Shown in pieces: positions 1-60,769 of a stretch of 60,769 nucleotides of DNA. Made by a program: the position numbers and the translations under genes. The DNA is from a bacterium. GTDB lineage: Bacteria; Patescibacteriota; Saccharimonadia; Saccharimonadales; Saccharimonadaceae. The stretch's first letter is position 1. Each line of letters starts with the position of its first letter. Below the pieces are notes generated by a model. That model saw only the letters and a program-made list of their open reading frames with translations. It was not told where the DNA came from and searched no databases. The DNA lies in contig JAUMUX010000004.1 of assembly GCA_030530485.1 (NCBI GenBank), positions 1-60,769 of the forward strand, read 5' to 3'.

Positions 1-87
1 GAGAGATGGCCGAGTGGTTTAAGGCGCACGCCTGGAACGCGTGTTGGGCGCAAGCCCTCGCAGGTTCGAATCCTGTTCTCTCCGCCA
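1..87 (+). tRNA. tRNA-Ser(GGA), first base cut by window edge
   Basis: Class II tRNA with a long variable arm and an encoded CCA end. The anticodon loop CTGGAAC gives anticodon GGA (reads UCC/UCU serine codons). The T loop TTCGAAT is canonical. The 3' acceptor TCTCTCC needs GGAGAGA at the 5' end, but the window starts at GAGAGA, so nucleotide 1 of the tRNA lies just outside. Confidence 0.95.
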
Positions 88-111
88 AATAATCTTTCGA
101 AAACTTCAACT

Positions 112-146
112 AATCTTCGAAAATCACTTTCGAAGATTTTTTATTT
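112..146 (+). terminator. Intrinsic terminator of tRNA-Ser
   Basis: An 11-bp perfect stem (112-122 with 128-138) around a 5-nt loop is followed by a run of T. Each arm contains a TTCGAA hexamer, so the terminator is built from two copies of the hexamer that is over-abundant across the window. Confidence 0.85.
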
Positions 147-162
147 TTCAAAAATACTCAAC

Positions 163-191
163 TTGACATTTTGCGCAAAATAGGTTAAAAT
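163..191 (+). promoter_or_regulatory. Consensus sigma-70 type promoter
   Basis: TTGACA (163-168), a 17-bp spacer and TAAAAT (186-191), upstream of the 121-residue gene at 228. An A/G-rich Shine-Dalgarno (AGGGGG, 214-218) follows, so this transcript has a leader. Confidence 0.75.
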
Positions 192-227
192 ATAAACTAT
201 TCCAAGAGGAATTAGGGGGTGAAAAAA

Positions 228-593
228 ATGGATTTCGATAAAATCCAAGTATTTTCGGACGAAGTGATTTCCTTCTTCGAGGAAGAGCTGCCGCCATTTG
301 CTACGGCACACCAGCTCGCGTTGCACATTCATGCGATGGAGCTCGGGGCGGAGATTTTTGTTCCGCGCGAAGGCTACGTATTAAAGCCAGAAATTTACAT
401 CTTCTCACAAGGAAGAGTAAAAGATGGTCGCCTGATCGAGAGAATCAAAATTCGATTGGGCAAAAAGAAATTTGTAATTCGAGATTGCGGCGGCGGACGC
501 TGGCAGGTCTCGAACGCCAGAATTAGCCATTTCATCAATTTTTTCGAAAACGAAAGGCAAATTCGAAAAAATAATTTGTGGCGAATTCTCTAA
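228..593 (+). CDS. Conserved-looking hypothetical protein, 121 aa
   Basis: I do not recognise this protein. It is a soluble-looking mixed alpha/beta protein with an acidic N-terminal helix, a central beta-rich part and a basic C-terminal helix. It has no signal peptide or membrane segment. ATG at 228 is preferred to the in-frame GTG at 219 because AGGGGG sits about 9 nt upstream of the ATG. The gene is a single transcription unit, with a promoter at 163-191 and a terminator at 601-626. Codon use, including TTC-GAA for Phe-Glu, matches the native genes nearby, so it is probably a real resident gene. Confidence 0.7.
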   Translation: MDFDKIQVFSDEVISFFEEELPPFATAHQLALHIHAMELGAEIFVPREGYVLKPEIYIFSQGRVKDGRLIERIKIRLGKKKFVIRDCGGGRWQVSNARISHFINFFENERQIRKNNLWRIL

Positions 594-600
594 ATAGCTT

Positions 601-626
601 GCTCGGCAGATTGCCGGGCTTTTTTC
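601..626 (+). terminator. Intrinsic terminator
   Basis: An 8-bp GC-rich stem (601-608 with 612-619, one G-U pair) with a 3-nt loop is followed by six T. It ends the transcript of the 228-593 gene. Confidence 0.85.
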
Positions 627-652
627 TTGCCAAAAAATAAAGCTTAAGCGGC

Positions 653-680
653 TTGCATTATTTTTATTTTTTTGTATAAT
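653..680 (+). promoter_or_regulatory. Promoter of the spherulin-4-like gene
   Basis: TTGCAT (653-658), a 16-bp spacer and TATAAT (675-680). A leader with an AGGAAGG Shine-Dalgarno precedes ATG 713. Confidence 0.7.
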
Positions 681-712
681 ATAGGTATAGTAAATTATAG
701 GAAGGTTGAAAA

Positions 713-1870
713 ATGAAAAAACAAAATATTTTAATTTTCGCAATTTTAGCGCTGACATTTGGGTTTTTATTTTTGAATGGTGGGCAATCTTCTGCGGCGA
801 CAACTTCGCAGTCGATTATCGTGCCGATGTATAAATATCCAAATCGCAATGCGCCGCTTTGGGATACGGTTTATGGCGCGGGCAGCAACAAAGTGCCATT
901 CACGATTGTCAATCCTGGCAGCGGCCCTGGCCCCGACCCAATGGATGCCAATTACACCAGCACGATGGAGAAGCTCAAAGCCGAGGGCTACACCGCGATT
1001 GGTTATGTTCACCAAGATTATGCGCGGCGCGATATTCACGCGGTGGCGGCGGACATCGACCTCTGGTTCAAACTTCAGCCAGATTTAAAGGGAATTTTTA
1101 TCGATGAAATGGCTTCTGGAACGCCAGAACAGCGCTGCTATGTGGCAAATCTTTATAATTATATTAAAGTGAAGCACCCAGGAACTTTAGTGATTCAAAA
1201 CCCTGGAACTTATCTTCAAGATGAAGAAATTGCCAAATATAGCGACATTTTCACCACTTTCGAATCAGAAGCGGATAAATATTTAGACGAAAATTCGAGC
1301 CGTTGGCAGAGAATTTCGAATTTCGAACGCGACCCTAAAAATTCGAACCGAATTTATCACATCGTGCACAGCATTAGTTCGGCGAGCGAGCAAGAAAAAG
1401 TGCTTGAATTGAGTCGCGCACGTAACGCAGGTTTCATCTATTTCACAGGTAATTCTTCGCAATATTACCGCACGCCTTCGCCATATTTCAACGAAATGCT
1501 TACGGCGATGAATTTGCCTCAAACTCAGCCGTATAACGGTAATCCAGTGCCGCTCCCAGATGGTTGTGAAGACGTTTTTGACCTAAAAGTGACTGCGCAA
1601 AATGCCAATCCAGCCAACCCAGGAAACAACCAAAATCAAGGTAATTCAGGCGGAAATTCGGCAGCGCAAAACCAAGGCAATAGCGCAAATTCATCAGCGG
1701 GAAATGCTGGCGGAAACGCTAACGCAAATGCAAATGCGAGCGGAAAAAATTTGAGCGCGCCAGGAACTGGTTTGCAAAAGAACGAAAATTCAGACCTTTT
1801 GGCGATTTTGGCAGGCGGAACTCTTGTGATTTCCGCGGGTATAATCATATTCTTGATGCGCAAACGCTAA
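713..1870 (+). CDS. Secreted, membrane- or wall-anchored spherulin-4 family (GH135-like) protein
   Basis: 385 aa. An N-terminal signal peptide (about residues 1-29, KKQNI then a hydrophobic core and a GQSSAA cut region) is followed by a spherulation-specific family 4 domain (about 33-285). Recognisable strands are SIIVPMYKYP near the start, GYTAIGYVHQDYA, the acidic GIFIDEMA and VIQNPGTYL. This TIM-barrel family includes fungal GH135 glycosidases such as Sph3 that cut galactosamine-containing exopolysaccharide; bacterial members are mostly uncharacterised. A long Asn/Gly/Ala/Ser-rich linker (about 295-345) leads to APGTG, a hydrophobic helix and a terminal MRKR, which looks like a sortase-type xPxTG sorting signal. 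Family assignment is good; substrate and catalysis are inferred. It would sit on the cell surface and could act on host-surface glycans. Confidence 0.8.
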   Translation: MKKQNILIFAILALTFGFLFLNGGQSSAATTSQSIIVPMYKYPNRNAPLWDTVYGAGSNKVPFTIVNPGSGPGPDPMDANYTSTMEKLKAEGYTAIGYVHQDYARRDIHAVAADIDLWFKLQPDLKGIFIDEMASGTPEQRCYVANLYNYIKVKHPGTLVIQNPGTYLQDEEIAKYSDIFTTFESEADKYLDENSSRWQRISNFERDPKNSNRIYHIVHSISSASEQEKVLELSRARNAGFIYFTGNSSQYYRTPSPYFNEMLTAMNLPQTQPYNGNPVPLPDGCEDVFDLKVTAQNANPANPGNNQNQGNSGGNSAAQNQGNSANSSAGNAGGNANANANASGKNLSAPGTGLQKNENSDLLAILAGGTLVISAGIIIFLMRKR

Positions 1871-1875
1871 AAATC

Positions 1876-1913
1876 AAAAATACGCTTTCGAAAATTCGGA
1901 GGCGTATTTTTTG
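1876..1913 (+). terminator. Intrinsic terminator
   Basis: A 10-bp stem (1876-1885 with 1902-1911) has TTTCGAAAATTCGG within its loop. It runs into T-rich sequence after the spherulin-4-like gene. Confidence 0.8.
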
Positions 1914-1933
1914 CGCTTTTTTCGAAAAAATGC

Positions 1934-1939
1934 TATAAT
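1934..1939 (+). promoter_or_regulatory. Extended -10 box predicting leaderless orn mRNA
   Basis: TATAAT with an upstream TGC (extended -10) ends 7 nt before ATG 1947. A start point about 7 nt downstream of the -10 would coincide with the start codon. No Shine-Dalgarno fits in the gap. Confidence 0.65.
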
Positions 1940-1946
1940 TTTATAG

Positions 1947-2495
1947 ATGAAAAATGCAAAAATTCTTTGGATTGATTTAGAAATGACTGGTCTTAGCCCT
2001 GAAAAAGACCGAATTTTAGAGGTTGCCGCCATCGCGACGGACTGGGATTTTAACGAAATTGCTAATTTCGAAAGAGCGGTGAAGGTTGACGAAAAAATTG
2101 TCGAAAGTCGAATGACGGGCGATTTTTGGGAAACTTTTAGCGAAACGCGCGACGCTTTGCAGGCGCAAAATGCGCAGGCGACCCAAAATTCGCAAGAAGT
2201 TGAGGCGGATTTGATTAAATTTGTGCAGGAAAATTTTGCTGAAGAACTTGAAAATGGCGAAAAAATCCTTTTGGGCGGCAATTCGATTCACCAAGACCGC
2301 CGATTTATTCGCGCGGAATGGCAGAATTTAAGCAAGCTTTTGCATTATCGAATGCTGGATGTTTCGGCGTGGAAAGTGGTGATGAACGCAAAATTTAAGC
2401 GTGTTTTTGTGAAGCCCGAAAACCATCGCGCGCTGGACGATATTCGCGGAAGTATCGAAGAGTTGAAATTTTACCTCAAGAAATTTAAAAAATAA
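1947..2495 (+). CDS. orn: Oligoribonuclease (DEDDh 3'-5' exoribonuclease)
   Basis: 182 aa, the normal length for Orn. It degrades 2-5 nt RNA fragments, including pGpG, to mononucleotides. The ExoI motif D10-x-E12 (WIDLEMTGL), the ExoII region, YRMLDVSAW and the ExoIII HRALDDI motif (His and Asp ligands) are all present. The -10 box TATAAT (1934-1939, preceded by TGC) ends 7 nt before the ATG and there is no Shine-Dalgarno, so the mRNA is probably leaderless. The unknown gene at 2508 follows after 12 nt with a strong Shine-Dalgarno and is likely co-transcribed. Confidence 0.93.
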   Translation: MKNAKILWIDLEMTGLSPEKDRILEVAAIATDWDFNEIANFERAVKVDEKIVESRMTGDFWETFSETRDALQAQNAQATQNSQEVEADLIKFVQENFAEELENGEKILLGGNSIHQDRRFIRAEWQNLSKLLHYRMLDVSAWKVVMNAKFKRVFVKPENHRALDDIRGSIEELKFYLKKFKK

Positions 2496-2507
2496 GGAGC
2501 TCTAAAA

Positions 2508-2942
2508 ATGAAGCGAGAAGAATTGAAAGAATTTATTTTGCAAAATTTTCCTTTTGTGGCGGTGGAATTTCTAGAGGCTCAAAAAGTTGAGGTTTTTCGG
2601 GTGGATTTAGCAAAATTGGCAGATTTGGCGAAATCTAAAATAGCAGAAGGCGCCGATTTGGGTGAATTCGAACGGGAAACTTTCGAAAAACAGCTTTCGA
2701 ATTTCGAAAATACCGAGGAGCACACGCCTATTTTTGCAATTTTACACCAGGCTGAATTCCCAGTTTCTTTCGAGGTAAAAACGGGTGCGCAGTTGGCGCG
2801 GCTTTTGCGTGAGAAAGAAAGCGTCGTGCCTTCGAAATTGATGAGCGAGCGCGAATGGAGTAAAATTATTGGTTTTGGGCAGATTTCGAAAGAAGAAGCC
2901 GAGGATTTGTTGCGCCTTTCTTTCCGCAGCGTGACGGAATAA
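2508..2942 (+). CDS. Hypothetical protein, 144 aa, downstream of orn
   Basis: Not recognised. AAGGAGCT 6-13 nt upstream of the ATG is a good Shine-Dalgarno, and the gap from orn is 12 nt, so the two are probably one operon. The protein is acidic, soluble and largely helical. It has repeated Phe-Glu/Leu pairs and a C-terminal helical segment (SKEEAEDLLRLSF), with no membrane helix or signal peptide. Phe-Glu is encoded mainly as TTC-GAA, the pattern typical of resident genes here. Confidence 0.7.
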   Translation: MKREELKEFILQNFPFVAVEFLEAQKVEVFRVDLAKLADLAKSKIAEGADLGEFERETFEKQLSNFENTEEHTPIFAILHQAEFPVSFEVKTGAQLARLLREKESVVPSKLMSEREWSKIIGFGQISKEEAEDLLRLSFRSVTE

Positions 2943-2943
2943 T

Positions 2944-2972
2944 TTGACATTTTCTGCAAAAAGTGATAAAAT
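2944..2972 (+). promoter_or_regulatory. Consensus promoter of the 53-aa small gene
   Basis: TTGACA (2944-2949), a 17-bp spacer and TAAAAT (2967-2972). It starts 2 bp after the previous stop codon. The predicted transcript has a leader of about 50 nt that holds short complementary blocks (CTTT, AAAG, CTTT). Confidence 0.75.
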
Positions 2973-3031
2973 AAAGTTATTGCTTTCGGGCAAAGACTAT
3001 AGCCGGCGGGCTTTAAATGCGGAGGTTTAAA

Positions 3032-3193
3032 ATGCAATACAACCAAACTAAAGGCGGAATGAATATCAATTTTGCTAAAAAATATACGGTTGATGGGAAT
3101 CGAAATAATTCATTCCCACAGCAAAAAATTATTCAGCAAATCGCTGAAGCGACTGAAGGTCGGAAATATCCGCGACCACTCGGGCATAATTAG
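3032..3193 (+). CDS. Small hypothetical protein, 53 aa
   Basis: A short gene between two larger genes, supported by its context. It has its own consensus promoter (2944-2972), a leader, a GGAGG Shine-Dalgarno 7 nt before the ATG, and an intrinsic terminator directly after the stop. The product begins MQYNQTKGGMNINFAKKYTV and ends RPLGHN. It is polar and basic, has no membrane helix, and is rich in Asn and Gln. No family recognised. The complete promoter-SD-ORF-terminator cassette argues for a translated small protein rather than chance, but function is unknown. Confidence 0.6.
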   Translation: MQYNQTKGGMNINFAKKYTVDGNRNNSFPQQKIIQQIAEATEGRKYPRPLGHN

Positions 3194-3196
3194 CCT

Positions 3197-3231
3197 CCCC
3201 ACCTCACGTTTCGCGCGTGGGGTTTTCTTTT
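3197..3231 (+). terminator. Intrinsic terminator of the small gene
   Basis: CCCCAC (3197-3202) pairs with GTGGGG (3217-3222), followed by TTTTCTTTT. Confidence 0.8.
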
Positions 3232-3258
3232 GCTAAAAAAATAAAAATTTGATATAAT
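3230..3258 (+). promoter_or_regulatory. Promoter of the 232-aa membrane protein
   Basis: TTGCTA (3230-3235), a 17-bp spacer and TATAAT (3253-3258). The -10 ends 10 nt before ATG 3269, so the leader would be only a few nucleotides with no Shine-Dalgarno. Confidence 0.6.
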
Positions 3259-3268
3259 CATAAGTAGT

Positions 3269-3967
3269 ATGAGACCAGAAGATTATAATCAAAATCAACC
3301 GCCGAATCAATTCGACGCGCCAAATAATCCGCCAAATCCAAACTATAATCAAAATTTGGGTAGCGAAAATCCATATTCGATTGAATATTTAAATAGCATT
3401 GCGCCCAAAAAAGCGCCAAGTTTTTGGACAAAGGGCAAGATTTTTCTGGTGGCTTTTATTGCGATTGGTTTGGTGCTTTCACTGGTTATTTTCTTGATGC
3501 CAAACAACCGCACGACCGACAGCCAAGCGATTACTAAATTTTATTACAATTTGCTTCAGCTGGAAAATATTGCCAAAAATAATCAAAAGCGCTTGAAAAA
3601 TTCAGATTTAGCCTCGGTGAATGCTTCGATTTCAACTTCGATTGCTTCGAATAAAACAACCTTTTCGAATTATATGACTTCGCGCAGCATCACGATTTTA
3701 GAGGGCAGTAAATTAGAGAAAGATACCAATTATATTGCGGTTAATCGCGATTATGAAAAAATTATCAACACGCTGGACGAGGCTTTTTTGAAGACAACGC
3801 TCGATGACGTCTATAAACGCGAAATGAGTTATCAACTTTCGGTGGTTAAAGATATGGCGAATAAACTCGACGCGCGGCTTAAAACCACAAAATCCAGCGA
3901 GGCATTGAAGCCGATTATCGAAAATCTGGAAAATTCAATTAACAGCCTAAACAAAGTAACGGGCTAA
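3269..3967 (+). CDS. Single-pass membrane protein of unknown function, 232 aa
   Basis: The cytoplasmic N-terminal tail is rich in Asn, Pro and Gln (about residues 1-45). It is followed by one transmembrane helix (about 57-76, KIFLVAFIAIGLVLSLVIFL). The extracytoplasmic part is helical and polar, with many Ser, Thr, Asn and Lys residues and no catalytic motif I can see. The Asn/Pro tail plus one helix plus helical ectodomain is a layout common in CPR membrane proteins of unknown role. It stands alone between a terminator and dnaG. Confidence 0.7.
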   Translation: MRPEDYNQNQPPNQFDAPNNPPNPNYNQNLGSENPYSIEYLNSIAPKKAPSFWTKGKIFLVAFIAIGLVLSLVIFLMPNNRTTDSQAITKFYYNLLQLENIAKNNQKRLKNSDLASVNASISTSIASNKTTFSNYMTSRSITILEGSKLEKDTNYIAVNRDYEKIINTLDEAFLKTTLDDVYKREMSYQLSVVKDMANKLDARLKTTKSSEALKPIIENLENSINSLNKVTG

Positions 3968-4005
3968 AATTTGCGCGATTTTTGAAAATGTTATAAAATG
4001 GGGGT

Positions 4006-5742
4006 ATGAATAATGGCGCGATGGACGAAATTCGGGCTCGAATTAACATTGAGGATTTAGCGAGCGAATATCTTGAACTGCGCCGAGCGGGGCGGAATTT
4101 TAAAGCGCTTAGCCCTTGGACGAATGAGCGCACGCCAAGTTTTATCGTCAGTCCAGAAAAACAGATTTGGCATGATTTTTCCAGCGGCAAGGGCGGCGAT
4201 ATTTTTGGCTTTATTATGGAGGTTGAAGGCTTAACTTTTCGTGAAGCTTTGGAATTTTTGGCGCGAAAGGCGGGCGTAGAATTGCGCCAGTTTGATAGCG
4301 CGCGGGCTAAACAAATCGCCGAAAAGAAGAAGCGGCTGTATGAAATTTTGCGAATTAGCGCGAATTTTTATCAGCATTTTTTGGTGCGCGACAAAACCGC
4401 GTTGAATTATGTTTTTCAGAAACGCAAACTGAGCAAAGAGATTGTGCAGGAATTTAAAATCGGCTATGCGCCAAAAGGTCAGCGCACGCTGGTGGATTTT
4501 TTGCTGAAAAGAGGATTTTCGAAAAAAGAAATCGAAGATGCGGGGCTAACCAACCGTTTTGGCGGCGATATTTTTCGCGACCGAATGGTGATTGCGTTGC
4601 AAGATTTAAGTGGCGCGCCAGTGGGATTTACGGGGCGACTTTTGGCGGAAGCCGAAAATGCGCCAAAATATTTAAACACGCCGCAAACGATTCTTTATGA
4701 CAAATCGAACAATGTTTTTGGCATTTCGCAGGCGAAAAATGAAATTCGCAAAGCTGGTTTTGCGGTGGTGGTTGAAGGAAATATGGATGTGATTTCGAGC
4801 CATCAAGCTGGAGTGAAAAACGTGGTTGCGACGGCTGGCACGGCGATTACGGCGCGCCACTTGAAGACGATTTCACGCTTTTCGAATGATATTCGCCTTT
4901 GTTTCGACGCTGACCAAGCGGGAATCAATGCTAGCGAACGCGCGATTAAGCTGGCACAAGAAGCGGGCGTGGAGCTTTCAATTATCACACTCGACCAATC
5001 TGGCGGTGAAGCAAAAGATCCCGACGAGCTAATTCAAATTGATGTTGAACTTTGGCGAAAATCGATTTCGCAGCCGCAGCCAGCCGTCGAATGGGTCTTC
5101 GACCAATATCAAAAGCGTCTCGATTTGGCGACGGCGAGCGGCAAACGGCAATTTTCGAATATTGCGCTGAAGTTGCTGGAAAATATCGGCGACCCTGTGG
5201 AAAAAGAATTTTATCTGGGTGAAATTTCGAAAAGAATTGACACTTCGAAAGAAGCCTTGCTGGCAAAATTCGAAGAAAAGCCCCAAAATTCGAAACAAAA
5301 ACGCCGCGTCAAAGCTGAAAAAACAGAGGCGAAAAAAGACGATTACCTTTATGAAGACGATTTGCTGGCGCTGGCGATTATGGATGAAAATCTGGCAAAA
5401 AGCCTGGCGGATTTGCCCGCAAAACCGCTTCACGGCGAGCAGCGCAACCAGATTTTCGAAATTCTTCAGCAAAATCAGCGCGAAAAGTTGAAAGATTTCG
5501 AAAATTATGTTAAAATTCTACTATTAAAAGCAGACGAGCATTACGGTGGAATTCAAGAAAGTGCCACGACAGAAATGATACGCTTGGTGGATAAAGTGAA
5601 AACCGAAAACTTACAAAACCAAAAAGACAATCTCCAGAAGCAGCTTGAAGATGCCGAAGTTCAAGGCGACGAGGCTTTAAAAATGAAGATTCTGGCGGAA
5701 ATTATTAAATTAAATAAGGAGTTGAATAGTGGCAAAAGATAA
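4006..5742 (+). CDS. dnaG: DNA primase DnaG lacking its zinc ligands
   Basis: 578 aa. It makes RNA primers at the replication fork. The N-terminal CHC2-like fold is kept ([35 protein letters not shown]). However, the four zinc ligands of the usual CPFH and CFGC motifs are replaced: S36 and T39, then D57 and S60. The catalytic core with TOPRIM follows ([16 protein letters not shown] with the Glu, then LCFDADQAG). The C-terminal part is divergent and presumably contacts helicase. TAAAAT ends 6 nt before ATG 4006, pointing to a leaderless mRNA; an in-frame ATG at 4021 is a less likely start. The last 14 nt overlap rpoD, so the two are translationally coupled. Confidence 0.93.
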
Positions 5743-6733
5743 GCTACCAGAGGAAATTTTAGATGAAAACGGCGTAGTTGATGCGACGGTGGGCATTCAC
5801 GAATTGGATGAGCCAGATATTGCGGAATTGCAAAATGAAGAAGATGCGGATATTTCGGACGAAGATATTTTGACGGGCAATTTAACTGACGATATTTCGG
5901 ACGACAGCGTGCGAATGTATTTGCGCGAAATCGGTAAAATACCACTACTTTCGAGCGAAGAAGAAATGGAACTTGCCAAGCGCGCGATGAGCGGCGACCG
6001 CAAGGCAAAAGACCGTATGGCTGAAGCGAATATGCGTTTGGTGGTTTCGATTGCGAAGCGTTATTCGGGGCGCGGTTTGGATTTGTTGGATTTGATTCAA
6101 GAGGGAAACACTGGACTTTTGCGTGCAGTAGATAAATTCGACCCAGAAAAAGGTTTTCGATTTTCGACTTACGCCACGTGGTGGATTCGACAAGCCATCA
6201 CTCGCGCTATCGCCGACCAAGCCCGCACAATTCGTATTCCTGTGCACATGGTTGAAACCATCAACAAATTGATGCGCACCCAGCGGCGTCTGACGCAAGA
6301 GCTGAATCGCGAGCCAACCAATCTGGAACTGGCTAAAGAAATGGATATGGACGAAGAAAAAATCCAATATATCATCAAGATTAAGCAAGATATTACTTCG
6401 CTGGACGCAGGAATTGGTCGCGACGGCGAAGATGGCGAAGATTCAACTTTGGGTGATTTTATCGAAGATGAAGATACGGCGAGTCCAGAAGAATCGGCTT
6501 CAAGCCAGCTACTCAAAGAACAAGTGCGCGAGGTGCTTTCGAGCCTCTCCGACCGCGAGCAAAAAATCATCGAAATGCGTTTTGGTTTGAACGGCACAAA
6601 ATCGCACACTTTGGAAGAAGTTGGTCTCGAATTTGCAGTGACGCGCGAGCGCATTCGCCAAATCGAAGCCAAGGCACTGATTAAATTGCGAAAGCATAAA
6701 GATTCGAAAAAACTACACGAATATTTGGATTAA
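5729..6733 (+). CDS. rpoD: Primary sigma factor RpoD/SigA
   Basis: 334 aa, starting at GTG 5729 with AAGGAG (5716-5721) inside the end of dnaG. After an acidic N-terminal stretch of about 50 residues (no long region 1.1) come region 1.2 ([17 protein letters not shown]), region 2 ([49 protein letters not shown]), region 3 and region 4 ([20 protein letters not shown], the -35 reading helix-turn-helix). This set identifies the housekeeping sigma. It fits the TTGACA/TATAAT promoters seen throughout the window. dnaG-rpoD is a form of the classic macromolecular synthesis operon, here without rpsU. Confidence 0.96.
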
Positions 6734-6751
6734 CAGATTAGGAACAGAGAG

Positions 6752-7372
6752 ATGAAGGAAAAAATTATACGACTTGCACCAATTTTATTGATTATCGCGA
6801 TTGCGGTTCTGTCGATTATTCTGGTGGTGAATCTTGGGCGAATGATGTTTGGCGCGGGAAATGAATCTTCGAATTCGAACGACCAAGCGGCGAAAGAAAG
6901 TAGCATCGCGAGTTTGCTAACGGTTGAAGCTGGGCGAAGTGTCAAGATGACGGTGCGTGGCCCGATTGTGGCGAACGAAGATGCGCGCAGCTACACGGTG
7001 GAAGTTTCGCCAAGTGCTCGCTCGCTCAAAACTTACAAAGGCTATTCAGAAAACATCATCGACGAAGTGAAATACGACAATTCAAACATTGCTTATGATG
7101 AATTTGTTAACGCGCTCAATAAAGCTAATATGATGTTGGGTGCTGAGCTGAAGGGCGAAGCGGATAATATGCGCGGCGTTTGTGCTACAGGTCACGTTTA
7201 TGATTTTGCGATTTTGAAAAATAACGAAGTTGAAAAGCACCTTTGGACTTCAACTTGCGCGGGTTCAAAAGGTTCTCTTCAAGCCAATACCAAGCAACTA
7301 CAAAATTTGTTTATTTCGCAAATTCCAGATAACGAAAAAATCGTCAACGACCTCGGTCTCAAGAATCTCTAA
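6752..7372 (+). CDS. Membrane-anchored hypothetical protein, 206 aa
   Basis: One N-terminal transmembrane helix (about residues 8-28, APILLIIAIAVLSIILVVN) is followed by a short Asn/Ser-rich spacer and an extracytoplasmic alpha/beta domain. Two cysteines (MRGVCATGHVYDF and TSTCAGSKG) could form a disulfide. No family recognised. It lies 18 nt after rpoD and its stop overlaps the next ATG by 1 nt (TAATG), so it is in the rpoD to holA run. Confidence 0.7.
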   Translation: MKEKIIRLAPILLIIAIAVLSIILVVNLGRMMFGAGNESSNSNDQAAKESSIASLLTVEAGRSVKMTVRGPIVANEDARSYTVEVSPSARSLKTYKGYSENIIDEVKYDNSNIAYDEFVNALNKANMMLGAELKGEADNMRGVCATGHVYDFAILKNNEVEKHLWTSTCAGSKGSLQANTKQLQNLFISQIPDNEKIVNDLGLKNL

Positions 7373-7800
7373 TGAAAACCTTGATTTTTGATGTTTTTGG
7401 AGTTCTCGTCGTGCCGCGACGGGAGCTTTCGAATTTGCGTCAAATTTTCGAAAACCCTTTCGAAAAAAATCGAGAAATGCTTAAGTTTATTTCGAAAAAG
7501 AAGGGCAAAGGTTCGAAAATCGCGATAATTTCTAATGTCGCACAATATTCTTTCGAACAGCTTTTTTCGCCCGCCGAACGAGAACTTTTTGATGAAATCG
7601 TGCTTTCGGGGAATGAAAAAGTTGCCAAGCGCGACCTGCGGATTTTCGAAATTGCACTAAATCGACTCGGCGAAAAACCCGAAAATTGTCTGATGATTGA
7701 TGACGCGCCAGAGAATGTCGCCGCCGCCGAAAGTTTAGGAATGTGCGGAATTTTGTATCGCGATTTTGATAAGTTTAAAGAAGAAATGGAGAAGATTTAA
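7372..7800 (+). CDS. HAD-superfamily hydrolase
   Basis: 142 aa, short for the superfamily because it has almost no cap domain. Motif I is FDVFGVLV with the nucleophile D7. Motif II is IAIISN and motif III is the Lys in EKVAKRDL. Motif IV is CLMIDDAPENVAAA with the paired Asp. The second Asp of motif I is absent (V-F-G), as in the FDxGGVL group. A phosphatase or related role is likely, substrate unknown. It overlaps both neighbours by 1 nt (TAATG), so it is tightly coupled to mutM, but that does not define its substrate. Confidence 0.82.
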   Translation: MKTLIFDVFGVLVVPRRELSNLRQIFENPFEKNREMLKFISKKKGKGSKIAIISNVAQYSFEQLFSPAERELFDEIVLSGNEKVAKRDLRIFEIALNRLGEKPENCLMIDDAPENVAAAESLGMCGILYRDFDKFKEEMEKI

Positions 7801-8690
7801 TGCCAGAATTGCCAGAAGTCGAAACCGTTGTGCGAGGTTTGAACCGTTTAATTTTGAACAAAAAAATCGCGAAAGTTGAGCACGATTGGGCAAAAAGCTT
7901 TCCAAATTCGCCGCTGGAAGTGCGCGAATTTATGATTGGCGCGACGATTAAAACGGTGCGTCGGCGCGGCAAGGCGATTATCATCGAGTTCGAAAACGGC
8001 TGGGCGATTGTGACGCATTTGCGAATGACGGGGCAAATGGTTTATCGCGGCGAAGAAAATTGGGGTGCGGGGCATCCGAATGAGGATTTTTTGGCGGATT
8101 TGCCGAATAAATCGACCCGCGTGGAAATTGATTTTACAGATGGCTCGAAATTATTTTTCAACGACCAGCGCAAATTTGGCTATATGAAATTGATGCCCGA
8201 TTTTGCGATTAACGAAATGCCGTTTTTTCAAAAGCTCGGCCCTGAACCGCTGGAAGATGATTTTTCGGCGGCGCAATTGCGCGAAATTTTACTCAAAAAA
8301 CCGCGCAGCTTGATAAAACCCACCATTCTCGACCAAAGTGTGATTGCGGGCGTAGGCAATATTTACGCCGACGAAAGTTTGTGGCGCGCCAAAATTCACC
8401 CCGAGACGCGAATTGAAGATTTGTCTTTTGACGATTTTGAGCGGCTGCACGAAGCGATTCGCTTTGTGATGAATGAATCGATTCGACGGGGTGGCTCAAC
8501 CGACCGAAATTACGTTAATGCCGATGGCTCACGCGGAAATTATTTAGATTACGCGGCGGTTTATCACAAAAATGGCGAACCTTGCAAACGTTGCGGAACC
8601 GAAATTTCGAAGATAAAAGTGGCAGGCAGAGGCACGCATTTTTGCGAAAATTGCCAAGCTTTAAAGCGAATTAAAAAGGAGAAAAAATAA
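7800..8690 (+). CDS. mutM: Formamidopyrimidine-DNA glycosylase (Fpg/MutM)
   Basis: 296 aa. It removes 8-oxoguanine and other oxidised purines and nicks the DNA (beta/delta lyase). The N-terminal PELPEVETVVRG supplies the catalytic Pro and Glu. The beta-hairpin lysine is in RRRGKAI, the helix-two-turn-helix motif in LDQSVIAGVGNIYADE, and the C-terminal four-cysteine zinc finger is CKRCG ... CENC. All hallmarks are intact. The start overlaps the HAD stop (TAATG) and the stop overlaps the holA start. Confidence 0.96.
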   Translation: MPELPEVETVVRGLNRLILNKKIAKVEHDWAKSFPNSPLEVREFMIGATIKTVRRRGKAIIIEFENGWAIVTHLRMTGQMVYRGEENWGAGHPNEDFLADLPNKSTRVEIDFTDGSKLFFNDQRKFGYMKLMPDFAINEMPFFQKLGPEPLEDDFSAAQLREILLKKPRSLIKPTILDQSVIAGVGNIYADESLWRAKIHPETRIEDLSFDDFERLHEAIRFVMNESIRRGGSTDRNYVNADGSRGNYLDYAAVYHKNGEPCKRCGTEISKIKVAGRGTHFCENCQALKRIKKEKK

Positions 8691-9643
8691 TGCTTGGCGG
8701 TCGAATTACGGTAATTTTTGGCGAAAATTCTTTCGAAAAAGCCCGCGAATTGGCGGGAATAAAAGCCCAAGCCGAAAAATCGAATTTCGAAATCGAAAAT
8801 TTGCAAACCGAAAAGCTCAGTGAAGAAGATTTAATTAACGCGATTTGCGGCGTGAGTTTGTGGGCGGAAAAGCGCTTGGTGATTATTCGCAATTTGAGCG
8901 AAAATCCGCAAGTTTGGGCAAAATTACCGCAAGTTTTGGCGCGGATTTCCAACGACGTTCACCTCTGTTTGATTGAGCAAAAAATCGATAAAAGAAGTTC
9001 GATTTATAAAGACCTTTCGAAAATCGCCGAAATGAAAGAAAAGAAGAGTTTGGGCGCGAAGGATGGGCGAAGTTTGGCGGAATTTGCGCGGATGATTGCC
9101 AAAAATCATGGCGCTACTTTGGCGCTACCAGAGGCGAATTTTTTGGTCAATTGGGTTGGCGCGGATGAATGGCAAATTTCGAACGCCGTGGAGCGATTGG
9201 CGCTGGTTGGCGATTTTTCAGAGCGGGCGGTGCGCGAATTTATTCCGCAAAATAGCGAAAATAATGCTTTCGAAGTTTTCGAATTGGCGCTGAAGGGCGA
9301 TTTCAAAATGGTAATTAGCGAGATTTCGAAAATGAAAATTAGTGAAGGAGCAGAGGGCGCTTATCAATTTTTTGGCTTAATTTCGGGGCAGATGTTTAAT
9401 TTGGCGGCGCTTAAAATTGGCAAAAGTGCGGGGAAAACCACAAATGAAATCGGTAAAGAAATTGGCGCGAATGCTTGGGCGCTGGGTAAATTCGAAAAAT
9501 ATGAGCGGAATTTGAATTCTGAGCAACTTTCGAAAATGGCTAAAATGTTTTCGAAAACTGATTTCGAAATGAAAAATACGGGTGCGAATGCGTGGGATTT
9601 AATCGAGAGTTTGTTGCTGCAAATTGCCCATCAAAAATTTTGA
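8690..9643 (+). CDS. holA: DNA polymerase III delta subunit (HolA-like)
   Basis: 317 aa. It is the clamp-loader delta subunit that opens the sliding clamp. The N-terminal ITVIFGENSFEKA resembles the Walker A-derived strand of HolA. SLWAEKRLVIIRNLSENP, the region from LALPEANFLVNWVGADEWQISNAVERL, and the C-terminal alpha domain (AYQFFGLISGQMFNLAAL) match family order and length. Sequence similarity is moderate, as is usual for HolA. The frame is dense in TTCGAA: I count 11 in 8701-9650, and all six Phe-Glu pairs are TTC-GAA. The start overlaps mutM by 1 nt. Confidence 0.87.
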   Translation: MLGGRITVIFGENSFEKARELAGIKAQAEKSNFEIENLQTEKLSEEDLINAICGVSLWAEKRLVIIRNLSENPQVWAKLPQVLARISNDVHLCLIEQKIDKRSSIYKDLSKIAEMKEKKSLGAKDGRSLAEFARMIAKNHGATLALPEANFLVNWVGADEWQISNAVERLALVGDFSERAVREFIPQNSENNAFEVFELALKGDFKMVISEISKMKISEGAEGAYQFFGLISGQMFNLAALKIGKSAGKTTNEIGKEIGANAWALGKFEKYERNLNSEQLSKMAKMFSKTDFEMKNTGANAWDLIESLLLQIAHQKF

Positions 9644-9677
9644 ATTTTAGCTAAAATGTGGTATATTTATAATAGTT

Positions 9678-11897
9678 ATGGCTAAAAAAACGACAAGAAA
9701 AAATACTCGAAAAAAAGCAGCGGCGCCTAAAAAAAGTGCTCTTCCAGCTGGATTTTGGATGCAAACCTTTGCGGTGGTGCTGGGATTTTTTAGCTTTTTC
9801 TTGGTTTTGAGTTGGTTTAATTATGGCGGCAGTGTTTTGGTGGCGATTCACCAAGGCTTGATGACGGGAATTGGCTGGGCGACTTACCTTCTGCCCGCCG
9901 CTTTGATTTTTCTCTCGGTAGAAATTTTTCGCAACGAGCAAAATCAGCTTTCGGGCGTCAAAACTTTTGCGCTATTTTGCGTAATTATGCTCGCATCGGC
10001 ATTTTTTGGGCTATTTCACGGGCGTGCGGGAATTTCCTTTGGCGGAATGGCAGGCTCGTTTATCAATAGTTTTTCTTTACAAATGCTCAATTCGGTGGTG
10101 GCGGGAATTATTTATTTGCTGCTGATTTCGATTATTACTTTTTCGATTTTTGGCATTATGCCGATTGATGTGATTGAAAAAATTGGGGCGCTTTTGCAAG
10201 AAAATGATTTTAACCGCGACGAAAAACGCAACAGAAAGACAATTCGAAAGGTGAGTGAAACTTTCGAAAATAACGAAGAGCCAAAAATTAAGCTCAATGC
10301 GGGCGTGGATTTTTTGAGCAAAAAAGAGCGTGAAGATGAAGAAAAGCGCAATAAAAAACCAAACTTGAAGATTTCGAAAAAGAAGGAAGAGCAGGAGAAA
10401 AAAGAAGCCGAAATTTTGCATATCGACAATTCGAATTGGGAATTGCCGAGCGCCGAGCTGCTTGAAAAAAATCAATCGCCAGCGGATGCGGGGGATATTG
10501 AGCATAACGCGGTGGTGATTCAAGATACTTTCCGCGAATTTGGCATCAATGTCGAAATGGAAGCCGCGAACGTTGGGCCTCGCTTGACGCAATATACTTT
10601 GCGACCACCAAACGGCGTGAAACTGAATAAATTGACCAGTGTTGAAAGCAATATCGCTCTAAATTTGGCGGCTGAAACTATTCGAATTGAAGCGCCAATC
10701 CCAGGCAAGAGTGTGGTTGGTATTGAGGTGCCAAACCGCAAGGCTGCGATGGTGCGATTGCACGGAATTTTGGAATCGAAAAAATGGAAGCACGACCACA
10801 AGCCGCTAACTTTTGCGGTGGGTAAAGATATTTCGGGCGAAACCGTGATTGCTGATTTGGCGAAAATGCCACATCTCTTGATTGCCGGAACGACTGGTTC
10901 TGGTAAATCGGTGATGATGAATACGCTGCTTACCAGCTTAATTTATCGCAATTCGCCAAGCCAGTTGAAGCTGATTTTAGTTGACCCAAAGCAAGTTGAG
11001 ATGGCGCCTTACCAGGATATACCACATTTGCTAACCCCTGTGATTGACGACCCAACTAAATCGGTTTCGGCTTTGAAATGGGCGGTTAATGAAATGGAGC
11101 GGCGCTATTCGATTTTAGCCGAAAAGCGAATTCGAAATATTGAAAGCTATCATAAAATGCTGGCGGCAGTTTCGAAAGCTTCGAATGAAGACGAAAATCA
11201 AGCCGAGCAGATGGAAGAAATGCCTTACATCGTGATTGTGATTGATGAGTTGGCTGATTTGATGATGGTTGCGCAAAAAGATGTTGAAGCTTTGGTAGTT
11301 CGAATTGCTCAAAAAGCGCGTGCAGTGGGTATTCACCTTGTTTTGGCAACTCAAAAACCAGTGGTTTCGGTGGTGACGGGCTTGATTAAAGGAAATGTTC
11401 CATCGCGAATTTCGTTTAAATTGCCTTCAAACGCCGATTCGCGCACGATTCTCGACCGCGGTGGCGCAGAAAAATTGCTTGGGCAAGGTGATATGCTATT
11501 CTTTGCGAATGTTATGCCACAGCCACGGCGCGTTCAGGGTGTATTTTTGGAAGATTCTGAAGTGAACCGTGTGATGGATTTCTTGCGCCTACAATCGCCT
11601 CCACAATATAACGACGAAATTATTAGCCAGCCAGTGCAAATTGGCAATATGACTGGCGGTGTAGTAATGACTGGTGGTTCGAGCGGCTTGGACGACACTT
11701 TCCGCCAAGCGGTGCAAATTGGCTTAGAGCAAAATAAAATGTCGACAGGTTTGCTGCAGCGTAAAATGCGAATTGGCTATGGTCGCGCAGCAGGAATTAT
11801 CGACGAGATGGAAGAGCGAGGAATTGTTGGCCCAAGTCCAGGTGGCTCAAAGCCGCGCGAAATGCTAATCTCGAGCCTAGATGAAATCGGTGAATAA
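9678..11897 (+). CDS. ftsK: DNA translocase FtsK/SpoIIIE
   Basis: 739 aa. The N-terminal domain has four or five transmembrane helices (about residues 20-170). A charged Lys/Glu linker (about 170-255) is followed by the alpha/beta motor with Walker A GTTGSGKS at 404-411 and Walker B IVIVIDELADLMM. The C-terminal winged-helix gamma domain (DDTFRQAVQIGLEQNKMSTG, MRIGYGRAAGIIDEMEERGIVG) reads KOPS-like sites and activates Xer recombination. A Xer recombinase is encoded at 28778-29701. -10-like boxes at 9662-9673 lie very near the ATG and no clear Shine-Dalgarno is present. Confidence 0.96.
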   Translation: MAKKTTRKNTRKKAAAPKKSALPAGFWMQTFAVVLGFFSFFLVLSWFNYGGSVLVAIHQGLMTGIGWATYLLPAALIFLSVEIFRNEQNQLSGVKTFALFCVIMLASAFFGLFHGRAGISFGGMAGSFINSFSLQMLNSVVAGIIYLLLISIITFSIFGIMPIDVIEKIGALLQENDFNRDEKRNRKTIRKVSETFENNEEPKIKLNAGVDFLSKKEREDEEKRNKKPNLKISKKKEEQEKKEAEILHIDNSNWELPSAELLEKNQSPADAGDIEHNAVVIQDTFREFGINVEMEAANVGPRLTQYTLRPPNGVKLNKLTSVESNIALNLAAETIRIEAPIPGKSVVGIEVPNRKAAMVRLHGILESKKWKHDHKPLTFAVGKDISGETVIADLAKMPHLLIAGTTGSGKSVMMNTLLTSLIYRNSPSQLKLILVDPKQVEMAPYQDIPHLLTPVIDDPTKSVSALKWAVNEMERRYSILAEKRIRNIESYHKMLAAVSKASNEDENQAEQMEEMPYIVIVIDELADLMMVAQKDVEALVVRIAQKARAVGIHLVLATQKPVVSVVTGLIKGNVPSRISFKLPSNADSRTILDRGGAEKLLGQGDMLFFANVMPQPRRVQGVFLEDSEVNRVMDFLRLQSPPQYNDEIISQPVQIGNMTGGVVMTGGSSGLDDTFRQAVQIGLEQNKMSTGLLQRKMRIGYGRAAGIIDEMEERGIVGPSPGGSKPREMLISSLDEIGE

Positions 11898-11915
11898 TAT
11901 CACCGATTTTTTCTT
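11884..11915 (+). terminator. Intrinsic terminator after ftsK
   Basis: A 10-bp stem (11884-11893 with 11900-11909) overlaps the ftsK stop codon and is followed by T-rich sequence. Confidence 0.85.
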
Positions 11916-11942
11916 GAAATTTTTCTACAAAAGTGATATAAT
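11914..11942 (+). promoter_or_regulatory. Promoter of rpsF-ssb-rpsR
   Basis: TTGAAA (11914-11919), 17 bp and TATAAT (11937-11942) with TGA just upstream. The leader of about 50 nt can form a small CTCA/TGAG hairpin. An S6:S18 autoregulatory site would be expected here, but I cannot identify its conserved bulge. Confidence 0.7.
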
Positions 11943-12000
11943 TTAAAAGAATATTAGCTCAGCTTATTTGAGAGAATAGGCTTTAACCAAAGGAGTAAAA

Positions 12001-12312
12001 ATGAAGGATTACGAACTTACAGTTCTCATTCATCCAGACCTCGAAAGCGATTTGGAAAAAGCGCTTGAAAAGGTTCGCGGTCTTGTGACTGCCAACGGTG
12101 GTGAAATCACTAAAGAAGACAATTGGGGTAAGAAAAAACTTGCTTACAAAATTGCCGGTGAAGATTTTGCAGTTTACGTTGCGATGGATGTTAAACTTCC
12201 AGCTACGGCGCCTCTAAAAATCAGCAACACTTTGAACATTACTGACGAAGTTTTGCGATACTTGCTTGTGAAAGCTGAAGAACGCCCAGTAGTTGAAGCA
12301 GAAGAAAAATAA
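12001..12312 (+). CDS. rpsF: 30S ribosomal protein S6
   Basis: 103 aa, normal length. The ferredoxin-like fold starts YELTVLIHPDL and contains NWGKKKLAYKIAGEDFAVYVAMD, the S6 signature, then NTLNITDEVLRYLLVKAEE. S6 pairs with S18 on the platform of the 30S subunit. It is first gene of the conserved rpsF-ssb-rpsR operon. AAAGGAG is 6-12 nt before ATG. Confidence 0.97.
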   Translation: MKDYELTVLIHPDLESDLEKALEKVRGLVTANGGEITKEDNWGKKKLAYKIAGEDFAVYVAMDVKLPATAPLKISNTLNITDEVLRYLLVKAEERPVVEAEEK

Positions 12313-12336
12313 TTGATAAATAAGGAATAGGAAGAT

Positions 12337-12765
12337 ATGGCTTTTAATAAAGTAATTTTGATGGGAAATTTGACGGCAGACCCAGAAACTCGCACAACAC
12401 CAAACGGTCAAAACGTAACGAGTTTTTCACTAGCGATTAACCGAACTTGGAATAATGCGAATGGCGAGCGTCAAGAAGAAACAAGCTTTATTAATTGTAC
12501 TGCGTGGGGTCGAACTGGCGAAACTATCGCGAAATATGTTTCGAAAGGTCGCCAATTGCTCGTGAGCGGTCGCTTGCAGCAACGAACTTGGCAAGACAAA
12601 GACACTGGCAAAAATCGAAGCGCGATTGATGTAGTGGTAGAAGAATTTAGCTTCGTAAGCGATGGAAATCGTGGCGGAGCGGCGGCTTCAAGCGGCGCTA
12701 CAAATGAGCCAGTCGTTGAAGACATTTCAGACGAACCAATCGACCTTTCAGATATTCCTTTCTAA
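12337..12765 (+). CDS. ssb: Single-stranded DNA-binding protein
   Basis: 142 aa. The N-terminal OB fold runs from FNKVILMGNLTADPETR to IDVVVEEF (residues 3-108) with conserved aromatics (TSFINCTAWG, TWQDKDTG). A short Gly/Ala/Ser linker ends in DLSDIPF, the acidic tail that recruits replication partners. It sits between rpsF and rpsR as in many bacteria. Confidence 0.97.
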   Translation: MAFNKVILMGNLTADPETRTTPNGQNVTSFSLAINRTWNNANGERQEETSFINCTAWGRTGETIAKYVSKGRQLLVSGRLQQRTWQDKDTGKNRSAIDVVVEEFSFVSDGNRGGAAASSGATNEPVVEDISDEPIDLSDIPF

Positions 12766-12783
12766 TATAACAGGAGAAGTAAA

Positions 12784-12984
12784 ATGGCTAAACGTTTTAA
12801 AAAAGAAATTCCAGCTTATTTTGACTATCGAGACGTAAAAACTTTGCAAAAATTTGTGAATGTCTATGGTCAAATTGAACCAGCAACCAAAACTGGTCTA
12901 AGCGCCAAACAGCAACGACAATTGACAGTAGCAATCAAGCGAGCTCGTCATCTAGCGCTACTTGCTTTCGTAGCAAACGCTTAA
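12784..12984 (+). CDS. rpsR: 30S ribosomal protein S18
   Basis: 66 aa. It contains the S18 core ([48 protein letters not shown], written here only as a landmark region at residues 13-60). It partners with S6. AGGAGAAG precedes the ATG. The terminator at 12995-13021 closes the operon. Confidence 0.96.
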
Positions 12985-12994
12985 TAAAATTTCG

Positions 12995-13028
12995 AATTCC
13001 TCGCTTTTAGAGCGGGGAATTTATTATT
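12995..13028 (+). terminator. Terminator between rpsR and efp
   Basis: An 11-bp stem (12995-13005 with 13011-13021, one G-U) with a 5-nt loop. The following T tract is interrupted (TTATTATTT), so it may be leaky and allow read-through into efp. Confidence 0.7.
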
Positions 13029-13041
13029 TAAGAGGAGAATT

Positions 13042-13602
13042 ATGTATAACCCAACAGATTTAAAAAAAGGCGTAGTTATCCAACTCGATAGTCAGCCTTA
13101 TCGTGTAGTTGAATACAACCAAAAAGTAGTTGGTCGCGGTGGAAGCATTGTGAGCGTCAAGGTAAAAAACTTGATAAATGGTTCATTGTTACCGAAGACT
13201 TTTAAGGGACAAGATAAAATTGAGCCAGCGGAAGTCTCGAATCGCAAAGTTCAATATCTTTATAATGATGGCGAAGATTTTCACTTCATGGACCCAGAAT
13301 CTTTCGAACAATTCCAGCTTTCGAAAGATATTATCGATGAAGCTGCGGGCTATCTCAAAGAGGGCGAAGAGCTTAATCTGCAATTTTTCGAAGGAAAAGT
13401 TATCAATGTTGATTTGCCAAAAAATGTTTGGCTAACGGTAACTTACACTGAGAATGTGGTTAAAGGCGACACCACCTCAAGCGTGCTAAAAGACGCGCAA
13501 TTAGAAACGGGAATTACAGTGAAAGTTCCAGCTTTTATTAAAGAAAATGATGTAATTTCAGTGGATACTGCAACTGGCGAATATCGAGAAAGGCAAAAGT
13601 AA
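13042..13602 (+). CDS. efp: Elongation factor P with Arg32 loop
   Basis: 186 aa, three-domain EF-P that relieves ribosome stalling at polyproline. KOW-like domain I is followed by the OB domains; signatures include YRVVEYNQKV and VTYTENVVKGDTTSSVLKDAQLETG. The tip of the domain I loop reads KVVGRGGS with R32 at the modified position, instead of the common KPGKG. Arg32 is the rhamnosylated residue in EarP-type EF-Ps, but here the loop Pro is also missing. The Shine-Dalgarno is AGGAGA. The serine hydrolase follows after 4 nt. Confidence 0.95.
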   Translation: MYNPTDLKKGVVIQLDSQPYRVVEYNQKVVGRGGSIVSVKVKNLINGSLLPKTFKGQDKIEPAEVSNRKVQYLYNDGEDFHFMDPESFEQFQLSKDIIDEAAGYLKEGEELNLQFFEGKVINVDLPKNVWLTVTYTENVVKGDTTSSVLKDAQLETGITVKVPAFIKENDVISVDTATGEYRERQK

Positions 13603-13606
13603 AATA

Positions 13607-15340
13607 ATGACAAAGTGGGCAAAATTCAAACCAGTAATCAAAACAGGAAATAAAAAAATAAAAGAGTTTATCCTGAAAAATCGCAAGGTGATTTTGCTCA
13701 TTTTTGGTGGGATAATTCTTGTCGAAATTCTTGTGCAAATTTTTTGGCCAAGCAATTATACACTATTAAAATCGAAAATTGGCGAGAATGGTGTGGGTAT
13801 TATTTCGAAAGAAGAGGCCAATTCGAAAATTAAAGATACTTTTTCGAGTTCGAAAATTCAATTTAAAACCTCGTTGAGTAGTTTCGAACTATCTGGTAAA
13901 GCCATCTTAGAGGCGGGCGAATATCAAGAAGATAACAGCGCTTCGAGCTCGGAGGTTTATCCTTTGCCGTGGCGTTTTTTGCCGTTTTCGATTTTATTTT
14001 TCGAGCAGGATTTAAAATTTGGCAACATTAATTTTAATCAAGAAAAACTAAAAGACTTCTCTGAACAAGAAATTAGTGCAAAGTTGAACAAAGAGGCACA
14101 CAGCGCGGAATTTATTATTGAGGGAGAGAAAGTTTCGATTAAAAAGAGCGAAAATGGTATCAAAGTTAGCTCAGGCAAAATCGAGGAGCAGATTCGAAAA
14201 AATAAATTCGAAATTTCGAAAAATGAAATTACAATTGAAGGCGAAGAAATCGAACCAGAAATTAGAACACAAGATTATGAAAAAGTGAAAATAGATGCCG
14301 AAGCGGCAATTAAACGCGCGATTTATTTTGTGCTTAATGGCGAGAAAATTTCAACTTCGGTGGAGCAGCGAGCTTCGTTGCTTTCGGTGGTGCGCAATCA
14401 GCAGGGCGAATATGTTTTGGAATTAAAAGATGATGCACTTACGCAGCTTTATGAGCCGATTAATAAAAAAGTTTATGTTGCGCCAGGCGAGACAACAGTA
14501 TATCTTACCAATGGCGAAGAGACCAGCCGAAAAGCGGGCGCCAATGGTTTGGGTGTTGATTACGCAACGTATAAAAAAGGTATCGAAGAGAAGATGCTGC
14601 GCAACGGCAATTCTTTAGAGATTAACCTTGCCACCAAGGTAATTGAGCCAGCGGTAAAATATGAGCACAATTTCACTAAAACTAATGAAGGGATTCAGGC
14701 TTATTTGAACCACGTTTCGAGTGAAGGTTCGATTACGGTGGCGTATCAAAAACTTAGCGGCGATTTCAGCGGTGCGGCGGCTGGCGGCGACAAGACAATG
14801 GTGGTGGCAAGCACCTATAAATTATTTATAGCTCAATTCATTATGAACAAGATTGACGCAGGGCAGTTAAGCTGGAATTCACCTGTTTTGGGTACTACGG
14901 TTGAAAAATGTTTTCAATCAATGATTGTTAATTCAGCAAATAATTGTGCCGAACATTGGATTAGCACTTACGGCTATCAATCAATAAATAATTATTTGAA
15001 CAGTATGGGCTATGGCTCAGTTTTTGGCAATGGTGAAGCGAAAACAACGGCAAATAGTTTAAGAAAAATGTTATTAAATCTGTATTACGGCAATGGTTTT
15101 TCAGCGGCTAACCGTTCTAAATTGCTTGATTTAATGCGTGCTCAAGTTTATCGAAACGGCATTCCAAAGGGTAGTTCTGGCTCGGTTGCTGATAAAGTGG
15201 GCTTTCTAAACGGCGTATTGAATGACGCTGGAATTGTATTTTCTTCGAACGGGAATTATATTTTAGTTGTGATGACTGATGGCCAGAGTTGGGGAAAAAT
15301 TGCAGAAATTACCAGAAAAATAGAAGAATTATCAAATTAA
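13607..15340 (+). CDS. Membrane-anchored beta-lactamase/PBP-like serine hydrolase
   Basis: 577 aa. A short basic N-terminus and one transmembrane helix (about residues 28-45) are followed by a long ectodomain. Its middle resembles the peptidoglycan-binding repeats found in VanW/YkuD-type wall proteins (YEPINKKVYVAPGETTVYLTNG). The C-terminal domain (about 365-577) is class A beta-lactamase-like, with S402-T-Y-K405 as the SxxK motif, S-A-N in place of SDN, and K-V-G in place of KTG. The active-site serine and lysine are present, so it may be a transpeptidase, a carboxypeptidase or a relative; true beta-lactamase activity is not implied. It lies 4 nt after efp. Confidence 0.82.
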   Translation: MTKWAKFKPVIKTGNKKIKEFILKNRKVILLIFGGIILVEILVQIFWPSNYTLLKSKIGENGVGIISKEEANSKIKDTFSSSKIQFKTSLSSFELSGKAILEAGEYQEDNSASSSEVYPLPWRFLPFSILFFEQDLKFGNINFNQEKLKDFSEQEISAKLNKEAHSAEFIIEGEKVSIKKSENGIKVSSGKIEEQIRKNKFEISKNEITIEGEEIEPEIRTQDYEKVKIDAEAAIKRAIYFVLNGEKISTSVEQRASLLSVVRNQQGEYVLELKDDALTQLYEPINKKVYVAPGETTVYLTNGEETSRKAGANGLGVDYATYKKGIEEKMLRNGNSLEINLATKVIEPAVKYEHNFTKTNEGIQAYLNHVSSEGSITVAYQKLSGDFSGAAAGGDKTMVVASTYKLFIAQFIMNKIDAGQLSWNSPVLGTTVEKCFQSMIVNSANNCAEHWISTYGYQSINNYLNSMGYGSVFGNGEAKTTANSLRKMLLNLYYGNGFSAANRSKLLDLMRAQVYRNGIPKGSSGSVADKVGFLNGVLNDAGIVFSSNGNYILVVMTDGQSWGKIAEITRKIEELSN

Positions 15341-15345
15341 AGAAG

Positions 15346-16065
15346 ATGAAAAAAAGATTAGACCACCTTTTAGTAGAGAAAAAAATAGTTCAAACTCGCT
15401 CGCAGGCCGAGAGTTATATTCGATTGGGCAAAATTCTGGTCGCGGGTAAAATTATCCAAAAGCCGGGTTATTTTGTCGACGAAACTGCAGAGATTAAAAT
15501 TGCTCAAAAAGTTCAATATGTTTCGAGGGCGGGTTTGAAACTTGAGAGTGTAGCGAAGGCGCTAAAAGTTAATTTTCGTGATAAAGTTGTTTTAGACGTC
15601 GGTTCGAGCACGGGCGGATTTACAGACTATGCTCTACGCAACGGAGCAAAGAAAGTAATCGCTGTTGATGTTGGAACTAACCAGCTGCACCCAAGTCTTC
15701 GAATTAATCCTAAGGTTGAACTTTTCGAAAAAACCGATATTCGAAATTTCGAAACTGACGAAGATATTGATATCGTAGTGATTGATGTCAGCTTTATTTC
15801 GATTCGTGAAATTCTGCCAAGCGTTGTGAAAATGGCTAACCCAAAGACTAAAATATTAGCAATGGTAAAGCCTCAGTTTGAAGTTGGCCGAAATGGAACT
15901 ATTCGAGGTGTTGTAAAAAACAATGCTTTACGCCGAAAAACACTCCAGGAATTTGAACAGTGGTGCGTGTTGAATAAATTATTTATTCAACAAAAGAGAG
16001 ATAGTGAAGTTAAGGGTTCAAGAGGCAATCAAGAGAGATTCTACCTAATTAAAATAGCCGTATAA
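15346..16065 (+). CDS. tlyA: TlyA-family rRNA 2'-O-methyltransferase
   Basis: 239 aa from ATG 15346. An upstream in-frame start overlaps the previous gene but lacks homology. The N-terminal S4 RNA-binding domain (KKRLDHLLVEKKIVQTRSQAESYIRLG region, residues 1-60) is followed by an FtsJ-like Rossmann methyltransferase. Its SAM motif is VVLDVGSSTGGFTDYALRNGA; IAVDVGTNQLHPSL and VIDVSFISI follow. Family members methylate 2'-OH of cytidines in 16S and/or 23S rRNA. The terminator at 16051-16085 overlaps the stop and serves ychF from the other side. Confidence 0.92.
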   Translation: MKKRLDHLLVEKKIVQTRSQAESYIRLGKILVAGKIIQKPGYFVDETAEIKIAQKVQYVSRAGLKLESVAKALKVNFRDKVVLDVGSSTGGFTDYALRNGAKKVIAVDVGTNQLHPSLRINPKVELFEKTDIRNFETDEDIDIVVIDVSFISIREILPSVVKMANPKTKILAMVKPQFEVGRNGTIRGVVKNNALRRKTLQEFEQWCVLNKLFIQQKRDSEVKGSRGNQERFYLIKIAV

Positions 16066-16085
16066 TTATTTTATACAGCTATTTT
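16051..16085. terminator. Bidirectional terminator between tlyA and ychF
   Basis: AAAATAGC (16051-16058) pairs with GCTATTTT (16078-16085), with an inner 5-bp GTATA/TATAC stem. Its A- and T-rich ends suit convergent termination. Confidence 0.75.
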
Positions 16086-16103
16086 AGTTCGTTTGAATTC
16101 ACT

Positions 16104-17180
16104 CTAAACATTGAACCTAAATTCAACAACATCGTCTGGCGACATGATGTAATCTTTGCCTTCAGTTCGGATTTTGCCAGCTTGTTTTGCGGCTTGCTCG
16201 CTACCGTAAGCCACCAAATCGTTGTAATGTATAATTTGGGCGGCGATAAATCCACGTTCAAAATCGGTATGAATTACTCCCGCAGCCTGAGGTGCAGTCC
16301 AGCCTTGGCGAATCGTCCAAGCGTGAACTTCTTTTGGCCCAGCCGTCATATAACTTTGCAAACCAAGCGTTGCGTAGGCTGCATGAACCATTTGATTTAG
16401 CCCCGTCTCCTCGACACCATAACTTTCAAGAAGTTCTTTTGCGTCGTTTTCGGCTAAATCTTTCAATTCTTCTTCCAGCCGTGCGCAAACAAAAATGACT
16501 TTCGAAGGCGCGACCATATTCGCAAGTTCAGATTTTTTTGCTTCATCGGTTAAAGTTTCTTCGCTCATGTTAAAAGCATAAATAACGGGCTTTGCGGTCA
16601 GCAGGTGCAGGTCAGTGATAATTTCATGATTAAGATTTTGAATTTCGAAAAGAGGCGTGCCAGATTTTAGCTCAGTTAATAGCTCGGCTAAATAATCGAC
16701 AGAAGCGCGGAGCTTTGGGTTGGCTTTGGCTTCTTTTTGCGCTCGCGGCAGACGATTTTCGATAGTTTGAATGTCTGCCAAAATTAGTTCGGTATTGATT
16801 ACCTCGATATCGTTTCGAGGGTCGATTTGATTCGAAACGTGCAAAATGTCGCTATTTTCGAAAGCCCGAACAATATGCACGATTGCATCGCACTGGCGAA
16901 TATTAGCTAAAAATTTATTTCCCAAACCTTCGCCTTTCGAAGCGCCAGCCACCAAACCCGCAATATCAACAAAAGTTACGGTTGCGGGAATAATTTTTTG
17001 CGAGCCGTAAATTTCGGCCAACTTATTTAGCCGAGGGTCGGGAACTGGCACTACGCCAGTATTGGGCTCGATAGTCGCGAATGGATAATTTGCCGCCAAA
17101 ATATCGCTGTTGGTTAGCGCATTAAAAAGAGTTGATTTACCAACATTTGGAAGGCCTACAATTCCGATACTTAAACTCAT
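16104..17180 (-). CDS. ychF: Obg-family ATPase/GTPase YchF
   Basis: 358 aa. The G1 motif GLPNVGKST is followed by [11 protein letters not shown], the G3 motif DIAGLV, the G4 region YAFNMSEE (N-x-x-E type, which gives YchF its ATP preference) and a C-terminal TGS domain ending [15 protein letters not shown]. YchF binds ribosomes and modulates stress responses. The start has AAGGAGAAAA just upstream on the minus strand. It is the only minus-strand gene between 1 and 28.7 kb. Confidence 0.96.
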
Positions 17181-17325
17181 TTTTCTCCTTAAAAATAATT
17201 AAAACTCCCTATATTTTAACATAAAAAGAGTAAAATATAAATATCGAAAATCGCGATAAGCTTCGAATTTTCGAATTGTCTTTCGAAAGAAAATAAAAAG
17301 CTTGATTTATTGAACATGTTTATGC

Positions 17326-17331
17326 TAAAAT
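17326..17331 (+). promoter_or_regulatory. Extended -10 of the pilus operon (leaderless pilM)
   Basis: TAAAAT preceded by TGC ends exactly 6 nt before ATG 17338. The string TAAAATGGGGGTATGA is identical to that at the dnaG start (3994-4009). Confidence 0.65.
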
Positions 17332-17337
17332 GGGGGT

Positions 17338-18381
17338 ATGATAAATATAAAAGGTGTGGGCGAATTCTTTTCGTTGGATATTGGCGCGAACGCGATTCGT
17401 GCAGTTCAGCTTTCGAAAACAGGCGAAAATTCCTGGAATTTAACAGGGCTTGGCTATGTTTCGGTTGACCCTCAACTCGTTTTGAGCGAGTCTGAAGAAA
17501 GCCGCAGAAAGCTCGGTGAAGTTATCACTACAATGATTGGGCAGAGTGATATTAAAGCTAAAAATGTTGCGATTAGTTTGTCGTCTCAGAAAACATATAC
17601 CACAGTTATTGATGTGGCTGCCCGAGATGAAAAAGAATTAAAGCAAACGATGGAATATCAGTTAGACCAATATATTCCAATGGCGATTGATGACGCCAAA
17701 GTTGACTGGGTGATGATTGGCCCTTCGGCGGATAAACCCGAAACACAAGAGGTTTTGGTAGCCAGCACTTCGAAAGCTTACAGTGAAGATAGGTTGGAAT
17801 TTATCGAAAATCTCGGTTTTAACGTAGTTGCCGCTGAGCCAGATTCGATTTCGATGGCGCGCTCGCTGGCAATTGATTCGACTGCTGCACAGTTGATTGT
17901 TGATTTTGGCGAAAATTCGACCGACATCGCTTTGTATTACGGGAACGCGCCGCGTCTTGTGCGCAGTATTCCGATTGGTATTGGTACACTTGTTAAATCC
18001 GCCGTCCAAAACCTCAATATCAAAGAAGACCAAGCTCGCCAGTTTATTCTTAAATTTGGCCTAGCTCAAGATAAGCTTGATGCTCAAGTCTTCCGCGCGA
18101 TTGAAGCGAACTTAGAAAACTTTGCACAAGAATTGATTAAATCGATTAAATTCTTTTCAACTAAATATCCACAGGTTCCAGTTGGGACAATTACCCTTTC
18201 AGGCTACGCTGGAATTATTCCGCAGCTTAGCGAATACGTAAGTTCGAAAACAGGAATACAAGCTGGTCCAGTTAATCCATTCCAGCGCGTCAATGTGCCA
18301 AATAAATATCAACAAACGATTGCAAATATTGGCAATGAATTTGCGGTGGCGGTCGGTTTGGCAGAAAGGATAGAGAAATAA
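17338..18381 (+). CDS. pilM: Type IV pilus assembly protein PilM
   Basis: 347 aa, an actin-like ATPase of the inner-membrane pilus platform. The FSLDIGANAIRAVQL motif (phosphate 1) and LIVDFGENSTDIALYYG (phosphate 2) are clear. ITLSGYAGIIPQLSEYVSS matches the adenosine region. PilM docks the N-terminus of PilN in the cytoplasm. It is first gene of an operon that runs to 28749 with 1-30 nt spacing. Its stop overlaps the pilN ATG by 1 nt. Confidence 0.95.
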   Translation: MINIKGVGEFFSLDIGANAIRAVQLSKTGENSWNLTGLGYVSVDPQLVLSESEESRRKLGEVITTMIGQSDIKAKNVAISLSSQKTYTTVIDVAARDEKELKQTMEYQLDQYIPMAIDDAKVDWVMIGPSADKPETQEVLVASTSKAYSEDRLEFIENLGFNVVAAEPDSISMARSLAIDSTAAQLIVDFGENSTDIALYYGNAPRLVRSIPIGIGTLVKSAVQNLNIKEDQARQFILKFGLAQDKLDAQVFRAIEANLENFAQELIKSIKFFSTKYPQVPVGTITLSGYAGIIPQLSEYVSSKTGIQAGPVNPFQRVNVPNKYQQTIANIGNEFAVAVGLAERIEK

Positions 18382-19157
18382 TGATTCAAATAAACCTCAT
18401 CCCAGATGTAAAACGTGATTTACTACGCGCTCAAATGATTCGAAACTGGGTGATTCTTGGTTCGATTTTCTTGGGCGGAATTTCAGCGGGCTTAGTTGTG
18501 CTTGCAGCTTTGGCTTTGGGCGGACTTCAAGTTACACAAAATTTGAACGAAGGTAATATTGATAGCAAATTTAAAGAACTTTCGCAAATTTCAGGAATTA
18601 ACGAATCGATTATCGTGCAAAATCAGCTTTCTGAAATTAGTAATATTCGAAAATCTTCGCCAAACGTTTCGCGCGTGATTGGTCAGATTTTGCCAGCGAT
18701 TCGAACGACTGGCTCAAATGAAGTTAGTTTTTCGAGCGTATCGTATAATCCAGAAACAAATACAGTGACGATTGAAGGGCAGACTTCGAATGACTTTTCG
18801 GCGCTCGAAGCCTTTAAGAAAACAATTATCGAAACCAAAATTCTTTATCGAAAAGAATCTAAAGGTAACACCTGCACGGTGAGCGAAGCCAATAAACAAG
18901 AAAATGGCTGCTACATCGGTGATTTAACCCAAGACGGAATGGTAAAAAATGTCGGTAGCCCTTCGTATGCTAATAGTGGTGAAGGCGAAAAAGTTTTGCG
19001 TTTTTCGGTTAGTTTTGTGCTAAATACCGAAGCTTTGAAATTCGAAACTAAAGATTTTGCCGTGAAATCGCCAGCTCAAAAAGATGTTACAGATTCGAAA
19101 ACGGTTATTAGTGATGATATTTTCACTGTAAAAACATCGACTGAGGAGGAAAAATAA
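18381..19157 (+). CDS. pilN: PilN-like pilus alignment protein
   Basis: 258 aa. The N-terminus IQINLIPDVKRDLLRAQ corresponds to the PilN (I)NLLP motif that binds PilM. A single transmembrane helix (about residues 22-45) and a periplasm-side alpha/beta ferredoxin-like domain follow. The body is longer and more divergent than proteobacterial PilN. Overlaps with pilM and pilO (TAATG on both sides) indicate translational coupling. Confidence 0.88.
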   Translation: MIQINLIPDVKRDLLRAQMIRNWVILGSIFLGGISAGLVVLAALALGGLQVTQNLNEGNIDSKFKELSQISGINESIIVQNQLSEISNIRKSSPNVSRVIGQILPAIRTTGSNEVSFSSVSYNPETNTVTIEGQTSNDFSALEAFKKTIIETKILYRKESKGNTCTVSEANKQENGCYIGDLTQDGMVKNVGSPSYANSGEGEKVLRFSVSFVLNTEALKFETKDFAVKSPAQKDVTDSKTVISDDIFTVKTSTEEEK

Positions 19158-19987
19158 TGGGCAACGGAAAAGAAGTAGCGATTAAAAAATATAACGCAAT
19201 TTTGAAGGCGAATCGCACGATGTTCATCTCGGTAGCAATTGCCTCGATGGTGGTTGGTGCTTCGATTGTCGGCTTAATCTTCTTAACTCAAAAGATTGTT
19301 TTTAAGACCAAAGTTATTTCGAAACAATCCGAAACGCTTAAATCAATCGAAGAAAGTGCCAATAATATTGAAGCTCTAAAAACTAAAGTTAAGGAATTGC
19401 AGTCCAATGAAGCTTTGATTTCTTCGCGGGAAAATGACGAAGATAACGCGCTTCAAACAATTTTGGATGCTTTGCCTTCAAATGCAAACGCCGAAGCTTT
19501 GGGTGCAAGTTTGAGCCAGAAAATTCTTAATGTATCTGGAATTACGATTGATTCACTCACGACGAGTGAAGAGGATTCTTCAAGCTCGAATAGCTCGTCT
19601 AACTCAAGCAGCAGCAATAGTGGCGGCTCGGTAGTGGTCGAAGGTGGTAGTGGAACTGGTCAGACCATCAATGCTAAATCAATCAGCTTTTCATTTTCGG
19701 TTACGGCGACTTCGGAGGAATCGGGTCGCTCAGCGAACCAAATCTTGATGGAAATTTTGACTAAAATGGAGAAATCGATTCGAACGCTTAAAGTTACGAA
19801 CTTTAGTTTTGAAATGAATACGGCAAACCAGATTTCGATGACGGTTTCTGGGCAGGCCTTCTATCTTCCAGAGAAACCAGTTTCATTAACTGAAGAATCA
19901 ATCACTTCTGACAATAGCCAAAATAAAACCTCGAATTCTACCAGCAATTCAAGCTCTTCGACGAACTCAACGGGAGGAACTAAATAA
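19157..19987 (+). CDS. pilO: PilO-like pilus alignment protein
   Basis: 276 aa. After a basic N-terminus there is one transmembrane helix (about residues 20-42), a coiled coil (KQSETLKSIEESANNIEALK) and a ferredoxin-like domain. The domain is interrupted by a Ser/Asn/Gly-rich linker at about 138-165. A second Ser/Asn/Thr-rich tail ends the protein. Position after pilN and topology support PilO; sequence identity to known PilO is low. The low-complexity insert is unusual. Confidence 0.8.
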   Translation: MGNGKEVAIKKYNAILKANRTMFISVAIASMVVGASIVGLIFLTQKIVFKTKVISKQSETLKSIEESANNIEALKTKVKELQSNEALISSRENDEDNALQTILDALPSNANAEALGASLSQKILNVSGITIDSLTTSEEDSSSSNSSSNSSSSNSGGSVVVEGGSGTGQTINAKSISFSFSVTATSEESGRSANQILMEILTKMEKSIRTLKVTNFSFEMNTANQISMTVSGQAFYLPEKPVSLTEESITSDNSQNKTSNSTSNSSSSTNSTGGTK

Positions 19988-20268
19988 TGAAAACTCAAGA
20001 TATTGCAATGGTAATTTTGATTGCGTTTATTAGCGTGGTTGTATCTTATTTAGCGATTGACGCAATCTTCGCAAGCGACAAATCTGATGAAACTGTGAAG
20101 GTTAAAACTATGAGTGCTATTTCTTCGGATTTAGTAGAGCCAGATGGCGAAATCTTTAACTCGAATGCAATTAACCCGACAGTAAAAATTACCATTGGCG
20201 AAAATGGCGAACAGGTGATTGGTGAAAATCAACAAAACCAACAGAATCAGCAAAATCAAAATAATTAA
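19987..20268 (+). CDS. Small membrane protein of the pilus operon, 93 aa
   Basis: One N-terminal membrane helix (about residues 8-30) is followed by a short exterior part that ends in a Gln/Asn repeat (QQNQQNQQNQ). It sits where pilP is found in diderm operons, and overlaps pilO by 1 nt. No lipobox or PilP motif is visible, so I do not assign PilP; with no secretin gene in this operon a true PilP would be unexpected. Confidence 0.75.
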   Translation: MKTQDIAMVILIAFISVVVSYLAIDAIFASDKSDETVKVKTMSAISSDLVEPDGEIFNSNAINPTVKITIGENGEQVIGENQQNQQNQQNQNN

Positions 20269-20280
20269 ATTAGAGGAATA

Positions 20281-22050
20281 ATGGCTTTAATTACGAACGA
20301 TATTCAGGAAAGATTAGCAAAGCTCCTTGTGGAAGAGGGGCTTGTTCGTAATGAGGTTATCGAACAAGCAATTAGCGACGCAAGGGCGAAAGAAGAATCA
20401 TTCATTACCTACCTCATTGAACAAAATATTCTGGATAATGAAATTTTAGTTCACGCGATTTCGCACGTTTCGGGTATACCTTACGTAAATCTTGCTACGA
20501 CTAATATTCCGCAAGATATTTTGGCTTTAGTTCCTTTGGAGGTTGCCGAGCGAAATATGGCGGTGCCTATTGCGGAAGTGCAAAATCGTTTGGCGATTGC
20601 GATGCTTGATGCAACGAACATTCAGGCGGTTGACTATCTCTCGACTTTGATTCAGCGACCGTTAAAGGTCTTTATGGCGAGCCAAGATTCGATTAGGCAC
20701 GTTCTTGACCAATATAAAACCGACCTTTCTGACGTTGATGCAATTGCGTCGAATATTGACGCCCAAGAAACTGCCGCCGAACAAGCCAAGCGAAATGTTC
20801 AGACAATTGTTCAGGATTCGCCAATTTCGAAAGCCCTAAATACGATTCTCGAATATGCAGTGCGAGCTAAAGCATCGGACATTCACATTGAGCCGCTCGA
20901 AAAATCGCTCAAAATTCGCTGTCGAATCGACGGTGTGCTACGCGAAATTATGAATTTACCGAAGACCATCGAACCGGCGTTGGTTTCGCGTATTAAAATT
21001 CTTTCGAATTTAAAAATCGACGAGCACCGCGTGCCGCAAGACGGTCAGTTTGCGGTTGCAGTCGGCGAAAAAGAAGTTGACCTTCGTATTGCGATCTCGC
21101 CAGTGGTTTGGGGTGAACAGGTGGTGATTCGTTTGTTGGACAAAACGGGTAATTCATTTGATTTGGAGCAAATGGGTTATGCTGGTCGTGCGCTTCGAAT
21201 GATTCGAAAAGGTATTGCCGCGCCAAACGGAATGGTTTTGACTTCTGGTCCTACTGGTTCGGGTAAGTCGACCTCGCTTTACGCACTGATTAAAGAAATT
21301 AAAAGCGAAGAAACGAATATTATTACGCTGGAAGACCCAGTTGAGTATAAAATGGATGGAGTGAACCAAATTCAGGTGAATACTGATGTTGGTCTAACTT
21401 TTGCAGCTGGTCTTCGCTCGATTCTGCGTCTCGACCCAGATGTAGTGATGGTTGGAGAAATTCGTGACGGTGAGACTGCAAACTTGGCTGTTCAGGCTGC
21501 TTTGACTGGACACTTAGTTTTCTCAACACTGCACACCAACTCGGCGGCTGGTATTTTGCCACGTTTGATTGATATGGGAATTGAGCCGTTCTTGATTGCC
21601 TCAACTGTGAATACGATTATTGGTCAGCGTCTGGTTCGTAGGGTGGCCGCCAAGCGCAACACCTATCAGTCTTCGCCACTTGAAACTCAAAGCATTATCG
21701 AAACGGTAGGGCATTTATTGCCGAAAACGCCAGAAGAAGTTGAGCAAGTTTCTGCAGACTTGGGCTATAAAAACCTCCCATTGGCTAACCAAAAATCCTA
21801 CACACTAGTGAAAGGTCGTGATACACCGCAGACACCAGGTGGCTATCAGGGACGTGCAGGTATTTATGAAGTGATGGAGGTGGCCGAAGAGATTCAGCAG
21901 CTAATTATCAAGCACGCAACTTCAAATGAAGTGCAAAAGATGGCGATGAAACAAGGTATGATTACGATGCGCCAAGATGGCTATCTAAAAGCATTAACCG
22001 GAATTACAACAATCGAAGAAGTTAATCGAGTAGCGGCTGATACCGCATAA
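20281..22050 (+). CDS. pilB: Type IV pilus extension ATPase PilB
   Basis: 589 aa. The N-terminal MshEN/GSPII_E domain (LAKLLVEEGLVRNEVIEQAI) is followed by the hexameric ATPase with Walker A GPTGSGKS at 323-330. The Asp box (ITLEDPVEYKMDGVNQIQVN), Walker B (RLDPDVVMVGEIRDGETA) and His box (AALTGHLVFSTLHTNSA) are intact. The zinc-binding tetracysteine element common in GspE/PilB is not seen: the region after GQRLVRRVA has no cysteine. It powers pilin polymerisation. The Shine-Dalgarno is GAGGAAT. Confidence 0.96.
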   Translation: MALITNDIQERLAKLLVEEGLVRNEVIEQAISDARAKEESFITYLIEQNILDNEILVHAISHVSGIPYVNLATTNIPQDILALVPLEVAERNMAVPIAEVQNRLAIAMLDATNIQAVDYLSTLIQRPLKVFMASQDSIRHVLDQYKTDLSDVDAIASNIDAQETAAEQAKRNVQTIVQDSPISKALNTILEYAVRAKASDIHIEPLEKSLKIRCRIDGVLREIMNLPKTIEPALVSRIKILSNLKIDEHRVPQDGQFAVAVGEKEVDLRIAISPVVWGEQVVIRLLDKTGNSFDLEQMGYAGRALRMIRKGIAAPNGMVLTSGPTGSGKSTSLYALIKEIKSEETNIITLEDPVEYKMDGVNQIQVNTDVGLTFAAGLRSILRLDPDVVMVGEIRDGETANLAVQAALTGHLVFSTLHTNSAAGILPRLIDMGIEPFLIASTVNTIIGQRLVRRVAAKRNTYQSSPLETQSIIETVGHLLPKTPEEVEQVSADLGYKNLPLANQKSYTLVKGRDTPQTPGGYQGRAGIYEVMEVAEEIQQLIIKHATSNEVQKMAMKQGMITMRQDGYLKALTGITTIEEVNRVAADTA

Positions 22051-22062
22051 AAAGGAGAAGAG

Positions 22063-23130
22063 ATGAATCAAGATTTAAGAATAGAAATTTTACTCGAAGA
22101 GATTGTGCGCAAAAATGCGAGCGACCTCCATCTTCAAGTTGGTCTTCCACCAATGATGCGCTTAGATGGCGCGCTTATTCCTTTCGCGGGATATACTAAT
22201 CTAAACTCGGAACAAGTTGAAAAATTGGTTTTCTCAATCCTTGACGAAGACCAGCAACGAATTTTGAATAAAGACAAAGAGTTCGACTTTTCGTTTGCGT
22301 TTGGCGACCTTGGTCGGTTTCGTGTGAATGCTTTTCACGAGCGGGGAAATTTAGCTGCCTCATTGCGTTTGATTCCAAACAACATCAAAAGCGTGACTGA
22401 GCTTGGTATGCCGCCAGTTATTCAGACTTTTGCAGATTACCCGCGCGGTTTGGTGCTGGTTACTGGCCCAACGGGTTCGGGTAAGTCGACAACCCTTGCG
22501 GCGTTGATTGATAAAATTAACACTGAAAAAGCTAAACACATCATTACGATTGAAGACCCGATTGAATTTACGCACAAATCGAAGCGTTCGGCGATTGTTC
22601 AGCGTGAAGTTCACTACGACACCTACTCGTTTTCGGCAGCGCTACGTAGCGCCTTGCGCCAAGACCCTGACGTGGTTTTGATTGGTGAGATGCGCGACCT
22701 CGAAACTATTTCAGCTGCGATTACGATTGCTGAAACTGGACACTTGGTGTTTGCGACACTTCACACCAACTCAGCCGCACAATCAATCGACCGTATGATT
22801 GATGTTTTCCCGCCACATCAGCAGCCTCAGGTTCGTTCGCAGCTGGCTAATATTCTGATGGGAATTTGTGCACAGCGACTTATTCCAGCTATCGGTGGTG
22901 GTCGAGTTGTGGCGGCGGAAGTTCTGGTTGCAAATCCAGCCGTTCGAAATGTGATTCGAGAAGGTAAGTCTCATCAATTGGATACGATTATTCAAACTGG
23001 TGGCGACCAAGGTATGCAGACGATGGACAGAACGCTTGTTAAATTGGTTCAAACAGGTGTGATTACTTATGATAACGCGCGTGAATATGCGGTTGATTTA
23101 ACTGAATTCGAAAGGTTAATGAGGGGATAA
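22063..23130 (+). CDS. pilT: Pilus retraction ATPase PilT
   Basis: 355 aa. The N-terminal ASDLHLQVGLPPMMRLDG motif is typical of PilT. Walker A GPTGSGKS is at 135-142, the Asp box is IITIEDPIEFTHKSKRSAIV, Walker B is RQDPDVVLIGEMRDLETI, and the His box is AETGHLVFATLHTNSA. The C-terminal AIRxG-like motif reads VIREGKSHQL. It depolymerises pili, giving twitching and DNA uptake. Shine-Dalgarno AAGGAG. Presence of a retraction motor shows dynamic pili rather than a secretion pseudopilus. Confidence 0.96.
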   Translation: MNQDLRIEILLEEIVRKNASDLHLQVGLPPMMRLDGALIPFAGYTNLNSEQVEKLVFSILDEDQQRILNKDKEFDFSFAFGDLGRFRVNAFHERGNLAASLRLIPNNIKSVTELGMPPVIQTFADYPRGLVLVTGPTGSGKSTTLAALIDKINTEKAKHIITIEDPIEFTHKSKRSAIVQREVHYDTYSFSAALRSALRQDPDVVLIGEMRDLETISAAITIAETGHLVFATLHTNSAAQSIDRMIDVFPPHQQPQVRSQLANILMGICAQRLIPAIGGGRVVAAEVLVANPAVRNVIREGKSHQLDTIIQTGGDQGMQTMDRTLVKLVQTGVITYDNAREYAVDLTEFERLMRG

Positions 23131-23133
23131 TAA

Positions 23134-24336
23134 ATGAAAAAATTCACTTACGAAGTTCGAGATAAGGCTACGGATAGAATCGAAAAGGGTGAAATTCAGG
23201 CCGATAACGAACGATTAGCTGGAAAAATGCTAATGGAACGGGGATATGTGCCGTTAAAAATCCGCGAGACAGATAAAGAAAATTTCTACACAAAATATGC
23301 AAACCGCATTACGACTAAAGATAAAATCGTCTTTACGCGTCAGTTTGCGACCCTCGTGAACGCTGGTTTGCCATTGGCACAGGGGCTTCGAACGGTTTCT
23401 GAACAAACAGAAAATAAAAAAATGCGCAGCGTGATTGATGACATCCTCGCGAGCGTTGAAGCTGGTTCGAATCTGGTGGATTCTTTTTCGAAACACCCAG
23501 AAGTTTTCGATAAAGTTTATTTGGCGCTGATTGGTGCTGGTGAAATTTCGGGAACGCTTGATGAATCGTTGCGCCGAATTGCCGCTCAGCAAGAAAAAGA
23601 TGCTGCGATGATGAGTAAAATTCGCGGGGCGATGACCTATCCGCTAATTGTTTTGGCGGTGATTATGCTGGTGGTTGCTTATATGATGATTGCCGTGGTG
23701 CCGCAAGTGGAGCAACTTTATAAAGACCTCGGCGAGGAAATTCCCGCAATGACTGCCTTTTTGGTGGCTGGAACCAACTTTTTGACAAATTTCTGGTGGT
23801 TGGTATTTGGTGCTTTAGGTGTAGCAATTTGGTTCTTTATGAATTGGCTAAAAACCAACTCGGGTATCCGTTTTGCCGCGAACTTCAAGCTCAATGTGCC
23901 AATGTTTAACGACCTTTTCCGTAAACTTTATATGGCTCGCTTTGCGCGAACTGGCCAGCTGCTACTTTCGACTGGTGTGGCGATGAGCGATATGCTAAGG
24001 ATTACTTCGGAGGCGGTGAACAACGTGATTATTCAGGAACAGCTTGTTGAAGCCGACCGTATGGTGCAGGGCGGAAAAAGCCTTTCAGATTCTTTGCGCG
24101 ACAGGGAATATATTTTGTTGCTTGTGCCGCAGATGATTTCGATTGGTGAACAGTCGGGTAAAATCGACGAAATGCTCGAAAAAACCGCAAAGGTTTATGA
24201 AGACGAACTTGACGAAAAAATTAAAGCAATCTCCACGATGATTGAGCCAATCTTGATGGTTGTGATGGCAGTCGTTGCTGGTGGTTTGGTTGGTGCAATT
24301 TTGATGCCAATCTACGGATTAGTAAACAAAGTTTAA
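23134..24336 (+). CDS. pilC: Pilus platform protein PilC (GspF family)
   Basis: 400 aa. Two GspF domains, each with the helical bundle and paired helices. VFTRQFATLVNAGLPLAQGL starts the first and LYMARFARTGQLLLSTGVAM the second. Transmembrane helices lie at about 166-190, 215-240 and 370-395. It is the inner-membrane platform that couples PilB and PilT to pilin movement. It lies 3 nt after pilT. Confidence 0.95.
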   Translation: MKKFTYEVRDKATDRIEKGEIQADNERLAGKMLMERGYVPLKIRETDKENFYTKYANRITTKDKIVFTRQFATLVNAGLPLAQGLRTVSEQTENKKMRSVIDDILASVEAGSNLVDSFSKHPEVFDKVYLALIGAGEISGTLDESLRRIAAQQEKDAAMMSKIRGAMTYPLIVLAVIMLVVAYMMIAVVPQVEQLYKDLGEEIPAMTAFLVAGTNFLTNFWWLVFGALGVAIWFFMNWLKTNSGIRFAANFKLNVPMFNDLFRKLYMARFARTGQLLLSTGVAMSDMLRITSEAVNNVIIQEQLVEADRMVQGGKSLSDSLRDREYILLLVPQMISIGEQSGKIDEMLEKTAKVYEDELDEKIKAISTMIEPILMVVMAVVAGGLVGAILMPIYGLVNKV

Positions 24337-24337
24337 A

Positions 24338-25228
24338 ATGATATATTTAGCATATATTTTTATTGCAATTTTTGGTGCAATTATTGGAAGTTTTTCGGTA
24401 GCGCAGGTCTGGCGATTGCGCGCTGCCGAGCTTTTTCAAGCTAAAAAATCTGGCGAAAAAATCGATTCTAAAGAATGGAAAAAGCTAAAACATTTAGCTG
24501 AAACTAAAAAAGTGAGCGACCGTTCACATTGTTTGAACTGTGGCTACCATCTCAAATGGTATGATTTAATCCCCATTTTTTCTTGGCTTTCGCTTGGCGG
24601 TAAATGCCGAAAATGCCGAAAACCAATCGGCTGGCTGGAGTTTTTGGCGGAAATTTCGACAGCAATAATTTTTGCGCTGGTTCTCTGGTCGCTTCGAATT
24701 GATTTTTCGAATCAAATTTCGATTTTGCAAGCGATAAAAATAGCCGTGCTTTTCAGTGCCATTTCTTGCTTAGTGATTTTGTTTATCTATGACGCCAAAT
24801 GGTCGCTTTTACCCGTTAAACAAATGACGATTTTTAATATTTTGGCGGCTATTTTTTGCGCGATCACCCTTTTCGAAAATGGAATAAATTTCGAAAATAT
24901 AGTGAATTTGGCGATTTCTTTGGTTGCTTTTCCGGGAATTTATTTGTTACTAACGGTTATTTCGAAGGGCGCGTGGGTTGGCGACGGTGATTGGATTTTG
25001 GCGCTTGGCTTGATTTTGCTACTGCCCGCGAGCCCAGTTTTTGCGATTTTGATGTTGCTATTTTCGAATGTGATTGGTTTGTTGATGATTTTCAGCGCGG
25101 CAATTTTTCGAAAAACAGAAATTCGAAGAGGAGAACAAATACCATTTGGCCCAGCTATGATTTTGGCGATGTTGCTCCTGCTGATTTTTCAGCCTTTTTT
25201 CGAAAATCTGGCCATTTTTTTGAACTAA
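24338..25228 (+). CDS. pilD: Prepilin peptidase/N-methyltransferase PilD
   Basis: 296 aa. Starts with the GAIIGSFSVAQVWRLR motif of the N-terminal domain and has the two zinc CxxC pairs (CLNCGYHLKWYD and CRKCRKPIGW). The A24 aspartic peptidase part has catalytic Asp in FIYDAKWSLLP and in GDGDWILALGL. About seven to eight transmembrane helices. It cleaves and N-methylates the pilins encoded directly downstream. It starts 1 nt after the pilC stop. Confidence 0.95.
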   Translation: MIYLAYIFIAIFGAIIGSFSVAQVWRLRAAELFQAKKSGEKIDSKEWKKLKHLAETKKVSDRSHCLNCGYHLKWYDLIPIFSWLSLGGKCRKCRKPIGWLEFLAEISTAIIFALVLWSLRIDFSNQISILQAIKIAVLFSAISCLVILFIYDAKWSLLPVKQMTIFNILAAIFCAITLFENGINFENIVNLAISLVAFPGIYLLLTVISKGAWVGDGDWILALGLILLLPASPVFAILMLLFSNVIGLLMIFSAAIFRKTEIRRGEQIPFGPAMILAMLLLLIFQPFFENLAIFLN

Positions 25229-25274
25229 AATAAAGCGCTTATGTTATAATATAATTAGGATGAGGGAAGGGCAA

Positions 25275-26285
25275 ATGAAAAAAGGTTTTACAATTATCGA
25301 AACAACATTGGTCGTGTCAATCTCGGCGCTTTTAGCGGTGGGAATGATGATTGGCTGGAATATTAATATTACTCGGCAGCGCTACAACGATTCTGTAAAT
25401 ACATTAAAGAGCGACATTCAAGGTATTTTTAATGAGGTTGAAAATCCTTCGAATCCGCGTTCGAACACGGTTAGCTGTACGGATGACGGCACGAATGTTC
25501 AGCTCGCTGTATCTGGCAATGTCTCGAATGCTGGCGCCACGAATTGTATTATTCTTGGTAAAATGGTTACTTTTGGCGACAATATTCTTCACACACCCCG
25601 TGATTCTAACGGTAATATTATCGGCTATAATCAGTTGAACCAGACAAAAATTTTGGTTTATGATATTATTGGTTTGGATATTGACCCAGCCAAAGCTTGT
25701 GGTGGCCCTTGCACTAATTCGCTTGAGGCGCTTAAGGCAACAAAATTTGTTATCAATGCTGGAAAGAATAAAATTAGCAATCCGAGGGTGATAGAAGTTA
25801 GCTGGGACAACGGCTATAAGGTTATCACAGATAACCGCGAGTCTTCAACTGGCACGCATCTTTTTGAGCCAGATACATCAAGAGGAACGATTACCTCGCA
25901 ATTAACTAACAAAATCACAACACACATTGGCAATATGATGATTTTGCGCTCGCCGATTGATGGCTCGGTAATGACTTTTGGTGTGCCAACGCCAGCTGTT
26001 GGCGACGACCAAGAGAGCGTGAATCAGTCGATTGCGCTATTTCGACATTGGTCGATGACTGAAGGCTTGCTGGTGAATAATTCGAAAACTATCAATATGT
26101 GCGTTCGAAATCTCGGCGCGAATCGCTGGCTAAGTGGAGAAACTATTTTTGGCCGCAACAGGGTGATTAAAATCGGTAATACTTCGGCTTCAGTCGAAAT
26201 TGCGGTGTTAAACGGTCCAAATGGCTCATCTTGTGATAATCGAACTGGTTTTGACGGCGTAATAATTGATGGAGTTGCATTATGA
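25275..26285 (+). CDS. Pilin-like protein with class III signal
   Basis: 336 aa from ATG 25275, which has GAGGGAAGGG just upstream. An in-frame ATG at 25260, 9 nt after TATAAT (25245-25250), would add five residues and could be used from a near-leaderless transcript. MKKG-FTIIE carries the prepilin peptidase site, with Glu at +5, followed by a hydrophobic helix (TTLVVSISALLAVGMMIGW). The large globular part has several cysteines (SCTDDG, NCIILG, KACGGPC) likely to form disulfides. It is larger than a standard major pilin, so it may be a minor pilin or adhesin. Confidence 0.85.
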   Translation: MKKGFTIIETTLVVSISALLAVGMMIGWNINITRQRYNDSVNTLKSDIQGIFNEVENPSNPRSNTVSCTDDGTNVQLAVSGNVSNAGATNCIILGKMVTFGDNILHTPRDSNGNIIGYNQLNQTKILVYDIIGLDIDPAKACGGPCTNSLEALKATKFVINAGKNKISNPRVIEVSWDNGYKVITDNRESSTGTHLFEPDTSRGTITSQLTNKITTHIGNMMILRSPIDGSVMTFGVPTPAVGDDQESVNQSIALFRHWSMTEGLLVNNSKTINMCVRNLGANRWLSGETIFGRNRVIKIGNTSASVEIAVLNGPNGSSCDNRTGFDGVIIDGVAL

Positions 26286-26884
26286 TAAGAATGAAAAAGG
26301 GCGATACTCTGATTGAGGTGATGTTTGCGGTAGCTGTTTTTGCCTCGGTGATGATTGGTGGAATTGCGCTAATGAACGCTGGGGTTGCCAAAACGCAAGC
26401 CACGCTGCAACTTACAATGGCGCGCAATGCGATGGATGCACAAGCGGAAATTTTACGGTATGTAAATTCGGTTTATGTTTCGAATTATCCAAATAGCTCT
26501 GACGAATTATCGAAAACCTGGAAGAATATTCAAAAAGCAGCAAAAAATAGCGCTTCAGATTTGAATGAATGTCCGAATACAAGTTCGAAATTCGATTCGA
26601 GCTGGTTTGTTATCGACCCAATCTCGATGACTTTGCGTTCTGGTAGCGCAAGTTTGGAAAGCGCCAGTACCTATCCGCGAATGGTTTATAGCAATGTGGC
26701 CGATACGAATAAAATCGACGACAGGGCTACTCTAAACTTTGCCCGAGCCGAAGGAATTTGGGTTGAGCCAGTAAAGGGTGAAGGCTATTACGATTTTCAT
26801 ATTCGAGCTTGCTGGTATGCCAGTGGCGAAAGAGTAGCGACAACATTAGGAACGATTGTGAGGTTATATGACCCAGCTAAATAA
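26282..26884 (+). CDS. Minor pilin-like protein
   Basis: 200 aa. MKKG-DTLIE gives the prepilin cleavage site with Glu +5, then a hydrophobic helix (VMFAVAVFASVMIGGIALM). The start may be ATG 26282 (overlapping the previous stop) or ATG 26291, three codons later. The globular part has two or three cysteines. It overlaps the next gene by 17 nt. Role as a tip or priming pilin is inferred from position. Confidence 0.83.
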   Translation: MIRMKKGDTLIEVMFAVAVFASVMIGGIALMNAGVAKTQATLQLTMARNAMDAQAEILRYVNSVYVSNYPNSSDELSKTWKNIQKAAKNSASDLNECPNTSSKFDSSWFVIDPISMTLRSGSASLESASTYPRMVYSNVADTNKIDDRATLNFARAEGIWVEPVKGEGYYDFHIRACWYASGERVATTLGTIVRLYDPAK

Positions 26885-27578
26885 AAAAGGTTTTACAATA
26901 GTTGAATTGATGTTGGCGATGGGCATTGTTTCCGCGCTAATGATTGGTATTGCGGTGATGGTAATGCAAATGTCGGCGATTATGACACGAGGCAATACAC
27001 TGAAAGAATTAAACGTTGCCGCGCGAACTATCAATAGCGATTTTACTGAAAGGTTTAACTCGGTTCAGACTGTTTATGGCTGGAATGGTGAATCGGTGCC
27101 GAGCGCAACTTCGGGCGCGAGCTACATTAAAAACGCAAATGGCGGTGCTTTTTGCACAGGTAATTTTACTTACCTTTGGAACAGTGCCAGCAATTTAAAT
27201 TCGAACGACCCAAATCCTGTTCGCTATGATGGCGATGATAATAATTCTGACGCAATCAGGCTGATTCGAATCAAGGATACTTCAAAAAAATATTGCAACA
27301 CCAGCAATGAATGGACGAAAATTCCAAAAGGGACTTCGGAAGTGACAGAAGTGCTCTCGACGGGCGAAACTGGGTTAATGATTTATGATATTTCCTTTAC
27401 ACTCGCTAATGCTAACACTGTTTCTGGTCAATCTTTGATTAATATTCAATACACTTTAGGCACGCGCAGCGACAATGGTCAAGTCAGCAATAGCCAGTGT
27501 AATCCAGGAAATAGCTATCAAGATTATTGCGCAATTAATAAATTTAACTTAACGGTGCGCACAATCGGAAGGGGTTAA
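26868..27578 (+). CDS. Minor pilin-like protein (PilW/GspJ-like position)
   Basis: 236 aa. KKG-FTIVE prepilin signal, then MLAMGIVSALMIGIAVMVMQM. The globular domain has cysteines near GAFCTGN, KKYCNTS, SQCNPG and DYCAINK, which may pair. Position third in the cluster, before a PilX-like gene, matches the fimU-pilV-pilW-pilX order of minor pilin operons. Sequence outside the signal is not recognisable. Confidence 0.83.
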   Translation: MTQLNKKGFTIVELMLAMGIVSALMIGIAVMVMQMSAIMTRGNTLKELNVAARTINSDFTERFNSVQTVYGWNGESVPSATSGASYIKNANGGAFCTGNFTYLWNSASNLNSNDPNPVRYDGDDNNSDAIRLIRIKDTSKKYCNTSNEWTKIPKGTSEVTEVLSTGETGLMIYDISFTLANANTVSGQSLINIQYTLGTRSDNGQVSNSQCNPGNSYQDYCAINKFNLTVRTIGRG

Positions 27579-27579
27579 A

Positions 27580-28749
27580 ATGAAATATAAAAGAGGTGGA
27601 GTATCAATGTTTGTGGTGGTCATTGCCACGGCTTTAGTGGCGATGATGGTTGCAAGCTTTATCCGAATTGTGATTCGCGACAACCAAAACGCTTCAAGCC
27701 AAGACCTCTCGCAAAGCGCCTACGATTCAGCTCAGGCGGGGGTGGAAGACGGCAAGCGAGCTCTCGTCAACTATAAAACAACCTGCGCCGACATCACCAA
27801 AGCTAATGAATGCGCAAAAATGGAGACTGAACTGGCGAAAGACTTGTCGCAACAATCGTGCAGAGTTTTGGCGGAGAGCTTTGGAATTGGCAACCCTGCG
27901 CAAACAGAAACCACTATCCAAACAAATAGTGGCGATTCGAAACTTTTGCAGGCATATACTTGCGTAAAAATGAGCACAATTACCTCTAATTTCGAAGGCG
28001 AATTAAGCGCTGATTCTTCGAAATTGATTCAACTAAAAGGCACGGGGAATATTCGATATTTGCGAATTTCTTGGCACACGCTGGCAGACAACAATAACCA
28101 AACGGCGATTAATCTGCCAAATTCGAACAGCAATGATTTATTAAATTCTTTCGAAAATAAAGAAAATTGGAACTCGAATAAATACCCAAGCGTTTTGCGT
28201 GCGCAAGTTGTGATGCCAGACGGCAGCTACGACTACACTTCCTCTAGCGCAGAAGACGTGAGCTCATCTCGAACGGCTTTTTTGCTCCCTTCAAAAAATG
28301 CGACAGTTGATAATTCACTCCAAGCTACACTAATCAATGTACAAGACCAGAGTAGTCGCTATGATTATTCGCCAAATTCGCTCAGTGCAGTAAAATGTGA
28401 GCAAAATCTAAACGCCAAAACCTATGCGTGCAGTGCGGTTTTGCGCTTAGACCGAGAAGTTGCAGGAGATAGCGGCGCGTTCTTGCGGCTAAATTCACAA
28501 TATGGCAACGCTAATTATTCGGTTGAAATGCTTTCGGAGCAAAAAACGGTGGTGAATTTTAACGGTGTCCAGCCACTAATCGATTCAACTGGTCGGGCAA
28601 ACACGCAATTTCGACGCGTTCAAGCTCGGGTTGAAATGGGACAAACTGGTTTCCCTGTACCAGATTATGCGGTGGCGACAGATGGCAAATTCTGCAAAGT
28701 GATGACCATTCGCGATTCAACCGAAGAATCAACAATTGGCTGCAAATAA
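27580..28749 (+). CDS. PilX-like pilus-associated protein
   Basis: 389 aa. The N-terminus MKYKRGGVSMFVVVIATALVA is like PilX/pseudopilin K-type signals: a basic leader, Gly-Gly, then a hydrophobic helix. It lacks the Glu +5 of ordinary pilins, as GspK/PilX can. DSAQAGVEDGKRAL after the helix is typical of PilX N-terminal helices. The long exterior domain has several cysteines. Last gene of the pilus operon, ended by the hairpin at 28750-28782. Confidence 0.78.
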   Translation: MKYKRGGVSMFVVVIATALVAMMVASFIRIVIRDNQNASSQDLSQSAYDSAQAGVEDGKRALVNYKTTCADITKANECAKMETELAKDLSQQSCRVLAESFGIGNPAQTETTIQTNSGDSKLLQAYTCVKMSTITSNFEGELSADSSKLIQLKGTGNIRYLRISWHTLADNNNQTAINLPNSNSNDLLNSFENKENWNSNKYPSVLRAQVVMPDGSYDYTSSSAEDVSSSRTAFLLPSKNATVDNSLQATLINVQDQSSRYDYSPNSLSAVKCEQNLNAKTYACSAVLRLDREVAGDSGAFLRLNSQYGNANYSVEMLSEQKTVVNFNGVQPLIDSTGRANTQFRRVQARVEMGQTGFPVPDYAVATDGKFCKVMTIRDSTEESTIGCK

Positions 28750-28782
28750 AAATAAGGTTCGTCGAAATGGCGAACCTTTATT
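28750..28782. terminator. Bidirectional terminator, pilus operon and Xer gene
   Basis: AAGGTTCG (28754-28761) pairs with CGAACCTT (28771-28778), flanked by A-rich and T-rich sequence. It lies between convergent genes. Confidence 0.75.
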
Positions 28783-29701
28783 CTGTCTCGCTGTGAAATT
28801 TTTCGTGAATTTCTTTGAGATGTTGATCGGTGACGTGAGTGTAAATTTGAGTAGTTGCGATGTTTGAATGCCCAAGCATACCTTGCACGCTACGCAAATC
28901 GGCACCGTTCACGAGCAGGTCGGTAGCGAAAGAATGGCGCATGGTATGCGGTGAGACGTGCTTGGTAATACCAGCGATGCGAGCGTATTTTTCAATCATA
29001 CGTTGAATTGAACGCGGCGAAATGCGGCGATAATTTCCATCGGTCGATGGTTGTTTATAGCGCCGTGAATAATTGATGAAAAGCGGAACTAAATTATCTT
29101 GCCGAGCGTTGAGGTAGTTTTCGATTTGTTCGGCAGCATTTTTCGAAATAAAAATCGGACGGTCTTTGTTGCCTTTTCCGCGCACCATAAATTCGCGCCG
29201 TTTGGTATTGATATGGTCGCGGTCGAGATTGCAAAGTTCGCTTACGCGCAAGCCACTCGAAAAGAGTAATTCGACAATTGCTCGGTCGCGCAAACCAGCT
29301 TCATCATCGAGCGGAATTGCAGCAATTAAACGCTCCACCTCTTCATAATGCAGAAAATTAACCTGAGGTTTAACTACTTTTGGCAGTTCGATTTTCGAAG
29401 GTTCAAGCGATTTAATATCGCGTCGCGCCAGATAAGTAAGCATACGACGCAAAGCAATTAAATGGTAAGCCTGAGTTGCGCGGCTCAATTCTTTGCCTTC
29501 GAAATTTTGATAACGATTCAGCCAGAGTCGATATTTTCGAACGGTTTCTGAATCAATTTTCGAAACCAATATGTCGCCAGTAAACTCAATCAACCGCTCA
29601 ATATAGAGGCGATAATTTTCGACGGTTTTTCGCGACCTTCCAGATTCAACTTCCAGCGATTCCAAAAAATCTTCTAACGCTTCAGACAAATACATACTCA
29701 T
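28778..29701 (-). CDS. Tyrosine recombinase of XerC/XerD type
   Basis: 307 aa. The N-terminal SAM-like core-binding domain (EALEDFLESLEVESGRSRKTVENY region) is followed by the catalytic domain with the R-H-R-H-Y set: SSGLRVSEL, HTMRHSF, MLGHSNI and YTHV with the nucleophile Tyr. It resolves chromosome dimers with FtsK, encoded at 9678-11897. One Xer gene is visible, so a single-recombinase system is possible. It may also serve mobile elements. Confidence 0.93.
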   Translation of the reverse strand: MSMYLSEALEDFLESLEVESGRSRKTVENYRLYIERLIEFTGDILVSKIDSETVRKYRLWLNRYQNFEGKELSRATQAYHLIALRRMLTYLARRDIKSLEPSKIELPKVVKPQVNFLHYEEVERLIAAIPLDDEAGLRDRAIVELLFSSGLRVSELCNLDRDHINTKRREFMVRGKGNKDRPIFISKNAAEQIENYLNARQDNLVPLFINYSRRYKQPSTDGNYRRISPRSIQRMIEKYARIAGITKHVSPHTMRHSFATDLLVNGADLRSVQGMLGHSNIATTQIYTHVTDQHLKEIHEKFHSETE

Positions 29702-29759
29702 AGTATAGCATTTTTTGAGAAAAAAGAGTATAATAAGGGCTAAGAAAAGAAAGGGATTT

Positions 29760-30269
29760 ATGGGGAAAAGTAAAATTCAGCGAACATTAATTTTATTCAA
29801 GCCAGACGCTGTTCAGCGAGGAATTGTCGGTGAAATTTTAACGCGTTTTGAACGTGTGGGCTTGAAAATTTTAGCAACTAAAATGCTTTTTCCGAATAAA
29901 GAACACTATTATAAACATTACGAAAATATCGGCAAAATGGTGACACGGCGGGGCGAAAAAGCTTTTGATATGACGCTCGAATTTATGACCCAAGGTCCAG
30001 TCATTGCGATGGTTTTCGAAGGAGTTGAATCGGTAGAGTTGGTGCGCAAGATGATTGGTGGCACTGAACCGAAGGCTGCGTTGCCGGGAACGATTCGCGG
30101 GGATTATTCGCATATGAGTTTTGGCTATGCTGATGAAGCTGGTAAAGGTGTACCGAATCTAATTCACGCTTCGGGTAGTCCAGAAGAAGCCGAAGAAGAA
30201 ATCGCGCATTGGTTTAAAGAGCACGAAATTTACGAATATAAAATGCCGCGCGAAAAGTTTATGCGTTAG
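29760..30269 (+). CDS. ndk: Nucleoside diphosphate kinase
   Basis: 169 aa from ATG 29760. The in-frame ATG at 29715 lies upstream of the TATAAT at 29729-29734 and cannot be used from that promoter. RTLILFKPDAVQRG starts the fold and the phosphohistidine is H136 in NLIHASGS. The protein is longer than the usual 140-150 residues because of an insertion (HMSFGYADEAGKGVP) between RGDYS and the active-site strand. It balances NTP pools. AAAGGGA is the Shine-Dalgarno. Confidence 0.95.
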   Translation: MGKSKIQRTLILFKPDAVQRGIVGEILTRFERVGLKILATKMLFPNKEHYYKHYENIGKMVTRRGEKAFDMTLEFMTQGPVIAMVFEGVESVELVRKMIGGTEPKAALPGTIRGDYSHMSFGYADEAGKGVPNLIHASGSPEEAEEEIAHWFKEHEIYEYKMPREKFMR

Positions 30270-30313
30270 CGGAAAGTGGATTTTTTGAAGAGAAAATGCT
30301 AAAATAGTATTAT

Positions 30314-30390
30314 GCCTCAGTAGCTCAACTGGATAGAGCAGTTCCGTCCTAAGGAAAAGGTTACAGGTTCGACTCCTGTCTGGGGTACCA
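30314..30390 (+). tRNA. tRNA-Arg(CCT)
   Basis: A 77-nt cloverleaf with encoded CCA. The anticodon loop GTCCTAA gives CCU, which reads AGG. The T loop is TTCGACT. It sits in the 12 nt before the PH-domain gene, so both may share a transcript. Confidence 0.95.
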
Positions 30391-30402
30391 TAAGAAAATT
30401 AT

Positions 30403-30930
30403 ATGAACAGAGATATTGACGAAAATTCGAAAGCGTTTAATGGTCAGCGTGATGACGAGGAATTTTTATTCGTTTTTCGAAAACATATTATCGCGATGCG
30501 CAAGGGCTTTTACCTACTTTTAGGTATTTTTACTTTGAGCTGTTTACCGGTGATGATTAGTGTTCTTGCTGAAAACTCGAATATGGAAATTCTTTATATT
30601 CCGCTTGTTGGCTTTTTAGTAGGGCTGATTTTCTTCTTATATCATATGATGATGTGGTATTTTTCGATGTATATTGTTACCGACCAGCGCATCCGCCAGA
30701 TTAATCAAAAAGGATTTTTTGGTAAAACAGTAGTGGATATTCCGCTTTCGAAAATTCAATCGATAAATTATCGCATTCCAGGTTTTTTTGCAGACATTTT
30801 TAAATTCGGCACGATTAATATTTTAACCATCGTGGGTGATTTAGAAATTGAAAATGTTGAACATCCAGAAGAAATTTACAACCGATTGCAGGATGTGGTA
30901 GGAGAAATTGAAACGGAGGACTATGAATAA
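30403..30930 (+). CDS. Membrane protein with bacterial PH domain
   Basis: 175 aa. An N-terminal soluble stretch leads to two transmembrane helices (about 34-56 and 62-84), then a bacterial PH (DUF304/bPH2-like) domain. The domain shows YIVTDQRIRQINQKGFFGKTVVDIPLSKIQSINYR, a region typical of the family, at about residues 90-126. Function of such proteins is generally unknown. It overlaps the next gene by 8 nt. Confidence 0.8.
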   Translation: MNRDIDENSKAFNGQRDDEEFLFVFRKHIIAMRKGFYLLLGIFTLSCLPVMISVLAENSNMEILYIPLVGFLVGLIFFLYHMMMWYFSMYIVTDQRIRQINQKGFFGKTVVDIPLSKIQSINYRIPGFFADIFKFGTINILTIVGDLEIENVEHPEEIYNRLQDVVGEIETEDYE

Positions 30931-31969
30931 ATTGATGAAACCTTTTTCGAAAAAGCCAAAACAGAATTCGAAAGAGAATTCACAGCTGGCGAAAATCACT
31001 AATAGCACACTTGAAGCCGAGCGCGAGGAAATTTTAAATAATGGGCGAAAATTCAAATATCCCGTGCAATATAGCAAGCGCCGTTTAGTTGCCGTAACGG
31101 TGATTATCGCTGCGATTGTTGCGCTTGCGAGCGGAATTTTGCTTTGGCGCCAGCTTTACATCGCGCAAAATACAGGCACTTTGATTTATCGCATTTCAAC
31201 CGTTTTGCCACTGCCCGTAGCGAATGTTGATGGCGAAAATGCTTTGTATTCAGATTATCTGGCCGATTATCGGGCGAATATGAATTTGAGTCAATCAAAA
31301 GCTGGAATGTTAGAGTTAATAAAAGATGAAAATACTCGTTCCAACAACTATAAAAAACAGGCGATGGACAACGTGATTCGCAACACCTACGCTTTAAAAA
31401 TCGCTCACGAAAAAAATATCACGGTTTCGGATGAGGAAATCAACGAAGTGCTTCATCAGCAGCGAATTGTGAATGGCGTGGAGATGTCGGAGGCGGCGTT
31501 TAATCGTTTGATTGAGACAAATTATGGCCTTTCGCCAAGTGAATATCGGCGAATTTTTACTGAATTGCCATTGATTCGAAAAAAAGTTGCGGCTTCGATT
31601 GATTCGAAAGCTTCGAATTTGAAAGATGAAATTTCGAAATTCCTCAAAGAGAACAACAATGATTTCGCCAAAATAGCCGAAAACTTCCAAAATCAGAATG
31701 TTGAAGTTGGTGCTTCGGGCACGGTGAATTTGTCGAACGTTGATGGCGGTAAGGCTGAGGCAGCGGTTAAATTAAATACAGGGCAAGTTTCGGAAGCGTT
31801 TGTTTCGAAATCGGGCGACGGTTATTATTTCGTGAAGCTAATCGCGAAAAACGACAAAGAATTAAGCTACGAATACATTAAAATTAGCTTCACCGCGCTG
31901 GAAGAACAGATTAAAAATCTTGAATCAGAAGGCAAAATCCATAAATATATTAAAATTGAAGAGCAGTAG
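30923..31969 (+). CDS. SurA/PpiC-like parvulin foldase, membrane-anchored
   Basis: 348 aa from ATG 30923, which has GGAGG 5 nt upstream; an in-frame TTG at 30908 is unlikely. A basic cytoplasmic tail is followed by one transmembrane helix (about 54-73) and a SurA-N-like helical domain (NVIRNTYALKIAHEKNITVSDEEI). A PpiC-type parvulin remnant comes last (KLNTGQVSEAFVSKSGDGYYFVKL). It would fold exported proteins such as the pilins or surface proteins. Peptidyl-prolyl isomerase activity is uncertain because the parvulin part is short. Confidence 0.82.
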   Translation: MNKLMKPFSKKPKQNSKENSQLAKITNSTLEAEREEILNNGRKFKYPVQYSKRRLVAVTVIIAAIVALASGILLWRQLYIAQNTGTLIYRISTVLPLPVANVDGENALYSDYLADYRANMNLSQSKAGMLELIKDENTRSNNYKKQAMDNVIRNTYALKIAHEKNITVSDEEINEVLHQQRIVNGVEMSEAAFNRLIETNYGLSPSEYRRIFTELPLIRKKVAASIDSKASNLKDEISKFLKENNNDFAKIAENFQNQNVEVGASGTVNLSNVDGGKAEAAVKLNTGQVSEAFVSKSGDGYYFVKLIAKNDKELSYEYIKISFTALEEQIKNLESEGKIHKYIKIEEQ

Positions 31970-31986
31970 TAGGCTCTTCTTTTTTG
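31958..31986 (+). terminator. Intrinsic terminator of the parvulin gene
   Basis: GAAGAGC (31958-31964) pairs with GCTCTTC (31973-31979), overlapping the stop codon, followed by TTTTTT. Confidence 0.85.
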
Positions 31987-32040
31987 CACAAAATAAAAAA
32001 TCTCAAACCCTGAGGCGCGAGATTTTCGATTGTCTATATT

Positions 32041-32118
32041 TGGCGGGCCCGACCGGATTCGAACCGGCGATCTCCTCCGTGACAGGGAGGCGTACTAGGC
32101 CAACTATACCACGAGCCC
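32041..32118 (-). tRNA. tRNA-Asp(GTC)
   Basis: A 78-nt cloverleaf on the minus strand with encoded CCA. The acceptor is GGGCTCG with CGGGCCC; the anticodon loop CTGTCAC gives GUC. The T loop is TTCGAAT. Confidence 0.95.
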
Positions 32119-32197
32119 TCATTAGACTAAACCTATTTTATCAAATTGTCGCGATAATATCAAGGGTTTTATTATTTTATTTTAGCCTTTTTTATGC

Positions 32198-32203
32198 TAT
32201 AAT
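32198..32203 (+). promoter_or_regulatory. -10 box of tRNA-Thr
   Basis: TATAAT, preceded by TGC (extended -10), ends 10 nt before the mature tRNA-Thr 5' end. Confidence 0.6.
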
Positions 32204-32213
32204 GAAAAAGGTT

Positions 32214-32289
32214 GCCGATGTAGCTCAGTTGGTAGAGCAACGCACTCGTAACGCGTAGGTCAGCGGTTCAAGCCCGCTCATCGGCTCCA
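32214..32289 (+). tRNA. tRNA-Thr(CGT)
   Basis: A 76-nt cloverleaf with encoded CCA. The anticodon loop CTCGTAA gives CGU, which reads ACG. The acceptor GCCGATG pairs with CATCGGC. The next gene starts 10 nt downstream, so it may be transcribed from the tRNA promoter. Confidence 0.95.
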
Positions 32290-32298
32290 GGAAATTTT

Positions 32299-32670
32299 AT
32301 GAAAGATATTGCTAAAAATCTAAAACTAATAGCCAAAGACCGCTTAATGCTATTTTTGGTGGCTTTTGTTTTTATAATTGGAATTATTTTTTTCATTTCA
32401 ACGATGTTTGGTGTCGAATATTACGACCGTATGATTTATGTTCGATATACCATTTTTAGCGGCGAACATTTTTACAAAGACTATTGGTTCACGCGCATCT
32501 TTCTGGCTTCGCTTGGTTTGATAGTGGCTTTTGTGCACAATCTAATTATCGCAAAAATATATGCCGTATCTGGGCGAAAAATGGCAATTTTCTTCACCGC
32601 AATGACACTACTTTTGACATTCATTGGCTTTTTGATTGCCGCGGCAATTTTAAGGGAAATTCCAAACTAA
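32299..32670 (+). CDS. Small membrane protein, 123 aa
   Basis: Three hydrophobic helices are predicted by eye (about residues 16-37, 67-85 and 94-117). Not recognised. It lies directly downstream of tRNA-Thr with no separate promoter visible and 1 nt before the glycosyltransferase, so it may be a partner of that enzyme. Confidence 0.72.
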   Translation: MKDIAKNLKLIAKDRLMLFLVAFVFIIGIIFFISTMFGVEYYDRMIYVRYTIFSGEHFYKDYWFTRIFLASLGLIVAFVHNLIIAKIYAVSGRKMAIFFTAMTLLLTFIGFLIAAAILREIPN

Positions 32671-32671
32671 T

Positions 32672-34342
32672 ATGAAGAAAAATCTTGAAATACCACAAGG
32701 TAAACGCACTAAATTTTACCGTTTTTTCGAAATTCTCCCCGCTTTTTTGAGCTACGGGGCTATTGTTTTGATGGTGATTCTTTCGATTTTCTCGCCATTT
32801 TTAGCTTCGGCATATTTAATTTTGATTATTGCAACACTTTTAGTTAAGGCAATTGGCGTGGCTTATCGCACTTTTGGTGGCTACCGCAAAATGAATAAAG
32901 CGCTAAAAGTCGACTGGCTCGCGCGCTTAAACGAGCTTGAAAATCCTAAACAAAGCTATTTGAAACTAAAAAATGCTTCGAATTTCGAAAAAAAGAGTTT
33001 CGAATTTTACGAACATAGCGAAAACCTAAAGCACATTGCAGCAGAGAAAAATTTCCTCAAACCGTCGCAAGTGCTTAACGCGGTAATCGTGGCGGCTTAT
33101 AACGAACCTTATGAAGTTATTCAGCCGACAATCAAAACGCTAACAGAGGTGAATTATCCTAAAGAGCAGATGATGATTTTCTTCGCATATGAAGAGCGTG
33201 GTGGTGAAGGAATCGAAAAAACGGCTCAACGGCTACAAAAGGAATTTTCGAAAGAATTTAAAGCTTTCGAAATTGTGAAGCACCCAAAAAATATCCCAAA
33301 TGAAGTTATCGGCAAGGGGGGAAATATCACTTTTGCGGGTCGAAAATTAAAAGAATATTGCGAAACGCAGAAAATTCCTTTCGAAAATGTTCTGGTGACG
33401 ACTTTGGACTGCGACAACAAGCCACATAAGGAATATTTTGCATCGGCAACTTATGAATTTATCGTTCGGCCAGACCGCAAGCACTATTCGTATCAGCCAA
33501 TTTCACTTTTTTTGAACAATATTTGGGATGCACCTGCGCCAATGCGTGTTTTGGCAACGGGTAATTCATTCTGGAATTTGGTTGTTTCGATGAGCCCACA
33601 CCGTTTGAGGAACTTTGCCTCGCACGCTCAGCCGCTCGATGCTTTGGTAGAAATGGATTTTTGGAGTGTGCGTACTATTGTTGAAGACGGTCATCAGTTT
33701 TGGCGCAGCTATTTCCATTTTGACGGAAAATATTCAGTAGTGCCGATTATGGTGCCGATTTATCAAGATGTAGTTTTAAGCGAAACTCTCAAAAAAACCT
33801 TAAAAGCGCAATTTATTCAGCTTCGCCGCTGGATGTATGGCGCCAGTGATGTGCCGTATGTTGCGCAACATATTTTTACTAAAGAGCGAACCGTTCCTTT
33901 TTGGGATTCGCTTGCTAAGTTTTATATTTTGATTGAAGGGCATATCTCGATTGTTTATCAGTCGCTTTTGGCGGCTTTTGGTGGTTGGATTCCGCTACTT
34001 CTAAATAATCACGCTTCGCGCAGTTTTACAGCACACCAATTGCCCACTACAATTAGCGTAATTCAGCAGATTGCCGCTCTGGGCTTATTGGTTACGATTT
34101 TCGTGAGCCTCAAAATGCTGCCACCTAAGCCAGCCCGATATAAGAGACGCAGAACTGTTTTTATGGTGCTACAATGGGCGCTAATGCCATTTACTTCAAT
34201 CTGTTATGGTTCGGCGGCGGCGGCTTATTCGCAAACTCGCTTGGCGCTTGGTAAATATCTTGATAAGTTTGATGTAACCGAAAAGGGCACGATTGCCGAT
34301 ATTGAACGTGCCAAAGCCCGCAAGAAAAAGGCTAAAAAATAA
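32672..34342 (+). CDS. Membrane family 2 glycosyltransferase (processive type)
   Basis: 556 aa. Two N-terminal transmembrane helices (about 20-65) are followed by a GT-A domain with NAVIVAAYNEPYEVI, D246-C-D248 (metal and sugar-nucleotide binding), MDFWSVRTIVEDGHQFW and Q383-L-R-R-W387, the signature of processive, cellulose-synthase-like enzymes. Three C-terminal transmembrane helices follow. It probably makes or extends a surface polysaccharide or glycolipid; the sugar is unknown. The Lys/Arg-rich tail (ERAKARKKKAKK) is cytoplasmic. Confidence 0.88.
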   Translation: MKKNLEIPQGKRTKFYRFFEILPAFLSYGAIVLMVILSIFSPFLASAYLILIIATLLVKAIGVAYRTFGGYRKMNKALKVDWLARLNELENPKQSYLKLKNASNFEKKSFEFYEHSENLKHIAAEKNFLKPSQVLNAVIVAAYNEPYEVIQPTIKTLTEVNYPKEQMMIFFAYEERGGEGIEKTAQRLQKEFSKEFKAFEIVKHPKNIPNEVIGKGGNITFAGRKLKEYCETQKIPFENVLVTTLDCDNKPHKEYFASATYEFIVRPDRKHYSYQPISLFLNNIWDAPAPMRVLATGNSFWNLVVSMSPHRLRNFASHAQPLDALVEMDFWSVRTIVEDGHQFWRSYFHFDGKYSVVPIMVPIYQDVVLSETLKKTLKAQFIQLRRWMYGASDVPYVAQHIFTKERTVPFWDSLAKFYILIEGHISIVYQSLLAAFGGWIPLLLNNHASRSFTAHQLPTTISVIQQIAALGLLVTIFVSLKMLPPKPARYKRRRTVFMVLQWALMPFTSICYGSAAAAYSQTRLALGKYLDKFDVTEKGTIADIERAKARKKKAKK

Positions 34343-34396
34343 AATTTACGCGTATAAATTCCTGTTTAGTTACGCGCAGTCTAATACAAATACAAT

Positions 34397-34420
34397 TCCG
34401 CTCGAAAGAGCGGATTTTTG
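34397..34420 (+). terminator. Intrinsic terminator after the glycosyltransferase
   Basis: TCCGCTC (34397-34403) pairs with GAGCGGA (34408-34414) around GAAA, followed by five T. Confidence 0.85.
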
Positions 34421-34658
34421 TTGATTGGATTTTTAGTGTTAAGACGAGGTAAAATCCCTAAGCCAATCAACTGATAATTTTGTTCGCTTTTAAGGATTTT
34501 TGGTCTTTCAAATAAAACATAATTAGCGATATTGTCAAGAGAACAAAGAAAAAATGTTTCACGCAAAATATATCACGAGGCGAATTAAAAAAGCCAAGCG
34601 CTAAAAATATTTTTGTGGAAAAGTTGAGTAAAGTGTGGAAAAAAAGAAAGAGAAGTGA
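34421..34658. other. AT-rich non-coding stretch with a dyad at 34420-34471
   Basis: No credible gene. The one feature is a bulged stem: GTTGATT (34420-34426) pairs with AATCAAC (34465-34471), and GGATTTT (34427-34433) with AAAATCC (34451-34457), giving 14 bp with a 7-nt bulge. No promoter or T-run clearly belongs to it. The remainder is A/T-rich and unstructured to the eye. An ORF on the minus strand (34381-34566) has no ribosome site and reads through the dyad. Confidence 0.5.
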
Positions 34659-34664
34659 TATAAT
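34659..34664 (+). promoter_or_regulatory. Extended -10 of the 34.67-kb structured RNA
   Basis: TATAAT with TGA directly upstream. It ends 6 nt before G34671, the first base of the RNA's 14-bp outer stem, which is where a start point is expected. The -35 region is weak (TGGAAA). Confidence 0.6.
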
Positions 34665-34670
34665 GAAAGG

Positions 34671-34822
34671 GTCATAAATTTATATAAAGTATAGAATCGA
34701 AAGGCGATTTTCGTATTTGATTGAACTATTTGTAGGGCAATCATTTACGGCAATTTTTAATGTTCAATCTTTAGATTCTATATTATAAATTTATGACAAC
34801 CGTTTATGGTTGTCCTATTTTT
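34671..34822 (+). ncRNA. Candidate structured RNA next to the methyltransferase/HNH island
   Basis: About 150 nt with its own extended -10 (34659-34664) and a terminator (GACAACC 34795-34801 with GGTTGTC 34808-34814, then CTATTTTT). The ends form a 14-bp perfect stem (34671-34684 with 34784-34797). After an asymmetric internal loop (5 nt versus 1 nt) a 9-bp stem follows (34690-34698 with 34774-34782). Inside are a CGAAA/TTTCG hairpin (34698-34713) and an 8-bp stem (34719-34726 with 34762-34769) closing a 35-nt loop. The terminator stem shares three bases with the outer stem, so termination and outer-stem closure may compete. It is not a known RNA I recognise. A foldback (MITE-like) element is the main alternative, but promoter and terminator fit the arms too well for that to be preferred. 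Confidence 0.6.
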
Positions 34823-34849
34823 ATAATATAGAATTTTTAAAACCTTTCG

Positions 34850-35911
34850 ATGAAAGAAAGATTTTTCGTGGCGAATAAAAATTTGCATAATGCCAAAGAA
34901 TCAAAAAATGATGAATTTTACACGCAACTTGAAGATATTGAAAAAGAACTCTCGCATTACCGCCACCATTTTGAAGGTAAAGTGGTTTTTTGTAATTGCG
35001 ACGACCCCTACGAGAGTAATTTTTTCAAATATTTCGTGCTAAATTTTAATACTTTAAAACTCAAAAAACTAATTGCTACCAGTTATGTTGCTTCGCCCGT
35101 GGCGTTTAAAGAACTCCCAGCGAAAAAGGGAAATGCTACTTTTGAGGATTTACTCAAGCCGTATAAAATTGAGATTGACGAAGTTTACGACCAAAATGGC
35201 GATGGTGCAATCAATTTACAAGATGTAAAAGAGATTTTAGAGCGTGCCGAAAGAGGTGGCAAAATGACTAAACTAATTGGCGACGGCGATTTTCGCAGCA
35301 GTGAAAGTAAAGAATTGCTTAAACAAGCCGATATTGTGGTCACCAATCCGCCATTTTCGCTGTTTCGTGAATATGTAGCGCAACTAATTGAATTTAATAA
35401 AAAGTTTGTGATTTTGGGGAATAACAACGCGATAACCTATAAAGAAATTTTTCCGCTAATTAAAAATGGCAAAATGTGGCTTGGCTATAGCGCCAACAAA
35501 ACAATGACTTTTCGCTTGAGTAATTTATATAAGCGTTGGAATTATATTGACAAAAACGGTAATAAATATGGCAATGTGCCAGCAATAACTTGGTATACCA
35601 ACTTAGATATCAAAAAACGCCACGAAGAACTGATTTTGGTGAAGAAATACAACCCGCTTGATTACCCAAAATATGACAATTACGACGCGATTGAGGTTTC
35701 GAAAGTGAAAGATATCCCCAAAGATTATAACGGCGTGATGGGCGTGCCGATAACTTTTTTAGATAAGTTTAATCCTGAGCAGTTTGAGCTCATAGGTTCC
35801 AATCGCGGTGTCGATCAAGACCCTGATGGCGTGTATGGTAGAGGCTCATATCTGAACGGTAGAGAAACATTTAAGAGATTGTTTATAATTAACAGAAAGG
35901 TAGAAAAATGA
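34850..35911 (+). CDS. EcoRI-family adenine-specific DNA methyltransferase with EF-hand-like loop
   Basis: 353 aa. Related to the EcoRI methylase family: the ESKNDEFYTQLEDIEKEL start, VVFCNCDDPYESNFFKYF, GDGDFRSSES, and the catalytic N166-P-P-F169 (DIVVTNPPFSLFREYV). It would methylate N6 of adenine at an unknown site. D114-x-N116-x-D118-G-x-I-x-x-x-D125 matches the 12-residue EF-hand/dockerin calcium loop; this insert occurs in some relatives. No Shine-Dalgarno is visible; TATAAT at 34822-34827 lies 22 nt upstream and merges with the T-run of the structured RNA. Phe-Glu is written TTT-GAA/GAG, unlike nearby genes, which suggests acquisition by transfer. It overlaps the nuclease gene by 4 nt (ATGA). 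Confidence 0.9.
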   Translation: MKERFFVANKNLHNAKESKNDEFYTQLEDIEKELSHYRHHFEGKVVFCNCDDPYESNFFKYFVLNFNTLKLKKLIATSYVASPVAFKELPAKKGNATFEDLLKPYKIEIDEVYDQNGDGAINLQDVKEILERAERGGKMTKLIGDGDFRSSESKELLKQADIVVTNPPFSLFREYVAQLIEFNKKFVILGNNNAITYKEIFPLIKNGKMWLGYSANKTMTFRLSNLYKRWNYIDKNGNKYGNVPAITWYTNLDIKKRHEELILVKKYNPLDYPKYDNYDAIEVSKVKDIPKDYNGVMGVPITFLDKFNPEQFELIGSNRGVDQDPDGVYGRGSYLNGRETFKRLFIINRKVEK

Positions 35912-37002
35912 AAATTGAACTACATAAAATTAAGGTAAAAGAGCTGTTTGCCGGCTTCAAGAATGATGAAGAAACTGGCAGGGTGGTGGGTTTTGGCGGT
36001 AAATTAAATATTCGCCCGCCGTATCAGCGTGAGTTTGTTTATAAAGATGCGCAACAAAAAGAGGTGATTCGCACGATTCGCAAAGGTTTTCCGCTCAATA
36101 TTATGTATTGGTCGAAGAATAGTGATGGCACTTTTGAACTTTTAGACGGGCAACAACGCACGATGTCGATTTGTAATTTTTTAACGCCTGCTACGCTTAG
36201 TGTTGATAATAATTATTTTACAAGCTTAACGCCTGAAGAACAAAAGCAAATCGAAGAATACGAGCTGATGATTTATTTTTGTGAGGGCGAAACGCGCGAA
36301 AAGCTGGATTGGTTTAAAATTGTGAATATTGCAGGGGAGGAATTAACACCGCAAGAACTCAGAAATTCAGTTTATACAGGAAGTTGGCTGGTGAGTGCTA
36401 AAAAATATTTCAGTGGAAATAGTTGTAAAGCTAAAGAGCATTACAATAATTATTTGAACAAGAGTTATATTCGCCAAGAAGTTTTGGAAACAGTTTTAAA
36501 ATGGATTTCTGGCGGAAAAATCGAAAATTATATGGGTCTTCACCAAAACGATGCGAACGCAAAGGAGCTTTGGCGATATTTTGAAGATGTTATGGAGTGG
36601 GTGCAGGCAGTTTTTCCAAATTATCGCCGAGAAATGAAGGGTTTGCCTTGGGGTGAATTTTATAATAAATTTAAAGACCAAGGTTTCGAAAAGATTGGCG
36701 AAGAAAACGAACGGCGAGTTTCAGAGCTTTATCAAGACGATGAAGTTGCTAAAAAGAGCGGAATTTACCAATATATTTTAACTGATGATAAAAAATATTT
36801 AAGTTTGCGCGCTTTCGATAAGAATATTAAAAGTCAAGTTTATGAGCAGCAAAAGGGAATTTGCCCAATTTGCGGCAAATATTACCCGATTGAAGAAATG
36901 GAAGCCGACCACATTATTCCGTGGAGCAAAGGCGGAAAAACCGTGCCAGAAAATTGTCAAATGTTGTGTAAAAAAGATAATCGCGAAAAGAGCGACGAAT
37001 AA
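35908..37002 (+). CDS. DUF262-HNH protein, probable restriction or defence nuclease
   Basis: 364 aa. The N-terminal DUF262 (ParB/GmrS-like) domain contains IRPPYQREFVYK and D80-G-Q-Q-R84-T, the motif linked to nucleotide hydrolysis in GmrSD- and SspE-type proteins. The C-terminal HNH nuclease has C319-P-I-C322, A-D334-H335-IIPWSKGG and ENCQMLC, giving the two zinc CxxC halves and the His/Asn active site. Together with the coupled methyltransferase this looks like a modification/restriction pair. Whether it cuts unmodified or modified DNA cannot be told. AGAAAGG precedes the ATG. A terminator at 37016-37045 follows. Only one TTCGAA occurs in this gene, consistent with foreign origin. Confidence 0.88.
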   Translation: MKIELHKIKVKELFAGFKNDEETGRVVGFGGKLNIRPPYQREFVYKDAQQKEVIRTIRKGFPLNIMYWSKNSDGTFELLDGQQRTMSICNFLTPATLSVDNNYFTSLTPEEQKQIEEYELMIYFCEGETREKLDWFKIVNIAGEELTPQELRNSVYTGSWLVSAKKYFSGNSCKAKEHYNNYLNKSYIRQEVLETVLKWISGGKIENYMGLHQNDANAKELWRYFEDVMEWVQAVFPNYRREMKGLPWGEFYNKFKDQGFEKIGEENERRVSELYQDDEVAKKSGIYQYILTDDKKYLSLRAFDKNIKSQVYEQQKGICPICGKYYPIEEMEADHIIPWSKGGKTVPENCQMLCKKDNREKSDE

Positions 37003-37015
37003 TTTTCGAAAAATA

Positions 37016-37050
37016 AAAACCGCATTTCGAAAAACCTGCGGTTTTGTTTT
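37016..37050 (+). terminator. Intrinsic terminator of the methyltransferase/HNH unit
   Basis: AAAACCGCA (37016-37024) pairs with TGCGGTTTT (37037-37045). TTTCGAAA lies in the loop. T-rich tail on both strands, so it may also stop tRNA-Val transcription. Confidence 0.85.
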
Positions 37051-37058
37051 GCCTAATT

Positions 37059-37135
37059 TGGTGGGCGATAGAGGACTCGAACCTCTGACTTTCACAACGT
37101 CAATGTGACGCTCTAGCCAACTGAGCTAATCGCCC
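37059..37135 (-). tRNA. tRNA-Val(GAC)
   Basis: A 77-nt cloverleaf on the minus strand with encoded CCA. The acceptor GGGCGAT pairs with ATCGCCC; anticodon loop TTGACGT gives GAC (reads GUC/GUU). Its 3' end faces the methyltransferase/HNH island, the side where integrases insert, but I found no duplicate of the tRNA 3' end on the far side of the island. Confidence 0.94.
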
Positions 37136-37179
37136 GTATTTCAATCTTAGCAAATCTTGCGAAAAACTGCAAGTGGTGA

Positions 37180-37185
37180 TAAAAT
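37180..37185 (+). promoter_or_regulatory. -10 box of thrS
   Basis: TAAAAT with TGA upstream. The predicted start near 37192 excludes the in-frame ATG at 37157 and supports GTG 37220 as the start. Confidence 0.55.
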
Positions 37186-37219
37186 TGAAGGAGAATTTTA
37201 TTATTTTGAAAGGAAAAAA

Positions 37220-39043
37220 GTGAATAATTCTGACAAGGATGACAAACTATTTCGAATGCGCCACAGCCTTGCGCACATTATGGCGGCGGCGATTCAGCGA
37301 ATTTATCCAGACGCAAAATTTGGTGTTGGCCCAGCGATTGACGAAGGATTTTACTATGACATCGACTTGGGCGAGCAGAAAATTTCGGAAAATAATTTTG
37401 GCAAAATCGAAAAAGCAATGCGCCGAATTATTGCCGAAAAGCAAGATTTTGTGCGAAGCGAAGTTGCGATTGAAGACGCAATCGCCTGGGCAAAAGAAAC
37501 TAACCAGCCTTATAAATTAGAGCTTTTAAATGATTTAAAAAATGCTGGCACGACTGATGCTAAAATCCTTGCGGAAGGTGATTTTGAGCTTGGCGATGGC
37601 ACCAAGACGGTGAGTTTTTATACTAATGGAAATTATAAAGATTTGTGCCGTGGTCCGCACCTTGCAAATACGCAAGAAGTTGGCGCTTTTAAATTGATGC
37701 GTGTGGCTGGCGCTTATTGGCGTGGTGATGAAAAAAATCCTCAAATGCAGCGGCTCTATGGCGTGGCTTTCGAAACGCAAGAAGAGCTCGATGAATATCT
37801 TCGAAAGATGGAAGAAGCTAAAAAGCGCGACCACCGCAAGCTTGGCAAAGAGCTTGATTTATATACTGTTTCGTCGCTTGTGGGGATTGGCCTGCCGCTA
37901 TTTACGCCTCGCGGAACAATTTTGCGCGATGTGTTGGCGAATTATTCAAACCAACTTCGCCAAAAATATGGTTTCGAAAAAGTTTGGACTCCACACATCA
38001 CCAAGAAAGATTTATACGAAAAATCTGGCCACTGGGCAAAATTTGGTGAAGAGCTTTTCTTGGTGCAATCGCAAGTTACTGGTGGACAATTTGCTTTGAA
38101 GCCAATGAACTGTCCGCACCATACGCAGATTTTTGCTTCAAACCCAAGGAGCTATCGCGATTTACCAATTCGTTATCTTGAAACAACTACCGATTATCGT
38201 GATGAGCAAACTGGTGAGCTTGGTGGCTTAAACCGTGTTCGCTCTTTGACACAAGATGATTCGCATATTTTTTGCCGAACCGACCAAATTGAGGGCGAAA
38301 TCCAAAATTTGTTGGCAGCTGCTCACGAGCTTTATTCGGGTATCGGTATGAAGCTTCGTGTTCGATTGAGCTATCGCGACGATTCAGATAGCTATCTCGG
38401 CGACTTGGCTGTGTGGGAGAGCGCGCAAAATCAGTTGAAGAAAGCGGTTATTGCAAATAACTTAGATTATTTTGAAGAAGAGGGCGAAGCGGCGTTTTAC
38501 GGTCCAAAAATTGACTTTATGGCAACCGACGCGATTGGTCGCGAGCACCAAGTGGCAACGGTTCAGCTTGACTTTGTTCAGCCCGAACGGTTTGAGTTGG
38601 CGTATAAAAACTCAGAAGGCCAAGATGAACGACCAGTGATGATTCACTGTGCTTTACTTGGCTCAATTGAGCGATTTATGAGTGTTTATATCGAGCACAA
38701 GGCTGGTTGGTTTGATTTTTGGGCTGCACCAGAGCAGGTGCGTATTTTGACAATCAATGATACGTTAAATGATTACGTCGAAGAAGTTTCGAAAATTTTG
38801 AGCGAAACTGTTCTGAACTCGCCAGTTAAATTTAACGAGATTCGCTACTCTGTAGACAACCGAAATGAATCTTTGGGCAAGAAAATTCGTGAAGCTACGG
38901 CAATTAAAATCCCAGTTCAGCTAATTGTCGGACCTAAAGATAAAGATAACAATGAAGTTAGTGCACGTTTTCGAAAAAATGGCGAATTTGTCGAAGAGAA
39001 AATTGCACTTTCGAAACTAAAAGATTTTATCGAATCAATTTAA
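37220..39043 (+). CDS. thrS: Threonyl-tRNA synthetase without TGS domain
   Basis: 607 aa from GTG 37220, with AAAGGA 5 nt upstream. The usual N-terminal TGS domain is absent: the protein begins directly with the editing domain (RHSLAHIMAAAIQ and CRGPHL hold the His/Cys set). The class II catalytic core follows with motif 1, motif 2 (YRDEQTGELGGLNRVRSLTQDD region), the zinc Cys in MNCPHHTQIF, and motif 3 (GSIERFMSVYIEH). The C-terminal anticodon-binding domain is normal (IPVQLIVGPKD). Charges tRNA-Thr and edits Ser-tRNA-Thr. miaA follows with no gap. Confidence 0.95.
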   Translation: MNNSDKDDKLFRMRHSLAHIMAAAIQRIYPDAKFGVGPAIDEGFYYDIDLGEQKISENNFGKIEKAMRRIIAEKQDFVRSEVAIEDAIAWAKETNQPYKLELLNDLKNAGTTDAKILAEGDFELGDGTKTVSFYTNGNYKDLCRGPHLANTQEVGAFKLMRVAGAYWRGDEKNPQMQRLYGVAFETQEELDEYLRKMEEAKKRDHRKLGKELDLYTVSSLVGIGLPLFTPRGTILRDVLANYSNQLRQKYGFEKVWTPHITKKDLYEKSGHWAKFGEELFLVQSQVTGGQFALKPMNCPHHTQIFASNPRSYRDLPIRYLETTTDYRDEQTGELGGLNRVRSLTQDDSHIFCRTDQIEGEIQNLLAAAHELYSGIGMKLRVRLSYRDDSDSYLGDLAVWESAQNQLKKAVIANNLDYFEEEGEAAFYGPKIDFMATDAIGREHQVATVQLDFVQPERFELAYKNSEGQDERPVMIHCALLGSIERFMSVYIEHKAGWFDFWAAPEQVRILTINDTLNDYVEEVSKILSETVLNSPVKFNEIRYSVDNRNESLGKKIREATAIKIPVQLIVGPKDKDNNEVSARFRKNGEFVEEKIALSKLKDFIESI

Positions 39044-39919
39044 ATGACAAAAAAAGTAATTGTAATTACGGGGCCGACTGCAAGCGGTAAAACGGGCTTG
39101 GCTATTAAATTAGCCAAGCTTTTTAATGGCGAAATTATTTCTGCAGATTCACGAGCGATTTATAAAAATATTGATATTGCCTCTGCTAAACCATCGCTTG
39201 AAGAGCGCGAAGGTGTGCCTCATTGGGGATTTGATTTGGTTGAGCCTGGCGAGCGATTTACAGCTGCCGACTTTAAAGAGTATGCTTATAAGAAGATTGA
39301 GGATATTTTGAGTCGCGGAAAAAACCCATTCTTAGTTGGAGGCACAGGTCTCTATATCGATGCGGTGCTTTATGATTATAGTTTTGGTAGTGAAGCGGAC
39401 GAAGAGCTGAGGGCTGATTTAAATCGTAAAAGTATCGAAGAGCTTCAGGGAGAAGTGCTGCGTCTTGGCTTAAAGATGCCAGAAAACTATAAAAATAAAC
39501 GATATCTTATTCGGGCAATCGAAAGACATAAATCGGGTAGAGAAAATAGTTGTATAAAAAACTACGACTTCGATTTTTTAGTTGTAGGAATTACAACTAA
39601 AAAGGAAGATTTAATCAAGAGAATTAAAAAACGCAATGAACTATTTTTTAGTTCAGGAATTATTGAGGAATTCAATCGAAATAGGAAACTATATGGAACG
39701 AATTCAGAAGCGATGACCGCAAATGCCTACAGAATAATTCAAGAATACCAAAACGGAAATATTTCAAAAAGAATGCTAATTGATAAAATGAATACAAGCG
39801 ACTGGCGTCTTGCAAAGCGACAAATTACATTCATGAAGAGAAATCGAGATATAATCTGGCTTGATTTAGATAAGGCTGAACAATTTTTAACAACAGAAAT
39901 TAGTAAAAATAGTGTATAA
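39044..39919 (+). CDS. miaA: tRNA dimethylallyltransferase
   Basis: 291 aa. It adds dimethylallyl to A37 of tRNAs reading UNN codons. The P loop GPTASGKTG, ISADSRAIYKNIDIASAKP, the FLVGGTGLYIDAVL motif and the C-terminal WRLAKRQITFMKRN are all family signatures. The start follows the thrS stop immediately, so the pair is one transcript. Confidence 0.95.
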   Translation: MTKKVIVITGPTASGKTGLAIKLAKLFNGEIISADSRAIYKNIDIASAKPSLEEREGVPHWGFDLVEPGERFTAADFKEYAYKKIEDILSRGKNPFLVGGTGLYIDAVLYDYSFGSEADEELRADLNRKSIEELQGEVLRLGLKMPENYKNKRYLIRAIERHKSGRENSCIKNYDFDFLVVGITTKKEDLIKRIKKRNELFFSSGIIEEFNRNRKLYGTNSEAMTANAYRIIQEYQNGNISKRMLIDKMNTSDWRLAKRQITFMKRNRDIIWLDLDKAEQFLTTEISKNSV

Positions 39920-39935
39920 ATTTATTAAAATATGA

Positions 39936-39941
39936 TACAAT
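39936..39941 (+). promoter_or_regulatory. Extended -10 predicting leaderless mRNA (gene 39948)
   Basis: TACAAT preceded by TGA, ending 6 nt before ATG 39948, with no Shine-Dalgarno. Confidence 0.55.
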
Positions 39942-39947
39942 AAAATT

Positions 39948-40556
39948 ATGGATAAAAGTATTGAAGCCTTATTTGGCTCAAAAACGAGAGTTAAGCTGTT
40001 GAATCTTTTTTTGAGCAACCCCAGTAAAAGGTTTTATGTTCGAGAGATTACAAGACTTATTAATGAGCAAGTCAATTCTGTGCGACGTGAGCTAAAAAAT
40101 CTTGAAGAGTATGGAATTTTAAATAGTAGCACAGAAGACCGTAAGCTATTTTATGGCATTAATCAGAGATTTAAATTTTATATCCCGCTAAGAGCTATAT
40201 TTGCAGGTTCTACTATTTCGGAGATTGCTCAAGATAATTTCGAAGAAGTAAAGAATTCTTGGAAAGATAGGCTAAAAAAGGTTCGTCGATATATTGATAT
40301 AGTTGTAATATCTGGTGTTTTAGTGGATGAATCAAAGTCAGATATTGACATGCTTATAGTTGGCGATAACTCAAACAGGCAATTATCTGAATGGGCCAAC
40401 CTAATTGAGAAGCAAGAAGGTCGGGAATTAAACTATGTTGTTTTACCAATGGAAGATTTCTATTATAGGTATACTACGAGAGATACTTTTATAAACAATA
40501 TATTTAAGAACAAATACCAAATTGTTGTAGATAAAGAGGGAATTTTAGATAAATAG
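39948..40556 (+). CDS. Winged-helix protein with nucleotidyltransferase-like domain
   Basis: 202 aa. The N-terminal winged helix (RVKLLNLFLSNPSKRFYVREI through LEEYGILNSS) resembles ArsR-type regulators. The second half resembles a minimal nucleotidyltransferase (MNT) domain: ISGVLVDESKSDIDMLIVGD keeps the D-x-D metal pair but the usual G-S is G-V, so activity may be reduced. This fusion is common in CPR genomes. It could regulate a toxin-antitoxin-like or nucleotide-linked process; the target is unknown. -10 box and ATG are spaced for a leaderless mRNA. Confidence 0.78.
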   Translation: MDKSIEALFGSKTRVKLLNLFLSNPSKRFYVREITRLINEQVNSVRRELKNLEEYGILNSSTEDRKLFYGINQRFKFYIPLRAIFAGSTISEIAQDNFEEVKNSWKDRLKKVRRYIDIVVISGVLVDESKSDIDMLIVGDNSNRQLSEWANLIEKQEGRELNYVVLPMEDFYYRYTTRDTFINNIFKNKYQIVVDKEGILDK

Positions 40557-40561
40557 GAGGA

Positions 40562-41206
40562 ATGATGTTTGATATTGAATATAAGGGTGCAAATACTGTT
40601 GTAATTTCTACAAAAAAATCAGTAATCGTGACCGACCCAAAACTGTCCATACATGGTCAAAAAGACTACGTTGTAAAAAACGCAATAGAACTTGCAACAG
40701 AAGAGCAATTCTCTCTGGCAGACGATGATTTTTCACTTTCAATTAGCTATCCCGGTGGTTATGAGGTTGGAGATTTTTCGATAAATGGATTTCCTGAAAA
40801 ACGCCATTTGGACGGCGAAGAAGAGGGTAAAAAATCGGTTATTTATAGTATTGAGATTTTAAACGGAGTAAAAGTGGGGCTAATTGGCAATGTTGGTCCT
40901 GAGATTTCCGATGAACAGCTTGAAAATTTGGGTACAGTAGATATTCTAATTTTACCAGTAGGAGGCAATGGATACACTCTTGATGCGACTTCTGCTGCAA
41001 AAATTGTGCGCAATGTTGACCCTAAAGTAGTTATCCCAGTTCATTACTTAGAAGATGGTTTAAATTATGAAGTTCCACAGGGTGATTTAACTACTTTCAT
41101 TAAAGAGCTTGGAGCGGATGTTGAAAAAACGCAGAAGTATAAAGTTAAATCACTAACTAGCTTGCCAGAAAAGTTAACAATAGTTCAAGTTGAGAGAACA
41201 AAATAA
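40562..41206 (+). CDS. MBL-fold (UlaG-like) metallo-hydrolase family protein
   Basis: 214 aa. The fold begins FDIEYKGANTVVIS with VIVTDP, as in small UlaG/PF13483-type metallo-beta-lactamase-fold proteins. VDILILPVGGNGYTLD and VVIPVHYLEDG (His) are typical of the second half. The canonical HxHxDH motif is not visible (ISYPGGYEVGDF instead), so metal binding may be partial. AGGAGG precedes two tandem ATGs at 40562 and 40565. It is 6 nt after gene 39948, so it is probably in the same operon. Confidence 0.8.
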   Translation: MMFDIEYKGANTVVISTKKSVIVTDPKLSIHGQKDYVVKNAIELATEEQFSLADDDFSLSISYPGGYEVGDFSINGFPEKRHLDGEEEGKKSVIYSIEILNGVKVGLIGNVGPEISDEQLENLGTVDILILPVGGNGYTLDATSAAKIVRNVDPKVVIPVHYLEDGLNYEVPQGDLTTFIKELGADVEKTQKYKVKSLTSLPEKLTIVQVERTK

Positions 41207-41220
41207 AGATATACGCAAAA

Positions 41221-41250
41221 TTAAAACCCCGTTAGTAGGGGTTTTAATTT
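41221..41250 (+). terminator. Intrinsic terminator
   Basis: A 10-bp stem (41221-41230 with 41238-41247), CCCC/GGGG core, T-rich end on the plus strand and A-rich on the other, so it also suits the convergent rpmB. Confidence 0.88.
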
Positions 41251-41276
41251 ATAGTTAGCCTTTTCAGAAAGAGGGA

Positions 41277-41465
41277 TTAAAGAATTCCTTTTTTCTTCAA
41301 AGTTCGAATTGCTGAAGTACTTAGGTTGAGCTTAAGCTTTTTTCCGTCGATAATTACGGTTTTTTTCTGGATATTTGGCTTAAAGTCTCTCTTAGTCCTT
41401 CGCAAAGAAAAGCTGACATTATTGCCGTGTTGCTTTCCTTTTCCAGTCAAATCACATACTGCCAT
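41277..41465 (-). CDS. rpmB: 50S ribosomal protein L28
   Basis: 62 aa from the ATG at 41465-41463. An upstream in-frame start (41531) would begin before the promoter and is rejected. MAVCDLTGKG, GNNVSFSLRRTKR and the C-terminal LKLNLSTSAIRTLKKKG are L28 hallmarks. Only one cysteine is present, so it is the zinc-free form. GAGAG upstream of the ATG acts as Shine-Dalgarno. Confidence 0.93.
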   Translation of the reverse strand: MAVCDLTGKGKQHGNNVSFSLRRTKRDFKPNIQKKTVIIDGKKLKLNLSTSAIRTLKKKGIL

Positions 41466-41502
41466 TTTTACTCTCTTTACTTTATTATTTACAATCTGTT
41501 TA

Positions 41503-41531
41503 ATTATAGCGCATTTTATGAAAAAGGTCAA
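41503..41531 (-). promoter_or_regulatory. rpmB promoter
   Basis: On the minus strand TTGACC (41531-41526), a 17-bp spacer and TATAAT (41508-41503). It is back to back with the site-2 protease promoter, whose -10 is at 41538-41543. Confidence 0.7.
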
Positions 41532-41537
41532 GTAGTG

Positions 41538-41543
41538 TATAAT
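41538..41543 (+). promoter_or_regulatory. -10 predicting leaderless mRNA of the site-2 protease
   Basis: TATAAT ends 6 nt before ATG 41550. No Shine-Dalgarno in the gap. Confidence 0.6.
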
Positions 41544-41549
41544 ATTATT

Positions 41550-42167
41550 ATGAACATATTGATGATTGCAATTATATTTTTGATTCTAATATTTAGTTTA
41601 ACCATCCATGAAATTGCCCATGGTCTTGTAGCTCTTTGGCTGGGAGACGATACTGCTAAAGTTGAAGGGCGAATAACTCTCAATCCAATAGCTCACTTTG
41701 ATTATTCGCTAAGTATTTTCTTGCCACTTTTATGTATTATTTTTGGCACACCGATAATTGGCGGCGCAAAGCCGGTTCCAGTTAATCCGCGTAAGATTAA
41801 GGGCGGAGATTGGGGTATGGCGTTGGTTGCTCTTGCTGGTCCAATGTCAAACCTATTAATGGCTTTTGGCGCTTTTGCAGTGCTGTCTATCTTTAATCTC
41901 AACGCTGGATTGCTGGCGACTTCAGTAGTTTATTTTATTAGGATAAACTTAGGATTAATGTTATTTAATCTCTTACCGATTCCACCTTTAGATGGCTCTA
42001 AAATTATTTATCCAATTGCTCCAGAATTTATTCAGCGATTTATTTTAAGGGCTTCTTCGAATCCAACGATTGTGTTTTTTGCAATATTGATTTTTTCATC
42101 GCAAATAGCCAATCTTATTGGGATAGTTCAAAGCTGGATTCTTACAGTTTTTTATAGCATTTTCTAA
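41550..42167 (+). CDS. Site-2 protease family (M50) membrane protease
   Basis: 205 aa from ATG 41550; upstream in-frame codons are excluded by the -10 box at 41538. The zinc motif H-E-x-x-H lies in LTIHEIAHGLVALWLGD within the first membrane helix. The second part has LALAGPMSN-like LVALAGPMSNLLMAFG and NLLPIPPLDGSKII, where the Asp completes the site. About five to six transmembrane helices. It is a minimal S2P without PDZ, cutting membrane-embedded substrates, perhaps an anti-sigma factor or signal-peptide remnants. Confidence 0.9.
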   Translation: MNILMIAIIFLILIFSLTIHEIAHGLVALWLGDDTAKVEGRITLNPIAHFDYSLSIFLPLLCIIFGTPIIGGAKPVPVNPRKIKGGDWGMALVALAGPMSNLLMAFGAFAVLSIFNLNAGLLATSVVYFIRINLGLMLFNLLPIPPLDGSKIIYPIAPEFIQRFILRASSNPTIVFFAILIFSSQIANLIGIVQSWILTVFYSIF

Positions 42168-42177
42168 TAAAAAGTGC

Positions 42178-42183
42178 TATAAT
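42178..42183 (+). promoter_or_regulatory. Extended -10 of the 42.19-kb structured RNA
   Basis: TATAAT preceded by TGC. It ends 7 nt before G42191, the first base of the RNA's closing stem. Confidence 0.65.
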
Positions 42184-42190
42184 TAAATTA

Positions 42191-42335
42191 GCCTTTGGCT
42201 AGTGTATGATTTTTCCTGAATAATCATAGATATAGGAACTCCAAATGATGGTCTATCATCGTGGTGATAGGTTGAGGAGGTATCCACCTTACTTTTTAAA
42301 GTGGGGAAATATCAAAACTAGCCAGGGCTTTTTTT
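42191..42335 (+). ncRNA. Stand-alone structured RNA, possibly 6S-like
   Basis: About 145 nt. An extended -10 (42178-42183) places the 5' end at the first base of the closing stem, and a T-run (42329-42335) follows its last base. P1 pairs 42191-42203 with 42317-42328 (12 bp, one bulge, one G-U) and doubles as the terminator. P2 is a hairpin (42205-42211 with 42222-42228). P3 pairs GATAT 42229-42233 with ATATC 42309-42313. Inside are GGA/TCC and CTCC/GGAG helices (42235-42242 with 42276-42285), a CTATCA/TGATAG hairpin (42253-42270) and an 8-bp hairpin (42287-42294 with 42299-42306). Size and rod shape recall 6S RNA. It lacks the SRP RNA apical GGAAG...AGCAGCC motif, so it is not SRP RNA. The class is unproven. 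Confidence 0.65.
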
Positions 42336-42403
42336 GATAATAAAAATAAAATTAGCAATGATAGATTAGCCGATATTTTTTGAATTACAAACATGATTTA
42401 TGC

Positions 42404-42409
42404 TATAAT
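42404..42409 (+). promoter_or_regulatory. Extended -10 predicting leaderless dnaE mRNA
   Basis: TATAAT preceded by TGC, ending exactly 6 nt before ATG 42416; no Shine-Dalgarno. Confidence 0.65.
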
Positions 42410-42415
42410 ATAAGA

Positions 42416-45400
42416 ATGAATGGGAGCAAGATAAAAAGTAAAAAATACGAAGAATTAGTAGCGAGTGATTTCGTCCATCTGCATACACATACATACCACT
42501 CACTACTTGACGGGCTTACGAAAATTGATGATTTGACTCGTACGATTAAAGAAAACGGTATGGAGGCCGTGTCTATTACTGACCACGGAACTATGTCTGG
42601 AGCGATTGAATTTTATCAATCGGCTAAAAATCAGGGTCTGAAGCCGATTTTAGGTATGGAGACTTACGTAGCGGCTCGCTCACGTTTTGACCGAGACCCA
42701 AACCACGATAAGCCGCGCTATCACCTGACTCTCTTAGTTAAAAATGAAGCTGGCTGGAAAAATCTGTGTATGCTTTCTTCGAAGGCTAGTATCGAAGGCC
42801 AATACTATAAGCCGCGCATCGACCATGATATTATGCAGCAATATTCCGAGGGGATTATTTGTTTAAGCGGGTGTGCTGGTTCTGAGATTTCTGAGGCGAT
42901 TCGGGCTGAAGATTTCGAAAAAGCTAAAGAGCTGGCTTTATGGTATAAGTCGGTCTATGGCGATGATTTTTACTTAGAACTTCAAGACCACGGACACCCA
43001 GAAGCACCAAATCACTGGGATGTTCAAAAAGAAATCAATGATGGATTGATGAAGCTAAGCAAAGAGTTGGGTATTCCAATGATTGTTTCTTGCGATTCTC
43101 ACTATTTAACGCATGAAGACCAAGATGCTCATGAAATCTTGCTCTGTGTCGGAACTGGATCGTATCTACGAGATGAAAAGCGGATGAGTCTAAAAGAATT
43201 CGACCTTTTTGTGACCAATCCAAAAGATATTATCGAACGATGGGGAAAAATTGACCCAGAGATTATTCTAAATACAAAGAGGGTGGCTGAAAAGGTTAAT
43301 TTCGAATTTGAGTTTGGTAAAATTTTAATTCCAAAATTTCCGCTCCCAGAGGGCGAAACGAGCGAAAAAGCATTTTTAGACAAACTTGTTTTTAGAGGTT
43401 TAGGCGAAAGATATGCTAAAATACCCGTTGAATACGTCGAAAAAATGAGTATTGCCGAAATTCGTGGAAAACTCTCTTCGGAAGTTATCGATCGAGTTGA
43501 TATGGAGCTTGGGGTTCTCGATGGAATGGGCTATAATGGATATTTTTTGATTGTCCAAGATTTCATCAACTGGGGTAAATCTCAGGGAATTGTCTTTGGC
43601 CCAGGGCGTGGTTCTGCTGCGGGGTCAATTATTGCATATGCGCTGCATATCACAGACTTAGACCCTTTGGAATACGACTTGCTTTTTGAACGCTTTTTGA
43701 ATCCTGATCGAATTTCCATGCCAGATATTGACGTCGATATTCAAGATACGCGGCGCAATGAGGTTATTCAGTATTGTACTGAAAAATATGGAAAAGACCG
43801 TGTTGCAAATATTGCAACATTCGGTAAAATGATGGCGAAAAACGCTGTGCGAGATGTGGCGCGCGTTTTAGAGGTGCCATATAATGAGGCCGACCGCTTA
43901 GCTAAATTAGTGCCAGACCCTACACAAGGTCGGCATACGCCTCTAAAAATTTCAATTCAGCAAGACCCTGACCTTAAAAAGGAATATGAAAACAACCCAA
44001 CAGCCAAGACTGTCTACGACTACGCCATTCAGCTCGAGGGAACCATTCGAAACCACGGTGTTCATGCCTGCGGTGTCGTGATTGCTCCAGATGATTTGGT
44101 GAAATATCTGCCACTCGAAATGGCGCAAAAAGGTGTAGTCGCAACTCAAGTGCCTATGGGGCAGGTGGAAGAATTGGGACTTTTAAAGATGGACTTTTTG
44201 GGGCTAAAAAACCTTTCCATCATTTCTACAGCTCAAAAAATCATTAAAAGTTCTTATAATGTAGATATTGACCTTTCGACTCTAACGCTTGATGACAAGA
44301 AAACCTACGAATTGCTATCTCGAGGAGATTCTACAGGTGTTTTCCAGCTTGAATCTGCTGGAATGAAACGATATTTGCGCGAACTTAAGCCTTCGAAATT
44401 CGAAGATATTATCGCTATGGTTGCGCTTTATCGACCAGGTCCAATGAGTGAAATTCCAAAGTTTATTGCTCGCAAGCACGGCGAGGAACCAGTTACTTAT
44501 TATGAAGACCACATGAAAAACGCTCTCGAAAATACTTACGGAATCCTAGTTTATCAAGAACAATTCATGCAGATTTCGAAAGAAGTGTGTGGATTTACCG
44601 GTGGCCAGGCTGATACCCTTCGAAAAGCTGTGGGAAAGAAGAAGATCGACCTTATGAAGAAAATGAAGGGCGAATTTATTGAGGGTGCGGTAAAGCATTC
44701 GAATGCCGATCGCGCAAAAGTTGAAGCTTTCTGGGACCATCTAGAGGAATTTGCCAACTACTGCTTCAACAAGTCGCATGCCGCTTGTTACGCCTTAATT
44801 GCTTATTGGACGGCTTACATTAAAGCCCATTTTCCTGACGCTTTTATGGCGGCTTTAATGACGGCCGATTCTGATGATACTGACCGATTAGCTATTGAAA
44901 TTGCCGAATGTCGATCGATGGGTATTGAGGTTCTTGGACCAGATGTTAATGAATCCTACAAATCATTCGCGATTATCCCGAATGAGAATAAAATTAGGTT
45001 TGGTCTATTGGCGGTTAAAGCTGTCGGTTCGGGTGCCGTTGATGCTGTTTTGGACGCTCGCAAGACGGGCGGAAACTTTAAGAACGTGCTTGACTTTTCG
45101 AAACGTGTAAATTCGAGAGCTTTTAACAAAAAAGCTTGGGATTCGTTGATCATGACTGGCGCCTTTGATGAATTTGGAACTCGCTCGGACATACTTTATA
45201 ATCTTGAAAAAATCCAATCTTACGGTGCTAAAATCCAGAAAGAGGCTCTATCTGGGCAAACCGACCTGTTTAGTTTGGCTGGCGAGGAAGAAGTTGCCGA
45301 GCTTGAAGTAGGTATTGATTTGCCTGCCGCCCCTCAACAGCACACAGACAAAGAAAAACTCACCTGGGAGCGTGATTTATTAGGGCTGTATATTTCGGCT

Positions 45401-46180
45401 CACCCGTTAGATAAATACAATGATTATTTTAGGGAACAGACAAATCCACTTAGTTCAATCACTCCAGCAAAGCACGGAGGCGCAGCTACTGTAGGTGGGA
45501 TGGTCTCAGACGTTAGAACAATCATTACTAAATCTGGAACTAAGATGGCCTTTGTTAAATTAGAGGATAAAATCAGCGAAGGTGAGGTTATCGTTTTTCC
45601 TAATCTTTATACGGAAGTTGGTGATAAAATTCAAATTGACGCTACTCTAAAAATTACAGGTAAGGTGTCGGCTATGGATAGAGATGGCAATATGAAATCA
45701 GACGCTCAATTGATAGCAGATAGTATTTCGGTTATTACAGATGAAGAACTCGAAAATTATGAATCCACTGGGCGTAGAATGGATGAAGTTAAGGCAGGCG
45801 CAAAATATAGAAAGTCTGAAAAAAACATGGCACAATCTGTTAGTCAGGGCGGAGGAAAAAAGACTGAAAATCTTAAACCTAAAGTAGCAAAAAAAGTGCC
45901 AGCGGCTTCAAATGAGGGGAATAACGCTAATAAGAGTATTCATACCGCGCCTCAAGCAAGCCAAAAGGTATATGTTCATATTAAAAACCCGAACGACCAT
46001 CAAACTTTGTCAGATGTCAGAGCTTTATGCGATAAATACCCGGGATTTTCAGATATAATAATGGTTCTTGGAGAAGAAAACAAGTCGGCTTTTAAAATGC
46101 CGTTTAAGGTTGATTCGGGCGCTGATTTTCTGAAGGCGATAGTACAGTTACTTGGCGAAGATTGTGTTATTTTGAAGTAG
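42416..46180 (+). CDS. dnaE: DNA polymerase III alpha subunit (DnaE1-type)
   Basis: 1254 aa from ATG 42416; an upstream in-frame ATG at 42380 lies ahead of the -10. The N-terminal PHP domain keeps the metal set: H21-x-H23 (FVHLHTHTYHSL), SITDHGTMSG, GMETYVA and CDSHYLTHEDQDAHE, so intrinsic 3'-5' proofreading is likely. The C-family polymerase core has GPGRGSAAGS and the catalytic PDIDVDIQD. The thumb, fingers and helix-hairpin-helix region (FDEFGTRSDIL) are followed by the OB fold (GGMVSDVRTIITKSGTKMAF). The C-terminal tail is Lys/Ala/Ser-rich before a small last domain. Main replicative polymerase. Confidence 0.97.
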   Translation: MNGSKIKSKKYEELVASDFVHLHTHTYHSLLDGLTKIDDLTRTIKENGMEAVSITDHGTMSGAIEFYQSAKNQGLKPILGMETYVAARSRFDRDPNHDKPRYHLTLLVKNEAGWKNLCMLSSKASIEGQYYKPRIDHDIMQQYSEGIICLSGCAGSEISEAIRAEDFEKAKELALWYKSVYGDDFYLELQDHGHPEAPNHWDVQKEINDGLMKLSKELGIPMIVSCDSHYLTHEDQDAHEILLCVGTGSYLRDEKRMSLKEFDLFVTNPKDIIERWGKIDPEIILNTKRVAEKVNFEFEFGKILIPKFPLPEGETSEKAFLDKLVFRGLGERYAKIPVEYVEKMSIAEIRGKLSSEVIDRVDMELGVLDGMGYNGYFLIVQDFINWGKSQGIVFGPGRGSAAGSIIAYALHITDLDPLEYDLLFERFLNPDRISMPDIDVDIQDTRRNEVIQYCTEKYGKDRVANIATFGKMMAKNAVRDVARVLEVPYNEADRLAKLVPDPTQGRHTPLKISIQQDPDLKKEYENNPTAKTVYDYAIQLEGTIRNHGVHACGVVIAPDDLVKYLPLEMAQKGVVATQVPMGQVEELGLLKMDFLGLKNLSIISTAQKIIKSSYNVDIDLSTLTLDDKKTYELLSRGDSTGVFQLESAGMKRYLRELKPSKFEDIIAMVALYRPGPMSEIPKFIARKHGEEPVTYYEDHMKNALENTYGILVYQEQFMQISKEVCGFTGGQADTLRKAVGKKKIDLMKKMKGEFIEGAVKHSNADRAKVEAFWDHLEEFANYCFNKSHAACYALIAYWTAYIKAHFPDAFMAALMTADSDDTDRLAIEIAECRSMGIEVLGPDVNESYKSFAIIPNENKIRFGLLAVKAVGSGAVDAVLDARKTGGNFKNVLDFSKRVNSRAFNKKAWDSLIMTGAFDEFGTRSDILYNLEKIQSYGAKIQKEALSGQTDLFSLAGEEEVAELEVGIDLPAAPQQHTDKEKLTWERDLLGLYISAHPLDKYNDYFREQTNPLSSITPAKHGGAATVGGMVSDVRTIITKSGTKMAFVKLEDKISEGEVIVFPNLYTEVGDKIQIDATLKITGKVSAMDRDGNMKSDAQLIADSISVITDEELENYESTGRRMDEVKAGAKYRKSEKNMAQSVSQGGGKKTENLKPKVAKKVPAASNEGNNANKSIHTAPQASQKVYVHIKNPNDHQTLSDVRALCDKYPGFSDIIMVLGEENKSAFKMPFKVDSGADFLKAIVQLLGEDCVILK

Positions 46181-46184
46181 ATGA

Positions 46185-46190
46185 TATAAT
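46185..46190 (+). promoter_or_regulatory. -10 box of rnpB
   Basis: TATAAT with TGA upstream, starting 5 nt after the dnaE stop and ending 6 nt before the predicted RNA 5' end. Confidence 0.6.
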
Positions 46191-46196
46191 TGAAGA

Positions 46197-46535
46197 AGCT
46201 CATTGAGTAATCGCTGAATAGCGTCGATATGGCGCTATTCAGAGGAAAGTCCGGGCAGCATAGAACACGACAGTTGCTAACGGCAACCAAGGGTAACCTT
46301 AGGGAAAGTGCCACAGAAACGATACCGCCGTAAAAGGTAAGGGTGAAAAGAGCGAGGTAAGAGCTCGCAGCTATACATGGTGACATGATATAGGAGGTAA
46401 ACCCTGTCGGCTGCAAGGAGAGCTATACTTTTTAAGTTGGCTGTTCGTCAAAGCTCGATAACCGCTTGATTTTTAGAGCGATTTAAAAACTAGATAGATG
46501 ATTACTCTAGACAGAACCCGGCTTATAGATGAGCT
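46197..46535 (+). ncRNA. rnpB: RNase P RNA, bacterial type A
   Basis: About 339 nt. P1 pairs AGCTCAT (46197-46203) with ATGAGCT (46529-46535). CR-I GAGGAAAGTCCGGGC, the GGGTAACCTTAGGGAAAGTGCCACAGAA stretch at about 46290-46318, GGTAAACCC and the CR-V ACAGAACCCGGCTTATAG near the 3' end are the conserved catalytic elements. It matures tRNA 5' ends. Ends of the gene are set from P1 and are approximate by a few nucleotides. Confidence 0.95.
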
Positions 46536-46573
46536 AAAATAAAAGCACCCAGATGGATGCTTTTATTTTATTT
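46536..46573. terminator. Bidirectional terminator between rnpB and rplT
   Basis: A 12-bp perfect stem (46536-46547 with 46558-46569) rich in A on one arm and T on the other. It overlaps the rplT stop. Confidence 0.88.
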
Positions 46574-46909
46574 GATAGAATTTACAATTTCTGTAAATGC
46601 TTTAGGTTCACTTACTGCGATTTCAGCCAAAACCTTTCGGTCAAGTTCGATATTTTTAGCTTTTAACCCAGCAATAAGCTTACCGTAGGTCGTTCCGTTA
46701 TCGCGTGCGGCAGCGTTAATTCTAGTAATCCATAGAGCTCGCAAATCGCGCTTTCGATTTCTTCGGTCGCGATACGCATATTGAAGAGAACGAATTACGC
46801 CTTGTTTAGCCAATCGATAAGATCGAGTTCTGGCGTGCTGCATTCCTTTAGCGGCTTTTAGGATTTTTTTATGCTTTGCGCGTGCTGTTACACCTCTTTT
46901 TACTCGCAT
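46568..46909 (-). CDS. rplT: 50S ribosomal protein L20
   Basis: 113 aa. [21 protein letters not shown] starts the basic extension; [32 protein letters not shown] (residues about 26-57) and [14 protein letters not shown] are L20 signatures. It binds 23S rRNA early in assembly. Last gene of infC-rpmI-rplT, overlapping rpmI by 1 nt. Confidence 0.97.
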
Positions 46910-47106
46910 TATTTTGCTCCTAGTGCTCTTTTAATATTTTTTGCAATCGAGCCCTTTACTTCAGCGCTCGTGTTGATTCGTCGCTTACGACTCTTGCTTT
47001 TCTTCGAAAGCATGTGATTCTTAAAGGCTCGCTGGCGAATAACTTTGCCAGTTTTAGTAAGCTTAACTCGCTTAGCCGTGCCTTTATGAGTCTTCATCTT
47101 TGGCAT
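46909..47106 (-). CDS. rpmI: 50S ribosomal protein L35
   Basis: 65 aa. [20 protein letters not shown] and the [20 protein letters not shown] region are typical. It sits between infC and rplT with 1-nt overlaps on both sides (TAATG), so translation is coupled. Confidence 0.95.
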
Positions 47107-47612
47107 TATTTACTCCTTACTACTAAACTCAGATTGCGGCCAGCCATCTGAGGTTTTTGCTCTAATATAGCGTCATCTTCTAGAAGGGAAATGATTTTTT
47201 CGGCCATCTGGAAGCCGAGTTCTTTGTGAGCCATCTCGCGACCTTTGAAGACGATTTGAATCTTGACCTTATCGCCTTTTGAAAGGAACTTTTTAATTTT
47301 TCTAAGCTTAATTTCGAGATCGCCAGAGCCAATTTTTAGACCAAAGCGCATTTGCTTAAGCTCAACTGACTTGGCATTTCGCTTATTCTTCTGTTGTTCC
47401 TTCATCTTTTGATATTGGAACTTTCCCCAGTCAATAATTTTTACAACAGGGGGCTCGGCATTTGGAGATATTTCTACTAGATCTACTCCTGCTTCTTGCG
47501 CTAGCTTAAGGGCTTCAGATAAAGGCATTATACCTAGCTGTTCGCCACTCTGGCCAATTACGCGAAGCTCGCCTGCGCGAATCTCTTCATTAATTCGGAC
47601 TCTTTTACTAAT
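47106..47612 (-). CDS. infC: Translation initiation factor IF-3, ATT start
   Basis: 168 aa. The first in-frame ATG (47528) would remove part of the N-terminal domain. Upstream codons encode SKRVRINEEIRAGELRVIGQ, the conserved IF-3 start, with no ATG, GTG or TTG before them. AAGGAAGG (47628-47621) lies 5-8 nt upstream of two candidate ATT codons (47615-47613 and 47612-47610). A non-standard ATT start is the hallmark of infC and underlies its autoregulation, because IF-3 discriminates against such starts. The C-terminal domain (KIQIVFKGREMAHKELGF) is intact. First gene of the infC-rpmI-rplT operon. Confidence 0.93.
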   Translation of the reverse strand: MSKRVRINEEIRAGELRVIGQSGEQLGIMPLSEALKLAQEAGVDLVEISPNAEPPVVKIIDWGKFQYQKMKEQQKNKRNAKSVELKQMRFGLKIGSGDLEIKLRKIKKFLSKGDKVKIQIVFKGREMAHKELGFQMAEKIISLLEDDAILEQKPQMAGRNLSLVVRSK

Positions 47613-47664
47613 AATTATTTCCTTCCTTCTGAATTGATACTATAAAGCAATTCACTCAGGTTCA

Positions 47665-47693
47665 ATTATATCAAGAAAAACATTAAAAATCAA
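47665..47693 (-). promoter_or_regulatory. Promoter of infC-rpmI-rplT
   Basis: On the minus strand TTGATT (47693-47688), a 17-bp spacer with TGA, and TATAAT (47670-47665). The leader to the ATT start is about 45 nt. Confidence 0.7.
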
Positions 47694-47699
47694 TAGAAA

Positions 47700-49211
47700 T
47701 TAAAGAGTTTCTCGCTTGTCGCGATATTGGATTGCCTCACTTATGTGATTTATTTCGATAGTCTTGGAGTTATCTATATCTGCTATTGTTTGAGCAACTT
47801 TTATAGTCTTCAAGTAACTACGAGCCGATAGATGTAGTTTCGATGTTGCAGTATCGATAAAATCCTTAGCAGGGGAACTAATTTTAAACAGTGTTTTCAC
47901 GTCGCTAGTTTTAGCAGAACCGTTGTATTTTACACAACTACCATAACGATTTTGCTGTATTTTTGACGATATTGCTATCTTATTCTTAGACTCTTCATGG
48001 AGTTTATCTTCTTTACTTAAAGTTTTTAATAAGTTGCTGTTTTGGATTCTATCTACAGAGATTACCATATCTATCCTGTCAAGAAGTGGCCCTGAGAGTT
48101 TTCTTTGATAATTTATAATTTGGGTGGTAGTGCAGGTGCATTCATGGTTTGGGTCGCCGAAAAATCCACAAGGGCAGGGGTTCATCGTGGCTATTAACAT
48201 AAAATTAGCAGGATACGTACTGCGATATTTGGTACGGCTAATTGTAATGGTTTTATCTTCTAAAGGTTGACGTAGAGTTTCTAAAATTGACTTTGGATAT
48301 TCAGGTATTTCGTCTAAAAACAACACTCCCATATGGGCAAGACTTATTTCGCCTGGAGCAGCTTTTGGTCCACCTCCAACTATCGATGTCCTACTTGCAG
48401 TGTGGTGAGGTGCTCTAAAAGGTCGTTCGAACGATGATTGCTCTGAATTTTCGACCAAGCAGTGAATTTTAGCAACCTCTAAGAGCTCTTGGCTAGATAA
48501 ATCAGGTAATAGATTTAAAGCTGCTTTTGCTAGCATTGTTTTACCGGTTCCGGGAGGGCCAATTAGAAGTATATTATGCCTGCCTGCAATAGCTATTGTT
48601 AGAGCTCGCTTAGCCTGTTCTTGTCCAATAATATCGTCAAGAGTAGTTTTTTCTACTTTTTTGGCCTCATCGAATTTCTCGGCGGGCTCTTGTATTGAAA
48701 TTTCACCTTTAATATGTAGAAAAATATCTTTTAAGTTTTTAGCAGGAACTAGTTTGACGCCTGTAATTAGACTTGCCTGGGTGTAATTATCATATGGTAT
48801 AAAAATTTCTTTAACGCCAGCGTCTTTTAGGCGCTCCACGATATTGAGAATACCCTTTATTGGTCGTAACTCGCCATCTAAGGATAACTCTCCTGTGAAC
48901 GCACGATTAGAAAGGTTGCTGGACTTAATTTGTCCGCTAACCGTTAATATTGAAATCGCTATTGGCAAATCGAAACTGGTTCCATCTTTTGGTATTTCGG
49001 CCGGAGCTAAGTTGATAGTTATTTTCTTTTTTGGAAAATCAAGCCCTGAATTTTTGATAGCACTTCTTACTCGCTCCTTAGATTCATCAATTGCTTTATT
49101 TCCCATTCCAACTATCTGTAATGTAGGTAGACCCTGTGAAGCATCACTTTCTACTTCAATAAGTTCGCCTGAATACCCAATAGCTGCTGCTGATATAACT
49201 TTACTAACCAT
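47700..49211 (-). CDS. comM: YifB/ComM family AAA+ ATPase
   Basis: 503 aa. The N-terminal Lon-protease-like fold (GLPTLQIVGMGNKAIDESKERVRSAI) is followed by the Mg-chelatase-like AAA+ module with Walker A GPPGTGKT, Walker B VLFLDEIPEYP and the C-terminal helical domain (LSARSYLKTIKVAQTIADI). Cysteines in MNPCPCGFFGDPNHECTCT resemble the family's zinc-like loop. ComM is a branch-migration helicase that extends recombination during natural transformation. With the pilus operon it supports DNA uptake competence. Confidence 0.93.
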   Translation of the reverse strand: MVSKVISAAAIGYSGELIEVESDASQGLPTLQIVGMGNKAIDESKERVRSAIKNSGLDFPKKKITINLAPAEIPKDGTSFDLPIAISILTVSGQIKSSNLSNRAFTGELSLDGELRPIKGILNIVERLKDAGVKEIFIPYDNYTQASLITGVKLVPAKNLKDIFLHIKGEISIQEPAEKFDEAKKVEKTTLDDIIGQEQAKRALTIAIAGRHNILLIGPPGTGKTMLAKAALNLLPDLSSQELLEVAKIHCLVENSEQSSFERPFRAPHHTASRTSIVGGGPKAAPGEISLAHMGVLFLDEIPEYPKSILETLRQPLEDKTITISRTKYRSTYPANFMLIATMNPCPCGFFGDPNHECTCTTTQIINYQRKLSGPLLDRIDMVISVDRIQNSNLLKTLSKEDKLHEESKNKIAISSKIQQNRYGSCVKYNGSAKTSDVKTLFKISSPAKDFIDTATSKLHLSARSYLKTIKVAQTIADIDNSKTIEINHISEAIQYRDKRETL

Positions 49212-49255
49212 ACTAAAATTTAAACATAAACTCTATATAAAATCAATTTTTATGG

Positions 49256-49261
49256 TATAAT
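49256..49261 (+). promoter_or_regulatory. -10 box of ssrA
   Basis: TATAAT 11 nt before the mature tmRNA 5' end. It lies in the 61-bp gap from comM, which is transcribed away on the other strand. Confidence 0.65.
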
Positions 49262-49272
49262 TGACTTATTGT

Positions 49273-49649
49273 GGGGCTGAATTAGCAGTAGACAAGAGAA
49301 ATTAACAAACTAGCATGCAGGTCGTTTGACAACGAAAAAGTTTAAATTAATTGCAAAATCTAATTTTGTAGCAAAAGTTCAGAGCTTTTTTAAAGCTCCT
49401 GCTCTTGCAACAATCGCTGCTTAAATTAAGCGATCATTAGTCTTTGCTTTTCGGCGGTAGCTTAGACTGGTGTCATATTGACGTCGATAGTTCGAAGGAA
49501 GGGCAGTTACCTTCGAATGAATTGTTTTCTGCAAACTCCATTTAATTTTTGTCTTTCTTTGATGGATGGAGAAAATAAGAAAGAATAAGCTTGTAGATTG
49601 TTAGATTGTTATCTTTTGGACCCGAGGGCAGTTCTCGGCAGCTCCACCA
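49273..49649 (+). ncRNA. ssrA: Transfer-messenger RNA (tmRNA)
   Basis: About 377 nt, one piece. The acceptor GGGGCTG (49273-49279) pairs with CAGCTCC, followed by A and CCA (end 49649). The tag ORF starts at GCA 49353 and stops at TAA 49422: 23 codons, beginning AKSNFVAKV and ending APALATIAA, so the degron is IAA rather than LAA. The T stem is CCGAG/CTCGG with loop GGCAGTT instead of the usual TTCRANY, so it lacks the TT and the A58 equivalent. It rescues stalled ribosomes with SmpB. The terminator at 49672-49716 follows. Confidence 0.94.
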
Positions 49650-49671
49650 ATTTAGGATTTAGTTTTTTGAT

Positions 49672-49716
49672 AAAATAAAAAATGAGCGACTGCGAGGAAC
49701 GCTCATTTTTTATTTT
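49672..49716 (+). terminator. Strong terminator of ssrA
   Basis: A 17-bp perfect stem (49672-49688 with 49700-49716), 11-nt loop, T-rich 3' arm. Confidence 0.92.
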
Positions 49717-49956
49717 GTGGAGTTTTTTGTTTTGCTAGCATTTCTGCGGAGTTTAGCTAGAATTTTACTGAAATAATTTTTATTTTTGGCTTATGTATAA
49801 AATATTTATTCATAAGCTACCCCTATAATATACGTAAATGGACATAAAGTCAAGAGTTTTTTTGACTTTTTTGAACAATTTTTTTAACCGACTTTTCTAA
49901 TCGAATTTTTTTGAAAAATGATGATTTTTTTACAATGAAAAATAAGCCTAAGCATA
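49717..49956. other. AT-rich spacer with a short hairpin-terminated unit
   Basis: No convincing gene. GCTTATG (49789-49795) and CATAAGC (49811-49817) form an inverted repeat just ahead of TATAAT (49824-49829). A stem AAAGTCAA/TTGACTTT (49846-49853 with 49862-49869) then runs into T. The unit between them is about 35 nt, and a 20-codon ATG ORF at 49838 reads through the hairpin. It could be a tiny RNA or simply two regulatory remnants; I see nothing else here. Confidence 0.4.
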
Positions 49957-49985
49957 TTGACTTTTACTCATTGTTGTGATACAAT
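49957..49985 (+). promoter_or_regulatory. Strong promoter with a long leader, gene 50217
   Basis: TTGACT (49957-49962), a 17-bp spacer ending TGA, and TACAAT (49980-49985). The predicted leader is about 225 nt, the longest in the window, and carries two exclusive stems: TTGGCAATT (50103-50111) with AATTGCCAA (50157-50165), or AGCTTTTT (50147-50154) with AAAAAGCT (50164-50171). Confidence 0.65.
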
Positions 49986-50216
49986 TTAATTAGCTTTGAT
50001 AAATATAAAAAGCAAAAAATAAAACAAAATAGCACATTTCACCAAGCACCTTATTTATAGAATTTTGAATCAAATTGACCAAATCGTTTTTTGTGGACTT
50101 TATTGGCAATTTATAAAAAGATTAATAAAAGTGATTTAGACCTTTTAGCTTTTTTGAATTGCCAAAAAGCTCCGCAAAAATGCGTAGAGCGCGAGGGCAA
50201 GTACTTATAGTTTCAA

Positions 50217-50777
50217 ATGAAATTATTCAAGGAAACTCTCAAGTGTATGCTTCTCTATAAGAGAAGCGGTCAACATAGTCCAAAAGGGCTAGCCGCAGAG
50301 CCACGGATTTTAGTAATGTTTTTAGCTCCGTTTGGTATGTCTGTCTTGCTAGCTCTTTGGGCTAAATCTAAAATGTGGTATTATTTAGATATGATTTCAA
50401 AAATTATTTTCGCAGTTCTAGTGATTTCAATTCTTGGCATCTCTAGCATATTACACTTTACTACACCATCTATGGCTGGCCCATGGGGAGTTTTGGGCCT
50501 TTTTATCTTAGCATACGTTTTTACTGTATGTATAGTTACGATATTTTTATACGGCACCAATCGTGTTCTTTATTTCATACTCTTAAACTTTAGCCGGAAT
50601 GAAAAAATAAAATTTGCTAAGAGAGATATTTTATTCCACCTAAAATATGCCTTAGCATTAGCTTTAATGCCTATAATTCTGGTAGCGCAACAATCAGTTA
50701 GCGGAGTAGGGGTTTTTGAGATAATTTTGGTAATTATTTTAGAAATAATAGCCTACATTTATATTTCAAAACGCTAA
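50217..50777 (+). CDS. Polytopic membrane protein of unknown function, 186 aa
   Basis: About five hydrophobic segments (residues about 35-50, 58-80, 88-115, 143-160 and 165-183). The basic N-terminal tail (KLFKETLKCMLLYKRSGQ) is cytoplasmic. Not recognised. ATG 50217 lacks a clear Shine-Dalgarno; ATG 50247 is an alternative. It stands alone, after a structured leader and before the operon at 50800. Confidence 0.65.
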   Translation: MKLFKETLKCMLLYKRSGQHSPKGLAAEPRILVMFLAPFGMSVLLALWAKSKMWYYLDMISKIIFAVLVISILGISSILHFTTPSMAGPWGVLGLFILAYVFTVCIVTIFLYGTNRVLYFILLNFSRNEKIKFAKRDILFHLKYALALALMPIILVAQQSVSGVGVFEIILVIILEIIAYIYISKR

Positions 50778-50786
50778 TGTTTATGC

Positions 50787-50792
50787 TATAAT
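50787..50792 (+). promoter_or_regulatory. Extended -10 predicting leaderless mRNA (gene 50800)
   Basis: TATAAT preceded by TGC, ending 7 nt before ATG 50800. Confidence 0.6.
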
Positions 50793-50799
50793 ATAGGTT

Positions 50800-51237
50800 A
50801 TGGAACCGCAGAAGAATGTTAACTTTCCTAAAGTAGAAAAAAGTTTTTCGAATTATAATTTCGAAGGGCAAAATTTCGAAAATATACAACATGAGGAAAA
50901 ACAAGAGTCTGCGCAAAATCTTGAAATGGATAGGTCGCACGAAGCGGCTTTTTCTGCTTTAGGTGAATTTGAGCAAAATAGGGAAATAATCAACGCTCAG
51001 CCACAGTTGCTTCCGGTCGATATAGGATCGATTGAGCAGACAGATAGAGCTGTCGTAAGCTCAGCTCCGGCTAAGGCTGCAGATATTGATTTAATGGAAG
51101 ACGAGTGGGTTAAAGATTTACAGAAAATGATTCTTGAAACCAAAGGCGACCCTTTTAATAGGCAAGTTAGGTTTAAAGAAATGCAAATGGACTATCTTAA
51201 GAAGAGATATAATAGAATTATAAACGGTGGTAAATAA
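50800..51237 (+). CDS. Acidic protein, 145 aa, partner gene of the VirD4-like ATPase
   Basis: No membrane helix or known domain. The N-terminal half is Asn/Glu/Gln-rich and probably disordered. The C-terminal 45 residues (DEWVKDLQKMILETKGDPF to YLKKRYNRII) form a helical, conserved-looking segment. Its stop overlaps the start of the ATPase gene by 1 nt (TAATG), so the two are translated together and may interact. Leaderless start predicted. Confidence 0.7.
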   Translation: MEPQKNVNFPKVEKSFSNYNFEGQNFENIQHEEKQESAQNLEMDRSHEAAFSALGEFEQNREIINAQPQLLPVDIGSIEQTDRAVVSSAPAKAADIDLMEDEWVKDLQKMILETKGDPFNRQVRFKEMQMDYLKKRYNRIINGGK

Positions 51238-54011
51238 TGGAAGTTTTAATAATTGGTTCAGTAGTATTTGCAATTATATGTGTTGCGGCTTTTTTGATTT
51301 TTAATGAATATAAAAAGACAATTCAGGAGGCTAAAAATTACGAGCGTGGGCTAAAAATGGTGCCTATGAAGATTCACCTTCCACCGCCAAGTGATGACGT
51401 AGATGCAGGAAGCCGCGATGAAAGGGATGTTATAGATGAGGTTTTATCCGAAGCGCAGACAATGTATAATATCATTGCTAGCACGGCGACAAAAGGATTC
51501 AAGACTAAGCTTTACGGCCAGAGGCATATCTCTTTTGAGATTGTTGCGAGTGATGGGCTAATTAATTACTATGCCGTAGTTCCTGCAGTTATCACAGATA
51601 CTGTTAGACAGGCCATTTCTGCTGCCTATCCTAACGCGCGGTTAGAAGAAGTTGAAATTAAGAATATTTTTAGCCGTCAAGGGAAAATGCAGGGAGTCAT
51701 TGGTGGAGAATTTACTCTAAAAAAGGATTATATTTACCCAATTGCGACCTATAAAGAATCTCAGCGTGATGCGATGAGGGCTATAATCGATTCTTTGAAT
51801 AATGTTTCTAGGGGTGATGGCGCATCTATACAGGTCATGATTCGACCAGCTGAAGAAAAGTGGACTGCAAAGTCTATGCAGAAATCTAGCGAAATATTAA
51901 ATAAAGGGTCTGGAGCTAAGAATAGTGCAGCTAAAGGCGCTTTGGATATTATGGAGGCATTATGGAAGCCGCCAACATACGGGGAAGGTGAAAAAGTAGA
52001 AGCTCACCAATTATCTGCGCTTGAACGAGAAGAAATTGAAGCTATCGAGAACAAGACTAAATACCCAGGATATGAGGTATTGATAAGAGTTGTTGTATCA
52101 TCTTCTACTTCCGCAAAAAGTCAGGCAATTCTGAATGGAATAGTGTCATCATTTTCTCTTTTTGATTCGCCAAGGTTTAATGGCTTCAAGTTTAATATGA
52201 CCCAAAATATAGACAACTTTATTACATCTTATATTTTTCGCTTTTTTCCGCAAAATGCAAAGAGTGTAATATTAAACTCAGTTGAGCTTTCGACAATTTT
52301 TCATCTACCAGATAGAAATTCGATTTCTACAGAAAAGGTTGAAAGGCAGAGAATTAAGCAGGTTGATGGACCTACTGAAGTGATGGATAGTGGGCTGTTG
52401 CTGGGCGTTAACGAATACAGAGGTGTCGAAAAGCAAATTAGGCTTAGCAAAAATGACCGTCGCCGCCATGCATATATTATAGGTCAAACTGGAATGGGTA
52501 AATCTAAGCTTTTGGAAAACTTGGCTTTTCAAGATATTATGAATGGCGATGGGTTTGCTTTTATCGACCCACATGGTGATTCCGTGGAAGAGCTTCTTGG
52601 GATGATTCCGAGGGAGCGACTTGATGATGTAATCTATTTCAATCCTGGTGATACTGAAAATCCACTTGGATTTAATATGTTTGAAGCAAAAAGCGAGTCT
52701 GAGATGGATTTTATTATTGGCGAAACCAACTCCATGCTTAAATCCCTATATGACCCAGGCAATACTGGCGTGGTTGGCCCTCGTATGGAGAATATTGTTC
52801 GAAATGCGGCAATACTTCTAATGAGTGACCCTAATGGTGGAACTTTCATGGATATACCTAAGGTTTTAGTCGACCCAGAATTTGCTAAATCTAAAATTAA
52901 ATATCTGAGAAATCAGCGAGCGATAGATTTTTGGACTAAAGAATGGCCTGCTTCTCAACGTTCTAGCGAGGCCGGCGAACTGGTGTCTTGGGTTGTTTCG
53001 AAATGGGCACCTTTCGAAAATGGCTTACTTAATAATATATTAGGCCAAATCAACAGCTCATTTAATATTCGAGATATTATGGATAACCAAAAAATCTTAC
53101 TCGTAAACCTATCTAAGGGTAAGATGGGCGAGGGGGCTGCAAAACTTCTTGGTATGGTTTTTGTGATGAAATTTCAGGCTGCTGCAATGAGTCGAGTTGA
53201 CACCCCTGAAGACCAACGCAAAGATTTTTGTCTTTATGTTGATGAGTTTCAAAATTTTGCCACTGATAGCTTCGAATCTATTCTTTCAGAAGCCAGAAAG
53301 TTTCGCCTAAACTTGATATTAGCGAATCAGTTTATGACGCAGCTGACTGAAAATATAAAAGGTGCCGTTATGGGGAATGTTCCGACTAAATTGGTGGGGC
53401 GTATAGGTATTGACGATGCCGAAGTATTGCAGAGAGCGTTCCACCCTACTTTTACGGCCGAAGATCTGATTAAGACGCCCAATTATAACGCAATTGCTAC
53501 AGTCTTAGTTAATGGTTTTCCGTCGTCACCATTTAATATAAAATTGCTGCCTCCCTTAGGAAAATCTAATCCTCAATTGAGAGAGGCCATAAAACAATAC
53601 TCAGCATCTAAGTATGGTCGTCCGAAGGCTTTGGTAGAAGCTGAAATTCGTGATAGGTTGTCTGTTGCGCGGAATGAGGTGAATGGAAGCTCTGTAGAGC
53701 CTTCAATTAAAAAAGCTCCATTCAATCAAAGCGACAATAATAACTCATTAAGCGAGAGACGAGAAGTCGTAGAAAATAATTTGAATACAGTGTCTCAAGC
53801 TAAAGCTGAACAATTGAATCAACAGCCTTCATTTCTTGACGATTGGCTAAAAAGACGAGAACAGATTAGAGCTCAAAGTTCACCGAAGGAGTCTTTGGTT
53901 GCGGATACTGCTAAACAAGGAAGCGCACCAGACTCGAACGCGAATAATAATGAACTTAATATCAGGGGTAATATTCCAGAAGAAGACGAAGTTGTATTCA
54001 AAATAAGATAA
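51237..54011 (+). CDS. VirD4/TraG-like type IV secretion ATPase
   Basis: 924 aa. One N-terminal transmembrane helix (about 3-22) is followed by about 390 residues of a CPR-typical soluble domain. The HerA/VirD4-type motor has Walker A GQTGMGKS at 416-423, FAFIDPHGD, and Walker B with D669-E670 (LYVDEFQNF). It continues with the TraG/TraD C-terminal motif ILANQFMTQL. The last 150 residues are low-complexity, rich in Gln, Asn and Ser. Such proteins couple DNA or protein to a secretion channel; in CPR the channel partners are often missing. No relaxase or VirB genes lie nearby, so it may be a DNA pump of unknown role. Confidence 0.87.
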   Translation: MEVLIIGSVVFAIICVAAFLIFNEYKKTIQEAKNYERGLKMVPMKIHLPPPSDDVDAGSRDERDVIDEVLSEAQTMYNIIASTATKGFKTKLYGQRHISFEIVASDGLINYYAVVPAVITDTVRQAISAAYPNARLEEVEIKNIFSRQGKMQGVIGGEFTLKKDYIYPIATYKESQRDAMRAIIDSLNNVSRGDGASIQVMIRPAEEKWTAKSMQKSSEILNKGSGAKNSAAKGALDIMEALWKPPTYGEGEKVEAHQLSALEREEIEAIENKTKYPGYEVLIRVVVSSSTSAKSQAILNGIVSSFSLFDSPRFNGFKFNMTQNIDNFITSYIFRFFPQNAKSVILNSVELSTIFHLPDRNSISTEKVERQRIKQVDGPTEVMDSGLLLGVNEYRGVEKQIRLSKNDRRRHAYIIGQTGMGKSKLLENLAFQDIMNGDGFAFIDPHGDSVEELLGMIPRERLDDVIYFNPGDTENPLGFNMFEAKSESEMDFIIGETNSMLKSLYDPGNTGVVGPRMENIVRNAAILLMSDPNGGTFMDIPKVLVDPEFAKSKIKYLRNQRAIDFWTKEWPASQRSSEAGELVSWVVSKWAPFENGLLNNILGQINSSFNIRDIMDNQKILLVNLSKGKMGEGAAKLLGMVFVMKFQAAAMSRVDTPEDQRKDFCLYVDEFQNFATDSFESILSEARKFRLNLILANQFMTQLTENIKGAVMGNVPTKLVGRIGIDDAEVLQRAFHPTFTAEDLIKTPNYNAIATVLVNGFPSSPFNIKLLPPLGKSNPQLREAIKQYSASKYGRPKALVEAEIRDRLSVARNEVNGSSVEPSIKKAPFNQSDNNNSLSERREVVENNLNTVSQAKAEQLNQQPSFLDDWLKRREQIRAQSSPKESLVADTAKQGSAPDSNANNNELNIRGNIPEEDEVVFKIR

Positions 54012-54020
54012 AAAGTAATA

Positions 54021-54052
54021 AAATAGTCAACCAAATTAACGGTTGACTATTT
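54021..54052. terminator. Bidirectional terminator
   Basis: A 12-bp perfect stem (54021-54032 with 54041-54052) between convergent genes, overlapping the stop of the minus-strand gene at 54047. Confidence 0.85.
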
Positions 54053-54352
54053 TACAATAATTCTAATAAAGTTAAGAGATATATAAGAAAGGATTAAAAA
54101 TAAAAATAGGAGATTTGTTGTTAAAATAACGCCACTAAGGATACTAATGATAAAAAGAGCAAAGAACAACAGACAAGATAGACATAGAGATATCGTTATT
54201 ATTTTTGGACTAAAAAAGATATTTAGAAAGCTTTCGGCATGGTCTGCGAATCTTGAGTTAAATATCGGACGTAAAGCCATTTCGAACTTGGTTAAGTCGG
54301 GATTGGTAGACTCTAATATCTCGTCAACCTGTTTCTTAATATCTTCATTCAT
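54047..54352 (-). CDS. Membrane protein of unknown function, 101 aa
   Basis: A soluble N-terminal helical half (NEDIKKQVDEILESTNPDLTKFE) is followed by two hydrophobic helices (about 50-70 and 76-96). Not recognised. It is 2 nt downstream of the 247-aa gene on the minus strand, so the two form an operon and may act together in the membrane. Confidence 0.7.
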   Translation of the reverse strand: MNEDIKKQVDEILESTNPDLTKFEMALRPIFNSRFADHAESFLNIFFSPKIITISLCLSCLLFFALFIISILSGVILTTNLLFLFLILSYISLNFIRIIVK

Positions 54353-54354
54353 AT

Positions 54355-55098
54355 TTAGGGTAACCTTTCTTGGAGCTTAATAGATTTAATTTGCTTGAGC
54401 AATAATTTTGTTCGTAACAGAGATAACGATGTTAAAAATACAACCACACAAATTAACAACGTTGTAATGTTTACATCTATTTTCTTGCTGAATTCTAATA
54501 GCTCATCTAAGCTTTTGGCTATGGGTCGGTCAATAGCCAACTTTGTTGAATTGCCGAAAAAGAACTCGATTGCGTAATCATAACTCGTCTTATTTTGACG
54601 ATGAACAGGAATTTTATCTTTCAATCTAACTGAAAATTCACGAATATCGGTTTCTCCTGGTTGCAATTCAGAATCACTCCATTGTGCGTATTTTTCGCCC
54701 ACTGTAAGCCCCTTTTGATTAAGGATGGTTGCGTATTCGAGAATATCACTTGATTGGAATTTGAAATCAACAATTTGGGGCTCATTCGAAGTATTCTTTA
54801 TCTTTAGCTGAAAAACTATCTCTGAGCCTGGAATTCTTTTTTCGGGGGCGTAAACGATTTTTGAGCTTAGATCTAAATCTGCAGAACTGGCTATTCTCTC
54901 GATAGGAGTGTAGCCATTATGGCTCGCGTTTTTAAATGGGAGAGATACGACAAAGAAACATAAGAAAAAAAATAGCAAAGCCGAAAAAAGGCTAGCGATC
55001 TGCCACCTGAGTTTTTTTCGAAGGTCTTTTTCGAAAGAAACCAGCTTGTCTCCTAGCGAAGGGCTATAGTAGTATCCTAAAATAATTTTTCTAAACAT
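54355..55098 (-). CDS. Two-pass membrane protein with beta-sandwich ectodomain, 247 aa
   Basis: A cytoplasmic N-terminus rich in Lys and Arg leads to a transmembrane helix (about 34-53). The ectodomain (about 60-200) contains EKRIPGSEIVFQLKIKNTSN, ELQPGETDIREFSVRLKD and similar strands, which suggest a CARDB/DUF11-like Ig fold. A second helix (about 211-230) and a basic tail end it. Function unknown. First gene of the minus-strand pair with 54047. Confidence 0.72.
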   Translation of the reverse strand: MFRKIILGYYYSPSLGDKLVSFEKDLRKKLRWQIASLFSALLFFFLCFFVVSLPFKNASHNGYTPIERIASSADLDLSSKIVYAPEKRIPGSEIVFQLKIKNTSNEPQIVDFKFQSSDILEYATILNQKGLTVGEKYAQWSDSELQPGETDIREFSVRLKDKIPVHRQNKTSYDYAIEFFFGNSTKLAIDRPIAKSLDELLEFSKKIDVNITTLLICVVVFLTSLSLLRTKLLLKQIKSIKLQERLP

Positions 55099-55177
55099 CC
55101 CACACCTTAAACATAACTATTTTAACATAAAATCGATAAAAAAATAAGGTTTATTTGCGATTTTTCGAAAAATACGC

Positions 55178-55183
55178 TATAAT
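55178..55183 (+). promoter_or_regulatory. -10 box of gyrBA
   Basis: TATAAT about 60 nt upstream of ATG 55244. A leader with GAGAGGGA as Shine-Dalgarno follows. Confidence 0.55.
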
Positions 55184-55204
55184 TGTACTGTATATAAGAG
55201 GTAA

Positions 55205-57223
<2,019 letters not shown>

Positions 57224-57225
57224 TT

Positions 57226-59727
57226 ATGGAAAAAGAAAATACAAAACCATTAGAGGGTGAAATTATAGAAGCACCTACTCATTCGAAAAGCCTCGAATTT
57301 CGAACAGTTGAAGACGTGATGGAAGATTCTTTTCTTCGATATTCGATGTCGGTTATCATTGACCGTGCGCTGCCAGACGCGCGAGATGGTCTAAAGCCGG
57401 TGCACCGTCGAGTGCTTTACACGATGGGTGAAATGGGTGTTCGACCAGGCTCTGCGTTCAAGAAATCAGCGCGTATCGTCGGTGATGTGATGGGTAAATA
57501 TCACCCACACGGTGATAGCTCAATCTACGATTCTATGGTGCGCTTAGCTCAGGATTGGGTAATGCGATATCCACTCGTTGAGGGTCAGGGAAACTTTGGT
57601 TCGATGGATGGTGACCCCGCAGCGGCTATGCGTTATACAGAGGCGCGATTAGGTCGAATCGGCGACATTATGCTAAACGACCTCGATAAAGATGCTGTTG
57701 ACTTTCGTCCGAACTACGATGGCTCTGAAAATGAACCCTCGGTTCTTCCAGCGAAGTTGCCGAATTTGCTTTTGAACGGTCAAGTTGGTATTGCGGTGGG
57801 TATGGCTACAAGCATCCCCACGCACAACCTCGGTGAAGTTGTTGATGCTTCTATTGAGCTTATCGATAATCCTGAAGCAACGCTTGAAGATTTAATGAAG
57901 CACGTTAAGGGTCCTGATTTCCCGACAGGTGCGACAGTTTACGGCGGCACACCAATGATTCAGGCGTATAAAACTGGCCGTGGAAGCGTAACGATGCGTG
58001 CAATTGCTGATATCGTCGAAGCCAAACGCGGTCGTCATCAGATTGTTATTACGGAAATTCCGTATGGAGTCAACAAAGCCAGCTTAATCGAAAAGATTGC
58101 GGACTTGGTAAAAGAGAAGAAAATTACTTCAATTGCCGATTTGCGCGACGAATCTGCTCGTGGAAACGTGCGAGTTGTAATTGATTTGAAGAAAGACGCT
58201 TATCCGAAGAAGGTTCTGAATCAACTCTACAAACTCACACCGCTACAGAGTAATTTTCACTACAATATGCTTGCCTTGGTTGGTGGCGGAATTCAGCCTC
58301 GAGTGCTTGGCTTGAAAGAAATTCTCGATGAATTTATTCAACACCGTCGAATTGTGGTGCGTCGTCGAACCGAATTTGAGCTTCGAAAAGCGAAGGCGCG
58401 AGCGCATATTCTCGAAGGATTGAAGATTGCTCTCGATAATATCGATGAGGTGATTTCGATTATTCGAAGTTCGAAAAATACTGAAATTGCTGAAAACTCG
58501 CTTCGAGAGAAATTTGGTCTATCGGAGATTCAAGCTAAGGCGATTTTGGCGATGCAACTTCGACGTCTCACTGGACTCGAGCGCGAAGCTATCGAATCAG
58601 AACTCGCCGAGCTTTTGAAATTGATTGCTCAATTAGAAGCTATCCTTGCAGACGAAAATGAGATTTTGCGAATCATCAAAGAAGAACTTCTCGAAATGAA
58701 AGAAAAGTATGGCGATGAGCGAAAAACTAAGATTATCAACCACGAGCTTGGTAAATTCAGTGACGAGGAATTGATTCCTGAAGAAGAAAGTGTGATTTTG
58801 CTAACTACTGAAAATTACATCAAGCGAACGCTTTTGGCTGACTATCGCCGACAACATCGTGGCGGAAAAGGTAAACGCGGTATGACCACCAAGGAAAAGG
58901 ACATCATCGATCAGTTGATTCCAGCTGGAACGCACGATTGGCTCCTATTCTTCACAAACAGAGGTAGGGTATTTAGACTTAAAGCCTACGAAGTTCCAGC
59001 GGCGAGCCTTCAAGCCAAGGGTGTTGCTGCAGTGAATCTGTTAAACCTTCAGCCAGAAGAAAAGATAACATCGATTATTAAGCTTGAACAAAATAGTAGT
59101 TCAGACGATTATCTCTTTATGGCTACAACTAAGGGAACCGTAAAGAAAACTTCGCTCAGTGATTTTGCAAATATCCGAACAAACGGCCTTAATGCTATAA
59201 ATCTTGATGAAGGCGATGAATTGCGCTGGATTCAAAAGACGAATGGCTCGAATGATATTATCGTGTCGACTTCCGCAGGTCAGGCTGTCCGATTTAACGA
59301 ATCTGATGTTCGCGCAATGGGACGCGCCGCCAGAGGAGTACGAGGTGTAAGGCTGCGACCAAATGACGTAGTTGTCGGTATGGATGTTGTGACAGAGAAA
59401 GAGCAGAAATTGTTAGTTATCTCTGCTAACGGATACGGCAAATCAACCAAAGTTGCTAATTTTGAGATTAAAAGGCGAGGTGGAATTGGCGTAAAGGCTG
59501 CGATTGTTACGGCAAAAACTGGACCAATTGTTTCTGTTCAAACTCTACCAGTTGAAGTTTCAGACGCGCTAATGATTTCGAACAGCGGTCAAACCATTCG
59601 AATTTCGATTAAGGATATTCCAACTCTCGGTCGAACAACGCAGGGAGTTCGAATTATGAAATTAAATTCTGATGATAGTGTTGCAAGTGTTGGATTAATG
59701 GAAGAAACAAAAGAAGAGGAAAAATAA
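57226..59727 (+). CDS. gyrA: DNA gyrase subunit A
   Basis: 833 aa. The winged-helix DNA gate has [17 protein letters not shown] and the catalytic Y137 in [10 protein letters not shown]. The quinolone region [12 protein letters not shown] keeps Ser and Asp at the 83/87 equivalents, so no resistance allele is seen. A coiled-coil region is followed by the six-bladed C-terminal domain. The GyrA box is Q-H-R-G-G-K-G (about residue 543), with His where Arg or Lys is usual. This supports gyrase rather than ParC. The stop overlaps the next ATG by 1 nt. Confidence 0.96.
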
Positions 59728-60149
59728 TGCCATCAATTTTAACAATTTTTGTGTTAGCCTGGGGTATCGCTCAAGGAATAAAATATCTGTTAGAAGCCCG
59801 CAAGAATGATGATGCGCGATTTAAGCGTATCATCACCGAAAGCGGCGGAATGCCTAGTGCTCATAGCGCGGTGGTTATTTCTATAACTACATACATAGGT
59901 TTCACGCAGGGTATATTCTCAGCAATTTTTGGCTTAGCGGTTGTCTTTTCGGCGATTGTAATTTACGATTCGATGAAGGTTCGCTATTCGAACGGTATCC
60001 AGGCTCAAAGAATTAATGAAATTATCGAAAGTCAGAAAATGAAACTTTCGAAAGTTCGAGTAGTTAAGGGGCACACTCCTCTTGAAGTTGCTGTCGGCAT
60101 GTCTTTAGGCTTTCTAATTGGATATTTTTCATTTATTCTCGGAATATAA
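59727..60149 (+). CDS. DUF212 (divergent PAP2) membrane protein
   Basis: 140 aa. The family pattern is FKRIITESGGMPSAHSAVV, then VIYDSMKVRYSNGIQAQ and the C-terminal GHTPLEVAVGMSLGFLIGY with the second His motif. Four transmembrane helices. A lipid-phosphatase-like role is inferred from the PAP2-like histidines; no member is well characterised to my knowledge. It overlaps gyrA by 1 nt and is the last gene before the rRNA operon. Confidence 0.88.
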   Translation: MPSILTIFVLAWGIAQGIKYLLEARKNDDARFKRIITESGGMPSAHSAVVISITTYIGFTQGIFSAIFGLAVVFSAIVIYDSMKVRYSNGIQAQRINEIIESQKMKLSKVRVVKGHTPLEVAVGMSLGFLIGYFSFILGI

Positions 60150-60158
60150 TATATAGTA

Positions 60159-60188
60159 AATAACGGGTCTTGAAGGCTCGTTATTTTG
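60159..60188 (+). terminator. Terminator of the gyrBA operon
   Basis: AATAACGGG (60159-60167) pairs with CTCGTTATT (60177-60185, one G-U), followed by T. Confidence 0.75.
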
Positions 60189-60225
60189 CTGATTGAAATA
60201 AAAATAAAAAAGTTGAAAAAAAGTG

Positions 60226-60254
60226 TTGACTTAAAAAAATAAATTGTGTATAAT
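60226..60254 (+). promoter_or_regulatory. rRNA operon promoter
   Basis: TTGACT (60226-60231), a 17-bp spacer and TATAAT (60249-60254), with an A-rich tract upstream that could act as an UP element. The leader to the 16S 5' end is about 105 nt. Confidence 0.8.
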
Positions 60255-60294
60255 TAAATACAGTTCAGCGCCCAAAGGTTGGAGCGGAGGAACG

Positions 60295-60345
60295 ATGAAC
60301 GTTAACAATTTGATTGTGCAAATTTATCGTCAGTCTATTTTATAG
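60295..60345 (+). CDS. Possible 16-aa leader peptide in the rRNA leader
   Basis: ATG 60295 has a perfect GGAGG 4 nt upstream (60286-60290). The ORF reads MNVNNLIVQIYRQSIL and stops at TAG 60343. It lies between the rRNA promoter and the 16S 5' end, where a ribosome site is not expected. Followed by a small palindrome (ATTATCA/TGATAAT). It may be a regulatory leader peptide, or the GGAGG may have a role in rRNA leader folding. No homolog known to me. Confidence 0.4.
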   Translation: MNVNNLIVQIYRQSIL

Positions 60346-60366
60346 ATTATCAATTTGATAATTCTT

Positions 60367-60769
<403 letters not shown>

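Follow-up and report, generated by a model that had tools for sequence, protein, structure and literature searches.

What does a stable, structured RNA do directly ahead of a pair of restriction-modification (R-M) genes? The question is raised by a region (34656-37002) of the window, by which we mean the whole 60,769-nucleotide stretch of a Saccharimonadaceae contig that was analyzed, where an extended -10 element, a 152-nt structured RNA and an intrinsic terminator are followed by two overlapping genes. The original prediction, made from the sequence alone, was a dedicated defense unit of RNA, methyltransferase and nuclease, in which the RNA acts as regulator or cofactor. Our results favor the regulator half of this proposal and speak against the cofactor half, because the RNA also precedes unrelated genes. 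Judging from comparative sequence evidence, the RNA quite probably forms the 5' leader of the mRNA for methyltransferase and nuclease and acts in cis as a transcription attenuator that carries its own antiterminator.

The locus and its genes

All features considered here lie on the plus strand unless stated otherwise. The promoter element TGA-TATAAT (34656-34664, with TATAAT at 34659-34664) is recognizable from its sequence and from the family-wide position of TATAAT. The leader RNA (34671-34822, terminator included) folds at -45 kcal/mol, with a z score of -6.6 against shuffled sequences, and belongs to a covariance-model family with covariation in its stems. Its outer stem P1 has 14 bp, formed by GTCATAAATTTATA (34671-34684) and TATAAATTTATGAC (34784-34797), and encloses the 9-bp stem P2, formed by TATAGAATC (34690-34698) and GATTCTATA (34774-34782). 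The terminator, GACAACC-GTTTAT-GGTTGTC-CTATTTTT (34795-34822), is supported by its sequence and by family comparison, and the GAC of its 5' arm is also the last three bases of P1. The promoter, the nested stems, the terminator and the three shared bases had all been described correctly in the original prediction. Internal pairing, read there as hairpins, is present and is better described as a pseudoknot between P3 (34707-34715 with 34746-34754) and P4 (34719-34726 with 34762-34769). An internal strand that had been missed, which we call L2 (TAGGGCAATC, given as UAGGGCAAUC; 34733-34742), is complementary to the terminator 3' arm GGUUGUCCUA. In the window L2 adjoins P3, and a local hairpin there, TGATTG/CAATCA, can mask it. 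A third arm, A'' (34820-34834), can re-pair with the 3' strand of P2/P1; it is restricted to the window's genus, and as a family-wide feature it was rejected, with no example elsewhere. Just 5' of the promoter are two DnaA-box-like TTTTCCACA sites on the minus strand (34614-34642).

The first gene (34868-35911) encodes an EcoRI-type adenine-specific DNA methyltransferase (Pfam EcoRI_methylase, PF13651, E 6e-138; PADLOC MTase_II, 423 bits), and the second (35908-37002) a protein with GmrSD_N/DUF262 and HNH domains (Pfam) that is a putative Type II restriction endonuclease (PADLOC REase_II, 415 bits). These identities agree with those first proposed, as do the 4-nt overlap of the two genes (35908-35911) and the nearby tRNA-Val (37059-37135), downstream of the nuclease gene. 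The methyltransferase frame is open from ATG 34850, and the start is most likely GTG 34868, since the resulting MANKNL start is conserved in a sister genome (G004). The gene had been thought to have no visible Shine-Dalgarno sequence; with the start moved, a purine-rich GAAAGAAAGA (34852-34861), conserved in sister genomes as AGAAAGGA (G004 and G003), provides a Shine-Dalgarno-like region.

Because both proteins match Type II profiles, the adjacent genes appear to form an ordinary Type II-like R-M system. They resemble the Type II systems with a DUF262-HNH endonuclease in PADLOC (PDLC03297 and PDLC03418) over nearly the full length of both proteins, and the RNA leader is the only unusual feature of the locus. 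The nuclease shares its GmrSD_N/DUF262 domain with GmrSD and SspE, and is unlike them in having a C-terminal HNH domain and an adjoining cognate methyltransferase, with no GmrSD_C domain found. The window's genome (G000) carries a second pair of the same kind (L112, 5773-5937, minus strand; G000:C10), with a nuclease about 39% identical. Its leader of about 250 nt is T-box-like and has a strong terminator, scoring 19.3 bits (E 0.044) with the Rfam T-box model against a cut-off of 93; the pair is possibly another RNA-controlled R-M operon.

Comparison of five genomes of the genus (G000 to G004) revealed that the locus is flanked by a glycosyltransferase gene on one side and tRNA-Val/thrS on the other, and that the gene pair is present in G000, G003 and G004 and missing from G001 and G002. 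The RNA was found at all three occupied loci, its fold kept and its stem sequences rewritten: the P1 5' strands are GTCATAAATTTATA, GTTCTAAAATATT and GTCTCAAAAAT, every one with its complement, the P2 strands are TATAGAATC, GCAGAC and ATACATTTCGA, and the P4 strands are GATTGAAC, TTGAGCC and CTGAGCC. Genome-wide searches of G001 and G002 gave no significant match to the RNA (best E 0.84 in G002). The possibility that the RNA persists in the genus apart from the R-M genes was rejected, as some flanking sequence is left in these two genomes and the RNA is neither there nor elsewhere. The empty G001 locus retains the DnaA-box-like sequences TGTGGAAAA and TGTGGATAA. The leader RNA is intact in G003 (L111, 4397-6563), where frameshifts divide the methyltransferase between two reading frames and the nuclease among three, a result of either recent decay or an assembly error. 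Two related R-M pairs (L110 in G047 and L113 in G111) have no RNA and carry a small helix-turn-helix (HTH) reading frame directly upstream, read from the sequence as XRE-type in G047, with a MerR/excisionase-like type also among the two; it is as if this frame served as an alternative controller.

A family of leaders with covarying pairings

A covariance model built from the three genus sequences (R1) yielded about 15 further candidates among 198 genomes of the same taxonomic family. A second model (R2) rested on a hand-made structural alignment of eight sequences, in which variable loops had been shortened or filled with N; of 393 genomes from the order it matched 44. In a phylum-wide sample, R2 matched 8 of 380 genomes at E <= 0.01; six of these belong to the same order, and the two matches outside it share the family's architecture. 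Nearly all relatives of the RNA come from one order. Genomes usually hold one copy, the maximum being four, and 57 non-redundant members were taken for detailed study. The family-wide architecture consists of a long closing stem that shares GAC with the terminator, a covarying P3 x P4 pseudoknot and the internal strand L2 (GGGCA...); in about six members P3 is weak or absent and a simple apical hairpin takes its place.

In the eight-sequence alignment, 98.9% of the cells at 34 pairs are paired, and 21 of the 34 pairs have changed on both sides. The covariation score is 0.75, compared to 0.19 in shuffled alignments and at most 0.12 when the alignment is slid, and these counts lean towards the structure because the alignment was fitted to it by hand. 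An alignment-free test was also performed on the 57 members, in which the complementarity of each RNA's own strands was compared with that of strands swapped among members over 5000 permutations. L2 paired with its own terminator 3' arm at -19.1 kcal/mol, against -13.8 (sd 0.31) for permuted partners; P3 gave -10.2 against -6.8 and P4 -16.2 against -9.2, and none of the 5000 permutations was as good in any of the three cases. As permuted partners too carry the conserved GGGC/GTCC core, it is co-variation outside the core that makes the difference; since the GGGC and GUCC consensus was built into the models, only this flanking co-variation is independent evidence. The L2:terminator helix is found in all 57 members, mostly with 10-12 bp. 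Variants that lack GTCC retain the pairing, as in L288 (TCGAGGCACC with GGTGTCTCGA), L293 (ATCCGGGAA with TTCCCGGAT) and L295 (CCGGGGA with TCCCCGG). Some RNAs ahead of EcoRI-type methyltransferases (L292, L293, L295, L298, L306 and L313; genus g11 where checked) form a divergent variant with an enlarged terminator loop, in which a CCGGGAA-like L2 strand is paired with UUCCCGG in the loop.

Promoter and terminator accompany the RNA throughout the family. A TATAAT box with at least five of six matches was found in 98% of 56 members, compared to 17% in shuffles, lying 4-5 nt before the model match and 6-7 nt upstream of where P1 begins; as the promoter lies outside both models, it supports the family independently. 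An intrinsic terminator ends all 57 members, and the start codon of a gene in the same orientation usually follows 20-60 nt later. The exact terminator pattern had no match in viral contigs. Four loci (L192, L195, L196 and L294) have a second terminator-like hairpin with equal GACACC..GGTGTC arms after the first and before the R-M genes. The RNA starts at a promoter and leads a co-oriented gene, as expected of an attenuator leader, and in nearly all members the downstream reading frame has a ribosome-binding site.

Proposed attenuation and the alternatives to it

Pairing of the terminator 3' arm with the terminator 5' arm and its pairing with L2 exclude each other, and the leader accordingly combines an intrinsic terminator with an antiterminator pairing that, from its co-variation, appears to be under selection. 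In the mechanism that we propose, transcription would start at P1 or no more than two bases away, and P1 and P2 would close an H-type pseudoknot of P3 and P4. The L2 strand would be a decoy of the terminator 5' arm, with the toehold UAGGGCA and the bases that follow it. In most relatives the 3' part of L2 is itself the P3 3' strand, so that the P3 and P4 pseudoknot would hide L2 and leave GGGCA as the toehold. Pairing of the 3' arm with its own 5' arm would give termination and an RNA of about 150 nt, and pairing with L2 would give antitermination and expression of methyltransferase and nuclease. Closure of P3 and P4 (in the window, of the local hairpin over L2) would favor termination, and opening would favor read-through. 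The computed L2 duplex is stronger than the terminator hairpin in 57 of 57 members, in a calculation that omits the energy penalty for closing a long-range pseudoknot, and the outcome should hinge on the availability of L2 when the 3' arm is transcribed. Within the genus, read-through might be followed by a new pairing, upstream of the ribosome-binding region, of the third arm with the 3' strand of P2/P1. Control of read-through into the methyltransferase gene by RNA folding, suggested in the original prediction, is the best reading of these pairings, and it is from them that we infer read-through itself, the operation of the switch in vivo, its direction and the existence of a trigger. At three loci (L160, L159 and L150), sequences like the 5' strand of P1 appear again at the downstream start codon (GGTGTCTAAAGTTG; GAGTGTTCTATG), clearly in statistical terms at L160 only; there the P1 3' strand could cover the ribosome-binding site after read-through.

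The genes that follow the RNA bear on what it does. A DNA methyltransferase lies in the next gene or operon in 14 of the 57 members, drawn from four Pfam families: EcoRI_methylase (the window, G003, G004, L201, L189 and L195), C5 DNA_methylase (L144, with RE_HaeIII adjoining, L160 and L165), N6_N4_Mtase (L159, L150 and L193) and Eco57I (L192 and L196). An ABC-3C CTD1 protein is the second gene of two further operons (L183 and L199). The RNA does stand before defense genes unusually often. The remaining members mostly precede small membrane or secreted proteins, including DUF4352 and DUF4190-like proteins, a family starting with KDRKTYKILT, and putative surface proteins. One genome, G007, has four copies of the RNA (L168, L184, L194 and L143), at least three of which precede similar putative surface or secreted proteins; the protein after L143 is truncated where the contig stops, and its start is like the others. 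Viewed from the methyltransferases, the RNA lies directly upstream at 16 of 29 EcoRI-type loci in the family, with several weak matches checked by eye. R1 found nothing upstream at 80 genomic loci of EcoRI-type methyltransferases from other lineages, and R2 found none upstream at 76 genomic or viral loci elsewhere; some of the contigs in these searches are short upstream.

This distribution, 16 of 29 loci in the family and 0 of 76 elsewhere, argues for a leader rather than a nuclease cofactor. A role as cofactor or guide of the restriction machinery would agree with how often the RNA is linked to R-M genes (14 of 57 members; 16 of 29 EcoRI-type loci), but the RNA also precedes unrelated methyltransferases and membrane-protein genes and is missing from homologous loci in other lineages, and we consider such a role very improbable. 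The same facts tell against the dedicated defense system first envisaged: the covarying stems and the linkage sought by covariance search were found within the order, but nothing was found upstream of the methyltransferase at the loci of other lineages, and the RNA is not tied to the nuclease across lineages. An improbable, though somewhat better, alternative is a mainly free small RNA: a constitutive terminator would yield a trans-acting product of about 150 nt, and the downstream gene would depend on leak-through or on a promoter of its own. The RNA's promoter, terminator and stable fold would suit this view, and L2, exposed in a loop, could base-pair with other transcripts; against this, the sequence differs in each genome with no common target evident, the RNA always leads a co-oriented gene, and L2 co-varies with its own terminator. 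Hardly credible is a mobile, MITE-like foldback element, despite inverted repeats at the ends and some copies near recombinases or transposases, since there is usually one copy per genome and never more than four, the site at the -10 box and the orientation are fixed, and structure is kept rather than sequence. The many near-identical copies that would mark a foldback element, a danger recognized from the start, were not seen, and the window's genome has a single copy.

A further alternative is a stochastic or constitutive attenuator that answers to no dedicated signal. It could set a low, noisy expression of genes that are toxic in excess, as too much restriction enzyme or membrane protein is harmful and the downstream genes have no common pathway; the elaborate, conserved pseudoknot and toehold seem more than a constant level would need, and we regard this version as possible, if rather unlikely. 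For the attenuator leader that we prefer, the conserved pseudoknot core is compatible with a riboswitch bearing a ligand-binding aptamer, and the lack of a common pathway downstream does not suggest a classical metabolite riboswitch.

Relation to known regulators and biological meaning

When the window, two sister loci and 20 family loci were searched against Rfam 15, with gathering and with relaxed thresholds, scores at the RNA did not rise above chance level; none reached a gathering threshold, and a known Rfam family, an option raised in the original prediction, was rejected. A T-box leader was likewise rejected for the window, where no T-box model matched and no specifier loop or UGGN bulge was recognized, even if the choice between terminator and antiterminator in a leader RNA is common to both. 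ZTP, fluoride and similar riboswitches are 5' leaders with a pseudoknotted domain, an adjoining intrinsic terminator and mutually exclusive pairings. The leader has these traits in common with them. It differs in having no Rfam match, in the direct pairing of its loop strand with the 3' arm of the terminator, and in the genes that it precedes, which are defense and envelope genes and not those of a metabolic pathway. In the literature on structured RNAs of these bacteria, the motif survey 10.1093/nar/gkx699 lying outside our search, we found no description of it. We read these leaders as a family, undescribed as far as we found, within a known type of regulator, the riboswitch-like transcription attenuators; its unusual features are the loop-to-terminator decoy and the association with defense genes.

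Passages of two reviews (PMC3874152, PMC12707154) retrieved by term search describe control of Type II R-M by C proteins, methylation, repressor methyltransferases, antisense RNA and translational hairpins, and none of those passages names a riboswitch or attenuator leader for R-M. As with C proteins and antisense RNA, the proposed target of the leader is an R-M operon, and it sits where relatives have HTH controller genes; unlike them it is a structured sense leader, involving no protein and no antisense promoter that we could see. It is conceivable, though we put it forward tentatively and at somewhat less than even chances, that these RNAs are a riboswitch-like class, nearly specific to one order of ultrasmall bacteria, which senses a signal and, through toehold strand displacement that passes from the pseudoknot to the terminator, switches cell-envelope genes together with R-M/defense operons, as an RNA-only replacement for C proteins.

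Inducible expression in Patescibacteria is said to need development, and riboswitches have been named as promising for this purpose (PMC11665869); the leader could supply a native RNA switch for genetics in these organisms. The family suggests a testable, RNA-only control of restriction enzymes, and the timing of methyltransferase and nuclease expression in these bacteria becomes directly testable. A leader common to many non-homologous R-M systems and to envelope genes would point, for very small genomes with few regulators, to a joint signal for defense and surface state.
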